Part shown: positions 1-47,307 of the stretch, piece after piece
How the letters are laid out: every line of letters begins with the position of its first letter
How positions within the stretch are numbered: the stretch's first letter is position 1
Assembly: GCA_024638285.1 (NCBI GenBank)
Contig: JAHEKP010000009.1
Span: forward strand, 1 to 47,307
Direction of reading: 5' to 3'
DNA length: 47,307 nt
Source: Cryomorphaceae bacterium
GTDB taxonomy: Bacteria > Bacteroidota > Bacteroidia > Flavobacteriales > Schleiferiaceae
Notes under the pieces: model-generated
What the model was told of the DNA's origin: nothing
The model's input: only the letters and a program-made list of their open reading frames with translations
Databases searched by the model: none
Program-made: the position numbers and the translations under genes

Positions 1-32
1 GGCCCGGGGTTGTAGATCTCTTCCGTTGTATT

Positions 33-1628
33 TTACAACAAGTAGTCGGTCGTCATCCAGGTGCTTTGGCCTCCTGAAATCACGTTTCCGACCAATTCTT
101 TCTGGTCTGCACCCGTCGCCACAAGGGTACGGATTGAGAACGAGCGCAAGGCGTCGTGCACGCTCAAGGTAGCTACAGCGCTATCCTTTCTACCGGTAAA
201 CGGCAAGTAATCCGGACCGCGCTGACAAGAAGCATTGATGTTCACGCGACAAACTTGGTTCACCATATTGTCCACGGCATAGGCTATGGTTAATTCATTA
301 TCGCTAAACAAGCTGCACTGTTGCCCACAGTCTGATGCGGCTATGGAGGTCATCACCTCTTCTAGGTCTTCATATTCTACAATCGGGACAACCGGCCCAA
401 ACTGTTCTTCATGAAAAATGGCCATTTGATTCGTTACTGGATATAAAACCGCGGGGAAAAAGGCGGTGTCTGAGATACGCCCGGCGTTTTGGTTAATGAC
501 CGACGCGCCTTTAGCAACAGCATCATCTACATAAGCCTCCATTTGCTCTACTTTATTTCGCTCGGGAAGCGGGGTCAACATGCTGTCTGTTGAAGGGTGA
601 TCCAGCGCTAATGCGTCTACAGCTTTCGTGAATTTCGTGCGGAATTCCTCTGAAACGGATTTATGCACGAAAATAAGCTTGAGCGCCGTACAGCGTTGAC
701 CGTTGTAACTCAACGCTCCGTTTACACATTCTTTAACTGCCTTGTCTACATTAGCATCATCAAAAACAATGGCTGGATTCTTTGCTTCAAGGCCAAGGAC
801 CTGACGCAAGCGGTTGGGTTTTGGGTGTTGAGCGACTAAAGCATTTGAGCTTTTCGAATTTCCAATTAGCGCTAAAACATCAACATCACCCGTTTTCATA
901 ATAGGCCCCGCCAATGTTCTTCCGCGTCCAAAAACAATATTTACTGCTCCTGGAGGAAAAGCTTCCTTAAACGCTTCGATTAGCGGAGTCAATAATAAAA
1001 CACCATATTTCGCGGGTTTAAACACAATCGTATTACCCATAATCAACGATGGTATAAGCAAACAGAAGGTCTCATTCAACGGGTAGTTGTATGGGCCTAA
1101 ACACAATACAACACCTAGCGGACCACGACGAATTTGGGAGATAACACCATCCTTGCTTGCGACGTGTGAACCCCTGCGTTGCAGTTCTTTATATTCCTCA
1201 ATGGTGTCGTAGATATAATCCACGGTACGGTCAAATTCCTTGTATGCTGCGCTTTTGTTTTTTGCGATTTCCCACATCAACAAAGTGCTGACCTCTTCAC
1301 GCTTATCCTTCATAAGTGCAACGAACTTCTCCATTGCGGCAATACGTGCAGAAGCACCTGCGGTAGGCCAATAGCCGCGGCCATTGTTGTATGCCGATTT
1401 TGCCGCCTGAAGGGCTTTAAGGCCGGCGGCCTCGTCTAAGGTTGGTGATGCGCCAAGGTATATTCTTTCCGTAGAACCCTCCTTAGAAACCTTGCCCATG
1501 GGGCTGTACACTTCTTCGAAGTCTCCCTCCCAAGTTTCAATGGTTCCATTGATCAGGTACTGATTCCATTTGAATGGTTTTGGCGGTTCAAACTCTGCGA
1601 TAGGTAAGTGCTTAGAGCTTGCTTTCAT
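33..1628 (-). CDS. NADP-dependent (GapN-like) aldehyde dehydrogenase
   Basis: Aldehyde dehydrogenase superfamily protein of 531 residues, most like the non-phosphorylating glyceraldehyde-3-phosphate dehydrogenases (GapN/ALDH11), which oxidise G3P to 3-phosphoglycerate while making NADPH in the cytosol. Visible landmarks are the oxyanion Asn181 in GPYNYP, the cofactor Lys204 in FKPAK, the general-base Glu281 in LGLEAKNP and the catalytic Cys313 in NGQRCT. The frame can be opened four codons upstream with a TTG at 1640, but the ATG at 1628 (MKASSKHLP) is the better start because a near -7 element (TATCCTTG on the minus strand, 1658-1665) lies just upstream. The gene is divergent from the MBL-fold hydrolase. 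ALDH family membership is clear; the GapN substrate is inference. Confidence 0.85.
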   Translation of the reverse strand: MKASSKHLPIAEFEPPKPFKWNQYLINGTIETWEGDFEEVYSPMGKVSKEGSTERIYLGASPTLDEAAGLKALQAAKSAYNNGRGYWPTAGASARIAAMEKFVALMKDKREEVSTLLMWEIAKNKSAAYKEFDRTVDYIYDTIEEYKELQRRGSHVASKDGVISQIRRGPLGVVLCLGPYNYPLNETFCLLIPSLIMGNTIVFKPAKYGVLLLTPLIEAFKEAFPPGAVNIVFGRGRTLAGPIMKTGDVDVLALIGNSKSSNALVAQHPKPNRLRQVLGLEAKNPAIVFDDANVDKAVKECVNGALSYNGQRCTALKLIFVHKSVSEEFRTKFTKAVDALALDHPSTDSMLTPLPERNKVEQMEAYVDDAVAKGASVINQNAGRISDTAFFPAVLYPVTNQMAIFHEEQFGPVVPIVEYEDLEEVMTSIAASDCGQQCSLFSDNELTIAYAVDNMVNQVCRVNINASCQRGPDYLPFTGRKDSAVATLSVHDALRSFSIRTLVATGADQKELVGNVISGGQSTWMTTDYLL

Positions 1629-1779
1629 GTTCTTGTTCAATTAGTTAATGACTAATACAAGGATAAAGTGGTCGATTTAGTTCATCCCTGTTTAAAAGTA
1701 AATTAAACAACATTCATGACCACACTACGTGATATCTATTACGCGACTGCTTTGTAACTTGCCAAAAATCCTATCCATT

Positions 1780-2640
1780 ATGACCCTTCACCCCATACAC
1801 ACGGGAAATTTTAAGCTCGACGGCGGCGCCATGTTTGGTGTTGTGCCAAAGGGGCTTTGGGAGCGCACTAATCCTGCCGATGAAAAGAACCTTTGTACCT
1901 GGGCCATGCGCTCTTTATTGATTGAAAACGGGGACCGATTAATTTTGATCGATACCGGAATCGGCAACAAACAGAGTGAGAAATTCTTTTCGCATTATTA
2001 CCTCCACGGAGACCACAGCTTAGACAGCTCACTTGCTGCATTGGGCTTTAATAGAGACCAAATCACCGACGTCTTCCTAACCCACCTTCACTTTGATCAT
2101 GTCGGTGGCGCGGTTCAGTGGAATACGGAACGTACCGGCTATGAGCCGGCCTTTAAAAACGCAACGTATTGGACCAACGAGCGCCATTGGAATTGGGCTA
2201 TAAAACCCAACGCTCGTGAACGCGCAAGTTTCCTTTCTGAAAACATCTTGCCGCTCCAAGAAAGCGGTCAGTTAAAATTCGTTGCTGCAGAAGAAAACCA
2301 GCACAGAATTAACACCGGCTTAGGTTTTGATGCGTTTGTGGTGAACGGCCATACCGACGCACAAATGTGCCCTATTCTAGAGTACAAAGGCAAGACCGTG
2401 GTGTTTATGGCCGACCTTTTGCCTTCTACCGGCCACATACCGCTGCCCTACGTGATGGGCTATGATACTCGCCCGTTGCTCACCCTTGATGAACGCACCA
2501 GAATATTTACAGAAGCGGCAGAAAAGGGCTACCATTTGTTTTTAGAGCACGACGCCTACAACGAAGCTTGTACCCTACAAATGACAGAAAAAGGTCCGCG
2601 TCTAGCAGATAGCGGCCGCCTAGATCACTACTTCGGATAA
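1780..2640 (+). CDS. MBL-fold metallo-hydrolase
   Basis: Metallo-beta-lactamase-fold hydrolase of 286 residues. The signature HxHxDH is seen as His102-Leu-His104-Phe-Asp106-His107, followed by GG, and a later NGHTD supplies the next metal ligand, so a dinuclear metal site is expected. The frame is open further upstream (from 1729), but the ATG at 1780 (MTLHPIHTG) matches the usual N-terminus of cytosolic MBL proteins of this type and there is no signal peptide. The family includes quorum-quenching lactonases and many uncharacterised esterases, and the substrate cannot be told from sequence. It lies 12 bp upstream of the M1 peptidase on the same strand, so the two are probably co-transcribed. 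Confidence 0.85.
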   Translation: MTLHPIHTGNFKLDGGAMFGVVPKGLWERTNPADEKNLCTWAMRSLLIENGDRLILIDTGIGNKQSEKFFSHYYLHGDHSLDSSLAALGFNRDQITDVFLTHLHFDHVGGAVQWNTERTGYEPAFKNATYWTNERHWNWAIKPNARERASFLSENILPLQESGQLKFVAAEENQHRINTGLGFDAFVVNGHTDAQMCPILEYKGKTVVFMADLLPSTGHIPLPYVMGYDTRPLLTLDERTRIFTEAAEKGYHLFLEHDAYNEACTLQMTEKGPRLADSGRLDHYFG

Positions 2641-2652
2641 AACCCCAACACG

Positions 2653-4467
2653 ATGAAGAAAACTATACTTGCATTATTTCTGGCATTTTCAGGAATTGCA
2701 CACGGACAATACTGGCAGCAATCGGTCAACTATACCATGGATATTACCATGAATGTTGAAAACCATCAATACGACGGCTACCAAAAAGTCCAGTACACCA
2801 ACAACAGTCCCGATACGCTTCAAAAGGCGTACTTCCATCTGTATTTCAATGCGTTTCAGCCGGGAAGTATGATGGACGTACGCTCACGAACGATCAAAGA
2901 TCCGGACCGCCGGGTAACCGATAGAATTTTTGGGCTTGGTGCTGATGAAATTGGCTTTCAAGAGGTTCGTGAATTTACTCAAAACGGAATACCACTAGGT
3001 TGGGAAGTGAATGGAACCGTGCTTAAATGTTCGCTTGCTGAACCGCTGCTTCCTGGCGAAAGCACAACCTTTGAAATGCGCTGGAACGCGCAGGTTCCAA
3101 AGCAAATTCGCCGTTCAGGCTGGAACAACAAAGAAGGAGTGGAGTTCACCATGACCCAGTGGTATCCCAAGCTGGCAGAATACGATAAAGACGGGTGGCA
3201 CCCGGATCAATACGTGGGTCGCGAATTTTATGGCGTTTGGGGAACCTTTGATGTGACCATTCATATTGACAAAGACTACGTGCTCGGTGGTACTGGCTAC
3301 CTGCAAAACCCTGAAGACGTTGGTTTTGGGTATGGAGGGGTTAAAAAGGTGCGGCTAGGGCGCAATGAGCTCCGCACATGGCACTTTAAAGCGGATCGCG
3401 TTCATGACTTTGCTTTTGCCGCTGACCCAGATTATAAACACGTTCAATTACAGATTGAAAACGGTCCTTTGGTCCACTTACTGTACGATCCTAAAACAGC
3501 GAATGAAGCCAATTGGATTAAAATTCAAGACGGCTACTTACAGGGTTATTTCGATTTCATGGCACAGCATTTTGGAAAATACCCCTACAAACAGTTTTCT
3601 CTCATACAAGGCGGAGATGGCGGAATGGAATATCCCATGTGTACGATGATGCTTGGAGGCGGTGATGATTTTGAGGGCTTCACAGGGTTGTTTGTGCATG
3701 AAGGAACGCACAACTGGTATTACGGCGTGATCGGAACCAATGAAGCTGCCTATCCGTGGATGGACGAAGGCTTCACGTCCTATGCAGAAGAAGAATGCAT
3801 GAACGTCCTTTTCAACCGCGGCGAAAGCAATCCGCATCTGGGTGCATATAGAGCATATGTTTATTTAGACACCTCCGGTCTACGCGAGCCCCTCAGCACG
3901 CCGGCCGATCATTTTAATTACAACCGTACCTATGGAATTAATAGCTACAGTGCTGGAGCGCTATTTTTAAACCAATTAGAATACATCATCGGCGAAGAGC
4001 CGTTTGCCCGGGGCATGAAGCGGTACTGGAACCAATGGCAATTCAAACACCCCAAGCCTGAAGATTTTATCCGGATTATGGAGCGCGAGTCTGACCTAGA
4101 GTTGGATTGGTACCTCAGCTATTATGTGCATCAAGTAAAAAGCATCGATTACGCAGTGTCGTTAACGCGTAGCGACGCGAATGGTGCTGAGATTCTCATC
4201 GAACGCAAAGGGCTCTTCCCTATGCCTATTGACTTGCGCATTACTTATGCCAGTGGAAGAATAGAAATGCTGAATATTCCGCTAGTGAGTATGTATGGTG
4301 CAAAGCGTATTGAGGGTTACGATACTCAAGTGCCGTGGGGGTGGACGCACCCAGAATATGTTTTAAAACACACCGCATCAGAACCCATTATTTCCATTGA
4401 GATCGACCCTTCAAAACGTTTGCTTGATATCGATCGATCGAACAATATCTGGACTTCTAATAACTAA
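2653..4467 (+). CDS. secreted M1 family zinc aminopeptidase
   Basis: Gluzincin aminopeptidase of 604 residues with an N-terminal signal peptide (about residues 1-18, ending AHG-Q), so it works in the periplasm or outside the cell, removing N-terminal residues from peptides. The zinc site is complete: His349-Glu350-x-x-His353 and Glu372 at exactly the HExxH-x18-E spacing of M1 enzymes. The exopeptidase GxMEN-like motif appears as GGMEYP about 20-25 residues before it, an accepted variation in short bacterial M1 proteins. The length fits the short Bacteroidota M1 class without the large C-terminal domain. Transcription ends at the hairpin at 4469-4492. Confidence 0.9.
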   Translation: MKKTILALFLAFSGIAHGQYWQQSVNYTMDITMNVENHQYDGYQKVQYTNNSPDTLQKAYFHLYFNAFQPGSMMDVRSRTIKDPDRRVTDRIFGLGADEIGFQEVREFTQNGIPLGWEVNGTVLKCSLAEPLLPGESTTFEMRWNAQVPKQIRRSGWNNKEGVEFTMTQWYPKLAEYDKDGWHPDQYVGREFYGVWGTFDVTIHIDKDYVLGGTGYLQNPEDVGFGYGGVKKVRLGRNELRTWHFKADRVHDFAFAADPDYKHVQLQIENGPLVHLLYDPKTANEANWIKIQDGYLQGYFDFMAQHFGKYPYKQFSLIQGGDGGMEYPMCTMMLGGGDDFEGFTGLFVHEGTHNWYYGVIGTNEAAYPWMDEGFTSYAEEECMNVLFNRGESNPHLGAYRAYVYLDTSGLREPLSTPADHFNYNRTYGINSYSAGALFLNQLEYIIGEEPFARGMKRYWNQWQFKHPKPEDFIRIMERESDLELDWYLSYYVHQVKSIDYAVSLTRSDANGAEILIERKGLFPMPIDLRITYASGRIEMLNIPLVSMYGAKRIEGYDTQVPWGWTHPEYVLKHTASEPIISIEIDPSKRLLDIDRSNNIWTSNN

Positions 4468-4468
4468 A

Positions 4469-4492
4469 AAAGGCCCGCATTAGCGGGCCTTT
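4469..4492. terminator. bidirectional intrinsic terminator
   Basis: Perfect 7-bp GC stem (GGCCCGC 4472-4478 with GCGGGCC 4483-4489, loop ATTA) extended by A-T pairs on both sides. It is followed by a T-rich run on the plus strand and a T6 run on the minus strand. It sits between the convergent M1 peptidase gene and the small basic ORF/paaE transcript and can serve both. Confidence 0.85.
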
Positions 4493-4495
4493 ACT

Positions 4496-4666
4496 TTATC
4501 TTTTCTTAGGGCCGCTCTTGTGCTTAGCCGCCTTGGTCATGCGCTTTTTAGCGCCTTTTCCCAGATTATACCCTTTAGCGTTTTTGGGTTTTTTAGGGTG
4601 CTTTGATGGACCGGGCTCCTCTAATTCTGCTGCGGTTTTCCCGCTACGTGGACTAACCTTACTCAT
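4496..4666 (-). CDS. small lysine-rich basic protein (56 aa), coupled to paaE
   Basis: Short frame of 56 residues starting MSKVSPRSGK and ending SGPKKR, with a stop directly before the bidirectional terminator. It is very rich in Lys with Pro, Ala and Gly, and has no hydrophobic core, membrane segment or Cys, so it is probably disordered or nucleic-acid binding. Its ATG overlaps the last 8 nt of paaE, the layout of translational coupling, and the terminator placement shows it lies inside the transcribed unit. I do not recognise the family. It could be a chance frame in a 3' untranslated region, but the clean start, stop and terminator spacing argue for a real gene. Confidence 0.55.
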   Translation of the reverse strand: MSKVSPRSGKTAAELEEPGPSKHPKKPKNAKGYNLGKGAKKRMTKAAKHKSGPKKR

Positions 4667-5789
4667 CGAAACTGATAACTAATTCATCACTCGTAGCGAG
4701 GGTCTGACAGGTCAAAACATAACCGTCCTTCACCTCATCATCCACCAATGCGTAGTTCATGACCATCTCCGCCGTTCCTTTGAGCACCTTGGCTCTACAC
4801 GTACAGCAAACGGCTCCTTTACAAGCGTAAGGAACATCTGCTCCGGCATCCAACGCCGCGTCCAGAACATAGTCTTTAGGTCCCATTTCAAAATGCGTTT
4901 CTTCACCGTCTAATACCACGGTAACTTTCGCATTTGCGCTCGCTTTTGACGATGAGATTGCTTTGGCCTCTTCAGTTGCTCCAGCCGTATTAAACAGTTC
5001 GAAGTGAATATTTGATTTTGCCGTACCTAACGATTCCAAAACACCGCTCACCCCTTCAATCATACCCAGCGGCCCACATAAAAAGTGTCCCGTCGTTGTG
5101 GATACGTCAAAGAACTTTCCACTATATGCTTTCACTTTGTCAGCATCTAATCTACCTGTGGTGTAATCACTTCCTTGGTCTTCACGGCTGAGCACATGAT
5201 GTACCTCGAAACGATCTACATACGTGTTTTTCAAATCTTCCAGTTCATCCTTAAAAATGATGCTGTTGCTGTTCTTGTTCCCATAAAACAGCGTAAACGT
5301 GCTCTCGCGGTCACTGTTCAAGACCGATTTCGCAATAGCCGCTATAGGTGTTATACCTGAACCCGCTGCCCAACCGACTACATGTGCCGCGCTACCTTCG
5401 TGTTTCCAAGCAAAGTTGCCCATAGGTGCCATGCTCTCAAGCACATCTCCTGCTTTAAGGGTTTTGTTCGCGTAGGTAGAAAACTTACCTCCTTCAATCG
5501 CTTTTATCGCCACGCGCAATTCACCTTCATGTGGTGCTGCGCAAATAGAATACGAACGGCGAACCTCCTCACCGTTAATCTGAGTACGCAATGTTAAATA
5601 TTGTCCCGGTGTATATTTAAAAACCGATTGTTGCTCCGCGCTCAGCTCAAAAGCCACGCTCACCGCGTCTTCTGTCTCACGACGCACCTCTTTGACAACA
5701 AGCGGATAAAACGCGCCTGTTGATGTGGTCGTGCCATTTGACTGCAATGATGGTTTTTCCTCCTTATTCTTTTTGAAAAATTTAAGCAT
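4659..5789 (-). CDS. paaE: 1,2-phenylacetyl-CoA epoxidase subunit PaaE (reductase)
   Basis: Reductase subunit (376 aa) of phenylacetyl-CoA epoxidase, passing electrons from NAD(P)H through FAD and a [2Fe-2S] cluster to the PaaA di-iron site. The N-terminal FAD domain has RRSYSIC, the NAD domain has GSGITPIAAI, and the C-terminal plant-type ferredoxin domain shows Cys323-x4-Cys328-x2-Cys331-x29-Cys361, the exact canonical spacing. The length is close to E. coli PaaE. The gene is divergent from paaABC across 97 bp. The start at 5789 (MLKFFKKNK) is supported by a near -7 element (TACCTTTA on the minus strand, 5808-5815). Confidence 0.95.
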   Translation of the reverse strand: MLKFFKKNKEEKPSLQSNGTTTSTGAFYPLVVKEVRRETEDAVSVAFELSAEQQSVFKYTPGQYLTLRTQINGEEVRRSYSICAAPHEGELRVAIKAIEGGKFSTYANKTLKAGDVLESMAPMGNFAWKHEGSAAHVVGWAAGSGITPIAAIAKSVLNSDRESTFTLFYGNKNSNSIIFKDELEDLKNTYVDRFEVHHVLSREDQGSDYTTGRLDADKVKAYSGKFFDVSTTTGHFLCGPLGMIEGVSGVLESLGTAKSNIHFELFNTAGATEEAKAISSSKASANAKVTVVLDGEETHFEMGPKDYVLDAALDAGADVPYACKGAVCCTCRAKVLKGTAEMVMNYALVDDEVKDGYVLTCQTLATSDELVISFDE

Positions 5790-5834
5790 GCTTTCTGTTT
5801 TGTGGTGTAAAGGTAGAGTGGAATCTTAAACCAT

Positions 5835-5857
5835 AACACACCTTACGCTGTTGTGTT
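5835..5857. promoter_or_regulatory. inverted repeat in the paaE/paaA divergent promoter region
   Basis: AACACA (5835-5840) and TGTGTT (5852-5857) form a 6-bp-arm inverted repeat with an 11-bp spacer, ending one base before the paaA -7 element. The position suits a repressor operator controlling both divergent paa transcripts. TetR-type PaaR repressors are known for paa genes in other phyla, but no regulator gene is present here. Short arms make chance plausible. Confidence 0.3.
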
Positions 5858-5858
5858 T

Positions 5859-5866
5859 TAACTTTG
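5859..5866 (+). promoter_or_regulatory. -7 promoter element for paaABC
   Basis: TAACTTTG matches the Bacteroidota -7 consensus TAnnTTTG exactly. It implies a transcript starting near 5873 with a short leader to the paaA ATG at 5887. It also rules out the in-frame TTG at 5851 as the paaA start. No clear -33 TTG was found at normal spacing. Confidence 0.5.
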
Positions 5867-5886
5867 TAAGCGACCTAATACACAGA

Positions 5887-6846
5887 ATGATGGGAACAAA
5901 TGTATCATTAGAAGAAAATTTTCAGACGTACGTCGATGGGGAAAACAAGATTGAACCTAAAGATTGGATGCCTGAAAAATACAGAAAAACCCTAATCCGC
6001 CAAATCTCACAACATGCTCACAGTGAGATAATTGGAATGCAACCTGAGGCCAACTGGATCACCCGCGCACCCTCGCTAAGAGCAAAGCTTATCTTGCTCG
6101 CAAAGGTACAGGATGAGGCAGGCCATGGGCTGTATTTATACAGTGCTGCAGAGACGCTTGGCGAGTCGAGAGAAAAGATGATTTCTGACCTTCAAAGCGG
6201 AAAAGCTAAATACAGCTCTATATTTAATTACCCAACTCCCTCATGGGCAGATATGGGCACGATAGGCTGGTTGGTCGACGGAGCGGCCATTCAAAACCAG
6301 GTAATGCTTACCCGCACTTCTTACGGTCCATATGCACGAGCAATGGTAAAAATTTGTAAAGAAGAAAGCTTTCACCAACGTCAAGGTTATGAGGTGGTCA
6401 TGAAATTGGCGCAGGGAACTCCTGAGCAAAAGGCTATGGCTCAAGAAAGTTTAAACCGCTGGTGGTGGCCCTCGTTAATGATGTTTGGTCCGTCTGATGA
6501 CGAAAGTCCAAACAGTGCCCAAAGCATGAAATGGAAAATCAAGCGTAAAAGTAACGATACACTTCGTCAAGAGTTTGTAGATAAAACTGTGCCTCAAGTG
6601 GAATACCTTGGATTAACCGTTCCTGATGCGGATTTGAAGTGGAACGAAGCTCGTGGGCACTACGATTTTGGGGTCATCAATTGGGACGAGTTTTACGACG
6701 TAATTCAAGGCAACGGTCCTTGTAATAAAGAGCGTATTGCGCACCATGTTGAGGCGCACGAAGAAGGGGCTTGGGTTCGTGAAGCCGCCAATGCTTTCGC
6801 CCAGAAACAAGCACAACGCAAAAAAAATACCGGCGCCGCCGCCTAA
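5887..6846 (+). CDS. paaA: 1,2-phenylacetyl-CoA epoxidase subunit PaaA
   Basis: Catalytic di-iron subunit (319 aa) of the epoxidase that converts phenylacetyl-CoA to its ring-1,2-epoxide, the first committed step of aerobic phenylacetate degradation. Ferritin-like metal-ligand motifs are visible: QDEAGHG (Glu77, His80) and [12 protein letters not shown] further on. The frame is open to a TTG at 5851, but the -7 element lies within that extension, so the tandem ATGs at 5887/5890 are the real start; which one is used cannot be told. It is followed at short spacing by paaB and paaC in one operon. Confidence 0.95.
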
Positions 6847-6858
6847 AACCTATCCCCC

Positions 6859-7146
6859 ATGAATAAAGACCACTGGAAGCTTTGGGAGGTGTTTCTCCGC
6901 TCAAAAAACGGACTTTCCCATAAACACGTTGGAAGCCTACATGCTGCAGATGCAGAAATGGCTATCCAAAATGCTCGTGACGTGTATACGCGCAGGAGCG
7001 AAGGCATCAGCATCTGGGTTGTACCGTCAGAGTCTATCACAGCCAGCGCTCCTGATGAAAAAGAGCCTTTGTTCGCTCCGAGCGATGATAAGGTGTATAG
7101 ACACCCAACGTTCTACGACATCCCTGATGATGTTGAACACATGTAA
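6859..7146 (+). CDS. paaB: 1,2-phenylacetyl-CoA epoxidase subunit PaaB
   Basis: Small structural subunit (95 aa) that bridges PaaAC heterodimers and the PaaE reductase in the epoxidase complex. The sequence has the family's conserved pattern: WEVFLRSKNGLSHKHVGSLHA near the N-terminus and DKVYRHPTFYDIPD near the C-terminus. The length equals that of known PaaB proteins. It starts 12 bp after paaA and ends 3 bp before paaC, so all three are co-translated from one message. Confidence 0.95.
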   Translation: MNKDHWKLWEVFLRSKNGLSHKHVGSLHAADAEMAIQNARDVYTRRSEGISIWVVPSESITASAPDEKEPLFAPSDDKVYRHPTFYDIPDDVEHM

Positions 7147-7149
7147 GCC

Positions 7150-7941
7150 ATGACTGGAGGTTGGTTAGCTGGGAAAAAATCCCAATTCACACAGGAAGAG
7201 GCGCTCAAGGAGTACTTTACATTCCTCGCTGATGATGCACTTATTTTAGGTCAACAGCTCAGTCGTTGGTGTTCTAAAGGCCCTGTCTTAGAACAAGATA
7301 TTGCAATTATCAACACATCGCTTGATCACATAGGACGAGCGCGTCTTCTATACCAAGAGCTTGCTAAGCTTGAAGGTAACGGCGCCACAGAAGATACTTT
7401 GGCCTATTTACGCGATCACCAAGAATTTCGAAACGCATTGCTATTAGAGCAACCCAATGGTCATTGGGGTGATAGTGTAGTGCGCAGTTTTTTCATTGAC
7501 ACCTTTAATTTTTTCCTTTACGACGGACTGCGTCAGTGTGAGCATCTGGTTTTAGCGGGAATAGCGGAGAAGTCGGTGAAAGAGATTGCTTACCAGGCAC
7601 AATGGAGTGCTGAATGGGTCATTAGACTAGGAGACGGTACTGAAGAATCACACCAAAAAGTTCAAAACAGCATAGATGACCTGTGGATGTGGACCGGGGA
7701 ATTATTTGAAAAACACCCTGTATTTGAAACACTGGGATCTGGTTTTGTTGATTTTTCTACACTTAAAACACAGTGGCTAGAAAAAGTGGCGCTTGTTCTG
7801 GAAACCGCAACATTACAAATGCCGGATTCAGAATTATGGATGCAAACCGGCGGACGCTTAGGGGTACACACCGCTCATTTAGGATTTATTCTTGCAGAAA
7901 TGCAAAGTTTACCTAGAACGCACCCGAATGCAAGCTGGTAA
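7150..7941 (+). CDS. paaC: 1,2-phenylacetyl-CoA epoxidase subunit PaaC
   Basis: Non-catalytic ferritin-like structural subunit (263 aa) that forms the stable core with PaaA. Recognisable features are LADDALILGQQLSRWCSKGP, LDHIGRARLLYQ and the later DGTEESHQKVQ helix typical of PaaC. The length is normal. It is the last gene of the plus-strand operon: the following 140 bp hold only two terminator-like hairpins, and the usual next gene, paaD, is missing. Confidence 0.95.
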   Translation: MTGGWLAGKKSQFTQEEALKEYFTFLADDALILGQQLSRWCSKGPVLEQDIAIINTSLDHIGRARLLYQELAKLEGNGATEDTLAYLRDHQEFRNALLLEQPNGHWGDSVVRSFFIDTFNFFLYDGLRQCEHLVLAGIAEKSVKEIAYQAQWSAEWVIRLGDGTEESHQKVQNSIDDLWMWTGELFEKHPVFETLGSGFVDFSTLKTQWLEKVALVLETATLQMPDSELWMQTGGRLGVHTAHLGFILAEMQSLPRTHPNASW

Positions 7942-8037
7942 GATCTGATTTACGCCCCGCTCCTGCAAAAATTCACCATTCCTTAACAGTAATTTTCTGC
8001 TGCTGCTCAATTGCGGCACGAAGTTTGGATGAATGTT

Positions 8038-8063
8038 AAAACACGACGATTATACGTGTTTTT
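8038..8063 (+). terminator. possible weak terminator after paaC
   Basis: Stem AAAACACG (8038-8045) with CGTGTTTT (8055-8062), 9-nt loop, merging into a T run. The stem is A/T heavy, so it would be weak alone; a better hairpin lies 15 bp further on. Confidence 0.4.
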
Positions 8064-8076
8064 GTGTTAAGCGAGT

Positions 8077-8111
8077 GAGGGCTAGAGTGGGGACTTTAGC
8101 CCTCTTTTTTT
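8077..8111 (+). terminator. strong terminator for paaABC, inside the 3' end of the opposing permease gene
   Basis: Stem GAGGGCTA (8077-8084) with TAGCCCTC (8097-8104), 12-nt loop, followed directly by T7 (8105-8111). The T run is on the plus strand only, so it ends the paaABC message. Nearly all of it lies within the last codons of the minus-strand permease, whose stop is at 8082. Confidence 0.75.
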
Positions 8112-8930
8112 GCTCCATATAAAGGAGCCAACAAACAAAATAAAGCTTGCTACAGCCATCGACCCGCTGATCGACCCACCGACCCATTCTGAAAGAAAAT
8201 AACCCAACACTGCGCTCAATAGACCCTGCGCTAAAATGTACAGCGTCATGCGCTTTAGGTTATCCGTGATTAAATATGCTGTTGCCGCGGGAACCACAAG
8301 AAAAGCAATCACCAAAATAGCCCCTACACTTTCAAAGCTTACTACGGTTGCTACACTTGTGGCGGCCATCAACGTATAGTGCCAAATCGCTGTTTTAATG
8401 CCTATGCTTTTCGCGTATTCAGTATTAAAAGAGGTGAGTAGCCAGCCCTTATAACCTATCCAAAAAACAAGTTGGACCAAACCTAATAAAATCAGCAAGG
8501 TCCATACAGGCGTTGGAACGCCTAGTCCTAAAAACGAACTGGTTTGTAGTGGAACAAAAGCAATCTCGCCGTGCAATACACAATCAGCATCTATATCCGC
8601 TTCGCCCGCATATTTTGTGACTAAAATAACTCCTACCGCAAAAAGAAAGGTAAACACGGTTCCCATAGCGGCATCTGCTTGCATTTTGCCTTTTGATGAA
8701 AAAAATTGAATGAGCAGTGTTGTAACTACGCCCATAATTATTGCACCTAAAAACAGCGGCACTGAAGCTCTAGAACCGCTAATTAAATAGGCGATAACAA
8801 TCCCAGGAAGTACAGCGTGACTTAGCGCGTCGCCCATCATGCTCATTCTTCTAAGCAAGAGTAAATTGCCAAGCATTCCTGTCGAAGAGGCCACTAAAAA
8901 TCCAGTTATTATGATCCAAAAAGCATCCAT
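8082..8930 (-). CDS. metal ABC transporter permease (TroD/ZnuB/MntB family)
   Basis: Inner-membrane permease of 282 residues with about eight hydrophobic segments, from the ABC-3 family that imports Mn, Zn or Fe. The conserved N-terminal GDALSHAVLPGI and the FESVGAILVIAFLVVPAATAYL stretch are family hallmarks. It is third in the operon, starting 1 nt after the fused permease. With two different permeases in tandem the channel is probably a heterodimer, as in the TroCD and YtgCD systems. The last codons overlap the opposing paa terminator. Confidence 0.9.
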   Translation of the reverse strand: MDAFWIIITGFLVASSTGMLGNLLLLRRMSMMGDALSHAVLPGIVIAYLISGSRASVPLFLGAIIMGVVTTLLIQFFSSKGKMQADAAMGTVFTFLFAVGVILVTKYAGEADIDADCVLHGEIAFVPLQTSSFLGLGVPTPVWTLLILLGLVQLVFWIGYKGWLLTSFNTEYAKSIGIKTAIWHYTLMAATSVATVVSFESVGAILVIAFLVVPAATAYLITDNLKRMTLYILAQGLLSAVLGYFLSEWVGGSISGSMAVASFILFVGSFIWSKKRGLKSPL

Positions 8931-8931
8931 A

Positions 8932-10242
8932 TTATAGCGCGTTTACTGGACGATCTGGAACCAATTCATGAATCTCCAACAACGGGTTAAACCTTGAACA
9001 AAGCCCCAACTCACCAAGAATCTCTGCTTCAATTTCTGGTGTTAAGAAGTGCTCCATGGTTTCTGCCTCGTCATGCACAAGGTTAATGCTCATTTGCATT
9101 CGCCGCTGCAGGTAAATCTCCCAAATCTTATGACGTCGATCTATCTCTGCACCGTAAGAACGTCCTTCTGTAGACAGCGTAAAACCCGTATGAACTTTCT
9201 TAATGAGGCCTTTCCGTCGCAATCTGCGAACTGTTCTATTCCAGAGGCCTTGCTCGAAAACGTGACGCTGGCTTATGCTTCTTCTATTAAAGAGCTTTCC
9301 TAAGCCACGAACCTCGTTTTGTACAGCTGTTTTAAGAAGGTTTTCTTCATTTATTCTTCTTTTTAACAACAGTTTAGACCACCGTTGATAAATCACTCCA
9401 CGTTTTGGAGCGAACAACATAGAAACAAAAGCAATCAACGAAATGATTACAATGGTCCACGGTCCTGTTGGCATCGCTGTTTGAGAATAACTCACAAAAG
9501 CGCCAAGCCAACCTGCTAAGGCACCAAAAAAACCACTCAATAGCAGTAGGCGAACAAAGCTGTTCGTCCAAAATCTGGCTGCAGTGGGGGGAATAATTAG
9601 CAGTGCGCTCATCATCACAATGCCCACCGCTTTAATGCCTACGGAAATGCTTAGAATAGTAATGAAACTGATCACGCCATCTATAAACTTTACGTTAATT
9701 CCTATGGCATCTGCATATTCTAGATTAAACACAACGGATTTTATACTGTGATAAAAACTCAAGACTAATGCCAACACTAGACCTGAAACCAATGCAAAAG
9801 CGTTGCTGTCTTCGGGAGTCATAGCGGCGGCATTTCCAAAAATGTAATGATCTAAACCACTCTGTTCTCCCCCATAATTGGATTGTATCACCGTCAATAA
9901 CACAATACCAAAACCGAAAAAGCTTGAAAGCACAATGGCTAGCGCGCTATCGCCTTTAATTTTACTTTGTTGCGTGATATAGTCCACTAATAAAATACTT
10001 AACCAACCGCTTATAGCAGCCCCCGTGATTAACACGTAAGGATTTTTTACTCCGCTTAAAAGAAAGGCAATAAGCACGCCTGGAAGCATGCTGTGTGCAA
10101 CAGTTTCTCCTACCAACGTTTTCTTTCTCAAAAAATTGAAACTACCCACGGCTCCTGAGACACCTCCTAATAACAGTGTGGCCAATGCTACGTAGCGCAC
10201 ATTAGGATCTTGAAGCGTCAAGTATTTAAGAAAAGCATCCAA
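8932..10242 (-). CDS. metal ABC permease fused to a DtxR/MntR-like repressor domain
   Basis: Fusion protein of 436 residues. About residues 1-285 are an ABC-3 permease (GETVAHSMLPGV, several membrane helices). About 295-436 are a soluble DtxR-type regulator: winged helix (GLWNRTVRRLRRKGLI) followed by the metal-binding/dimerisation helices. Lining up with DtxR gives His371, Glu375, His390, Glu394, Glu397 and His398 at the exact spacing of DtxR His79, Glu83, His98, Cys102, Glu105 and His106. Glu instead of Cys102 is the manganese-sensor (MntR) state. The layout matches chlamydial YtgCR, where the repressor half is released by proteolysis; whether that occurs here is unknown. Confidence 0.9.
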   Translation of the reverse strand: MDAFLKYLTLQDPNVRYVALATLLLGGVSGAVGSFNFLRKKTLVGETVAHSMLPGVLIAFLLSGVKNPYVLITGAAISGWLSILLVDYITQQSKIKGDSALAIVLSSFFGFGIVLLTVIQSNYGGEQSGLDHYIFGNAAAMTPEDSNAFALVSGLVLALVLSFYHSIKSVVFNLEYADAIGINVKFIDGVISFITILSISVGIKAVGIVMMSALLIIPPTAARFWTNSFVRLLLLSGFFGALAGWLGAFVSYSQTAMPTGPWTIVIISLIAFVSMLFAPKRGVIYQRWSKLLLKRRINEENLLKTAVQNEVRGLGKLFNRRSISQRHVFEQGLWNRTVRRLRRKGLIKKVHTGFTLSTEGRSYGAEIDRRHKIWEIYLQRRMQMSINLVHDEAETMEHFLTPEIEAEILGELGLCSRFNPLLEIHELVPDRPVNAL

Positions 10243-10243
10243 A

Positions 10244-11164
10244 CTAGCGTACTAAGTAGGTTTTTAAGAGTGTTGCATTAAACAACAGCATTTCAAGGTA
10301 CGTGTCTTGGTTTGATTCAGGGCCTAAAGAATCACTTAATAGTTCTGGTCCTAGGACTACGTTAAATCCTTTGTCTTCACAACCGCGCTGAACGCTTTCC
10401 ATGGCCTGCGGACTCACAATGTTCTCTAAAAAGATTGCAGGGACTTTATTCTCGCATATAAAATCAACCAATTCTGTGATTTCCCGTAAACCAAATTCGC
10501 TGACTGTAGAGGCGCCTTGAAGGGTTTGAACCCGCATACCAAAGGTGCGCGCAAAATAACTTAATGCATCGTGAGTGGTAATAATTAATCGCTGTTCAGG
10601 ATCAATGCTTTCTACTATTTTTTGTACTGATTCTGAGGTAGTTATAATCTGTTGTTGGTAGTTTGCAGTTGCGCTTTCAACCTGTGAAGCATATACTGGA
10701 TAAGCTGCAATAAGTTGTTCTGCTATATCCCCAACAATGAATTGGACTAACTCTGTATCAAACCAATAGTGTGGATCCTTGCTCGCTGGAAAATTAGGAT
10801 CGCTTATAATGATAGAATCAGGAACATGTGCTGCCGCATCAATAATAAGCTTTCCCTCTATTTTCTCTAATATATCTATGATTTTGCCCTCGAGATGTAC
10901 ACCGTGATAAACAATAACATCTGCGGCTCTAATAGCGTCTAAATCACGTTTGCTCGGCTTATAAGTGTGTGGGTCAATTCCTTTATCTAACAATGCCGTG
11001 ACTTCAAACGCATCGCCAGATATGTTCGTTAACCAATCTGCCATAATACTTGTAGTACACAACACCTTGGGTTGCTCAGTAGTGTTAGATACCGGAGTAT
11101 TAGGGGGTGTTGAACAGGCTCCAAAACCAAATGCAAATACTAGAAGAACAAAGGTAAAACGCAT
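10244..11164 (-). CDS. metal ABC transporter substrate-binding lipoprotein (TroA/ZnuA family)
   Basis: Cluster A-I metal-binding protein (306 aa), periplasmic and lipid-anchored: signal sequence with lipobox FGAC, Cys17. The metal ligands can be placed as His66 (DPHTY), His132 (DPHYW), His198 (THDAL) and Asp278 (SDSLG), the His3-Asp set of TroA. There is no His-rich loop as found in ZnuA, which favours Mn or broad specificity over Zn. The frame is open to 11191, but the ATG at 11164 gives a proper signal peptide and an exact -7 element lies at 11189-11196. It is first in the operon and ends 1 nt before the fused permease. Confidence 0.9.
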   Translation of the reverse strand: MRFTFVLLVFAFGFGACSTPPNTPVSNTTEQPKVLCTTSIMADWLTNISGDAFEVTALLDKGIDPHTYKPSKRDLDAIRAADVIVYHGVHLEGKIIDILEKIEGKLIIDAAAHVPDSIIISDPNFPASKDPHYWFDTELVQFIVGDIAEQLIAAYPVYASQVESATANYQQQIITTSESVQKIVESIDPEQRLIITTHDALSYFARTFGMRVQTLQGASTVSEFGLREITELVDFICENKVPAIFLENIVSPQAMESVQRGCEDKGFNVVLGPELLSDSLGPESNQDTYLEMLLFNATLLKTYLVR

Positions 11165-11188
11165 CTTATTTAAATTAATTCTAAATAA

Positions 11189-11196
11189 CAAAGGTA
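11189..11196 (-). promoter_or_regulatory. -7 promoter element for the metal importer operon
   Basis: The minus strand reads TACCTTTG, an exact match to TAnnTTTG, 24 bp upstream of the binding-protein ATG at 11164. It overlaps the alternative longer reading frame and so supports the shorter start. No clear palindromic MntR/DtxR operator could be seen around it. Confidence 0.5.
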
Positions 11197-11297
11197 CGGC
11201 ACAGTAAGTCCACTTAAAAAATCAGTAAAGCAATTTTTAGAATACAACAAAAGTCGTTCGTTATGTTTAATTTTATACACTCACCTAAAACAAGAAC

Positions 11298-12839
11298 ATG
11301 GGAAATTTCACAGCGACCACAATCTTAAAAAACCTAGGCGTAGAAGCTAAAAATGCCGGTACCGCAATAGGTAAACAATGGCATGATTCTAACGAATGGA
11401 TTGCCTCTTACTCACCTATCGACTCTGCACATTTAGGCGATGTTAGTAGTACTACAGAGGAACAATACAACGCAGTAGTTTCAACTGCGCAAACCGCTTT
11501 TAAAGATTGGCGCAATGTTCCAGCACCTCAAAGAGGTGAGTACATAAGACAATTCGGAAATGAATTAAGAAATAAAAAAGAAATGCTTGGCGCGCTGGTC
11601 TCACTAGAGATGGGTAAAAGTTACCAGGAAGGTTTAGGTGAAGTTCAAGAAATGATAGACATCTGTGATTTTGCTGTCGGTTTATCACGTCAATTGTATG
11701 GATTAACTATTAAAAGTGAGCGACTTGATCATCACATGATGGAGCAATGGCATCCGCTTGGAGTTGTTGGTGTAATCTCTGCTTTTAACTTCCCTGTTGC
11801 TGTATGGTCTTGGAACTTTGCTTTAGCTCTAGTATGTGGAAATACTGTGGTTTGGAAAGCTTCTGAAAAGTCACCACTTTGTGCTGTTGCTTGCCAACAC
11901 ATCTGGAATAAAGTAGCTACTGAAAATAATTTACCTGATGGTATTTCTACTATCGTGAGCGGTGATTATAAAGTGGGTGAATGGATTACAAATGATACCC
12001 GTATTCCTCTAGTCTCTGCCACAGGGTCAACGCGAATGGGAAGAATTGTTGGTGCTGCTGTTGCCCAGCGATTTGGAAAAAGTATTCTTGAATTAGGGGG
12101 TAATAACGCAATCATCATCACTCCTAGTTCAGATTTAAAAATGACTGTGACAGGAGCTGTTTTTGGGGCTGTTGGTACTTGTGGACAGCGTTGTACATCT
12201 ACCCGCCGTTTGATTATTCATGAATCCGTCTACGATAAAGTCCGTGATGCATTGGTAGGTGCTTATGACCAATTAAAAATTGGCAGCCCTCTTGATGAAT
12301 CAAATCACGTGGGACCCTTAACTGATGCAGATGCTGTTGCAGCGTTCTTAAATACTATTCAAAACGCTCAAAAAGAGGGTGGGAAAATACTTTGTGGTGG
12401 TACGGTTTTAAACGGTGGAATTTATACTAATGGATTATACGTCAAGCCTTGTATTATTGAAGCTGAAAACCAATACAACGCTGTACAGACTGAAACTTTT
12501 GCACCTATACTTTACCTTATTAAGTATTCTGGAGATGTACACAACGCATTAGAACTTCAAAACGGTGTTCAACAAGGTTTATCTTCAGCTATCATGACTA
12601 GCGATATGCGTGAAGCCCATATTTTCTTAAGTGAGAGTGGATCAGATTGTGGTATTGCTAATGTGAATATAGGCACTTCAGGAGCTGAAATTGGTGGTGC
12701 TTTTGGCGGTGAAAAAGAAACTGGTGGAGGTCGTGAAAGTGGATCAGATGCTTGGAAAGCATATATGAGAAGGCAAACTAATACTATTAATTACGGAAGT
12801 GATTTACCTTTAGCCCAAGGCATTGAATTTAATCTTTAA
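11298..12839 (+). CDS. ALDH7-type aldehyde dehydrogenase (alpha-aminoadipic semialdehyde dehydrogenase-like)
   Basis: NAD(P)-dependent aldehyde dehydrogenase of 513 residues from the antiquitin/AmaB (ALDH7) group, which oxidises alpha-aminoadipic semialdehyde in lysine breakdown and detoxifies related aldehydes. Key residues are Asn164 (FNFP), Glu265 (LELGGNN) and Cys299 (GQRCTSTRR). The N-terminal LGV and the HPLGVVGVISAFNFPVAVW stretch are typical of ALDH7 rather than of other ALDH families. The gene is AT-rich compared with those left of 11 kb. A near -7 element TATGTTTA is at 11262-11269. The next gene starts 3 bp downstream. Confidence 0.88.
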   Translation: MGNFTATTILKNLGVEAKNAGTAIGKQWHDSNEWIASYSPIDSAHLGDVSSTTEEQYNAVVSTAQTAFKDWRNVPAPQRGEYIRQFGNELRNKKEMLGALVSLEMGKSYQEGLGEVQEMIDICDFAVGLSRQLYGLTIKSERLDHHMMEQWHPLGVVGVISAFNFPVAVWSWNFALALVCGNTVVWKASEKSPLCAVACQHIWNKVATENNLPDGISTIVSGDYKVGEWITNDTRIPLVSATGSTRMGRIVGAAVAQRFGKSILELGGNNAIIITPSSDLKMTVTGAVFGAVGTCGQRCTSTRRLIIHESVYDKVRDALVGAYDQLKIGSPLDESNHVGPLTDADAVAAFLNTIQNAQKEGGKILCGGTVLNGGIYTNGLYVKPCIIEAENQYNAVQTETFAPILYLIKYSGDVHNALELQNGVQQGLSSAIMTSDMREAHIFLSESGSDCGIANVNIGTSGAEIGGAFGGEKETGGGRESGSDAWKAYMRRQTNTINYGSDLPLAQGIEFNL

Positions 12840-12842
12840 ACC

Positions 12843-13613
12843 GTGATTACACCTGTAAAACTTGGAGGACCCGTTGAATCGCGTCCTCCTTTTTTATTTT
12901 TTGGATTAGGAAGTTGTTTTGTTCAAAATCTAGCTACCCCTTTGGATAGAAGTATGATATCGTATTCTTTTAATCCTTTAGGAACTTCTTTTAATCCAGT
13001 TAGTATAGCCCAACAATTAGAATGGTTAATACAACCAGAGGTTACTTTAAATCCAAGCTTTTTTTATAAAGGAATCTACCACCAACTTCAAGCAGCAAAT
13101 AAATTTCAACATACAGATGAAGCCCTACTTGATGCGCTTATAACTACCACTCGAAACAACGCCTTAGACTTTTTAAAACGCAGTGAACATCCCGTACTTA
13201 TTATTTCTTTTGGTACCGCGCACTACTGGGAATTGAATGGAACAATTGTAAATAACTGCCATAAACTACCTCAAGAACTATTCAAGCGTAAATTATTAGA
13301 TCTCGATGAAATCACTAAAGCTTGGACTGCTGTTTTAACACACCTACCTGAGCGTTGGCAAGTTATTTTTACCGTGAGCCCTGTGAAATACACAAAGGTT
13401 GGTTTAGAAGAAAATTTTATAAGTAAATCTATATTACGACTGGCTATAAAATCGTTGGTAGAACAGTATTCTAACTGCTTATATTTTCCTAGTTATGAGA
13501 TAATTACAGATGAATTAAGGGATTATAGTTATTTTAAAGATAACGGTACTCACCCTAATGAATCTGCAGTAGAAATAGTCTTTGAACGGTTTAAATCATT
13601 TCTTAATTTCTAA
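12843..13613 (+). CDS. GSCFA family protein (SGNH-hydrolase-like)
   Basis: Member (256 aa) of the GSCFA family, largely confined to Bacteroidota and some Proteobacteria and related to SGNH/GDSL hydrolases. The name-giving motif appears as GLGSCFVQN, Ser24-Cys25-Phe26, and GTHPN near the C-terminus could hold the catalytic His. The substrate is not known. The start is GTG at 12843, three bases after the ALDH7 stop, and there is no signal peptide. Its 3' end overlaps the convergent NUDIX gene by 18 bp. G+C is about 34% by hand count. On the plus strand C slightly exceeds G in this plus-strand gene, unlike rpiB 1 kb to the right. Confidence 0.85.
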   Translation: MITPVKLGGPVESRPPFLFFGLGSCFVQNLATPLDRSMISYSFNPLGTSFNPVSIAQQLEWLIQPEVTLNPSFFYKGIYHQLQAANKFQHTDEALLDALITTTRNNALDFLKRSEHPVLIISFGTAHYWELNGTIVNNCHKLPQELFKRKLLDLDEITKAWTAVLTHLPERWQVIFTVSPVKYTKVGLEENFISKSILRLAIKSLVEQYSNCLYFPSYEIITDELRDYSYFKDNGTHPNESAVEIVFERFKSFLNF

Positions 13614-14168
13614 AAATTCAGGCCGTAGTGCGGCTAATTTTAATACAGCTGCAACACTAATACTGTCTTTAATAGATCCTTCAAGTACTTGAGTATAAAG
13701 TGTACTAAAATGCAAGCGTTCTAAGCGAAGATTTTCTGTATCATCATGAGATGTACCTAAAAACGTTAAAGATTCAGCTAAGAAGACCACAGCACGCTCA
13801 TTCGTAACGCTGTTACTTAAATCCATCTGTAGAAATTCAGACCAATGTTCCGCTGAATATCCAACCTCTTCTTGCAACTCACGTTTTGCACTATCCAAAG
13901 GGTTTATTCCAATAGGACCACCTCCCTCAGGAATTTCCCAACTGTATGTATTTATTGGGAACCGGAATTGACCTACCCGCCAAGTATATCCATCTTGATC
14001 AATTGGAATAATTCCAATCGCTAAATTTTTAAAATGTACCTCACCGTAAATACCTTCTGTGTTACCTGGGGTAATAACATCATAGTGCCGCACAGTGATC
14101 CAAGCATTATCGTAAGCCTGATTAGAGTTCTTAACTATCCAGTCTCCTCTATTTATATATGTATTCAT
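13596..14168 (-). CDS. NUDIX hydrolase
   Basis: Nucleoside-diphosphate-linked-moiety hydrolase of 190 residues. The NUDIX box core RELQEEVGY is at residues 96-104, carrying the Glu residues that bind catalytic Mg2+. The first Glu of the classic box (about position 88) is not conserved, while GGG and the later motif suggest an ADP-ribose/ADP-sugar pyrophosphatase-like member. The substrate is unknown. It converges on and overlaps GSCFA by 18 bp, and its 5' end borders the gene-free candidate origin region. Confidence 0.88.
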   Translation of the reverse strand: MNTYINRGDWIVKNSNQAYDNAWITVRHYDVITPGNTEGIYGEVHFKNLAIGIIPIDQDGYTWRVGQFRFPINTYSWEIPEGGGPIGINPLDSAKRELQEEVGYSAEHWSEFLQMDLSNSVTNERAVVFLAESLTFLGTSHDDTENLRLERLHFSTLYTQVLEGSIKDSISVAAVLKLAALRPEFLEIKK

Positions 14169-14570
14169 TTTAAAAGATATATAGTAATATATATAGCGTG
14201 TTGATAACGGTGATAACTCATGGGTTTAAATTATATTTTCCATGTTTAATGAGGTTTATTAACACTTTTATAAATAATTAAAATATTGATTATTAATTAA
14301 TTATAAAATTTTAGACCGTTTTGTTAATTAGATAACTAACTATATTAAGTTGATAAATAAATCTCATCCTACAGGGTATATCTATACTTTTCGAGTTCAT
14401 AAGTAGCAGAGAAGAATTATTAACTAACTGTGCTTATGTCAATATATTTTTGAATTGGGTAAAAAATTTAAAGAAGCAAGTAAAAGTTTTAAGAGAATAT
14501 CATCCACTTATCCAACTTTATACACAGAGTAGTTCACAACATTTACGACCTTTGTAGAAATTAACGACGG
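14169..14570. other. candidate chromosomal replication origin (oriC)
   Basis: Gene-free 402-bp stretch, the longest in the window. Hand count gives 67 G+C in 300 bases (22%) for 14221-14520, with 17% over 14221-14340, fitting an unwinding element. DnaA-box-like 9-mers are TGTTGATAA at 14199-14207 (one mismatch to TGTGGATAA), TTATCCAAC at 14508-14516 (7/9) and TTATACACA at 14518-14526 (fits TTATNCACA). GATAAC recurs at 14203, 14212 and 14331. Strand-matched G/C counts shift toward G on the plus strand from left to right across it, and two parS sites lie within 6 kb. No dnaA gene is in the window, so this rests on composition and motifs. Confidence 0.55.
14518..14526 (+). promoter_or_regulatory. 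DnaA-box-like 9-mer
   Basis: TTATACACA matches the relaxed DnaA box TTATNCACA. It lies 1 bp after a weaker box TTATCCAAC (14508-14516) in the same orientation. A further near-match in the opposite orientation, TGTTGATAA, is at 14199-14207, at the other end of the AT-rich gap. Confidence 0.45.
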
Positions 14571-15002
14571 ATGAAAATAGCAATTGGATGTGACCACGCA
14601 GGTGTTGAGTTAAAACAAGTTTTAATTCAATTAATAAGAGATTTAAAACACGAGGCATTTGATAAAGGCCCTTTCTCAAGTGAAAGTGTAGATTATCCAG
14701 ACTATGGTCATGCTGTAGCTTTAGCTGTTGATCATGGTGATGTTGATCTAGGTGTTGTTATTTGTGGCTCAGGTAATGGTATAAATATGACTGTGAATAA
14801 ACATCAAGGTATTCGAGGTGCGTTGTGTTGGACTCCAGAAATTGCAGCGCTTGCTCGTCAACATAATAATGCTAATGTAGTAGCAATACCTGCACGTTTT
14901 ATCTCAACGGATGAGGCAAAATTGATTGTTTCGGAGTTTTTAACACAACAATTTGAAGGCGGTCGTCACCAAAGAAGAGTGGGTAAAATAGCGTGTAGTT
15001 AA
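14571..15002 (+). CDS. rpiB: ribose-5-phosphate isomerase B (RpiB/LacAB family)
   Basis: Isomerase of 143 residues interconverting ribose-5-phosphate and ribulose-5-phosphate in the pentose phosphate pathway. The N-terminus IAIGCDHAGVELK and the central CGSGNGINMTVNK with RGALCW are diagnostic of RpiB, the latter holding the active-site loop. The C-terminal FEGGRHQRRVGKI is also typical. It is the first gene to the right of the candidate origin. The plus strand has G 101 and C 61 over 14581-15000 by hand count. It ends 1 bp before the convergent lipoprotein gene. Confidence 0.93.
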   Translation: MKIAIGCDHAGVELKQVLIQLIRDLKHEAFDKGPFSSESVDYPDYGHAVALAVDHGDVDLGVVICGSGNGINMTVNKHQGIRGALCWTPEIAALARQHNNANVVAIPARFISTDEAKLIVSEFLTQQFEGGRHQRRVGKIACS

Positions 15003-15003
15003 T

Positions 15004-15675
15004 CTATTTAACTACTCTATAAAGTAATTGACCTTCATAAGAAGTGAGTTGAACTCGCGCCTGTTGTTCCCAGATCCCTTGTAAAAATCTAAGTGAGTAA
15101 CCTCCATAAATACCACTAGGAGGTGGAGTACTTTCTAACAGGTGTATTAACTCTATGGGTTTAATTTCAGACGGATAATTAGGAAGCACATTTTTATCTT
15201 TATACATACACTCTACCAGGTATTCTTTAAAACTACCTTTATAAAAAGGGAATAAAAATCCTCCTTTAACATCTGTATTTACAAACCAATTAACTGTAGC
15301 ATGCACCTCTAAACCGGATGCTGCAACATACTGGATGGGATATTTTTCTAAGGCTTCTATCAGTTCTAATCCATTAGATTCGCGGATTAAAGGGTGATCA
15401 GTGTTTAATATATATAAAGGGTCAGTATTTAAACGATGAGCAATAATGACTTGATAATTATTTTTTAGGAACCAATTGGTAATAGAATCGTTCTGCGTGC
15501 AATACTTATCTTGAAAAAATAAAACTGCGGGATTTTTACTTCGTCCTGTTTGGACTAATTTATAATTAGGAACGTTTGTTTCTATCTCCTTTACAGATGA
15601 ACAATTAGTAATTAATAATGACAGAGTTACAAGAATTACAGCGTTTTTTACGCGTAGTTTATCTACGTAAGTCAT
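15004..15675 (-). CDS. uncharacterised lipoprotein
   Basis: Protein of 223 residues with a type II signal sequence: basic N-terminus, hydrophobic AVILVTLSLLI and lipobox ITNC with Cys25, so probably anchored in a membrane facing the periplasm. The middle has patches reminiscent of alpha/beta-hydrolase-like Bacteroidota proteins (VLFFQDKYCTQNDS, YVAASGLEVHATVNWFV), but the usual GxSxG nucleophile reads ASGLE, so activity is doubtful. I do not recognise the family. Its 5' end overlaps the start of the divergent DUF4175 gene by 58 bp. Both starts look right because both N-termini are proper hydrophobic signals. Confidence 0.7.
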   Translation of the reverse strand: MTYVDKLRVKNAVILVTLSLLITNCSSVKEIETNVPNYKLVQTGRSKNPAVLFFQDKYCTQNDSITNWFLKNNYQVIIAHRLNTDPLYILNTDHPLIRESNGLELIEALEKYPIQYVAASGLEVHATVNWFVNTDVKGGFLFPFYKGSFKEYLVECMYKDKNVLPNYPSEIKPIELIHLLESTPPPSGIYGGYSLRFLQGIWEQQARVQLTSYEGQLLYRVVK

Positions 15676-18155
15676 TGTATTATAGTGTTTTATTATTATT
15701 GTTAAGTGTTATTTCAGTGATAGGTCTAGCTGTATATAACCATTATTTCATTCCTGAACTTGTTGTGTTTAGAAAGATAGTAGGAATACTACTGTCATTA
15801 GTTTTAGTTGCGTTGTTATTTTGGCCGGTTCGTTATTTTTTGCAAGCTATCTGGAGTAAACAGTATTCATTAAGCAGTATAGCAAAAAGGTTAAAATATT
15901 ATGACAAAGGAAGGCTTAATGAAATAACAGGGTTGTCGCAAAAAGAGTTAGATAAATGGGCACAAACAGTTGTGTTACAAAAAGTATATCTCGAAATACC
16001 TCTGTTTAAAAAAGAGCTGAATAAAAAAATTCCTTCATCTATTATAGGTTGGACGGCCGTGCTACTTGTTTTTATAATTGTATTTAGCCCGATGTCTATA
16101 ATAAACGAAGGAAAGACTGAAATTTTTCAAGGGACGTATACGCGTGAAACAATCACTCTTGACCCTTTGGATACTACTCATAGCGTATTCAATACGATTA
16201 TAGAGCTGAATCATCCTGTATTAACTCCAGTGTATAAAGGAAATATCACAGAAGCGCTACTCATAAAAACTAATGAATCTGTTAATTGGGAGCGGAATGG
16301 ACGATTTTATAAAAAGCAAACAATCATCTGTGACAGTATACCTAAATTATCATCATGGAGTGCGAGGATAGAACCTCCTAGATATTTGAATTTATCTCCC
16401 TATACAGTCCAAGATACGATCAAAGCATTTTTAGGCTCAAAAATTACGATAACATTTCAAGGTGTGCTGAAAGATAAAATATGGGTGAATGTTTCACGTG
16501 AAACAAGCGGGGTACCTTTTATTTGGAATGGAGGGAACATAGCTTTAGAATCATCGTTTTGGGCACAATCAATCCCAACACTACAACTCAATGATGAACC
16601 GCCTTTAATAACAGTGGTAGGAAACACTAGTGATTCGCTTATTATAAAGGTAACAGATGATTACGGTTTAATACGACTTAATATTGATTCTCAAGAAGCA
16701 AGAATAGATGGATTAAGCACTGTTGTTAAAATATCTTGGGACAACAAGAGGTCTGTTTTATTCAAAGCCCTCGATAATAACAATGGATTAAGACAACGTG
16801 AGTTAAGAAGACCAACGCTTACTACCAATCAAATATTAAAAAATGCTTCTGATCAAGCATTAAAAAGTACCATCGTTGATAATAAGGAGGAATCGTTGAT
16901 TAAATACAGGAATAACCAGCGATCAATTGAAAAAGACAACGAGAAGGTTGATAGGAAGGAGCTTAAAGAGAGGTCGCTGAAAAGAGATATTAACGAAGAG
17001 GTAGAACCTTTAGATAAATTACTTGAACGTTTGGATGAATTATGGCGTCTAGAGGAAGCTATTGAACTTTTATCTAAGGTAGATTCAATACGAAATGAAG
17101 GTTTGGATAGTGCTTTATTTGAAACAGCAGAAGCAATAGAAGAGTTTGGTAAAGAAGCGCTGCAGCCATCGATAGAAAGCATTAAGAATATAGATAAAGA
17201 AGGTAGGACCAGAGAGGAGCAGGCGAAAGAGGCCAGTGATAAGTTAAAAGAGTTATTAGCTACTAGTGTAGCGCAGGTCCAGGAAGATAATGTGGCACGG
17301 ATTAAGCGTTTATTAAAGAGTGGTTGGGCGGTCAGTATAGTACAAGAGAATTTACAAGAACTAGCAATAGCAGTGAATAAAGTACAATCACAACAGCTCG
17401 TATTGGTTAATGAAAAGTCTATTAAAGACAGCCTAGATTTATTACTAGTTAATGAACCAAAACTAAACCAAATGCTCAATGAAAAACGCGCAAATCTTCA
17501 TGCAGCAATGCGGACTATTGAATCTAAAATGACGGCTGGGAAAAATATAGATGCCGACGTGGGCTACGCAACCACTGCGTTAAATGATATTAATCAAGTG
17601 CTTTATTTTCTTTTAGAGAGTGAAAAACAAAGTCTAAACCAAGCAAAGAAGGATTGTAAAAACGGTAAACCTGGTGCATCAGGAAAGCCCGCGGCTTTAG
17701 GTGAGGGCAAGGAGGGTAAAAAAGGACAACCAAAATCTTCTAAGAAGCCTGGAGGTAGAGCGAAAGGAAACACAGGTGATCCAAAGGAAGGCAAAGAGGG
17801 TAATAAACCGGGTTCATCAGGTATACCGGGAGAAAAGGAGTTATTAAAGAGAATTGATGCTGCTAAAGAAGAACTGGATCAAAATGGCCAGAGTCAAGGT
17901 AAATCAAGAGAGGAGTTAGATCGATTGAAGGAAGAATTATTATTTGATAGCACTAAGTCGGGCGAGGACCTAAACGAGCTGGAAGACCGATTATGGCGTG
18001 TAGAAGAAAGCGTGTTTAATAAAAAGGAACAGGGCGAACAAAGAGCGAGCGAGTCTGGAAATAATTCAAGATCAAAAGACAGCGAAAGCATTGATTTTAA
18101 GGTGTTAAAATCTAAGGAGACCGACTTACCTTTACCCGTGCTTAAGAAGCGTTAA
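15618..18155 (+). CDS. DUF4175-like membrane coiled-coil protein
   Basis: Protein of 845 residues like the Bacteroidota DUF4175 proteins that usually precede ybeY-mnmG. Two membrane helices near the N-terminus (about 20-45 and 50-75) and a third near 135-155 are followed by a beta-rich part, a long charged helical region and a Gly/Lys/Pro/Ser-rich stretch (about residues 685-740). It is shorter than the roughly 1000-residue relatives I know of. Its function is not established. A perfect parS sequence is embedded at 16490-16505, encoding Asn-Val-Ser-Arg-Glu-Thr. It ends 3 bp before ybeY and starts inside the divergent lipoprotein gene. Confidence 0.75.
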   Translation: MTELQELQRFLRVVYLRKSLYYSVLLLLLSVISVIGLAVYNHYFIPELVVFRKIVGILLSLVLVALLFWPVRYFLQAIWSKQYSLSSIAKRLKYYDKGRLNEITGLSQKELDKWAQTVVLQKVYLEIPLFKKELNKKIPSSIIGWTAVLLVFIIVFSPMSIINEGKTEIFQGTYTRETITLDPLDTTHSVFNTIIELNHPVLTPVYKGNITEALLIKTNESVNWERNGRFYKKQTIICDSIPKLSSWSARIEPPRYLNLSPYTVQDTIKAFLGSKITITFQGVLKDKIWVNVSRETSGVPFIWNGGNIALESSFWAQSIPTLQLNDEPPLITVVGNTSDSLIIKVTDDYGLIRLNIDSQEARIDGLSTVVKISWDNKRSVLFKALDNNNGLRQRELRRPTLTTNQILKNASDQALKSTIVDNKEESLIKYRNNQRSIEKDNEKVDRKELKERSLKRDINEEVEPLDKLLERLDELWRLEEAIELLSKVDSIRNEGLDSALFETAEAIEEFGKEALQPSIESIKNIDKEGRTREEQAKEASDKLKELLATSVAQVQEDNVARIKRLLKSGWAVSIVQENLQELAIAVNKVQSQQLVLVNEKSIKDSLDLLLVNEPKLNQMLNEKRANLHAAMRTIESKMTAGKNIDADVGYATTALNDINQVLYFLLESEKQSLNQAKKDCKNGKPGASGKPAALGEGKEGKKGQPKSSKKPGGRAKGNTGDPKEGKEGNKPGSSGIPGEKELLKRIDAAKEELDQNGQSQGKSREELDRLKEELLFDSTKSGEDLNELEDRLWRVEESVFNKKEQGEQRASESGNNSRSKDSESIDFKVLKSKETDLPLPVLKKR
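16490..16505. promoter_or_regulatory. parS site (perfect ParB/Spo0J consensus)
   Basis: TGTTTCACGTGAAACA is identical at all 16 positions to the chromosomal parS consensus bound by ParB/Spo0J. It is inside a coding sequence, as parS sites often are. A 14-bp exact core is expected about 0.0002 times in random sequence of this length, and a second copy occurs 3.9 kb away. It lies about 2 kb right of the candidate origin. Confidence 0.92.
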
Positions 18156-18158
18156 ATA

Positions 18159-18554
18159 ATGGATATAGACGTACAGTTGATTATTAGGGTAAAAAACGCT
18201 ATTCAGGAGCTTTATCCATCATTTAGATTAAAAAAGATAGATGTACACGGTTGTTCGGACGAAGAGTTGTTAGAAATCAACATTAAACACCTGAACCACG
18301 ATTATTATACAGATATTATCACTTTTGACTACTCACGTGGGAACAGGATAAGTGGTGAGCTGTTTATTAGCCTTGACCGCGTGAAAGATAACGCAGAGTC
18401 TTTAGCGGTTACTTATGAATTAGAGTTAACAAGAGTGCTAGCACACGGCATTCTCCACCTAACAGGGCTTAAAGACAAAACAGAGGAGGAAATTAGCGAA
18501 ATGCGCAGCAAAGAAGACGAAGTGTTGGCTTATATAGAAAAATATGGTTCTTGA
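18159..18554 (+). CDS. ybeY: endoribonuclease YbeY (rRNA maturation)
   Basis: YbeY/UPF0054 metalloprotein of 131 residues, involved in 16S rRNA 3'-end maturation and ribosome quality control. The motif H-G-x-L-H is seen as His96 and His100. The third zinc ligand, His in E. coli YbeY, falls on Asp106 (LTGLKDKT). I recall a similar GYKDKT pattern in Bacteroidota YbeY proteins, so this is probably a lineage variant rather than decay. It starts 3 bp after the DUF4175 gene and overlaps mnmG by 11 bp, so the three are likely one operon. Confidence 0.9.
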   Translation: MDIDVQLIIRVKNAIQELYPSFRLKKIDVHGCSDEELLEINIKHLNHDYYTDIITFDYSRGNRISGELFISLDRVKDNAESLAVTYELELTRVLAHGILHLTGLKDKTEEEISEMRSKEDEVLAYIEKYGS

Positions 18555-20397
18555 CGAAAAATACGATGTAATTGTTGTTGGCGGCGGTCATGCGGGCTGT
18601 GAAGCGGCTTACAGTGCTGCTAAGATGGGCGCTAATGTCCTTATGATTACCATGAATATGCAAAGCATAGGACAAATGAGCTGTAATCCAGCTATGGGTG
18701 GCGTTGCAAAGGGTCAGATCGTACGTGAAATAGATGCTTTAGGCGGGGGTAGTGCCCTCATTACAGACAAAAGCATGATTCAGTTCCGTATGTTAAACAG
18801 AAGCAAGGGTCCGGCTATGTGGAGCCCTAGGGTCCAAAGTGATCGCATGTTATTTGCGCAGTATTGGAGAGAGCTGCTAGAGGAAACCACTGGCTTAAAT
18901 ATGTTCCAAGACATGGTTATTGGGCTAAATGTGAGCGATAATACTGTTCACGGTGTACGTACAGCGCTGGGCTTAACATTTGAGGCAGATACGGTCATTC
19001 TTACATCAGGAACATTCATGAATGGATTGATTCATGTTGGGGACAAAAACTTTGGAGGAGGTAGAGCCGGCGAGCGCGCAAGTACGGGTATTACAGAGGA
19101 GCTTGTAGCCATGGGCTTTGAGGCAGGTAGAATGAAAACAGGTACGCCTCCACGTATAGACGGGCGATCATTGGATTTTTCAGTAATGGAAGAACAGCCA
19201 GGTGATGAACATCCCGGCCAATTTAGTTTTGAAGGAGAGTATACACTCAAAAAACAAAGAAGTTGTTGGATAACACACACGTCTCAAGAGGTTCATGATG
19301 TTCTAAAGAAAGGTTTTGACCGTTCTCCATTATTTAATGGAACAATTAGAGGCACAGGACCTCGCTATTGCCCTTCTATCGAAGATAAAATTGATAGGTT
19401 CTCTGAGAAGACGTCGCACCAGATTTTTGTAGAGCCAGAGGGGTGGAATACGGTTGAGGTTTACGTAAATGGATTCAGTTCCAGCTTACCAGTGGAAATT
19501 CAATATGAAGCACTGCATAAAGTTAGAGGTTTTGAAAAAGCAAAGTTTTTCAGACCTGGTTATGCAATCGAGTATGATTACTTCCCGCCTACACAGCTGA
19601 AACATACGTTAGAAACAAAATTAATAAGCGGACTTTATTTCGCTGGTCAAATTAATGGCACGACTGGTTATGAAGAAGCAGCGTGTCAGGGCCTAATGGC
19701 CGGGATTAACGCTGTATTGAAGACGCGAGGTGAGGATCCTTTTGTGTTGGGCAGAAACGATGCGTATATAGGAGTTTTAATAGACGACCTCATTACTAAA
19801 GGCACAGAAGAACCGTACAGAATGTTTACCTCAAGAGCGGAGTATAGACTGTTGCTAAGACAAGATAATGCGGATATCAGACTGACGAAATTAGGTCACG
19901 CGGTAGGCTTGGCGTCGAAAAATAGATTGATGTTGTTAAATGAGAAAGAGCGTTTGATTTTAAGCGGGAACGCAGCGCTGGATAAAAACTTACCGTTGTC
20001 ATATGTAAATGAGGTTCTGGAGGGTTGTGGAGAAAAAAGTGCAACAGAAAAAATAAAAACAAGCAAACTCGTTTCGCGTCCGAACCTTAAGCTTAAAGAC
20101 TTTGATGCTAAATTTAAAGAAAAGGAATGGTGGCGTCAGGATGTTATAGAGCAACTAGAAATTGACATTAAGTATGGCGGTTATATAGAACGCGAACGCG
20201 AGAATGTGGAAAAAATGAAACGTCTTAATATGAAGGCTATTCCTGAAAACTTTGACTACGATAAGGTTAAGGGATTAAGCTATGAGGGACGTGATAAATT
20301 TAAGGCGATACAACCTGCTACAATAGCACAAGCATCCAGGATTAGCGGTATTAGCCAAAGCGATATACACGTGCTGCTTGTCTATATGGGCAGATAA
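18544..20397 (+). CDS. mnmG: tRNA uridine-5-carboxymethylaminomethyl modification enzyme MnmG (GidA)
   Basis: FAD-dependent enzyme of 617 residues that works with MnmE to install the cmnm5 group on U34 of certain tRNAs. The FAD dinucleotide-binding motif GGGHAGCEAA is at about residues 12-21. Other family signatures are CNPAMGGVAKGQIVRE, MKTGTPPRIDGRS, GLYFAGQINGTTGYEEAACQG and TSRAEYRLLLRQDNADIRLT. The length is normal. It overlaps ybeY by 11 bp. In many bacteria gidA lies close to oriC, in keeping with the origin candidate 4 kb to the left. A parS site follows directly after the stop. Confidence 0.97.
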   Translation: MVLDEKYDVIVVGGGHAGCEAAYSAAKMGANVLMITMNMQSIGQMSCNPAMGGVAKGQIVREIDALGGGSALITDKSMIQFRMLNRSKGPAMWSPRVQSDRMLFAQYWRELLEETTGLNMFQDMVIGLNVSDNTVHGVRTALGLTFEADTVILTSGTFMNGLIHVGDKNFGGGRAGERASTGITEELVAMGFEAGRMKTGTPPRIDGRSLDFSVMEEQPGDEHPGQFSFEGEYTLKKQRSCWITHTSQEVHDVLKKGFDRSPLFNGTIRGTGPRYCPSIEDKIDRFSEKTSHQIFVEPEGWNTVEVYVNGFSSSLPVEIQYEALHKVRGFEKAKFFRPGYAIEYDYFPPTQLKHTLETKLISGLYFAGQINGTTGYEEAACQGLMAGINAVLKTRGEDPFVLGRNDAYIGVLIDDLITKGTEEPYRMFTSRAEYRLLLRQDNADIRLTKLGHAVGLASKNRLMLLNEKERLILSGNAALDKNLPLSYVNEVLEGCGEKSATEKIKTSKLVSRPNLKLKDFDAKFKEKEWWRQDVIEQLEIDIKYGGYIERERENVEKMKRLNMKAIPENFDYDKVKGLSYEGRDKFKAIQPATIAQASRISGISQSDIHVLLVYMGR

Positions 20398-20398
20398 T

Positions 20399-20414
20399 AG
20401 TTTCACGTGAAACA
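20399..20414. promoter_or_regulatory. second parS site, between mnmG and the methyltransferase gene
   Basis: AGTTTCACGTGAAACA has the complete 14-bp palindromic core and matches the 16-bp parS consensus at 15 positions. It fills nearly the whole 19-bp space between the mnmG stop and the next ATG, ending 2 bp before that start codon. Confidence 0.88.
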
Positions 20415-20416
20415 AT

Positions 20417-21298
20417 ATGAGAGAAGAGTTAACACAATGTCCCGCTTGTTTGGAAAACGACATATCGTTTAAGCAATCGGTGAAAGATTACAGCACAAGT
20501 AATGAGGTCTTTGATATTTGGGCTTGCGGGCAGTGCAGTCACTTATTCACCAACCCACGAGTTCGCGAAGAGTCGGTAGGGCCGTATTACGATAACCCAG
20601 ATTACATTAGCCACACGGATGATGCTGCTTCGGTGTTTGCAAAGGTTTATCAATTCTTACGTGAGATAAATTTGAATTGGAAACACCGTCACGTTAAGAA
20701 TTATACGGAGGGGAAAACGCTTTTAGATTATGGCTGTGGAACAGGCCAATTCATGGAGAAAATGATTTCTAAAGGGTATGAGGTCCAAGGTGTAGAAATT
20801 AATGAAGGCGCACGCACAAAGTCATCAAAGTTTGGAAGCGTTTACAGCTCTATAAACGAAGTAAAGGGAGAGGTAGATGCTATTACCATGTGGCATGTTT
20901 TAGAGCATGTGTATAACCTCGACGAACTGCTTCAATCGTTTAAGACAAAACTTAGAAACAACGGAACATTGATAATAGCAGTTCCTAACCCTGAAAGCCA
21001 CGACGCACAGCACTATGGCGCACATTGGGCCGCTTGGGATATTCCTATCCACGTCCATCATTTTACGAAAAAAAGCATGAGCGCCGCTTTGGAGCGCAAT
21101 GGGTTTCAATTACAAGAGGTTTTACCAATGTCGTTAGACAGCTACTATATCAGTTTAATTAGCGAACAGTATAAGGAAGGCGCCTCTACAAAGCGTATAG
21201 TGCATTGGTTGAAGGGTGTTGTGCAAGGAACAATAAGCAACATCAAAGGAGGTAAGGACAATAAGAGTTCTTTAATTTACGTCTTTAAGAAGTCTTAA
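20417..21298 (+). CDS. class I SAM-dependent methyltransferase with N-terminal zinc ribbon
   Basis: Methyltransferase of 293 residues. The N-terminus has two Cys pairs (CPAC and CGQC) forming a probable zinc ribbon. The Rossmann motif I is LLDYGCGTGQFMEKM, and HVLEHV, typical of motif IV in this group, follows, so SAM binding is intact. The substrate is unknown; relatives occur in cell-surface sugar and lipid clusters but also as lone genes. It follows mnmG with a parS site in the leader. Its stop shares a palindromic TTAA with the convergent holB stop. Confidence 0.85.
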   Translation: MREELTQCPACLENDISFKQSVKDYSTSNEVFDIWACGQCSHLFTNPRVREESVGPYYDNPDYISHTDDAASVFAKVYQFLREINLNWKHRHVKNYTEGKTLLDYGCGTGQFMEKMISKGYEVQGVEINEGARTKSSKFGSVYSSINEVKGEVDAITMWHVLEHVYNLDELLQSFKTKLRNNGTLIIAVPNPESHDAQHYGAHWAAWDIPIHVHHFTKKSMSAALERNGFQLQEVLPMSLDSYYISLISEQYKEGASTKRIVHWLKGVVQGTISNIKGGKDNKSSLIYVFKKS

Positions 21299-22383
21299 TT
21301 GCCGCGGAAGGCGCTATAAAGGGCATAAGAAGTATGCGTCAATGTTGTTTTTACATGAACGTTTCTTTCAAGGTCGTTTAGACAGTCCCCAAGTGATCGC
21401 GTAATACCGGAAGCGCCTTTAGGAACGACGGCGCCGCTTAACTTCTGAACGTTTATTACACCCAGGTCCGTAGCGTTGTTTGATGTGTTTTGAACGTTGT
21501 GGTAGAATCCACGCTCTAAAAAATGTAAAGACCTGATAATTAGTGTTTTAAGAGTCTCTTTTGGCAGAGATGCGAGCTCATTGACTGCAGATGTAATTTC
21601 TAAGGGCACTCCTTTGTAACACGTTCTCATCCATGAGGCAAAACGATCAATCTGCGTGCTTTCGGGATCATCATAAGCGGTTATTGCGGCGCCTAAATTA
21701 GGTGTGAAAACCATACTTAAGAGCCGTTGTGTTTGTTCAGGGCTATCTGCAAAGTATTGGCTAAAAGATGATTCGTCCAGAGGCTTGCAAGACCAAGGTG
21801 CGCAGCGTGACACGATCGTGGGAAGAAGTTTGTTTTTTCGATGAGAAACAAGAATAATGAAAGTGTTTGGTAGAGGCTCTTCTATGAGCTTAAGCAGTTT
21901 GTTCGAAGCGGTTGCCTTGATTTGTTCTGGCATCCAGATAAGGAGCACCCTGTTTCCTCCTTCTGCTGCTGTTAAACTGAGTTTTTGTTGTAGGTTTTGA
22001 ATCTCCTTTACAGGAATTTGCAATTGCTGGTTTTTAGTTGTGATTTGTCTTTGCCAGCTGTCGGGATCAAGGAATGGATTGTTTAAAAGGGCCTGCCTAA
22101 AATCTTTTAAGAAATCATCGGAAGTACCAGTATTTCCGCCGCTTACAAAAGGAAAGGTAAAATTTAAATCTGGGTGTTCTAGTTTGTGTACGCGCTTACA
22201 GTTTCTGCAGGTGCCACACGCGGTTTTTGTTTCGCAAAGAAGCATGGCCGCAAGTTTAAGCGCCACAGGCAATGGGTCTTCTCCGGGGCCACCAGAGATA
22301 AGGTTGGTGTGATGAAGTTTTCTACTGGAGTGAGCAGCAAACAATTGGCCCATTAAATCTTGGTTGTTATATATGCGAAACAT
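21295..22383 (-). CDS. holB: DNA polymerase III delta' subunit (clamp loader)
   Basis: Clamp-loader subunit of 362 residues that helps load the beta clamp at the replication fork. The zinc module is visible as Cys50, Cys56, Cys59 and Cys62. The P-loop position reads GGPGEDPL (31-38) and lacks the Lys needed for ATP binding, as expected for delta', which is usually ATPase-dead. RVLLIWMPEQI and the LLKLIEEP sensor region follow. The gene is convergent with the methyltransferase (4-bp overlap) and divergent from pgk. Confidence 0.9.
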   Translation of the reverse strand: MFRIYNNQDLMGQLFAAHSSRKLHHTNLISGGPGEDPLPVALKLAAMLLCETKTACGTCRNCKRVHKLEHPDLNFTFPFVSGGNTGTSDDFLKDFRQALLNNPFLDPDSWQRQITTKNQQLQIPVKEIQNLQQKLSLTAAEGGNRVLLIWMPEQIKATASNKLLKLIEEPLPNTFIILVSHRKNKLLPTIVSRCAPWSCKPLDESSFSQYFADSPEQTQRLLSMVFTPNLGAAITAYDDPESTQIDRFASWMRTCYKGVPLEITSAVNELASLPKETLKTLIIRSLHFLERGFYHNVQNTSNNATDLGVINVQKLSGAVVPKGASGITRSLGDCLNDLERNVHVKTTLTHTSYALYSAFRGN

Positions 22384-22441
22384 CTAATGTAGAGTGAAAA
22401 TTGGGTAGTAAATTGGGCGCTGAAATAACACTCAAAAATAT

Positions 22442-23623
22442 ATGAAAAGCTTCGACTTTAAAGGTAAGAAAGTTCTAATCCGCGTTGACTTTAACGTACC
22501 GCAGGATGAAAACCTTGCTGTGACTGACAATACACGAATTATGGCGGCTGCACCAACGATTAAAAAAGTGTTGGCGGCAGGCGGAATTCCGATTTTGATG
22601 AGCCACTTAGGTCGTCCAAACGGTGAGCGCGTTCAAAAAATGTCTTTGAGCGCCTTAGTGGGTGAAGTAGAAACAGCCGTTGGAGCTACTGTCCATTTTG
22701 CTGAGGATTGTATTGGCGAAGCGGCAGCAGCGGCAGTTGCGAAAGCAAAGCAGGGTGAAGCGGTGTTATTGGAAAACCTACGTTATTATAAAGAGGAAAC
22801 TAGCGGTGACGCAGATTTTGCAAAGGCCTTGGCAGGATTGGGCGATATCTATTTGAACGACGCGTTTGGAACAGCACATAGAGCGCATGCGTCAACAGCG
22901 ATAATTGCGCAGTTTTTCTCGCAAGAAAACAAAGGCTTTGGCGACTTAATGAATGCAGAGGTAGAAAGTATTTCAAAAGCATTAGGCAGCGATCGTCATT
23001 CTACTGTTGCCATTATTGGGGGCGCTAAGGTCAGCTCAAAAATTGGCGTTATTACCAATATGATTGACAACGTTGGCACCGTAATTATTGGTGGTGGTAT
23101 GGGTTTTACATTTGTGAAGGCCATGGGAGGACACATAGGAACCTCTTTAGTTGAAGACGATAAGCTGGATTTAGCCAAGGAACTTATAGTGGAAGCCAAG
23201 GCGAAAGGGTGTAATCTTTTGATCCCTGTAGACACGCTTATCACCAAGGAATTCGCGGATACGCCAGCAGAGCGCGTTTGCCCTATAGGAGAGATACCAG
23301 AAGGCTATATGGGTTTAGATAATGGTCCGCAAAGTGTTGCAAATGCAGTAGAGGCTTTAGCATCGAGTAAAACTATTATTTGGAACGGCCCCATGGGTGT
23401 GTTTGAATTTGAAAATTACGCGGGGGGAACAAAAGCGGTAGCACAAGCCGTTGCAGAGGCAACGGCTAATGGCGCGTTCTCACTAATTGGAGGAGGTGAT
23501 AGCGTGGCCGCTGTCAATAAGTTCGGATATTCTGAAAAGGTAAGCTACATTAGCACGGGTGGTGGCGCAATGCTTGAGTTTCTTGAGGGAAAAACACTTC
23601 CCGGCGTAGCGGCACTGAGTTAA
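22442..23623 (+). CDS. pgk: phosphoglycerate kinase
   Basis: Glycolytic and gluconeogenic enzyme of 393 residues converting 1,3-bisphosphoglycerate and ADP to 3-phosphoglycerate and ATP. Signatures are KKVLIRVDFNVP at the N-terminus, LMSHLGRP, LLENLRYYKEE, the AIIGGAKVSSKIG substrate/nucleotide region and GGGDSVAA near the C-terminus. The length is typical of bacterial PGK. It lies alone on the plus strand, and its stop shares a TTAA with the convergent cvpA gene. Confidence 0.97.
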   Translation: MKSFDFKGKKVLIRVDFNVPQDENLAVTDNTRIMAAAPTIKKVLAAGGIPILMSHLGRPNGERVQKMSLSALVGEVETAVGATVHFAEDCIGEAAAAAVAKAKQGEAVLLENLRYYKEETSGDADFAKALAGLGDIYLNDAFGTAHRAHASTAIIAQFFSQENKGFGDLMNAEVESISKALGSDRHSTVAIIGGAKVSSKIGVITNMIDNVGTVIIGGGMGFTFVKAMGGHIGTSLVEDDKLDLAKELIVEAKAKGCNLLIPVDTLITKEFADTPAERVCPIGEIPEGYMGLDNGPQSVANAVEALASSKTIIWNGPMGVFEFENYAGGTKAVAQAVAEATANGAFSLIGGGDSVAAVNKFGYSEKVSYISTGGGAMLEFLEGKTLPGVAALS

Positions 23624-24093
23624 GCAGGAATAAGGCTTTCTCCTATGCTAACAAGGTCGAGCAAATAAGGATAACAAATAGAATCGGTCACCCAGACCGG
23701 CTGATTGAATCCAAGTCCGAGCTGTATTTTGGTATACGCAAAGGTTAAAAGGGTAAGCCAAAAACAGGCTTTAATAAGCCCGAAAAGGGCGCCTAGAACC
23801 CGGTTAATTCCGCCAAGGAAGATGGAGCGTAGAATTTTATCCAACAGTTTGCCCAAAAGCATAACAATCAGATAAAAACCAAGGAACACAAGAACGTATG
23901 AAGTCAGTTGAACGTACTTTTCTCCTACAAACGTGGTGATATAAGGCTGCACTTGAGCATGAAAGAGAAAAGACACGGCGACACCACCTATTACGGCGAC
24001 GATTCCCGCGATTTCTTTCACAAAGCCCTTCCATATACCTTTAGCAAGAAGAAAGGCGCAGAAAACAACGATAACAAGGTCTAGTCCAACCAT
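23620..24093 (-). CDS. CvpA family membrane protein
   Basis: Integral membrane protein of 157 residues with four hydrophobic helices, starting MVGLDLVIVVFCAFLLAKGIWKGF in CvpA/colicin V production family style (LDLxxxxxxxxxxxxGxxxGF). The family's molecular role is not settled; in E. coli it affects envelope stress tolerance and colicin V export. It shares a TTAA stop overlap with pgk and is divergent, 15 bp away, from the 116-aa hypothetical gene, so both promoters must be very short or overlap coding sequence. Confidence 0.85.
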   Translation of the reverse strand: MVGLDLVIVVFCAFLLAKGIWKGFVKEIAGIVAVIGGVAVSFLFHAQVQPYITTFVGEKYVQLTSYVLVFLGFYLIVMLLGKLLDKILRSIFLGGINRVLGALFGLIKACFWLTLLTFAYTKIQLGLGFNQPVWVTDSICYPYLLDLVSIGESLIPA

Positions 24094-24108
24094 AATAGCG
24101 GCAAATTA

Positions 24109-24459
24109 ATGAGAAGCGAAGAATTAAAGCAAGATTGGGAGCGATTAGTAAAGAAACTTACTAAACAATTCCCTGGTGACGGAGACTTAGATTTGGACGG
24201 GGTTTTACTGCTTATTGGAACCCAAGAACTCCAGATGGGTTATATAAAGATGAAAAAGGACGTTAAGATCAACGTCCTTCATATTGCCATATGTACCATT
24301 TTAGAACCTTTCGGTTATTATGAATTTGAAAAACGCGATGATGAAGGGTGGCCGCACTTTAAATCGCTTAAACCGTTACCTAATTTAAAGGCAGGTGAGC
24401 AAACCGTTTTGATGAAGGAGGCCGTTGTGCAATACTTTAAAGCAAATGGGTATTTATAA
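24109..24459 (+). CDS. conserved hypothetical protein, cytosolic (116 aa)
   Basis: Soluble protein of 116 residues, not recognised. It is mixed alpha/beta with no signal peptide, membrane segment or Cys pair motif. It contains DGVLLLIGTQELQMGY, a predicted helix LHIAICTILEPFGYYEF, and a C-terminal helix ending YFKANGYL. Composition and codon use resemble the neighbouring housekeeping genes, so it is likely native. It is read toward a shared terminator at 24462-24484. Confidence 0.7.
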   Translation: MRSEELKQDWERLVKKLTKQFPGDGDLDLDGVLLLIGTQELQMGYIKMKKDVKINVLHIAICTILEPFGYYEFEKRDDEGWPHFKSLKPLPNLKAGEQTVLMKEAVVQYFKANGYL

Positions 24460-24461
24460 AA

Positions 24462-24484
24462 AAAGCGGACTATCGGCCCGCTTT
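24462..24484. terminator. bidirectional intrinsic terminator
   Basis: Stem AAAGCGG (24462-24468) with CCGCTTT (24478-24484), 9-nt loop. On the minus strand it runs into T7, on the plus strand into TTTGATTTTAT. It separates the convergent 116-aa gene and the lipoprotein pair. Confidence 0.75.
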
Positions 24485-24504
24485 GATTTTATAAAGTTGT
24501 CGTA

Positions 24505-24873
24505 TTAGCACCCAGGGTCGCTGGGATCATAAGGCAATAGAACTATTTCAGTTTCTACCGTTTTGTTGGGTTCTAATTTAATGAAGCCACAACCGATGTG
24601 TGTAAATGGATTTTCACCGCGGGTACCTAAAACCTTGAATACAGCTTCGTAATCGTATTCAAATTCCACGATACCATCCAGACCGGTTACTCCAATAAAA
24701 TAAGCTTCTTCACGGTAACCAGGGACATCAACTGACGCCTCTACCGTTACGTTTTGAATAGCGATACCGCTTGGGTTAGTTACCTTAATTCTAAACGGAT
24801 AAGAAGGGTTTTCTATCTGACACCCGGTAAGGAGTACTGCTGATAAAGCAAAAAGAGTGAGTATACGTTTCAT
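24505..24873 (-). CDS. small lipoprotein with Ig/transthyretin-like fold (second of a tandem pair)
   Basis: Secreted lipoprotein of 122 residues: signal sequence, then lipobox LTGC with Cys18. The rest reads as a beta-sandwich: FRIKVTNPSGIAIQNVTVEA, GLDGIVEFEYDYEA and a C-terminal strand with ETEIVLLPY. That pattern (alternating hydrophobics, a turn with G-I-A-I-Q) resembles carboxypeptidase-regulatory-like domains used for surface adhesion or scaffolding. Two Cys (in HIGCG and the final residue) may form a disulfide. Its ATG overlaps the stop of the upstream paralogue by one base (TAATG). Function unknown. Confidence 0.75.
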   Translation of the reverse strand: MKRILTLFALSAVLLTGCQIENPSYPFRIKVTNPSGIAIQNVTVEASVDVPGYREEAYFIGVTGLDGIVEFEYDYEAVFKVLGTRGENPFTHIGCGFIKLEPNKTVETEIVLLPYDPSDPGC

Positions 24874-25223
24874 TATTCTACACAGCCATTAGGTTCGCCG
24901 ATGGGGTAAATTACAACATTTACTTCAACTGTCTCCCCTTTTACCAATCGAACGTAATTACAGCCTTCGTAAATCATCTTCCATGCTTTGAGGTCGTAAT
25001 ACGCTTCGAAGCCAGAGCGAAAGATGAGTTCACCGCTAGGATCTGTAAAGTTGTACCATTCCGTTGCACCTGCAACAGGGGCAAACATTTTAACAGCAGC
25101 GTTTTGAATGGGGACACCATTTTCATTAACCACTTTTACTTTCACGAAGTATTCGTCTACCACCTCTTCTTGACAAGAGGTAAGGACAAATCCAATGAGT
25201 ACTAAAAGAATAAATCGTTTCAT
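24873..25223 (-). CDS. small lipoprotein with Ig/transthyretin-like fold (first of a tandem pair)
   Basis: Secreted lipoprotein of 116 residues with lipobox LTSC (Cys17). It is a diverged paralogue of the following gene: VKVVNENGVPIQNAAVKM aligns with VKVTNPSGIAIQNVTVEA, and the Cys in YEGCNYVRL and near the C-terminus (NGCVE) align with the two Cys there. One beta-sandwich domain is expected. It is translationally coupled to its partner through TAATG. The promoter should be in the 61 bp shared with divergent pheS. Function unknown. Confidence 0.75.
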   Translation of the reverse strand: MKRFILLVLIGFVLTSCQEEVVDEYFVKVKVVNENGVPIQNAAVKMFAPVAGATEWYNFTDPSGELIFRSGFEAYYDLKAWKMIYEGCNYVRLVKGETVEVNVVIYPIGEPNGCVE

Positions 25224-25284
25224 GCGGGGAATTCAGTAATTTCGCCAAATCTACAACAAAGCTAACGTATTAGAACGGCCAATT

Positions 25285-26301
25285 ATGCTGGAAAGAGTTG
25301 AAAATTTAAAAAGCCAGGTTGAAGCTACCTCCCTCACAAACAAGGAAGAAGCGGAAATTTTTAGATTACAGTACCTCAGTAAGAAGGGTGCTATTCAGGA
25401 GCTTTTTAAAGTATTCAGAGAGGTTCCAGCAGATCAGAAAAAGGCGTTTGGAGCTGCGTTAAATTCCCTAAAAGACCTTGCTGAAGTCAAGCATAAAGAG
25501 GCTTTAGAGGAATTAGAGTCTTCTGCCGTTGTAGGTCAAAACGGAGATTTAACACGCCCAGGCCGGCCTCAGGAATTTGGAGCCATTCACCCAATCAACG
25601 CGATTAAAGATGAGATCGTAGACATTTTTAAGCGCATCGGCTTTAATGTTAGCGAAGGTCCTGAGGTTGAGGACGATTGGCACAATTTTACAGCATTAAA
25701 TTTTCCAGAAGAGCATCCTGCTCGCGACATGCAGGATACGTTTTTTGTCCAACGCAATCCCGATTGGGCGCTAAGGACACACACCTCTAGTGTACAGGTC
25801 CGGGCAATGGAAAATAATCAACCGCCGATACGTACGATAAGCCCAGGTCGTGTGTTTAGAAACGAGGCAATTAGCGCTCGAAGTCATTGTATTTTCCATC
25901 AAATTGAAGGGCTTTACATAGATAAAGACGTGAGCTTTGCGGACCTCAAGCAGGTGTTAATGTACTTCGCTAAGGAATTCTTCGGTAAAGCTAAAATACG
26001 CATGCGTCCCTCCTATTTTCCTTTTACGGAACCCAGCGCTGAGGTAGATGTATACTGGGGTTTGGAAAACGAGATTGACTATAAAATCACGAAAGGAACG
26101 GGATGGCTTGAAGTAATGGGCTGTGGAATGGTTGATCCAAATGTTTTGCGTGCAAGCGGTATTGACCCTGATGTGTATACGGGATATGCTTTTGGAATGG
26201 GAATTGAAAGAATAGCAATGAACCGCTATCAGATTCCAGACATTCGCCTGTTTACTGAAAACGACAAACGTTTCTTAGAGCAATTCAAAACGGGGTTATA
26301 G
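25285..26301 (+). CDS. pheS: phenylalanine-tRNA ligase alpha subunit
   Basis: Class II aminoacyl-tRNA synthetase catalytic subunit (338 aa) that charges tRNA-Phe as part of an alpha2beta2 enzyme. The N-terminal coiled coil is short, then HPINAIKDEIVDIFKRIGF opens the catalytic domain. Class II motif 2 is seen at PIRTISPGRVFRNE, followed by FHQIEGLYID, and motif 3 as AFGMGIERIAM. The length is normal. pheT is not in the window. It is convergent with the pterin dehydratase gene, the two overlapping by 6 bp at their stop codons. Confidence 0.96.
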   Translation: MLERVENLKSQVEATSLTNKEEAEIFRLQYLSKKGAIQELFKVFREVPADQKKAFGAALNSLKDLAEVKHKEALEELESSAVVGQNGDLTRPGRPQEFGAIHPINAIKDEIVDIFKRIGFNVSEGPEVEDDWHNFTALNFPEEHPARDMQDTFFVQRNPDWALRTHTSSVQVRAMENNQPPIRTISPGRVFRNEAISARSHCIFHQIEGLYIDKDVSFADLKQVLMYFAKEFFGKAKIRMRPSYFPFTEPSAEVDVYWGLENEIDYKITKGTGWLEVMGCGMVDPNVLRASGIDPDVYTGYAFGMGIERIAMNRYQIPDIRLFTENDKRFLEQFKTGL

Positions 26302-26559
26302 GCTATATTCTTGGTAGACCTGATCTATCGCAGCAGCTAATAAATGGTCCTTATCTGTTACTATGTTTCCAGCGTCGTGCGTGTTGAGGGCTAAAACGAC
26401 GCGCGTATAGTCTATTGTTATTTTTGGGTGATGATGGTGTTGCTCAGATACCCCCGCAACGTCATTAACAAAATTAACGGCTTTTGAAAACGTTTGAAAC
26501 ATAAAAGATCGGTGTAAGGCGTCTTTTTGCTCGTTCCACATATGTTGTGATTTTCCCAT
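26296..26559 (-). CDS. 4a-hydroxytetrahydrobiopterin dehydratase (PCD)
   Basis: Pterin-4a-carbinolamine dehydratase of 87 residues, which recycles the pterin cofactor after aromatic amino acid hydroxylases. The active-site motif EQHHHHPKI (His41-44) and the downstream DYTRVVLALNTHDAGNIVTDKD are diagnostic. It is slightly shorter than animal PCD, as usual for bacteria. No phenylalanine hydroxylase gene is in the window, so the partner enzyme must be elsewhere. It lies between pheS and the pyk terminator. Confidence 0.93.
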   Translation of the reverse strand: MGKSQHMWNEQKDALHRSFMFQTFSKAVNFVNDVAGVSEQHHHHPKITIDYTRVVLALNTHDAGNIVTDKDHLLAAAIDQVYQEYSL

Positions 26560-26572
26560 GAGGTTAAAATAA

Positions 26573-26600
26573 GAAAAGCCCGGCCAAAGCCGGGCTTTTC
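26573..26600 (-). terminator. intrinsic terminator after pyk
   Basis: Perfect 12-bp stem GAAAAGCCCGGC (26573-26584) with GCCGGGCTTTTC (26589-26600) and a CAAA loop, followed on the minus strand by TTATTTT. It ends the acpP-to-pyk transcript 25 bp after the pyk stop. Confidence 0.85.
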
Positions 26601-26624
26601 AATAACAAATCAGTCCGATGACGT

Positions 26625-28058
26625 TTAGTCAATAGCTGATATTTTCAACATATTCGTAAATCCACGTTCTTGGATTGGCATAGACGCGATGTTCACAATA
26701 AGGTCACCTTCTTTTACGGTACCGCTCTCTTTAAGAATGGCTTTGATATCCTTAAAGCTCTGATCAGTACTCTCCATTTTATCATAGAAGAAAGCTTCTA
26801 CCCCCCAAACCAATGACATTTGATTCATGATTTGGCGGTTGGCAGTGAATACTATGATTTTTGTTTTGGGACGGTGACCAGCGATCTTCAATGCGGTATA
26901 TCCACTAAAAGTCATGGTTAAAATAGCCGCTGCATCTATTTGGTCTGCAATTTTTGCCGCGTTGTAACAAATGGTTTTGGTGATGTAGCGCTCGTTTTTA
27001 ACAGATGGCTCGTTCTCAATATTTGGCTTCACGTCGAAAGTAGATTCAACATGGGCGACAATATTTGCCATAGTCTCAACAACCTTCGCAGGGAATTTAC
27101 CCACGGAGGTTTCACCCGAAAGCATCACAGCATCTGCACCGTCACACACAGAGTTCGCAACATCGTTAACTTCAGCGCGAGTAGGGCTCTGGCTATCGAT
27201 CATGCTCTCCATCATTTGCGTAGCGATGATACACGGTTTTGCCTTTAAGTGACATTTCTCAACGATCATCTTCTGTACCATAGGCACTGAAGAATATGGA
27301 ATTTCAACACCTAGATCGCCACGAGCTACCATGATTGCGTCTGTTGCGTCTATGATTTTATCAATATCTACAACAGCTTCAGGCTTTTCAATTTTTGAAA
27401 CAATTTTCGCAAACGATCCAAATTCATTAATGATGTTACGGAGCTCGTTGACATCATCAGCATCACGAACAAAGCTCAAGCCGATCCATTCAACCCCCTC
27501 TTCCATAGCAACCACTACGTCTTCCAAGTCTTTTTTGGTCAGACACGGTAAACTCACTTTTGTATTTGGAAGGTTAACCCCTTTTTTACTCTTTAGCGGT
27601 CCACCTTGAATCACTTTAGTAACGACAGTATCTTTTTTGTTGGTCTCAACAACTTCACACATCAACTTGCCGTCGTCCAATAAAATACGCTCGCCTTTAT
27701 TGACGTCTTTTGGAAATTGCTGGTAATTCATGTAAACCAGCTCTGCGGTTCCACTGACTTTATTTGTTGTGAACGTCAAGGTGTCCCCTTCGTTGATAAC
27801 CGCGCCCTCTTCAACATCGCCGATACGTAGTTTTGGCCCTTGAAGGTCAGCGAGAACTGCTGTTTTGCAGTTGAATTCTTCGTTTAACTCTTTGACCAGA
27901 CGAATGGTGCGACGATGCGTTTCGTGATCTCCGTGTGAAAAATTCACGCGGAATACGTTTACACCCGCCTTAATCATGTCCTTCATGACTTCTTTATGCC
28001 ATGAAGCAGGCCCCATGGTTGCAACAATCTTGGTATTATTAGAGGTTTCTAATTTCAT
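26625..28058 (-). CDS. pyk: pyruvate kinase
   Basis: Glycolytic enzyme of 477 residues transferring phosphate from phosphoenolpyruvate to ADP. Signatures are TKIVATMGPASW, FRVNFSHGDHE, the active-site IEKPEAV and MVARGDLGVEIP region, and ATQMMESMI with RAEVNDVANSVCDGADAVMLSGE. The length is typical. It is last in the acpP-fabF-rnc-IPExxxVDY-pyk series and overlaps the preceding gene by 20 bp, which implies coupled translation. It terminates at the hairpin 26573-26600. Confidence 0.97.
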   Translation of the reverse strand: MKLETSNNTKIVATMGPASWHKEVMKDMIKAGVNVFRVNFSHGDHETHRRTIRLVKELNEEFNCKTAVLADLQGPKLRIGDVEEGAVINEGDTLTFTTNKVSGTAELVYMNYQQFPKDVNKGERILLDDGKLMCEVVETNKKDTVVTKVIQGGPLKSKKGVNLPNTKVSLPCLTKKDLEDVVVAMEEGVEWIGLSFVRDADDVNELRNIINEFGSFAKIVSKIEKPEAVVDIDKIIDATDAIMVARGDLGVEIPYSSVPMVQKMIVEKCHLKAKPCIIATQMMESMIDSQSPTRAEVNDVANSVCDGADAVMLSGETSVGKFPAKVVETMANIVAHVESTFDVKPNIENEPSVKNERYITKTICYNAAKIADQIDAAAILTMTFSGYTALKIAGHRPKTKIIVFTANRQIMNQMSLVWGVEAFFYDKMESTDQSFKDIKAILKESGTVKEGDLIVNIASMPIQERGFTNMLKISAID

Positions 28059-28524
28059 ACAATAAATGTGTTTCTCGTTGTGTTAGTTGTGTGTGTGCCT
28101 CAAAGTATTGGGCCGTTGTGATTCTTTCGTTTCTCTTTAGGGCGGTTTCCAAATCGAACGCAAAGTCCGCATTTTCCACCATTAAAACATAGTCCCAGTG
28201 TTTAACAGAAGGTAAAAGATGTTTTTCTGGAACGCTGTCAAACAGACTCCATCCCTCTTTAGCTTGGGTTTGTGCACCGGAACTTAAATTGGCCACCATG
28301 CAAAGGGATTCGCCAAAGGGATCCGATCCGTCGAAAACATTGTATTCCCATACCACATCATTTTCCCATTCGTCTTCGGGCTCTGACCGGCAGACCAAGC
28401 ACATTCCATATTGGACATTTAACCAATAGGCCAATTCATAATCTTTTAGCGGTGAGCGTACGCCTACAGCACTGAAGTTCATCTTCAGTTGGGAAAGCGC
28501 ATTGATGTGTTTGACTCTAGCCAT
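28039..28524 (-). CDS. IPExxxVDY family protein
   Basis: Small Bacteroidota-specific protein (161 aa) normally found between rnc and pyk. The name-giving motif is present in variant form: Val-Pro-Glu at residues 98-100, and WDYVLM at 110-115 in place of the usual VDYFL spacing. No signal peptide or membrane segment. The function of the family is not known. It overlaps rnc by 8 bp at its start and pyk by 20 bp at its end. The call rests mainly on gene order plus the motif remnant. Confidence 0.75.
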   Translation of the reverse strand: MARVKHINALSQLKMNFSAVGVRSPLKDYELAYWLNVQYGMCLVCRSEPEDEWENDVVWEYNVFDGSDPFGESLCMVANLSSGAQTQAKEGWSLFDSVPEKHLLPSVKHWDYVLMVENADFAFDLETALKRNERITTAQYFEAHTQLTQRETHLLYEIRNL

Positions 28525-29242
28525 TCGCTAATTCCGCTGTTTGATGGTAAAAGATTTTTGAGGCCGCTTCCTCGCCTTTTTTCTTTGAACTTCCCTCTCC
28601 TTGTGCGACCAGCGCGTCACCAACGTATAAACCCATGGTGAACACACTGTTGTGTTGCTCCCCTAGCCTTGCTATTTCCTCAAAGCGGAAACTAAGCTTC
28701 TTTGACTGGAAGTATTCAATGACCTCACTTTTGTAATTATGCGTAGTTAACAGTAAATCAGAGTCCTCGATAAAAGGAAGAACTATGGTTTTCATTACAA
28801 AAAACTGAGTTTTTTTAAGACCCAGATCAATGTAAACAGCCCCTACGAGCGCTTCTAATGCATCACCGTAGATGCTGTCGCCGTGGCTGCCTTTTAAATT
28901 TGCCACCAACATGTTGGGTAGGCCAAGTTCGTCGGCGACCCTATTTAGGTTGTTGCGTGAAACCAATTTACTGCGCAGCTTGGTTAAATAGCCTTCATCT
29001 TCCTTTGGAAAGCGGTAAAACAGAGCTTCGGCTACGACCAAATCAATCACAGCATCCCCTAAATATTCAAGACGCTCGTTGTTGCGCTCCCCTTTCTTTT
29101 TGCGAAATGGATATGCGCTCGAATGGCGAAGTGCAAGTTTATATAATGAAATATCCTTGGGCCAATACCCAATGATTCCCTTGATTTCGTTTTTGAACCG
29201 GGAAGGTTTTAAAGAATGAAATACCTGGGAAAGTCTACTCAT
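28517..29242 (-). CDS. rnc: ribonuclease III
   Basis: Double-stranded-RNA endonuclease of 241 residues acting in rRNA and mRNA processing. The RNase III signature NERLEYLGDA is at residues 55-64, with the second acidic cluster GDALEALVGAVYID later. The C-terminal double-stranded-RNA binding domain runs from about residue 165 (NYKSEVIEYFQSKKL) to AQGEGSSKKKGEEAASKIFY. It abuts the fabF stop and overlaps the next gene by 8 bp. Confidence 0.95.
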   Translation of the reverse strand: MSRLSQVFHSLKPSRFKNEIKGIIGYWPKDISLYKLALRHSSAYPFRKKKGERNNERLEYLGDAVIDLVVAEALFYRFPKEDEGYLTKLRSKLVSRNNLNRVADELGLPNMLVANLKGSHGDSIYGDALEALVGAVYIDLGLKKTQFFVMKTIVLPFIEDSDLLLTTHNYKSEVIEYFQSKKLSFRFEEIARLGEQHNSVFTMGLYVGDALVAQGEGSSKKKGEEAASKIFYHQTAELANG

Positions 29243-30493
29243 TTATTCGGCTTTCTTGAAGAGGACAGAGGCGTTGTGACCTCCGAAACCGAAGGTGTTG
29301 CTTAACGCTGCTCTAACCTCTCTCTCCTGAGCCGAATGGAAAGTAAAGTTAAGTTTAGGATCAAGGTTTTCATCGTCGGTGAAGTGGTTGATGGTCGGGG
29401 GAACCATTCCAGTATAAATAGCCATGATAGAGGCCATTGCTTCAACAGCACCAGCCGCACCCAAGAGGTGACCAGTCATACTTTTCGTAGATGAAATATT
29501 CAAGTTGTATGCGTGTTCTCCAAAGACATTTTGGATGGCCTTTGTTTCAGCAATATCACCTAGTGGTGTAGACGTACCGTGAACGTTTACGTAGTCAATA
29601 TCTTCTGGTTTTAGACCGGCATCTTCAATGGCGTTTGCCATTACGTTGCGTGCGCCTAAACCCTCTGGATGGGGTGCCGTTAAATGGTGTGCATCGGCGC
29701 TCAAGCCGCCGCCAACCATTTCAGCGTAAATCTTAGCCCCACGAGCTTTAGCGTGTTCGTATTCTTCTAAAATGATGCCTGCACCACCTTCGCCCATTAC
29801 AAATCCATCGCGCTCAGCATCGAACGGTCTAGAGGCTGTCATTGGGTCTTCGTTTCTAGTGGACAGTGCATTCATTGCGTTGAACCCACCCATTCCCACA
29901 GGATTGATGGCCGCTTCTGAACCACCGCTAACGATGATATCTGCTTTACCAAGTCGGATCAGGTTGAACGCATCAATAAGTGCATTTGTAGAAGACGCAC
30001 AGGCACTTACTGTAGTGTAGTTTGGCCCGCGAAGTCCGTGCTTCATTGAGATGCGACCAGGTGTGATATCTGAAATCATCATCGGAATGAGGAAGGGATT
30101 AAAACGCGGATTAAGATCGTTATCAACGAATCCTTTGACTTGTTCAAAGAAGGTGTCAATACCGCCTATACCAGAACCCCAAATAACGCCAATACGATCT
30201 GGGTTTTCCTTTTCAAAATCCAACCCGGAATCGGCAATAGCCTCATCGGCTACTACCATCCCGAATTGTGTAAATCGATCCATACGACGGGCTTCCTTGC
30301 GGTCGAGCAAGTCGTTGGGAACAAAGTCTTTGACCTCACACGCGAAGTGTGTTTTAAACAATGAGGCGTCAAATCTCGTGATGGGTCCGGCACCGGATTT
30401 TCCAGCAAGGAGATTCGTCCAAGTTTCTTCGGCTGTGTTTCCCACTGGAGTGAGTGCACCTAGCCCTGTTACTACTACGCGTTTCAGGCTCAT
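29243..30493 (-). CDS. fabF: beta-ketoacyl-ACP synthase II
   Basis: Condensing enzyme of fatty acid elongation (416 aa), adding malonyl-ACP units to acyl-ACP. The Cys-His-His catalytic triad is complete: Cys165 in SACASS, His305 in VHGTSTPLGD and His342 in MTGHLLGAAGA, with the invariant Lys in SSTKSM. FabF rather than FabB is favoured by gene order and length. It follows acpP by 15 bp and directly precedes rnc. Confidence 0.96.
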   Translation of the reverse strand: MSLKRVVVTGLGALTPVGNTAEETWTNLLAGKSGAGPITRFDASLFKTHFACEVKDFVPNDLLDRKEARRMDRFTQFGMVVADEAIADSGLDFEKENPDRIGVIWGSGIGGIDTFFEQVKGFVDNDLNPRFNPFLIPMMISDITPGRISMKHGLRGPNYTTVSACASSTNALIDAFNLIRLGKADIIVSGGSEAAINPVGMGGFNAMNALSTRNEDPMTASRPFDAERDGFVMGEGGAGIILEEYEHAKARGAKIYAEMVGGGLSADAHHLTAPHPEGLGARNVMANAIEDAGLKPEDIDYVNVHGTSTPLGDIAETKAIQNVFGEHAYNLNISSTKSMTGHLLGAAGAVEAMASIMAIYTGMVPPTINHFTDDENLDPKLNFTFHSAQEREVRAALSNTFGFGGHNASVLFKKAE

Positions 30494-30508
30494 AAAAAAG
30501 ACTTTTGC

Positions 30509-30745
30509 TTATGCTAAAGCTTCCTCGATGTAAGAGATAGCTTGACCTACTGTACCAATGTTTTCAGCTTGATCGTCAGGGATCTGGATATCAAATTCTT
30601 TTTCGAATTCCATGATCAACTCAACGGTGTCTAGCGAATCCGCACCTAAGTCGTTAGTGAAGCTAGCATCCGCATTAACTTCGTTTTCGTCAACACCTAA
30701 TTTGTCAACGATGATAGCTGTTACTTTTCCTGCAATTTCAGACAT
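30509..30745 (-). CDS. acpP: acyl carrier protein
   Basis: Acidic carrier protein of 78 residues that holds growing fatty acids on a phosphopantetheine arm. Ser37 within [10 protein letters not shown] is the attachment site. It is first in the minus-strand operon with fabF. A partial -7 element (TTTCTTTG on the minus strand, about 30771-30778) is a possible promoter. It is divergent from purN across about 100 bp. Confidence 0.97.
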
Positions 30746-30817
30746 GATTAGAATAGTTTAATAATCGCCACAAAGAAAATAAAACTTTAGTTATCTCCCA
30801 CAGCCGATATCTCGGCT

Positions 30818-30825
30818 TAAATTTG
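30818..30825 (+). promoter_or_regulatory. -7 promoter element for purN-rnhA
   Basis: TAAATTTG matches TAnnTTTG exactly and lies 22 bp upstream of the purN ATG. No clear -33 TTG was found at the usual spacing. Confidence 0.45.
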
Positions 30826-30846
30826 CCTCTTTAAGGTACATAAATC

Positions 30847-31419
30847 ATGTTGAAAATAGCCGTACTTGCCTCAGGGTCAGGTAGTAACGCGGAATCGTTA
30901 GTGCGTTTTTTTGCGCATTCAAAGGTTGCTAGGGTAAATTTAATAGTTACGAACAACGCCAAAGCGGGCGTAATTGAGCGTGCTAACCGATTAAATGTGG
31001 ATATCGAGGTCTTTTCACCAAAAACAGAAAGTGCTGTAATTTTGACTATTTTAAAGGAAAAGGCCGATTTAATTTTGCTAGCAGGGTATTTACAAATGAT
31101 ACCTAAAGAATGGACCGAAGCGTTTAATGGGCGCATGTTGAACATCCACCCAGCGTTATTACCAAAATTTGGCGGTAAGGGGATGTACGGCAAACACGTA
31201 CACCGAGCCGTGAGTGAGTCTGGAGTTAATGAGACGGGCATCACCATACATTTAGTGAATGAAGCGTACGACGAAGGGGCGGTCATTGCTCAGTATGCTG
31301 TAGAAATTGAACCTGGATCCTCGCCGGAAAGTATTGAGTTAAGCGTTCGAGAGCTGGAGCTGGAATATTACGGCCCTACCATTGAAGGCTGGATAGAACA
31401 AATGGCATTAAACAATTGA
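30847..31419 (+). CDS. purN: phosphoribosylglycinamide formyltransferase
   Basis: Purine biosynthesis enzyme of 190 residues transferring a formyl group from 10-formyltetrahydrofolate to GAR. Signatures are VLASGSGSNAESLVRFF at the phosphate-binding loop, LAGYLQMIP, and the catalytic region LNIHPALLPKF with its Asn-His pair, then VNEAYDEGAVIAQ carrying the catalytic Asp. The length is normal. Its last codons overlap the rnhA start by 4 bp. Confidence 0.95.
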   Translation: MLKIAVLASGSGSNAESLVRFFAHSKVARVNLIVTNNAKAGVIERANRLNVDIEVFSPKTESAVILTILKEKADLILLAGYLQMIPKEWTEAFNGRMLNIHPALLPKFGGKGMYGKHVHRAVSESGVNETGITIHLVNEAYDEGAVIAQYAVEIEPGSSPESIELSVRELELEYYGPTIEGWIEQMALNN

Positions 31420-31874
31420 GAGTAACGATATACACAGACGGAGCAGCGAGCGGCAACCCTGGACCAGGCGGTTATGGAGTGGTTTTAGAGAGTAGCGCCG
31501 GTCATCAAAAAGAACTCAGCGGAGGCTTTCGGCTTACTACGAATAACCGCATGGAATTGCTCGCAGTAATTCAAGGTCTTCGTGAACTGAAAAGCGACAA
31601 AATTGATGTCGTGGTAGTGAGCGATAGCAAATATGTAGTGGACGCTGTAAATAAAGGGTGGCTGTTCTCTTGGGTAAAAAAAGGCTTTAAAGACAAAAAA
31701 AACCCAGATCTATGGCGCCTAATGTTACCCTTACTTAAGAAATACAACCCAGTTTTTCAATGGGTCAAAGGGCATAACAATCACCCGCAGAATGAGCGTT
31801 GCGATGCATTAGCGGTTATAGAGAGTAAAAAGAAAGGGCTACCCGCAGACGAGGGTTATGAGCAGTCGCTTTAA
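31416..31874 (+). CDS. rnhA: ribonuclease HI
   Basis: Nuclease of 152 residues that cleaves RNA in RNA-DNA hybrids, removing primers and R-loops. The four acidic catalytic residues are Asp8 (YTDG), Glu47 (RMELLA), Asp70 (VSDSKYV) and Asp130 (ERCDALA), with His120 nearby. The start is TTG at 31416, sharing TTGA with the purN stop; no ATG is in frame close by and the conserved N-terminal strand begins at the third codon, so TTG with translational coupling is likely. The stop shares TTAA with the convergent M23 gene. Confidence 0.93.
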   Translation: MRVTIYTDGAASGNPGPGGYGVVLESSAGHQKELSGGFRLTTNNRMELLAVIQGLRELKSDKIDVVVVSDSKYVVDAVNKGWLFSWVKKGFKDKKNPDLWRLMLPLLKKYNPVFQWVKGHNNHPQNERCDALAVIESKKKGLPADEGYEQSL

Positions 31875-32731
31875 AGCTTGATGTACTCTTCTGGATTAAT
31901 GGCGCTTCCGTCATACCAGAGTTCAAAATGAAGGTGCGGGCCGGTTGAATTTTCACCGCTATTCCCAATTATAGCGATGGCCTCTCCGCTTCTAACAAAA
32001 TCACCAACTTCTTTGAGAAGCGCGCTGTTGTGTTTGTAGGCGCTCACCAGATTATTCTCGTGCTGTATGATGATGATGTGTCCATTTTCACTAGTCCAGT
32101 CGGCAAAAACAACAGTGCCTTCATAGCAGGATTTTATTGGCGCGTTCCTCGTTGAAGCAACATCGACAGCGAAATGACCTGTTGTGCGATCGAAAGAAGA
32201 AGTTACCACGCCTTCCACTGGGGCTAAAAGCTGAGGAATGTCCAATTCTGCAGCGCGTTGCTCCAGGCTAAAGGCGGTTTCATCTTCCACCCAATCCCTA
32301 AAAGCGCTATCCGTAGGGCTGGGATCAGATAGCACAACAGATGCGCTTACTCCGGAATCTACAGTTTCCACATCCCGAACAACGGAATCGATCACTTCTC
32401 CTTGTAAAATGCGTTGAATACCGCTTACAAAACGTTCGTTCTGACGTAAAACACCTTCTAAACTGTCTGTTTTTAAGCTTAATTCTATGGCTTGTCGTCG
32501 TATTTTAGAAGAAGCGTAGCCGGGAACCAATTCTTTCAAAGGAGTAAAAGCAATAACCATTGAAGTGATTGCGATGGTAAAAACAATAGCGAAAACACTA
32601 AACGTAAAAACGTTCAGCGGGCTTAGGCGCAGGGTTAGGAGCTCTTCGAAGGTATCATCATTTAAGATGACGAGGCGAAATTTATTACGCCACCGCTCTA
32701 CGCGTTTTTGTTTCTGTTTTTCTACTGCCAT
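31871..32731 (-). CDS. M23 family metallopeptidase, membrane-anchored
   Basis: LytM-type protein of 286 residues, cutting or regulating peptidoglycan in the periplasm. One membrane helix (about 41-62) follows a basic cytoplasmic N-terminus. A coiled stretch leads to the peptidase domain with His186 and Asp190 in GHFAVD and His266-x-His268 in GPHLHFE, so the zinc site looks intact. The frame extends to an ATG at 32743, but MAVEKQKQKR at 32731 is preferred. The 3' end shares TTAA with rnhA. It is divergent from porW, whose product also acts at the envelope. Confidence 0.88.
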   Translation of the reverse strand: MAVEKQKQKRVERWRNKFRLVILNDDTFEELLTLRLSPLNVFTFSVFAIVFTIAITSMVIAFTPLKELVPGYASSKIRRQAIELSLKTDSLEGVLRQNERFVSGIQRILQGEVIDSVVRDVETVDSGVSASVVLSDPSPTDSAFRDWVEDETAFSLEQRAAELDIPQLLAPVEGVVTSSFDRTTGHFAVDVASTRNAPIKSCYEGTVVFADWTSENGHIIIIQHENNLVSAYKHNSALLKEVGDFVRSGEAIAIIGNSGENSTGPHLHFELWYDGSAINPEEYIKL

Positions 32732-32806
32732 GATTAAAGACAAATATCGTGCTCTGAATTTCTCTCGCGGCGTGAAATAAAATAATTTTAGGGCGTTATT
32801 AGAAAT

Positions 32807-35416
32807 ATGTTCTACACAAAACGACTTGCCATCTTCCTGGCCTTACTTTTTTTGGCCTCTTGCTCTACGACAAAGGATCGCTGGGTGAACAGAAAGTACC
32901 ACGAGGTTACGGCGCACTACAACGCGTATTTTAATGGCGAAGAGGCCTTTAACGATGCTGTTAAACAGTTTCAAAACGGCGAAGAATGGGATTTTGAACA
33001 GTTTTTACCCATTTACTTTTGGCCAGATGCAGATCAAGCTTCTGGGTTATTTACGAAAATGGATCGCGCTATTGAGAAGAGTGCTAAAGTGGTAAAAAAA
33101 CACAGCATGGTTTTCAGCGGTAAACAGAAGAACGACTATGTTTTCAAGGCCTACCTGTTAATAGCTCGAAGCAGGTTTTATAAGCACGAATTGATACAAA
33201 CGCTTGAAGCCACTTCTTATATTGACGACAACTTTGGACGGCTTGAACTAGCTGAAGAGGAGGTTTTTTGGGCGAAGCTTTTAGCAGCGCAGACCCACGT
33301 TCGTATGGAAAACTTTTTTCAAGCCGAACAGCAATTGGACGAATTGTACACAAAGAAGCTTCCAAAAGACCAATTGTTTGAAGCGAAAAAAACCATGGCG
33401 TATTTCCATTTTTCTCAAGGAAAGTGGGCCGAGGCGCAAACCTGGGTTGCCGCTGCGGCAGAGTCGGCCAGCGTGAAGTCAGAGAAGGTACGACTAACGT
33501 ATCTCAACGCACAACTGTTGGCGAAACTCGGCAAGGGGTATGAAAGCGCCTTAGCCTATGAGGACGTGATAAAATTACACCCAGACGATTACGATATTAC
33601 ATTTTCTGCACAGATCAAACGTGCGGAGAACTTTGATGTCTTCATGGAAGATATAAGCATCATAGAGAAGTCACTGAACAAAATGCTTAAGGACGATAAG
33701 AACATCACCTACCGCGATCAAATATATTACGTTTGGGCGCTGAAAGAATTGGACCTTGAGCAGTATCCTGAGGCTGAAGTGAAGCTGCGAAAGAGCATTG
33801 CTTCTTCCGTTGATAATGCCCGCCAAAAAGGTAAAAGCTATTTAAAACTGGCCGGGATTGAGTTTGATTTTAGATCTTTTGTAAACGCCCAGGCGTACTA
33901 CGACAGCGCTATTTCGGTATTGCCTTTGGATTACCCGGGTTTAGATACGCTAGAAGAACGAACCACGGTTTTGAACGACCTGGTGGCCCAATTAAACATT
34001 GTATCGCTTGAAGACAGCCTCCAGTCCATGTATGGAATGAGTGAGCAAGCGCTTCGTCAAAAATTTGAGGAGCATATCGATGCCAAGAAAGCGCGCGAAG
34101 CAGAAGCGTCAAGGCGAGCAGAAATTGTAGCAATGCGCGCAGCAGAAAACACTTTGTTGGCGGATGCAGGTCCTCAAGCGGGTGGAGGTTCAGGGCAATG
34201 GTATTTTTATAATCCAACAGTGAGAGCTAAGGGTGTTGCGGCGTTTAAACGAACTTGGGGAAACAGAACCCTAGAAGATCATTGGCGCACAAAGGACAAG
34301 CCGGTGCAAGGTTTTGCCGTACAGCCGTCAGCAAATCAGGACTCTGCTACAAGCGACTCCACAATAGCATTGTTGCCGAGCGATGACAACAGTGTAGAAT
34401 ATTACCTGGCGCGGGTCTTAAAATCGGACGAAAATTTGAAGGCAAGTCTTCAACGAGAGGCCAACGCAAGAAGTGAATTAGGGTTCATTTACAAGGACGG
34501 GCTCAGGGATAATAATGAAGCGGAATTGGCCTGGGCAGGATACATGAATGAGTTTGAATCGTTTGCTCGGTCTACACCGAAGGTTTTGTATGGTCAGTAT
34601 TTGCTGTACACAGAAACGGGGGTAGAAGAACAGAGTGACGAGGTGAAATCGATGCTATTGACTACTTATGCGAACAGCCCGTATGCTGCATTATTGCGCG
34701 GTGAACTAAAGGGGCCAACAATTCCTCTAGAAGAGCAAGAAGCCTATGATGCTGCATTTCTCGCGTATGAATTGGGCCAATTCAAATCCGCAAACACCTT
34801 GCTGAACGCCTTCCGCACAAGGTATCCCAGTAGTGCGCTCTTCCCGAAAATCAGTCTTTTAACAGCCTACATTACAGGCGCCTCCGGGGATGTTGAAGCC
34901 ACAATTAGTGAACTACAGTACGTCGTAAAAATGCATTCAGGAACAGACGAGGCCACTCGCGCTACTCAGCTTTTAAGCATGTTACAAGATGAAGACTCTG
35001 GAAATGAGGAGACTCCGAATCGCGGGACGGGTGATTTGAAGGTGAATAAGGTGGATTTTCAGCAGCAGGACAATGCGCCGCATAAATTTGTTCTTGCTAT
35101 ACCGGCAGAAAACTCAAAAATCAACGAACTGCGAAATGCGCTTGCAGATTTCAACAAGGAGTTTTTCAAATTTGACAACCTCCGCATTCAAAATATATTT
35201 TACGATCAAAAGACACAGCTTATAATTGTCAGTGGTTTACGCACGAAAGAAAAGGCTGTGGTGTATTTAAACACCTTCAGTCAACAAGGGACACCTATAG
35301 AACAATACTATCCAAAGGCTCAAAGTGCTGGTTTTTATATAAATAATCCGAACTTTGGCAAAGTTTATAGAGACAAGGTCCTCAAAGAGTACCTCCAATA
35401 TTTTGATACATTATGA
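32807..35416 (+). CDS. type IX secretion system lipoprotein PorW/SprE, TPR-rich
   Basis: Outer-membrane-facing lipoprotein of 869 residues, needed for type IX secretion and, in gliding species, motility. Lipobox LASC with Cys19 follows the signal sequence, then the conserved STTKDRWVNRKYHEVTAHYN block that marks PorW/SprE. The body is made of TPR-like helical repeats, with a 34-kb-region linker rich in Glu/Ala and a C-terminal domain holding PHKFVLAIP and a compact beta part. The length fits the family. It overlaps the bactofilin gene by 4 bp. A near -7 element TAATTTTA is at 32783-32790. Confidence 0.88.
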   Translation: MFYTKRLAIFLALLFLASCSTTKDRWVNRKYHEVTAHYNAYFNGEEAFNDAVKQFQNGEEWDFEQFLPIYFWPDADQASGLFTKMDRAIEKSAKVVKKHSMVFSGKQKNDYVFKAYLLIARSRFYKHELIQTLEATSYIDDNFGRLELAEEEVFWAKLLAAQTHVRMENFFQAEQQLDELYTKKLPKDQLFEAKKTMAYFHFSQGKWAEAQTWVAAAAESASVKSEKVRLTYLNAQLLAKLGKGYESALAYEDVIKLHPDDYDITFSAQIKRAENFDVFMEDISIIEKSLNKMLKDDKNITYRDQIYYVWALKELDLEQYPEAEVKLRKSIASSVDNARQKGKSYLKLAGIEFDFRSFVNAQAYYDSAISVLPLDYPGLDTLEERTTVLNDLVAQLNIVSLEDSLQSMYGMSEQALRQKFEEHIDAKKAREAEASRRAEIVAMRAAENTLLADAGPQAGGGSGQWYFYNPTVRAKGVAAFKRTWGNRTLEDHWRTKDKPVQGFAVQPSANQDSATSDSTIALLPSDDNSVEYYLARVLKSDENLKASLQREANARSELGFIYKDGLRDNNEAELAWAGYMNEFESFARSTPKVLYGQYLLYTETGVEEQSDEVKSMLLTTYANSPYAALLRGELKGPTIPLEEQEAYDAAFLAYELGQFKSANTLLNAFRTRYPSSALFPKISLLTAYITGASGDVEATISELQYVVKMHSGTDEATRATQLLSMLQDEDSGNEETPNRGTGDLKVNKVDFQQQDNAPHKFVLAIPAENSKINELRNALADFNKEFFKFDNLRIQNIFYDQKTQLIIVSGLRTKEKAVVYLNTFSQQGTPIEQYYPKAQSAGFYINNPNFGKVYRDKVLKEYLQYFDTL

Positions 35417-35811
35417 TTTCATCCGCAAAAAAATACCCAGAACAAGCTCAAGTGTCCAACCGTATTCTCGTGGGCACGAGCATAACCGGTGATGTAGTTT
35501 CGGATGGAGACATTCGAGTGGACGGAAAGGTCGTCGGCAACATGAAAGTCAGTGGGAAGCTGGTGATCGGAGAACACGGACGAGTAGAAGGAGAAGTGGA
35601 GTGTAAAAACGCCGCTATCGCGGGCCAATTGGAAGGAACACTTAAAGTTGCTCAAACGCTATCACTTACCGCTTCTGCGAAGGTGCAGGGCAAAGTTCAG
35701 GTTGAAAAATTAGCCGTTGAGCCGGGTGCAGAGATTAATGGATCTGTAACCATGGGTACCGTTATGCGTAAAGTTAACCAGGCAGATAAAGACAGCGTAC
35801 AAAGCGCTTAA
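35413..35811 (+). CDS. bactofilin (polymer-forming cytoskeletal protein)
   Basis: Bactofilin of 132 residues, which polymerises without nucleotide into filaments that scaffold envelope enzymes. The repeated beta-helix pattern is visible as short hydrophobic strands with Gly turns: VGTSITGDVVSDGDIRVDG, KLVIGEHGRVEGEV, AAIAGQLEGTLKVA, AKVQGKVQVEKLAVEPGAEI. Flanking tails are short and polar, as is normal. It is coupled to porW by a 4-bp overlap and lies 2 bp before atpZ. In other bacteria bactofilins work with M23 peptidases, and one is encoded just upstream. Confidence 0.92.
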   Translation: MISSAKKYPEQAQVSNRILVGTSITGDVVSDGDIRVDGKVVGNMKVSGKLVIGEHGRVEGEVECKNAAIAGQLEGTLKVAQTLSLTASAKVQGKVQVEKLAVEPGAEINGSVTMGTVMRKVNQADKDSVQSA

Positions 35812-35813
35812 TC

Positions 35814-36011
35814 ATGTCCGATAAAAAATTCTTGCGCTTCAGTACACTTGGGGTGCAGATGGCCGTGCTCATCTATTTAGGTTCAGAATTAGGTAAGTAT
35901 TTAGACGAAAAATACGCCTCAGAAAAAGGGCTGTATACCGCAGTATGCGTAGTTGCGGCCGTGGGTATGTCCTTGTACCAACTTGTAAAAGAAATGCCAA
36001 AAGATGATTAA
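35814..36011 (+). CDS. AtpZ/AtpI family protein
   Basis: Small membrane protein of 65 residues with two helices (about 9-27 and 41-58) separated by GKYLDEKYASEKGL, the pattern of AtpI/AtpZ proteins encoded at the head of ATP synthase operons. The family helps c-ring assembly or forms an Mg/Ca channel. It overlaps the next gene by 8 bp and follows bactofilin by 2 bp. Confidence 0.88.
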   Translation: MSDKKFLRFSTLGVQMAVLIYLGSELGKYLDEKYASEKGLYTAVCVVAAVGMSLYQLVKEMPKDD

Positions 36012-36384
36012 CGCAGACCAATTAAAGAACGGGTTTTATCCACTGCTATTTGTATTGGCTGCCTTGGTCGGGATGGTCCATCAGTCCTTTGTGCCTGATG
36101 CAGCACGCGAAATATTGATTCGTTGCTATTTGTTGAACACGCTATTGGCTTCGCTCATTCACTTCGTCATCCTACGTCTTCGTGACCGTCATTCAGATAA
36201 ATTAGGATTCATATTTTTGATAGGAAGCAGCCTAAAATTTCTGTTCTTTTTTCTGTTCATTTACCCGGTATTTAATGCTGACGGGGACTTATCAAGTATG
36301 GAGTTTGCAACCTTTTTCATCCCCTATAGTTTGACCACTGCCGTAGAAACCGTGGTTTTGGTACAGCAGCTGAACCGTTCTTAG
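36004..36384 (+). CDS. four-helix membrane protein, DUF6168-like
   Basis: Protein of 126 residues made almost entirely of four predicted membrane helices, in the position that a DUF6168-type protein occupies in Bacteroidota ATP synthase operons. By position it may correspond to the AtpI-like partner of AtpZ, but no catalytic residues can be named. It overlaps atpZ by 8 bp. The 172-bp gap to atpB contains an exact -7 element and no gene. Confidence 0.7.
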   Translation: MINADQLKNGFYPLLFVLAALVGMVHQSFVPDAAREILIRCYLLNTLLASLIHFVILRLRDRHSDKLGFIFLIGSSLKFLFFFLFIYPVFNADGDLSSMEFATFFIPYSLTTAVETVVLVQQLNRS

Positions 36385-36512
36385 TCAGGGTATATGGAGT
36401 CTTAAGTTACTAACTAACAGTGTTTTCTGATAAACATCTTCAACTTGGTGGCTGTTCACAATAACGTCTAAATAAATAGCCTTTTTTCTTTTAGGGCGTA
36501 AGTATTAAGTGT

Positions 36513-36520
36513 TAATTTTG
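36513..36520 (+). promoter_or_regulatory. -7 promoter element for atpBEFHAG
   Basis: TAATTTTG matches TAnnTTTG exactly, 37 bp upstream of the atpB ATG. The surrounding 172-bp gap holds no gene, so the structural ATP synthase genes probably have their own promoter in addition to read-through from atpZ. Confidence 0.5.
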
Positions 36521-36556
36521 CATCGATTTTAAGCCGCTTTAATTCCGAAGAAGGAA

Positions 36557-37678
36557 ATGCCGAATAGTATGAGATCTAATTTTACTGTCCTTATTGCCCT
36601 CGCAGGCTTCTTGTTTTTCACTCCATTGGCATATGCTCAAGGCGAAAATCACGAGGAAATCCAGCACGAACAAGCGCATCATGAAGACGCTCATCACGCT
36701 GAGGTCCATGACGAAGCTTCCGGCGAAAAAGACATTAAAGGCGTTATTAAGGAAACCATTGAACATCACCTTGCGGATTCTTATGAATTCCACATTACAG
36801 AAGGTGTTGGCTTTCCGTTACCGGTAATTCTTGTGGATGGCGGATTGAAAGTATTTCTATCCTCTGAATTTCATCACGGCGGTGTTGCAGCAGTAGACGG
36901 TGCGCACTATAAAGTGAACCACGGTAAAATTTACAAGACAGATGCCGCGGGAACCATTACATACGATGATCATCATCACCCAACAAATGACAAACCGTTA
37001 GACCTTTCTATTACTAAGAACGTATTCATGATTTTGGTCATGGCTGTTTTTATGTTCTTCCTGTTCAGAGGTGTAGCAAAAACGTATCAAACGAGTTTAG
37101 CGCCAAAGAAGGCGGGTCGTTTCCTTGAGCCGATTATCATTTATGTACGTGATGAAATCGCCATCCCCAACATCGGTGAAAAGCACTACAAGAAATACAT
37201 GAGCTACTTATTAACGGTGTTCTTCTTTATTTGGTTTTTGAACCTTGTAGGAATGACTCCGCTAGGGGTAAACGTGACGGGTAATATTGCGATTACATTT
37301 TCACTAGCCTTAATGACCTTCATCATCACACAAGTTTCCGGTAAGAAGGACTACTGGATGCACATCTTCTGGATGCCAGGGGTTCCTGTTTTGATTCGTC
37401 CAGTATTGGCAATAATAGAATTGATTGGTCTTTTTGTAAAACCGTTTTCGTTGATGATACGTTTGTATGCGAACATGTTGGCGGGACACGTAGTGATCAT
37501 GAGTATTCTCGGTTTGATCTTCATCTTTAGCAGTTGGGTCGCAGCCGTTCCTTTTTCCTTCTTGACCTTATTTTTGTCTGTCTTAGAGTTGCTTGTTGCA
37601 GCCTTACAGGCTTATATATTTACGATGTTGACCTCGCTGTACTTTGGTGCGGCTGTTGAGGAGCACGAACATCACTAA
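36557..37678 (+). CDS. atpB: F0F1 ATP synthase subunit a
   Basis: Membrane stator subunit (373 aa) that forms the proton half-channels against the c-ring. An N-terminal signal peptide (cut near residue 28, AYAQ) is followed by a His/Glu/Asp-rich periplasmic segment of roughly 30 residues and a soluble stretch before the first helix at about residue 155. The essential Arg is in MIRLYANMLAGH, and the last helices contain LLVAALQAYIFTMLTSLYF. The C-terminus ends EEHEHH. The long periplasmic N-terminal extension, absent in E. coli AtpB, is the odd part. ATG 36557 or the ATG four codons later may be used. Confidence 0.95.
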   Translation: MPNSMRSNFTVLIALAGFLFFTPLAYAQGENHEEIQHEQAHHEDAHHAEVHDEASGEKDIKGVIKETIEHHLADSYEFHITEGVGFPLPVILVDGGLKVFLSSEFHHGGVAAVDGAHYKVNHGKIYKTDAAGTITYDDHHHPTNDKPLDLSITKNVFMILVMAVFMFFLFRGVAKTYQTSLAPKKAGRFLEPIIIYVRDEIAIPNIGEKHYKKYMSYLLTVFFFIWFLNLVGMTPLGVNVTGNIAITFSLALMTFIITQVSGKKDYWMHIFWMPGVPVLIRPVLAIIELIGLFVKPFSLMIRLYANMLAGHVVIMSILGLIFIFSSWVAAVPFSFLTLFLSVLELLVAALQAYIFTMLTSLYFGAAVEEHEHH

Positions 37679-37707
37679 ACTAGAGTATTAATTAAATTTT
37701 ATATACT

Positions 37708-37899
37708 ATGGAAATTCCAGAAATTGTAGGTGCAGGTTTGATCGTAATCGGTGCTGGTCTTGGTATCGGTAGAATCGGTGGTTCAGCTATGGACGCTATC
37801 GCTCGTCAGCCTGAGGCTGCAGCTAAGATTCAGACTGCGATGATTATTGCAGCTGCTCTTATCGAAGGTATCGGTTTCGCCGCTCTTTTCGCTAAGTAA
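37708..37899 (+). CDS. atpE: F0F1 ATP synthase subunit c
   Basis: Proteolipid of 63 residues, two helices joined by the polar loop ARQPEA. Glu53 in ALIEGIGF is the ion-carrying carboxylate. The first helix has the glycine-rich GAGLGIGRIGG packing motif. Residues typical of sodium-binding c-subunits (Gln in helix 1, Ser/Thr after the Glu) are not seen, so proton coupling is likely. A strong hairpin directly follows the gene. Confidence 0.96.
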   Translation: MEIPEIVGAGLIVIGAGLGIGRIGGSAMDAIARQPEAAAKIQTAMIIAAALIEGIGFAALFAK

Positions 37900-37907
37900 A
37901 GAATTGA

Positions 37908-37941
37908 AAAGGCAGATGCAACGGTTGGTTGCACTGCCTTT
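37908..37941 (+). terminator. hairpin between atpE and atpF (attenuator or mRNA-stabilising stem)
   Basis: AAAGGCAG (37908-37915) pairs with CTGCCTTT (37934-37941) and TGCAAC (37917-37922) with GTTGCA (37928-37933), one bulged A and a 5-nt loop, then ACATTTT. This 14-bp stem could partly terminate transcription or protect the atpBE message, raising subunit c output. There is no long T run, so full termination is unlikely. Confidence 0.65.
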
Positions 37942-37981
37942 ACATTTTCCAAAGATTAAAATTTGATTGTAATCATATCAC

Positions 37982-38482
37982 ATGGATAAGTTAATTAATG
38001 ATTTTTCGGTAGGGTTGTTCTTTTGGCAATCGTTGGTTTTCATTCTCTTGATTGTTTTATTGAGAAAGTTCGCCTGGAAGCCAATTTTAGACGCGGTAAA
38101 TGAAAGAGAAGAGTCTATTGAAGGCGCTTTGAAAGCAGCGGAGAAGGCGCGTGAAGAAATGAAGTCGCTCCAAGCAAACAACGAAGCTGTTCTTAAGGAG
38201 GCGCGCGAAGAGCGCGAGCGCATCTTGAAAGAGGCGCGTGACATGAAAAACAAAATGATTGCAGAAGCAAAGGATGCTGCAGCTGCGGAAGCAGATAAGA
38301 CGATTGCATCTGCGAAAGCGGCCATTGAAGCTGAGAAAACAGCAGCGATAGCAGAGCTTAAGAATCAAGCTGCCTCATTGAGCATCGATGTGGCTGAGAA
38401 GATTTTAGGCCAGGAGTTGAGCGCTGAGAACAAGCAAACTGCAATGATTGGAAAGATCATTGAAGATGTGAAATTCAACTAA
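37982..38482 (+). CDS. atpF: F0F1 ATP synthase subunit b
   Basis: Peripheral stalk subunit of 166 residues: one N-terminal membrane helix (about 10-27, ending RKFAWKPI), then a long Ala/Glu/Lys-rich helix that dimerises and reaches the F1 head. FAWKPILDAVNEREESIEGAL is the family start pattern. The length is normal. It is 8 bp before atpH in the atpBEFHAG operon. Confidence 0.95.
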   Translation: MDKLINDFSVGLFFWQSLVFILLIVLLRKFAWKPILDAVNEREESIEGALKAAEKAREEMKSLQANNEAVLKEAREERERILKEARDMKNKMIAEAKDAAAAEADKTIASAKAAIEAEKTAAIAELKNQAASLSIDVAEKILGQELSAENKQTAMIGKIIEDVKFN

Positions 38483-38490
38483 AAACAGGT

Positions 38491-39027
38491 ATGAACTACC
38501 CAAGAGTCGCAACCCGTTACAGCAAAGCCTTATTAGAATTGGCGATCGAACAGAACGTATTAGACGTGGTTCGCGCTGATGCTGCTTTAATTAAGGAATC
38601 GGTTTTAGCATCTGGAGAACTAGCGTTATTGCTTAATAACCCAGTAGTTAAAGCAGATAAGAAGCAGGCAATCTTAAAAGAGATTTTCGGTGGAAAGGTG
38701 AGTGAACTTTTTGAGGGTTTCATCATGCTGCTTACAAAGAATGGCCGTGAGGTTCATTTAGCGAAAGTTTGTGAGAAGTTTGAAAAAGACGTTTTGGCGC
38801 ACAAAGGCATTATTGAAGCTCATGTGGTGAGCGCAGTAGCTTTGTCTCCAAGCGATAAAGAGAAATTGGTTTCAAAATTATCGAGCCAATTGAGCAAAGA
38901 GGTATTACTCACAGAAGAAGTTGACGCTGCCGTTATCGGTGGGCTGAAGTTAGAAGTGGAAGGATACCAATTGGACCATACAATTTCTGGTAAACTAAGA
39001 GCATTGCGCAATGCAATGATTGACTAG
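38491..39027 (+). CDS. atpH: F0F1 ATP synthase subunit delta
   Basis: Subunit (178 aa) linking the peripheral stalk to the top of the F1 head (OSCP equivalent). The N-terminal VATRYSKALLELAIEQ and the C-terminal IGGLKLEVEGYQLDHTISGKLRALR are family hallmarks. The length is normal. It is followed after 46 bp by atpA. Confidence 0.95.
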   Translation: MNYPRVATRYSKALLELAIEQNVLDVVRADAALIKESVLASGELALLLNNPVVKADKKQAILKEIFGGKVSELFEGFIMLLTKNGREVHLAKVCEKFEKDVLAHKGIIEAHVVSAVALSPSDKEKLVSKLSSQLSKEVLLTEEVDAAVIGGLKLEVEGYQLDHTISGKLRALRNAMID

Positions 39028-39073
39028 TCACCAAGCATTACAATAGAAAAACAAAGACCTTAAATAGAGGATC

Positions 39074-40654
39074 ATGGCAGAAGTAAATCCAGCTGAAATT
39101 TCAGCAATCCTTAAGCAACAATTATCTGGTTTCAGCGATGGCGCTGACCTAAACGAAGTGGGTACCGTACTTGAAGTAGGTGATGGTATTGCACGCGCTT
39201 ACGGTTTAGCAAACGCACAATCGGGTGAGTTGGTACAGTTCGAAAACGGCCAAAAAGGTATCGTATTGAACTTAGAAGAGGATAACGTCGGTATTGTATT
39301 GCTCGCTCCGTCTACGGACATCAAGGAGGGAACAACCGTAAAACGTACGAACACTATTGCATCTATCAACGTGGGTGAGGGAGTTGTTGGTCGTGTGGTA
39401 GATACCTTGGGGAAACCCATTGACGGTAAAGGACCTATTCAAGGCGAGACTTATGAAATGCCTTTGGAGCGCAAAGCACCAGGGGTAATTTTCCGTCAGC
39501 CGGTGAACGAACCAATGCAAACAGGTATCAAGTCTATTGATGCAATGATTCCTATTGGACGTGGTCAACGTGAGCTTATTATTGGTGACCGTCAGACAGG
39601 TAAGACTACTGTTGCTATCGATACCATTATCAACCAGAAGGAATTCTTCGACAAAGGTGAGCCGGTCTACTGTATCTATGTTGCTGTAGGTCAAAAGGGC
39701 TCTACGGTAGCTGGTATTGCTAAGACCTTGGAAGATGCAGGTGCAATGCAGTACACCACTATTGTTGCTGCAAACGCTTCTGATCCTGCCCCGATGCAAT
39801 TTTACGCGCCATTCGCTGGTGCAGCCATTGGTGAGTACTTCCGCGATACAGGTCGTCCAGGTTTGATCATCTATGATGACCTTTCAAAGCAGGCAGTAGC
39901 CTACCGTGAGGTTTCTTTATTGCTGCGTCGTCCTCCAGGTCGCGAGGCATACCCAGGTGATGTATTTTACTTGCACTCAAGATTATTGGAGCGTGCGGCA
40001 AAAGTAATTGCAGACGATACCATCGCATCTCAGATGAACGACCTTCCTGATTCTTTGAAAGGCAAAGTAAAAGGAGGCGGTTCTTTGACGGCACTGCCAA
40101 TTATTGAAACACAAGCGGGTGACGTATCTGCATATATTCCTACCAACGTAATTTCTATTACCGACGGACAAATCTTCTTGGAAGCGGATCTTTTCAATTC
40201 GGGTGTACGTCCTGCAATTAACGTGGGTATCTCAGTATCTCGCGTAGGGGGTTCTGCTCAGATCAAGCCAATGAAGAAAGTATCGGGTACATTGAAGCTT
40301 GACCAAGCGCAGTACCGCGAGCTTGAGGCATTTGCTAAGTTTGGATCTGACCTTGATGCAGCGACGATGTCTGTGATCAACAAAGGTGAGCGTAACGTGG
40401 AGATTCTGAAGCAAGGCGTGAACGCCCCGATGTCAGTTGCACACCAGGTAGCGATCATTTACGTAGGTACTAAAGGAAAATTGAATAAGGTTCCTGTAAA
40501 TCAGGTAAAAGCATTTGAAAGTGCGCTTATCGAATACATGGAAGCGAACAAGAAAGATGCGCTTAACAGCATTGCTGGCGGCAAGTGGTCCGATGCAGAG
40601 GTTGATGCTATCGAAGCGTCTATTGCAGAAGTACTACCTAACTACGAAGCGTAA
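39074..40654 (+). CDS. atpA: F0F1 ATP synthase subunit alpha
   Basis: Nucleotide-binding non-catalytic subunit (526 aa) of the F1 hexamer. The Walker A motif GDRQTGKTT follows [13 protein letters not shown], the Walker B strand is LIIYDDLSK, and the arginine finger is in the [14 protein letters not shown] region. The length is slightly above E. coli AtpA because of short insertions near the C-terminus. It is followed by atpG after 35 bp. Confidence 0.98.
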
Positions 40655-40689
40655 TTTACCTCCTCTAGGGAAGGAAAAACTAACGTCCT

Positions 40690-41553
40690 ATGGCGAACTT
40701 AAAAGAGCTTAGAAACAGAATTACTTCTATTGGCAGCACAATGAAGATCACTTCAGCGATGAAGATGGTGAGTGCCGCTAAATTGAAGAAAGCGCAGGAT
40801 GCTATCGTACAGATGCGCCCTTATGCTTCTAAGTTGACTGAAATTCTTCAGAAAGCATCCAGCACATTGGATAGTAGCGAAAACATCTATGGTGAAGTTC
40901 GTGAAGGCAACCGAGTGCGTTTGGTGGTGATTTCTTCGAACAGAGGTCTTTGTGGTGGATTTAACTCGAGCGTTGTTAAAAAGGCAAAGAGTTTTATGGC
41001 TACAAATCCAGGTGAGTACAGCATCGCTACGGTTGGAAAGAAAGCACACGATGCGTTCAAAAACGATTCTCGCAAAGTTAGTAGCAACACGGCGCTTTGG
41101 GATGAAATCACTTTCGACGGTGCGAAGCAAGAGGCGCAATCCTTAATGAATGGTTTCGTTGCGGGCGAGTTTGATAAAGTGGTCATCTTGTACAATTCCT
41201 TCAAAAACGCAGCGGTTCAAGAACCTCAGGCAGAGCAATTCTTACCGATCGCCATGGAAGAGCAATTAGCCAGTGCAGAAGTAACGGATACTACAGAGTA
41301 TATCTACGAACCTTCGATGGAAGAAATCCTTAAAGATTTGATTCCAACATCCTTAAAGACGCAGTTTTTTGCAGCGTTGCTCGATGCAAATGCTTCGGAG
41401 CACGGTGCCCGTATGACGGCGATGCACAAGGCAACAGACAACGCTAAAGCGCTTCAGGGCGATTTGAAACTCGAATACAACAAGGCGCGTCAAGCGGCCA
41501 TCACGAATGAGATTCTTGAGATTGTTGGTGGTGCAGATGCACTAGCGGGATAA
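40690..41553 (+). CDS. atpG: F0F1 ATP synthase subunit gamma
   Basis: Central rotor shaft (287 aa) of F1. The N-terminal coiled coil LKELRNRITSIGSTMKITSAMKMVSA and the C-terminal helix ASEHGARMTAMHKATDNA form the shaft. The middle Rossmann-like region has SSNRGLCGGFNS. It is the last gene of the operon: a strong terminator follows, and the beta and epsilon genes (atpD, atpC) are not here, as is usual for Bacteroidota. Confidence 0.97.
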   Translation: MANLKELRNRITSIGSTMKITSAMKMVSAAKLKKAQDAIVQMRPYASKLTEILQKASSTLDSSENIYGEVREGNRVRLVVISSNRGLCGGFNSSVVKKAKSFMATNPGEYSIATVGKKAHDAFKNDSRKVSSNTALWDEITFDGAKQEAQSLMNGFVAGEFDKVVILYNSFKNAAVQEPQAEQFLPIAMEEQLASAEVTDTTEYIYEPSMEEILKDLIPTSLKTQFFAALLDANASEHGARMTAMHKATDNAKALQGDLKLEYNKARQAAITNEILEIVGGADALAG

Positions 41554-41578
41554 GAAAGTCTAGAAAAAATGTAAAGGA

Positions 41579-41605
41579 CCTGCGGTGATAGCCGCGGGTT
41601 TTTTT
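41579..41605 (+). terminator. intrinsic terminator of the ATP synthase operon
   Basis: Stem CCTGCGG (41579-41585) with CCGCGGG (41592-41598), including one T-G pair, 6-nt loop, followed by T7. It lies 26 bp after the atpG stop. The remaining about 105 bp up to the next small gene shows no further feature. Confidence 0.85.
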
Positions 41606-41711
41606 GTTTAAAAAAGGCTCATTTGAGACAATAGTACAGTAATACTCCGGAAAAATGGCACTGCATTAAAAATCTAAGTATTTTAGAAGTCCAAACCTTT
41701 ATTTACATACC

Positions 41712-41891
41712 ATGTCCCAGTCTGAATTACTCCAGAAGGAGTTTATCAGTGTAGCTGAACTCATGCAGCTTTTTGATATTTCTCGTGCCACTGCGCAGCG
41801 CTTGCTCAAGTCTGGGGAAGTCGGTCATAGCAAATTAGGAGGCAAGATTATCATACCTACACGCCCACTCCGCGAAAAATTTGGGTTGTAG
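41712..41891 (+). CDS. small helix-turn-helix DNA-binding protein (59 aa)
   Basis: Short frame of 59 residues: EFISVAELMQLFDISRATAQRLLKSG is a clear helix-turn-helix of the excisionase/MerR-like HTH_17 type, followed by a wing-like KLGGKIIIPTRPLREKFGL. Such single-domain proteins occur as phage or mobile-element excisionases and as lone chromosomal genes in Bacteroidota. No integrase, att repeat or toxin partner is nearby. It stands alone between the atp terminator and the histidine kinase. Confidence 0.7.
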   Translation: MSQSELLQKEFISVAELMQLFDISRATAQRLLKSGEVGHSKLGGKIIIPTRPLREKFGL

Positions 41892-41944
41892 AAATATCCT
41901 GAATTAGCCTTTCTGACCTGCGAGTATTGCCTTAATTTAGAAAC

Positions 41945-43366
41945 ATGGCAGTCTTAACCATTAGGGTCCGTACCTTTTTATTTATGATGATGATTCTTCT
42001 CGTTGCATTTGTGCTAACGGGAACGTTTTCGTTGTATCATTTTAAGGCTGAAAATAAGAATTACCATTACGAGCGATTAGAGCGAAAGGAAAAAGCGATT
42101 TCTTCGCATATAGATTACATAACCAAAGCGTACCAAGGCCAGGAGCTATCTCCTACCCAATGGAAATCAATTCTTGGCGGCCGAATGGATGAAATAGGCT
42201 CCATTCATAAACTAGAAATAGGCGTATACCATCCTAATGGAGCGCTTTTGACCAGGAGCCATGTTTTTGAAGCGGGCGATCAATTGTTTCCTGCATGGAT
42301 AGATCTCAATGCACTAACCAGTGGTGCAACAACACGCTATAAAGTAGATGCGATTGAAGGGTTTCTAGTGGGCACAGACAAGGTCATTGGTCCCGGTAAT
42401 GCCGTGGAATTAATCATCCGCGTCCCCTATGCGGTTGATGATAATGTAATACCTGATGAGGATTACCAATTCCTGCGCCAATTAGGCTTTATATATGTGT
42501 TGTTACTGTTGGTGGGTATTGTACTGGCTTTAATCTTGTCCAATTATATCAGCCGAAACATGAGTATCGTTGGGGCGAAGTTGAAGAAGGTGCGTTTGAA
42601 CCAAAGTAACGAGAAATTGACTTGGCGACACAATGACGAAATAGGTCAATTGATACAGGAATATAACCTGATGGTTGAGAAGCTGGAGAAGACGGCTGTA
42701 GATCTAGCAAAAAGTGAGCGTGAAAGCGCTTGGAAAGAAATGGCACAGCAGGTGGCTCATGAAATTAAGAACCCACTCACCCCAATGAAATTGACGCTTC
42801 AAATGATGCAGCGTGAAAAGAATCTGGACGAACTTCAAGAAATGTCAAAGCATTTGCTTGAGGAGATTGAGGGTTTGACTTCCATTGCGGAAGCGTTTTC
42901 AAGATTTGCACAAATGCCTTCGTTGCGTTTAGAAACCTATGATGTTTCTTATTTGAGCAACCGTGCGGTAGCATTGTATAGTGATCGAGGTGTCCAATTC
43001 ATTTCTGACGGCCCTGTATATGCCAGCGTAGACAAAGAACAATGGTCAAGAATCATCCATAACCTTGTTAAAAATGCCTTACAGAGTGTCTCCGAGGATC
43101 GCCAGCCAGAGATTGTTGTGCGTGTTCAAAAGGTGTCGGAAAAGGGGATTATTTCAGTAACTGACAACGGAACAGGCATCCCAGATGAAATGAAAGAGCG
43201 GGTCTTTGAGCCTAACTTTTCAACGAAAAGTTCAGGCATGGGATTAGGGCTGGCGATGGTTAAAAACCTCATTCAGAACTTTGGCGGAACCATCGACTTT
43301 GAAAACATGAAGCCGGGCACTGCGTTCACCATCACGATACCTACACAGCAAAACAACCGATTTTAA
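41945..43366 (+). CDS. sensor histidine kinase, membrane-bound (orphan)
   Basis: Two-component sensor of 473 residues. Helix 1 (about 10-31) and helix 2 (about 182-200) enclose a periplasmic sensor of roughly 150 residues, then a HAMP linker (about 200-250). The phospho-acceptor is His272 in VAHEIKNPLTPMK. The ATPase domain has its N box at HNLVKNALQS (372-381), DNGTGI (407-412) and GMGLGLAMVKN (431-441). It resembles NtrY-type kinases. No response regulator is next to it; instead a crotonase follows 2 bp later. The signal is unknown. Confidence 0.9.
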   Translation: MAVLTIRVRTFLFMMMILLVAFVLTGTFSLYHFKAENKNYHYERLERKEKAISSHIDYITKAYQGQELSPTQWKSILGGRMDEIGSIHKLEIGVYHPNGALLTRSHVFEAGDQLFPAWIDLNALTSGATTRYKVDAIEGFLVGTDKVIGPGNAVELIIRVPYAVDDNVIPDEDYQFLRQLGFIYVLLLLVGIVLALILSNYISRNMSIVGAKLKKVRLNQSNEKLTWRHNDEIGQLIQEYNLMVEKLEKTAVDLAKSERESAWKEMAQQVAHEIKNPLTPMKLTLQMMQREKNLDELQEMSKHLLEEIEGLTSIAEAFSRFAQMPSLRLETYDVSYLSNRAVALYSDRGVQFISDGPVYASVDKEQWSRIIHNLVKNALQSVSEDRQPEIVVRVQKVSEKGIISVTDNGTGIPDEMKERVFEPNFSTKSSGMGLGLAMVKNLIQNFGGTIDFENMKPGTAFTITIPTQQNNRF

Positions 43367-43368
43367 AA

Positions 43369-44145
43369 ATGGAAAATGTACAACTCACCGTCGCCGACGG
43401 CATTGCAACGCTGGTCATTAACCGACCAAAACAACTTAACGCGCTAAACAAACAAACGTTATCAGAGATTAACGAAGCCTTTGAATCCATGCGAGATAAC
43501 GATGCCGTTAAGGTGGTTATTATGACAGGATCAGGTGATAAGGCGTTTGTGGCGGGTGCTGATATTAAAGAATTTGCCGATTTTTCTGGTGTAGAAGGAT
43601 CGGAGCTTGCGAAAACAGGACACATGACGGTTTTTAATGTGATTGAAGAATTCTCAAAACCGGTCATTGCGGCAATTAATGGATTTGCATTAGGAGGCGG
43701 TTTAGAATTGGCCATGGCTGCACACGTTCGGATTGCTTCAGATAATGCGCGTATGGGACTTCCAGAGACCTCTTTAGGCGTAATCCCTGGGTATGGAGGC
43801 ACACAGCGCTTACCACAGCTGATAGGGAAAGGACGCGCCTTAGAAATGATATTTACCGCAAAAATGATTGATGCACCAACAGCTTTAAACTACGGATTAG
43901 TAAACGCTGTGGTTCCGCAAGAAGCGCTTCAGGCTGCTGCCCAAAAGATGGCGCAAGACTTTACGAAAAATAGTATAGTCGCAATGGGTTATGCCATTGA
44001 AGCGGTAAACGCAGGCATGCTTGAAGGTGCCATTGGTTATGATGTGGAAGTGCAGGCTTTTGGCGATTGTTTTGAAACGGCCGATTTCAAGGAGGGAACG
44101 ACCGCATTTTTAGAAAAGCGTAAGCCCCAATTTCCTGGTACCTAA
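43369..44145 (+). CDS. enoyl-CoA hydratase/isomerase family protein (crotonase)
   Basis: Crotonase-fold enzyme of 258 residues, probably hydrating 2-enoyl-CoA to 3-hydroxyacyl-CoA. Both catalytic glutamates of true hydratases are present: Glu113 in GGGLELAMAAH and Glu133 in GLPETSLGVIPGYGG. The oxyanion-forming AGADIKEF loop is intact. It could serve fatty acid or phenylacetate degradation (PaaF-like), but the paa genes are 35 kb away and the neighbours give no hint. It is 2 bp after the kinase and directly followed by the esterase. Confidence 0.9.
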   Translation: MENVQLTVADGIATLVINRPKQLNALNKQTLSEINEAFESMRDNDAVKVVIMTGSGDKAFVAGADIKEFADFSGVEGSELAKTGHMTVFNVIEEFSKPVIAAINGFALGGGLELAMAAHVRIASDNARMGLPETSLGVIPGYGGTQRLPQLIGKGRALEMIFTAKMIDAPTALNYGLVNAVVPQEALQAAAQKMAQDFTKNSIVAMGYAIEAVNAGMLEGAIGYDVEVQAFGDCFETADFKEGTTAFLEKRKPQFPGT

Positions 44146-44799
44146 ATGAGTCAAACGCACTGGCTGCACATAGCGCAAGAGCAAAAATTAGATTCGCTTG
44201 GCAACTTTTCTAATGCTACCAAACACGTTTGGGTAGGCCTGCACGGATACGGCCAACTGGTCCAATTCTTTGCGCGACATTTTCGTTCATTGGTCACAGA
44301 GGAACGTGCTTTTGTATTTCCACAAGGCCCACATAAGTTTTACCTAAACGGTGTTCACGGTCGCGTAGGCGCATCATGGATGACCAAAGACGAACGATTG
44401 GTAGATATTGCTAACCAGCGAATCTATTTGAATGCCGTATTTCGTTGGATTGAAAACCATGCACCTGAAGCAACCATTCATTGCATAGGGTTTTCTCAAG
44501 GCGTAGCCACGATCATGCGGTGCATAGGGCATGAGAGTGTGCGCCCTGCATCATTATTGGCGTGGGCTGGAAGCTGGCCGCCTGATCTAGACGAGACCAA
44601 TAGAGCAGCACTACACACATTGACATTTAAGGCCAGGTTTGGAACGAAAGACCCATATATTGATCTAGAGAAGCAACAAGAAATGATCGCCTACTACCAA
44701 GAAAAGTATAACTTCGAACCTACAGTAGACAATTACGATGGGGGCCACTCTTTTGATCCTGAAAAATTGGTACTGGACATTGCCGCTTTAGAGAAATAA
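44146..44799 (+). CDS. alpha/beta hydrolase, phospholipase/carboxylesterase type
   Basis: Serine hydrolase of 217 residues. The catalytic triad can be placed as Ser117 (GFSQG), Asp169 (GTKDP) and His201 (GGHSF), and the oxyanion loop as LHGYGQ. It lacks a signal peptide, so it is cytosolic. Close to the YpfH/carboxylesterase (Abhydrolase_2) group; natural substrates are unknown. Its ATG directly follows the crotonase stop codon, indicating tight co-translation. Confidence 0.87.
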   Translation: MSQTHWLHIAQEQKLDSLGNFSNATKHVWVGLHGYGQLVQFFARHFRSLVTEERAFVFPQGPHKFYLNGVHGRVGASWMTKDERLVDIANQRIYLNAVFRWIENHAPEATIHCIGFSQGVATIMRCIGHESVRPASLLAWAGSWPPDLDETNRAALHTLTFKARFGTKDPYIDLEKQQEMIAYYQEKYNFEPTVDNYDGGHSFDPEKLVLDIAALEK

Positions 44800-44812
44800 C
44801 GAACATCTTATT

Positions 44813-46066
44813 ATGCACGAAGTACATCCTTTGATAACCAACGACGCTTCACTTTTTGGAATTTTGGCTGCTATGTTGGGCGCTATTTTTTATACCTCAA
44901 ACAGCGAACATCCGGCATTCAAAAAGTTCTATAGTGTCATACCGGCATTGTTGTTGTGCTACTTTTTACCGTCTTTGCTCACCACTTTCGAAATCATTGA
45001 CCCGAAGCAGAGTCGGTTGTATTTTATGGCGAGCCGTTACTTATTGCCTGCGGCGCTGATCTTATTAACGCTGAGTATTGACTTTGGTGAAGTAAAGAAA
45101 TTAGGCCCTAAAGCACTGATCATGTTTTTTACAGGAACCGTAGGTGTTGTTATTGGCGGCCCATTAAGTATTTTACTTTTTAGTGTGATTGCTCCAGATA
45201 TCGTGGGTGCTAATCCAGAGGAAATTTGGCGTGGAATGACCACTGTCGCCGGTTCCTGGATAGGTGGTGGCGCGAATCAAGCGGCAATGAAAGAAGTTTT
45301 CGAAGTCAGTGAAGACATCTTTAGCGCCATGGTCACCGTGGATGTTTTGGTTGCAGAGTTGTGGATGGCATTCTTGCTTATCGGTGTAGCAAAGCACAAG
45401 AAAATAGATCAATTCTTTAAGGCAGATGCTTCAGCGGTAGATTCCCTTCAGAATAAGATGGAGGCCTACACCGCTAGCATTAGCAAGGTGACCTCATTCA
45501 ACGATCTCATTTACATATTAGCATTGGCTTTTGGAGCGACCGGTTTAGCACATTGGATGAGTGATGGAATTGCCCCTTACATTGGTGAGCACTATCCGAT
45601 TCTCGCAAAATTTAGTCTAACCTCTGGCTTCTTTTGGCTCGTAGTTATTGCCACAACTATTGGCATTGGACTGAGCTTCACGAAAGCTCGTACTCTCGAA
45701 GGAGCGGGGGCTTCAAAAGTAGGGAGTGTATTTATTTACATCCTTGTTGCCACTATAGGCATGAGCATGAACGTCATGGAAATTTTCCATAATCCAGGTT
45801 TGTTCGCTGTAGGATTGGTTTGGATGATGATTCACGTAGGACTGATGTTTATCGTTGCAAAACTTATTCGCGCTCCCTATTTCTTCCTGGCAGTAGGTTC
45901 AAAAGCAAATATTGGGGGTGCTGCTAGCGCACCTGTAGTAGCGGCAGCATTCCACCCGGCATTGGCACCGGTAGGTGTGTTATTAGCGGTTCTAGGCTAC
46001 GCCTTAGGAACCTATGGCGCGTACATCTGTGGGCTGTTAATGCAGGCTTCAACTGGAGCCTATTAA
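44813..46066 (+). CDS. DUF819 family membrane protein
   Basis: Polytopic membrane protein of 417 residues with ten or more hydrophobic helices. The SRYLLPAALILLTLSID block and TTVAGSWIGGGANQAAMKE match DUF819 (YjcL-like) proteins, whose two-fold repeated architecture suggests a transporter. C-terminal GSKANIGGAASAPVVAAAFHP is the second conserved block. The substrate is not known. It lies 13 bp after the esterase in the same direction. Confidence 0.85.
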   Translation: MHEVHPLITNDASLFGILAAMLGAIFYTSNSEHPAFKKFYSVIPALLLCYFLPSLLTTFEIIDPKQSRLYFMASRYLLPAALILLTLSIDFGEVKKLGPKALIMFFTGTVGVVIGGPLSILLFSVIAPDIVGANPEEIWRGMTTVAGSWIGGGANQAAMKEVFEVSEDIFSAMVTVDVLVAELWMAFLLIGVAKHKKIDQFFKADASAVDSLQNKMEAYTASISKVTSFNDLIYILALAFGATGLAHWMSDGIAPYIGEHYPILAKFSLTSGFFWLVVIATTIGIGLSFTKARTLEGAGASKVGSVFIYILVATIGMSMNVMEIFHNPGLFAVGLVWMMIHVGLMFIVAKLIRAPYFFLAVGSKANIGGAASAPVVAAAFHPALAPVGVLLAVLGYALGTYGAYICGLLMQASTGAY

Positions 46067-46071
46067 AGGAG
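46065..46071 (+). promoter_or_regulatory. Shine-Dalgarno-like site, unusual for this genome
   Basis: AAAGGAG, overlapping the DUF819 stop codon and 6 bp before the next ATG, is a good Shine-Dalgarno sequence. I noticed no equally good one before other genes here, which matches the known scarcity of such sites in Bacteroidota. Confidence 0.4.
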
Positions 46072-46077
46072 TAAAAG

Positions 46078-46584
46078 ATGCGGGTTGAATTGCCAAAAGA
46101 GAAAGTTTTCCCCATGCCTTTTCGGTTTTGGTTAATTCTCGCTGTCTCAGTTCTGGTCCCATTCTTCAGCGGAATGCACCCTGCAATTTTCGTTTTTTGG
46201 TTGATTGGGCTTTGGGGAGTGACCGCACGACGTGGGACGGTCCTTCGTAGTGAGGATCAAAAAATGTTTCGCTATTATTCGGTTTATGGTATTCCTTTAG
46301 GGAGCTGGGAACCCATTATACCCAATGCAGGAGTGGTTGTTTTGGGCGAACAGCAAGCTATTCGACAAACCAGTTACGCGGGGGTTATGCGCTATCAAGA
46401 GCAAGCGGGGTATGCGTTGTACTTGATAAACGAGAGTCATCGAGAAAAGGTATTGTTAGCGCGAGTGGCGCGTAGAGATGAATTGAATCCCTATATGAAG
46501 GAGTTAGAAGAAGAGTTTAACCTTAAATTAGTAAGGTTCGCTCCGGCGATTTCGGCGAAGACTAAAGCAAGAAGAAAGAGATGA
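46078..46584 (+). CDS. hypothetical membrane protein with PH-like tail
   Basis: Protein of 168 residues, not recognised. Two adjacent hydrophobic helices (about 16-31 and 33-50) are followed by a soluble domain of about 110 residues containing RYYSVYGIPLGSWEPI, a pattern suggestive of small bacterial PH-like domains, and a basic tail ending KTKARRKR. It lies between the DUF819 gene and the M28 peptidase, with a 4-bp overlap (ATGA) to the latter. Confidence 0.65.
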   Translation: MRVELPKEKVFPMPFRFWLILAVSVLVPFFSGMHPAIFVFWLIGLWGVTARRGTVLRSEDQKMFRYYSVYGIPLGSWEPIIPNAGVVVLGEQQAIRQTSYAGVMRYQEQAGYALYLINESHREKVLLARVARRDELNPYMKELEEEFNLKLVRFAPAISAKTKARRKR

Positions 46585-47307
46585 TGAAATATAGTGTAGT
46601 AGCCGTTTTGGCATTAGTAGGATTTAGCGCAGCGTCTCAGGTAGATGCAGATAAAGCAGGGTTGATTAAATCAATTTATACCGAGGCGCTTGGCAACCAG
46701 CAAGGGTATGAGTGGCTGAGGTACATGTGTGAGGAAATAGGCCCGCGTCCCAGCGGCTCTGAGGCGGCGAATGAAGCAGCCCGCTGGGCAAAGGTTGCGA
46801 TGCTGGAAGCAGGCGCAGATACGGCTTGGCTTCAAGAGGTTGAGGTACCAAAATGGTACAGAGGTGACGAATGGTCCAAGGCCTATGCAGGTGGAGACCC
46901 GATAGCTTTGCCGACTACAGCGCTGGGCGGATCGGTGCCTACCCCTGAAGAAGGTGTGCGCGCTGAGGTAGTTGAGGTTGGCTCCTTTGAGGAATTAGAA
47001 GCTTTAGGACGCGAGGGAGTGGAAGGTAAAATCGTTTTTTACAACACTTACATGGACCACAGCCTGATCAGTACGTTTAACGCCTATGGCGGTGCAGTTA
47101 AGTACCGCTGGGCAGGTGCCATGGAGGCTGGTAAATATGGAGCAGTGGCCACGGTTCTTCGTTCAGTTACGTTGTTACGAGATGATTTGCCGCACACGGG
47201 CGCGATGAGCTATGGAGATAGCGAAGTGAAGATTCCTTCGGCTGCTATTTCTTGGCAGGCAGCAGATATGTTGGACGACCTTTTAGGTAAAGGCGAAAAG
47301 GTAGAAC
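46581..47307 (+). CDS. secreted M28 family peptidase, cut by the window edge
   Basis: Open frame running off the right end, 242 codons visible. A signal peptide (MMKYSVVAVLALVGFSAASQ) is followed by EWLRYMCEEIGPRPSGSEAANEAARW, the start pattern of M28 (aminopeptidase Y-like) zinc peptidases. Then comes a probable protease-associated (PA) domain: GKIVFYNTYMD and a Gly-Ala rich part. The zinc ligands of the catalytic domain would lie beyond 47307. The start is ATG 46581 or the adjacent ATG at 46584; the first overlaps the previous stop as ATGA. Confidence 0.8.
   Translation, partial: MMKYSVVAVLALVGFSAASQVDADKAGLIKSIYTEALGNQQGYEWLRYMCEEIGPRPSGSEAANEAARWAKVAMLEAGADTAWLQEVEVPKWYRGDEWSKAYAGGDPIALPTTALGGSVPTPEEGVRAEVVEVGSFEELEALGREGVEGKIVFYNTYMDHSLISTFNAYGGAVKYRWAGAMEAGKYGAVATVLRSVTLLRDDLPHTGAMSYGDSEVKIPSAAISWQAADMLDDLLGKGEKVE

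Follow-up and report, generated by a model that had tools for sequence, protein, structure and literature searches.

Background

An origin of replication (oriC) far from dnaA is stated to be common in Bacteroidetes in one report (PMC4755523), and the oriC of the first chromosome of Prevotella intermedia (PMC4755523; DoriC) is described there as lying far from dnaA, with a skew switch and DnaA boxes. The DnaA basal unwinding system (BUS), known from Bacillus subtilis and numerous other species (PMC6669920, PMC8287927), has DnaA boxes, a short spacer and triplets of the 3'-GAT-5' type. By published criteria it comprises a DnaA box with at most two mismatches, optionally a second box with at most four, together with three or more NAN triplets no further than 16 bp away, usually 3'-GAT-5' (PMC8287927). 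ParB/parS segregation centres have the 16-bp palindrome TGTTTCACGTGAAACA near the origin.

The locus described here, an intergenic gap upstream of rpiB in a marine bacterium whose nearest named relatives are Schleiferiaceae (Flavobacteriales), resembles all three systems. It shares the skew switch, DnaA boxes and distance from dnaA with the P. intermedia origin, but it belongs to another lineage, and its link to rpiB and its unwinding-type element are family-wide. With the BUS it shares boxes, spacer, triplet type and polarity, its 5'-TAG-3' triplets reading towards a reverse-strand box. Unlike in the BUS, the better of the two boxes is that next to the triplets, the distance to the triplets is often 2 bp, and one triplet deviates in this species; the element here is a candidate recognized by sequence criteria. 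The parS palindrome is likewise shared, but the sites here fall within or next to genes on the downstream side of the predicted origin.

Results and discussion

Gene context of the predicted origin

The window, which is the whole of contig C76 (47,307 bp), belongs to a 1.71-Mb assembly of 85 contigs. The gap upstream of rpiB (Table 1) is very probably the chromosomal origin, acting by the mechanism proposed below. The original prediction had placed a bidirectional origin in this 402-bp AT-rich gap, and strong support for such a predicted origin comes from the skew switch in closed relatives, the strand-corrected skew break in the genus, the conservation of the gap, the unique unwinding-type element (which the original prediction had missed) and the proximity of parS. 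The gene mnmG/gidA is 4 kb from the gap, and dnaA, as the original prediction had noted, is not nearby; it is on another contig of the same assembly, and its separation from the origin is common in the phylum (PMC4755523). A known RNA locus in the gap was rejected, as Rfam and tRNA searches returned no RNA gene. Elsewhere in the window, an ABC-3 metal permease is fused to the C-terminal domain of an iron-dependent repressor (8932-10242).

Table 1. Features of the predicted origin region, in window coordinates.
Feature	Position	Strand	Basis or remark
NUDIX gene, divergently oriented on the left side of the gap in the genus; the rest of the family has other genes in this place	13596..14168	-	Pfam and family loci
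Intergenic gap separating the divergent NUDIX and rpiB genes, predicted as oriC	14169..14570		25% G+C; skew break; in closed relatives the skew minimum falls at the orthologous site
Candidate unwinding element, BUS-like, with triplets, a spacer and a tandem pair of DnaA boxes	14177..14222	+	Profile match; single core in each of the 14 genus genomes with a match
DnaA-trio-like triplets TAG TAA TAT ATA TAG, 5' to 3' towards the boxes	14182..14196	+	Sequence; unbroken TAG/TAA runs in other genus members
DnaA box TTATCAACA, proximal to the triplets, 1 mismatch to TTATCCACA	14199..14207	-	Genus-conserved (alignment); plus-strand TGTTGATAA
Second, weaker tandem box TTATCACCG, 3 mismatches	14208..14216	-	Most genus members have GTGATAAC or GTGGTAAC
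17% G+C stretch (16.7%)	14221..14340		Base count
DnaA-box-like TTATTAACA, 1 mismatch	14256..14264	+	TTATCCACA or TTATTCACA at a nearby position in several relatives
Degenerate DnaA box TTATCCAAC, two mismatches to consensus	14508..14516	+	Relatives have TTATCCACT or TTATTCACA
DnaA box TTATACACA, exact TTATNCACA	14518..14526	+	Sequence
rpiB, constant origin neighbour	14571..15002	+	Pfam LacAB_rpiB 5.9e-55; flanks the gap family-wide
parS-like TGTTTCACGTGAAACA, 16-bp palindrome, inside an 845-aa ORF	16490..16505		Motif search of assembly
Another parS-like site, with 1 mismatch, immediately past mnmG/gidA	20399..20414		Motif search of assembly

GC skew in closed relatives

Because the source genome is fragmented, genome-wide skew was taken from three closed, single-contig genomes of Schleiferiaceae (G014, G017 and G026), sampled in 20-kb bins amounting to approximately 9-13% of bases. 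In G014 every sampled bin between 0 and 1.82 Mb is negative and every one between 2.0 and 3.82 Mb is positive, with rpiB at 1.839 Mb. Negative skew in G026 is confined to 0.85-2.58 Mb, the rest being positive, and rpiB is at 2.580 Mb. G017 switches at 2.64 Mb, the site of rpiB; across the circle from there its values are small and mixed. The local cumulative minima lie upstream of the rpiB start codon by 556 bp in G014, 621 bp in G026 and 555 bp in G017. The dnaA genes, at 1.3 kb (C1:1275) in G014, 1.014 Mb (C1:1014298) in G026 and 1.059 Mb (C1:1058879) in G017, are 1.6-1.8 Mb from rpiB. The minus-to-plus switch of the closed relatives is thus at rpiB, not at dnaA. A skew minimum elsewhere, for example at dnaA, was one result by which the original prediction had proposed to be refuted; in all three genomes the switch was found at the orthologous gap. 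On the circle, dnaA lies 78-92% of a half-circle from the rpiB origin in these genomes, near the plus-to-minus switch, from which low dnaA gene dosage would follow in growing cells.

GC skew in the window and the genus

Raw skew in the window is mostly negative up to approximately 10 kb and mostly positive from approximately 14 kb, with its cumulative minimum at 11529, 3 kb to the left of the gap; a minimum approximately 3 kb upstream of rpiB is also found in the genus. Two plus-strand genes drag the minimum to 11529, and raw cumulative skew was for this reason rejected for placing the origin. To correct for the influence of gene orientation on raw skew, plus-strand G and C at third codon positions were compared in a logistic model that included a gene-strand term and a break. 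Among the 46 genes of the window, the best break fell between NUDIX and rpiB, the next being 1.0 log unit worse. This model bears out the skew shift that the original prediction had drawn from four hand-picked gene comparisons; the underlying hand counts were reproduced except for the G count of the NUDIX gene, which is 86 rather than 85. Eight genus contigs with conserved gene order (365 gene instances) gave the same best break, as did the seven contigs that remained when the window was left out. In the pooled genus model the next break scored 5.5 log units below the best, although these contigs are related, so that log units overstate their independence, and the break is resolved to about one gene.

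An origin nearby but outside the gap, for example at the raw minimum around 11.5 kb or near mnmG and parS at 16-20 kb, has very little probability. It has in its favour the raw minimum, in both the window and the genus, but the pooled strand-corrected model disfavours any break to the left of NUDIX (at least 13.2 log units below the best) and a break at 15678 (8.7 below), the minima of the closed relatives lie approximately 0.6 kb from rpiB, and the unwinding-type element is found only in the gap.

Base composition around the gap also varies: G+C content is approximately 31-40% within about 4 kb on either side, compared with 42-49% further out (window positions 10500-18000 and the eight genus contigs). 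Third-codon G+C in the eight genus contigs falls to 0.18 near the gap, a local AT trough in coding DNA that is centred on the predicted origin.

Gap composition, conservation and DnaA boxes

Recomputation reproduced the base composition given in the original prediction, 25% G+C for the gap and 22.3% for 14221-14520 as well as the lower value in Table 1, and the three box-like words that it had listed (TGTTGATAA, TTATCCAAC and TTATACACA) begin at 14199, 14508 and 14518 as described. Exact TTATNCACA occurs once in the gap of the window against 0.05 expected, and words within one mismatch occur three times against 1.0 expected; over the whole window there is no excess of exact boxes (3 seen, 2.05 expected). 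By themselves the boxes in the window are weak evidence, and a count of exact boxes in the window alone was judged insufficient. When the gaps of 29 family genomes were pooled, 33 exact copies of TTATNCACA were found against approximately one in shuffles, a roughly 30-fold excess. Clustering of DnaA boxes in this AT-rich sequence devoid of genes is evident in the pooled family data and modest in the window alone.

Conservation of the gap in relatives, which the original prediction had proposed as a check, extends across the family. The gap upstream of rpiB measures 326-621 bp in 28 of the 29 family loci; in the remaining locus the absence of a called ORF on the left extends the measured gap to 935 bp. 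The left neighbour varies among genera (NUDIX here, a gene of 340-390 aa elsewhere) and rpiB stays. A further conserved sequence, GACCTTTG at 14547-14554, approximately 20 bp before the rpiB start, is kept in many members of the genus and in certain genera besides, and is possibly a promoter or leader element.

It is highly improbable that the gap serves solely to hold the promoters of the divergent genes NUDIX and rpiB, with its AT richness and box-like words as by-products. The divergent flanking genes, the conserved GACCTTTG just before rpiB and the modest box excess of the window would fit such a region; however, it would leave unexplained the skew switch in closed genomes, the strand-corrected break, the clustering of parS and the persistence of the unwinding-type element despite a changed left gene. 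An origin gap can hold promoters too.

A candidate BUS-like unwinding element

At the left end of the predicted origin, the candidate unwinding element has the layout 5'-(TAG/TAA)n - 2 bp - TGTTGATAA - CCG - TGATAAC-3'. Several relatives within the genus have five unbroken TAG/TAA triplets beside the box with a 2-bp spacer. In the window the ATA triplet violates the NAN rule, leaving three consecutive NAN triplets (TAG TAA TAT) of the right polarity and an 8-bp spacer to the box. With one mismatch in TTATCAACA and three in TTATCACCG, the tandem boxes are also within the limits for a BUS.

A profile was built from 13 genomes of other genera, with anchors picked by eye within approximately 500 bp of rpiB, so that its score is a test of uniqueness in the window and not a blind discovery: the match at 14177 scored 27.7 bits, the next best within the 47 kb of the window 11.0, and the maximum in 30 block shuffles was 18.4 bits. 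Of the 25 genus genomes, 14 contain a 21-bp core, each in exactly one copy, and this copy invariably shares its contig with rpiB and lies upstream of that gene. No match to the core was obtained in the other 11 genus genomes, among which there are many incomplete ones and two, G063 and G070, with diverged versions. The element persists where the left gene differs.

parS-like sites

The original prediction had pointed to the clustering of parS sites at origins, and the only parS-like matches in the whole assembly are the two beside the gap, 1.9 and 5.8 kb downstream of it, one of them the full palindrome. In at least nine genomes of the genus the first site keeps a distance of approximately 1.9 kb from the rpiB start. 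Genus g17 also has parS-like copies, which in several of its genomes are located approximately 0.45 and 2.3 kb past rpiB. The ORF at 15618-18155, which may encode up to 845 aa and has no Pfam match, contains the conserved parS-like site within its coding sequence, so that protein and DNA signal overlap. A different reading would have replication begin next to dnaA and would take the present locus for a ParB/parS segregation centre or the edge of an old inversion. The sites at 16490 and 20399 would suit it, but there is almost no chance that this is the case, as dnaA in the three closed relatives lies far towards the opposite side of the circle and not at the minus-to-plus switch, and an inversion boundary would not carry a conserved element of the DnaA-unwinding type.

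The arrangement beyond Schleiferiaceae

The Schleiferiaceae profile was applied outside the family without refitting. It scored 28.3 bits at -619 of rpiB in G241, of the same order, where skew passes from -0.09 to +0.11, and 23.2 bits at -468 in G286, of the same class, where skew passes from -0.20 to +0.14. A closed Flavobacterium genome, in which the skew flip is weak, gave 22.2 bits at -577. The next-best places in these three stretches scored approximately 5-6 bits, and several draft Flavobacterium and Bacteroidales loci concur. The pattern is absent at rpiB in Algoriphagus, Hymenobacter, Cytophagales and many other Bacteroidia, as well as in the closed genomes G363 and G126, and is weak in G307. 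A phylum-wide claim of an rpiB origin was dropped on account of these negative and weak cases; the arrangement is wide, not universal.

Proposed mechanism and significance

In the proposed mechanism for the predicted rpiB-linked origin, DnaA made from a distant locus would bind the tandem boxes (14199-14216) and the right-hand boxes (14508-14526), and would then spread onto one strand of the TAG/TAA triplets (14182-14196). The AT-rich DNA would be opened and helicases loaded in both directions; two forks leaving the gap would produce the minus-to-plus skew switch, and ParB on the nearby parS sites may segregate the copied origins.

That Bacteroidetes origins are commonly distant from dnaA is, as a general claim, already published (PMC4755523). 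The place of the origin in this genus and the conserved rpiB-linked element appear to be new, as far as the open literature shows; searches of open papers, which are weak evidence on this point, found no link of rpiB with the origin.

The balance tips slightly towards an rpiB-anchored oriC, with a recognizable unwinding element and no nearby dnaA, having been inherited across Schleiferiaceae, Flavobacterium-type bacteria and part of the remaining Bacteroidia, such that a single profile would be enough to locate the origin, fragmented genomes included, and towards dnaA having moved close to the terminus in Schleiferiaceae. Annotation that takes dnaA as the first gene of the chromosome, as appears to be the case for G014, can easily overlook or misplace an origin lying elsewhere. 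The element is a defined DNA target for tests of DnaA-dependent unwinding in Bacteroidota, and its conserved link to rpiB would allow origins to be placed in contigs of uncultured Bacteroidota, leading to better estimates of growth rate from read depth.
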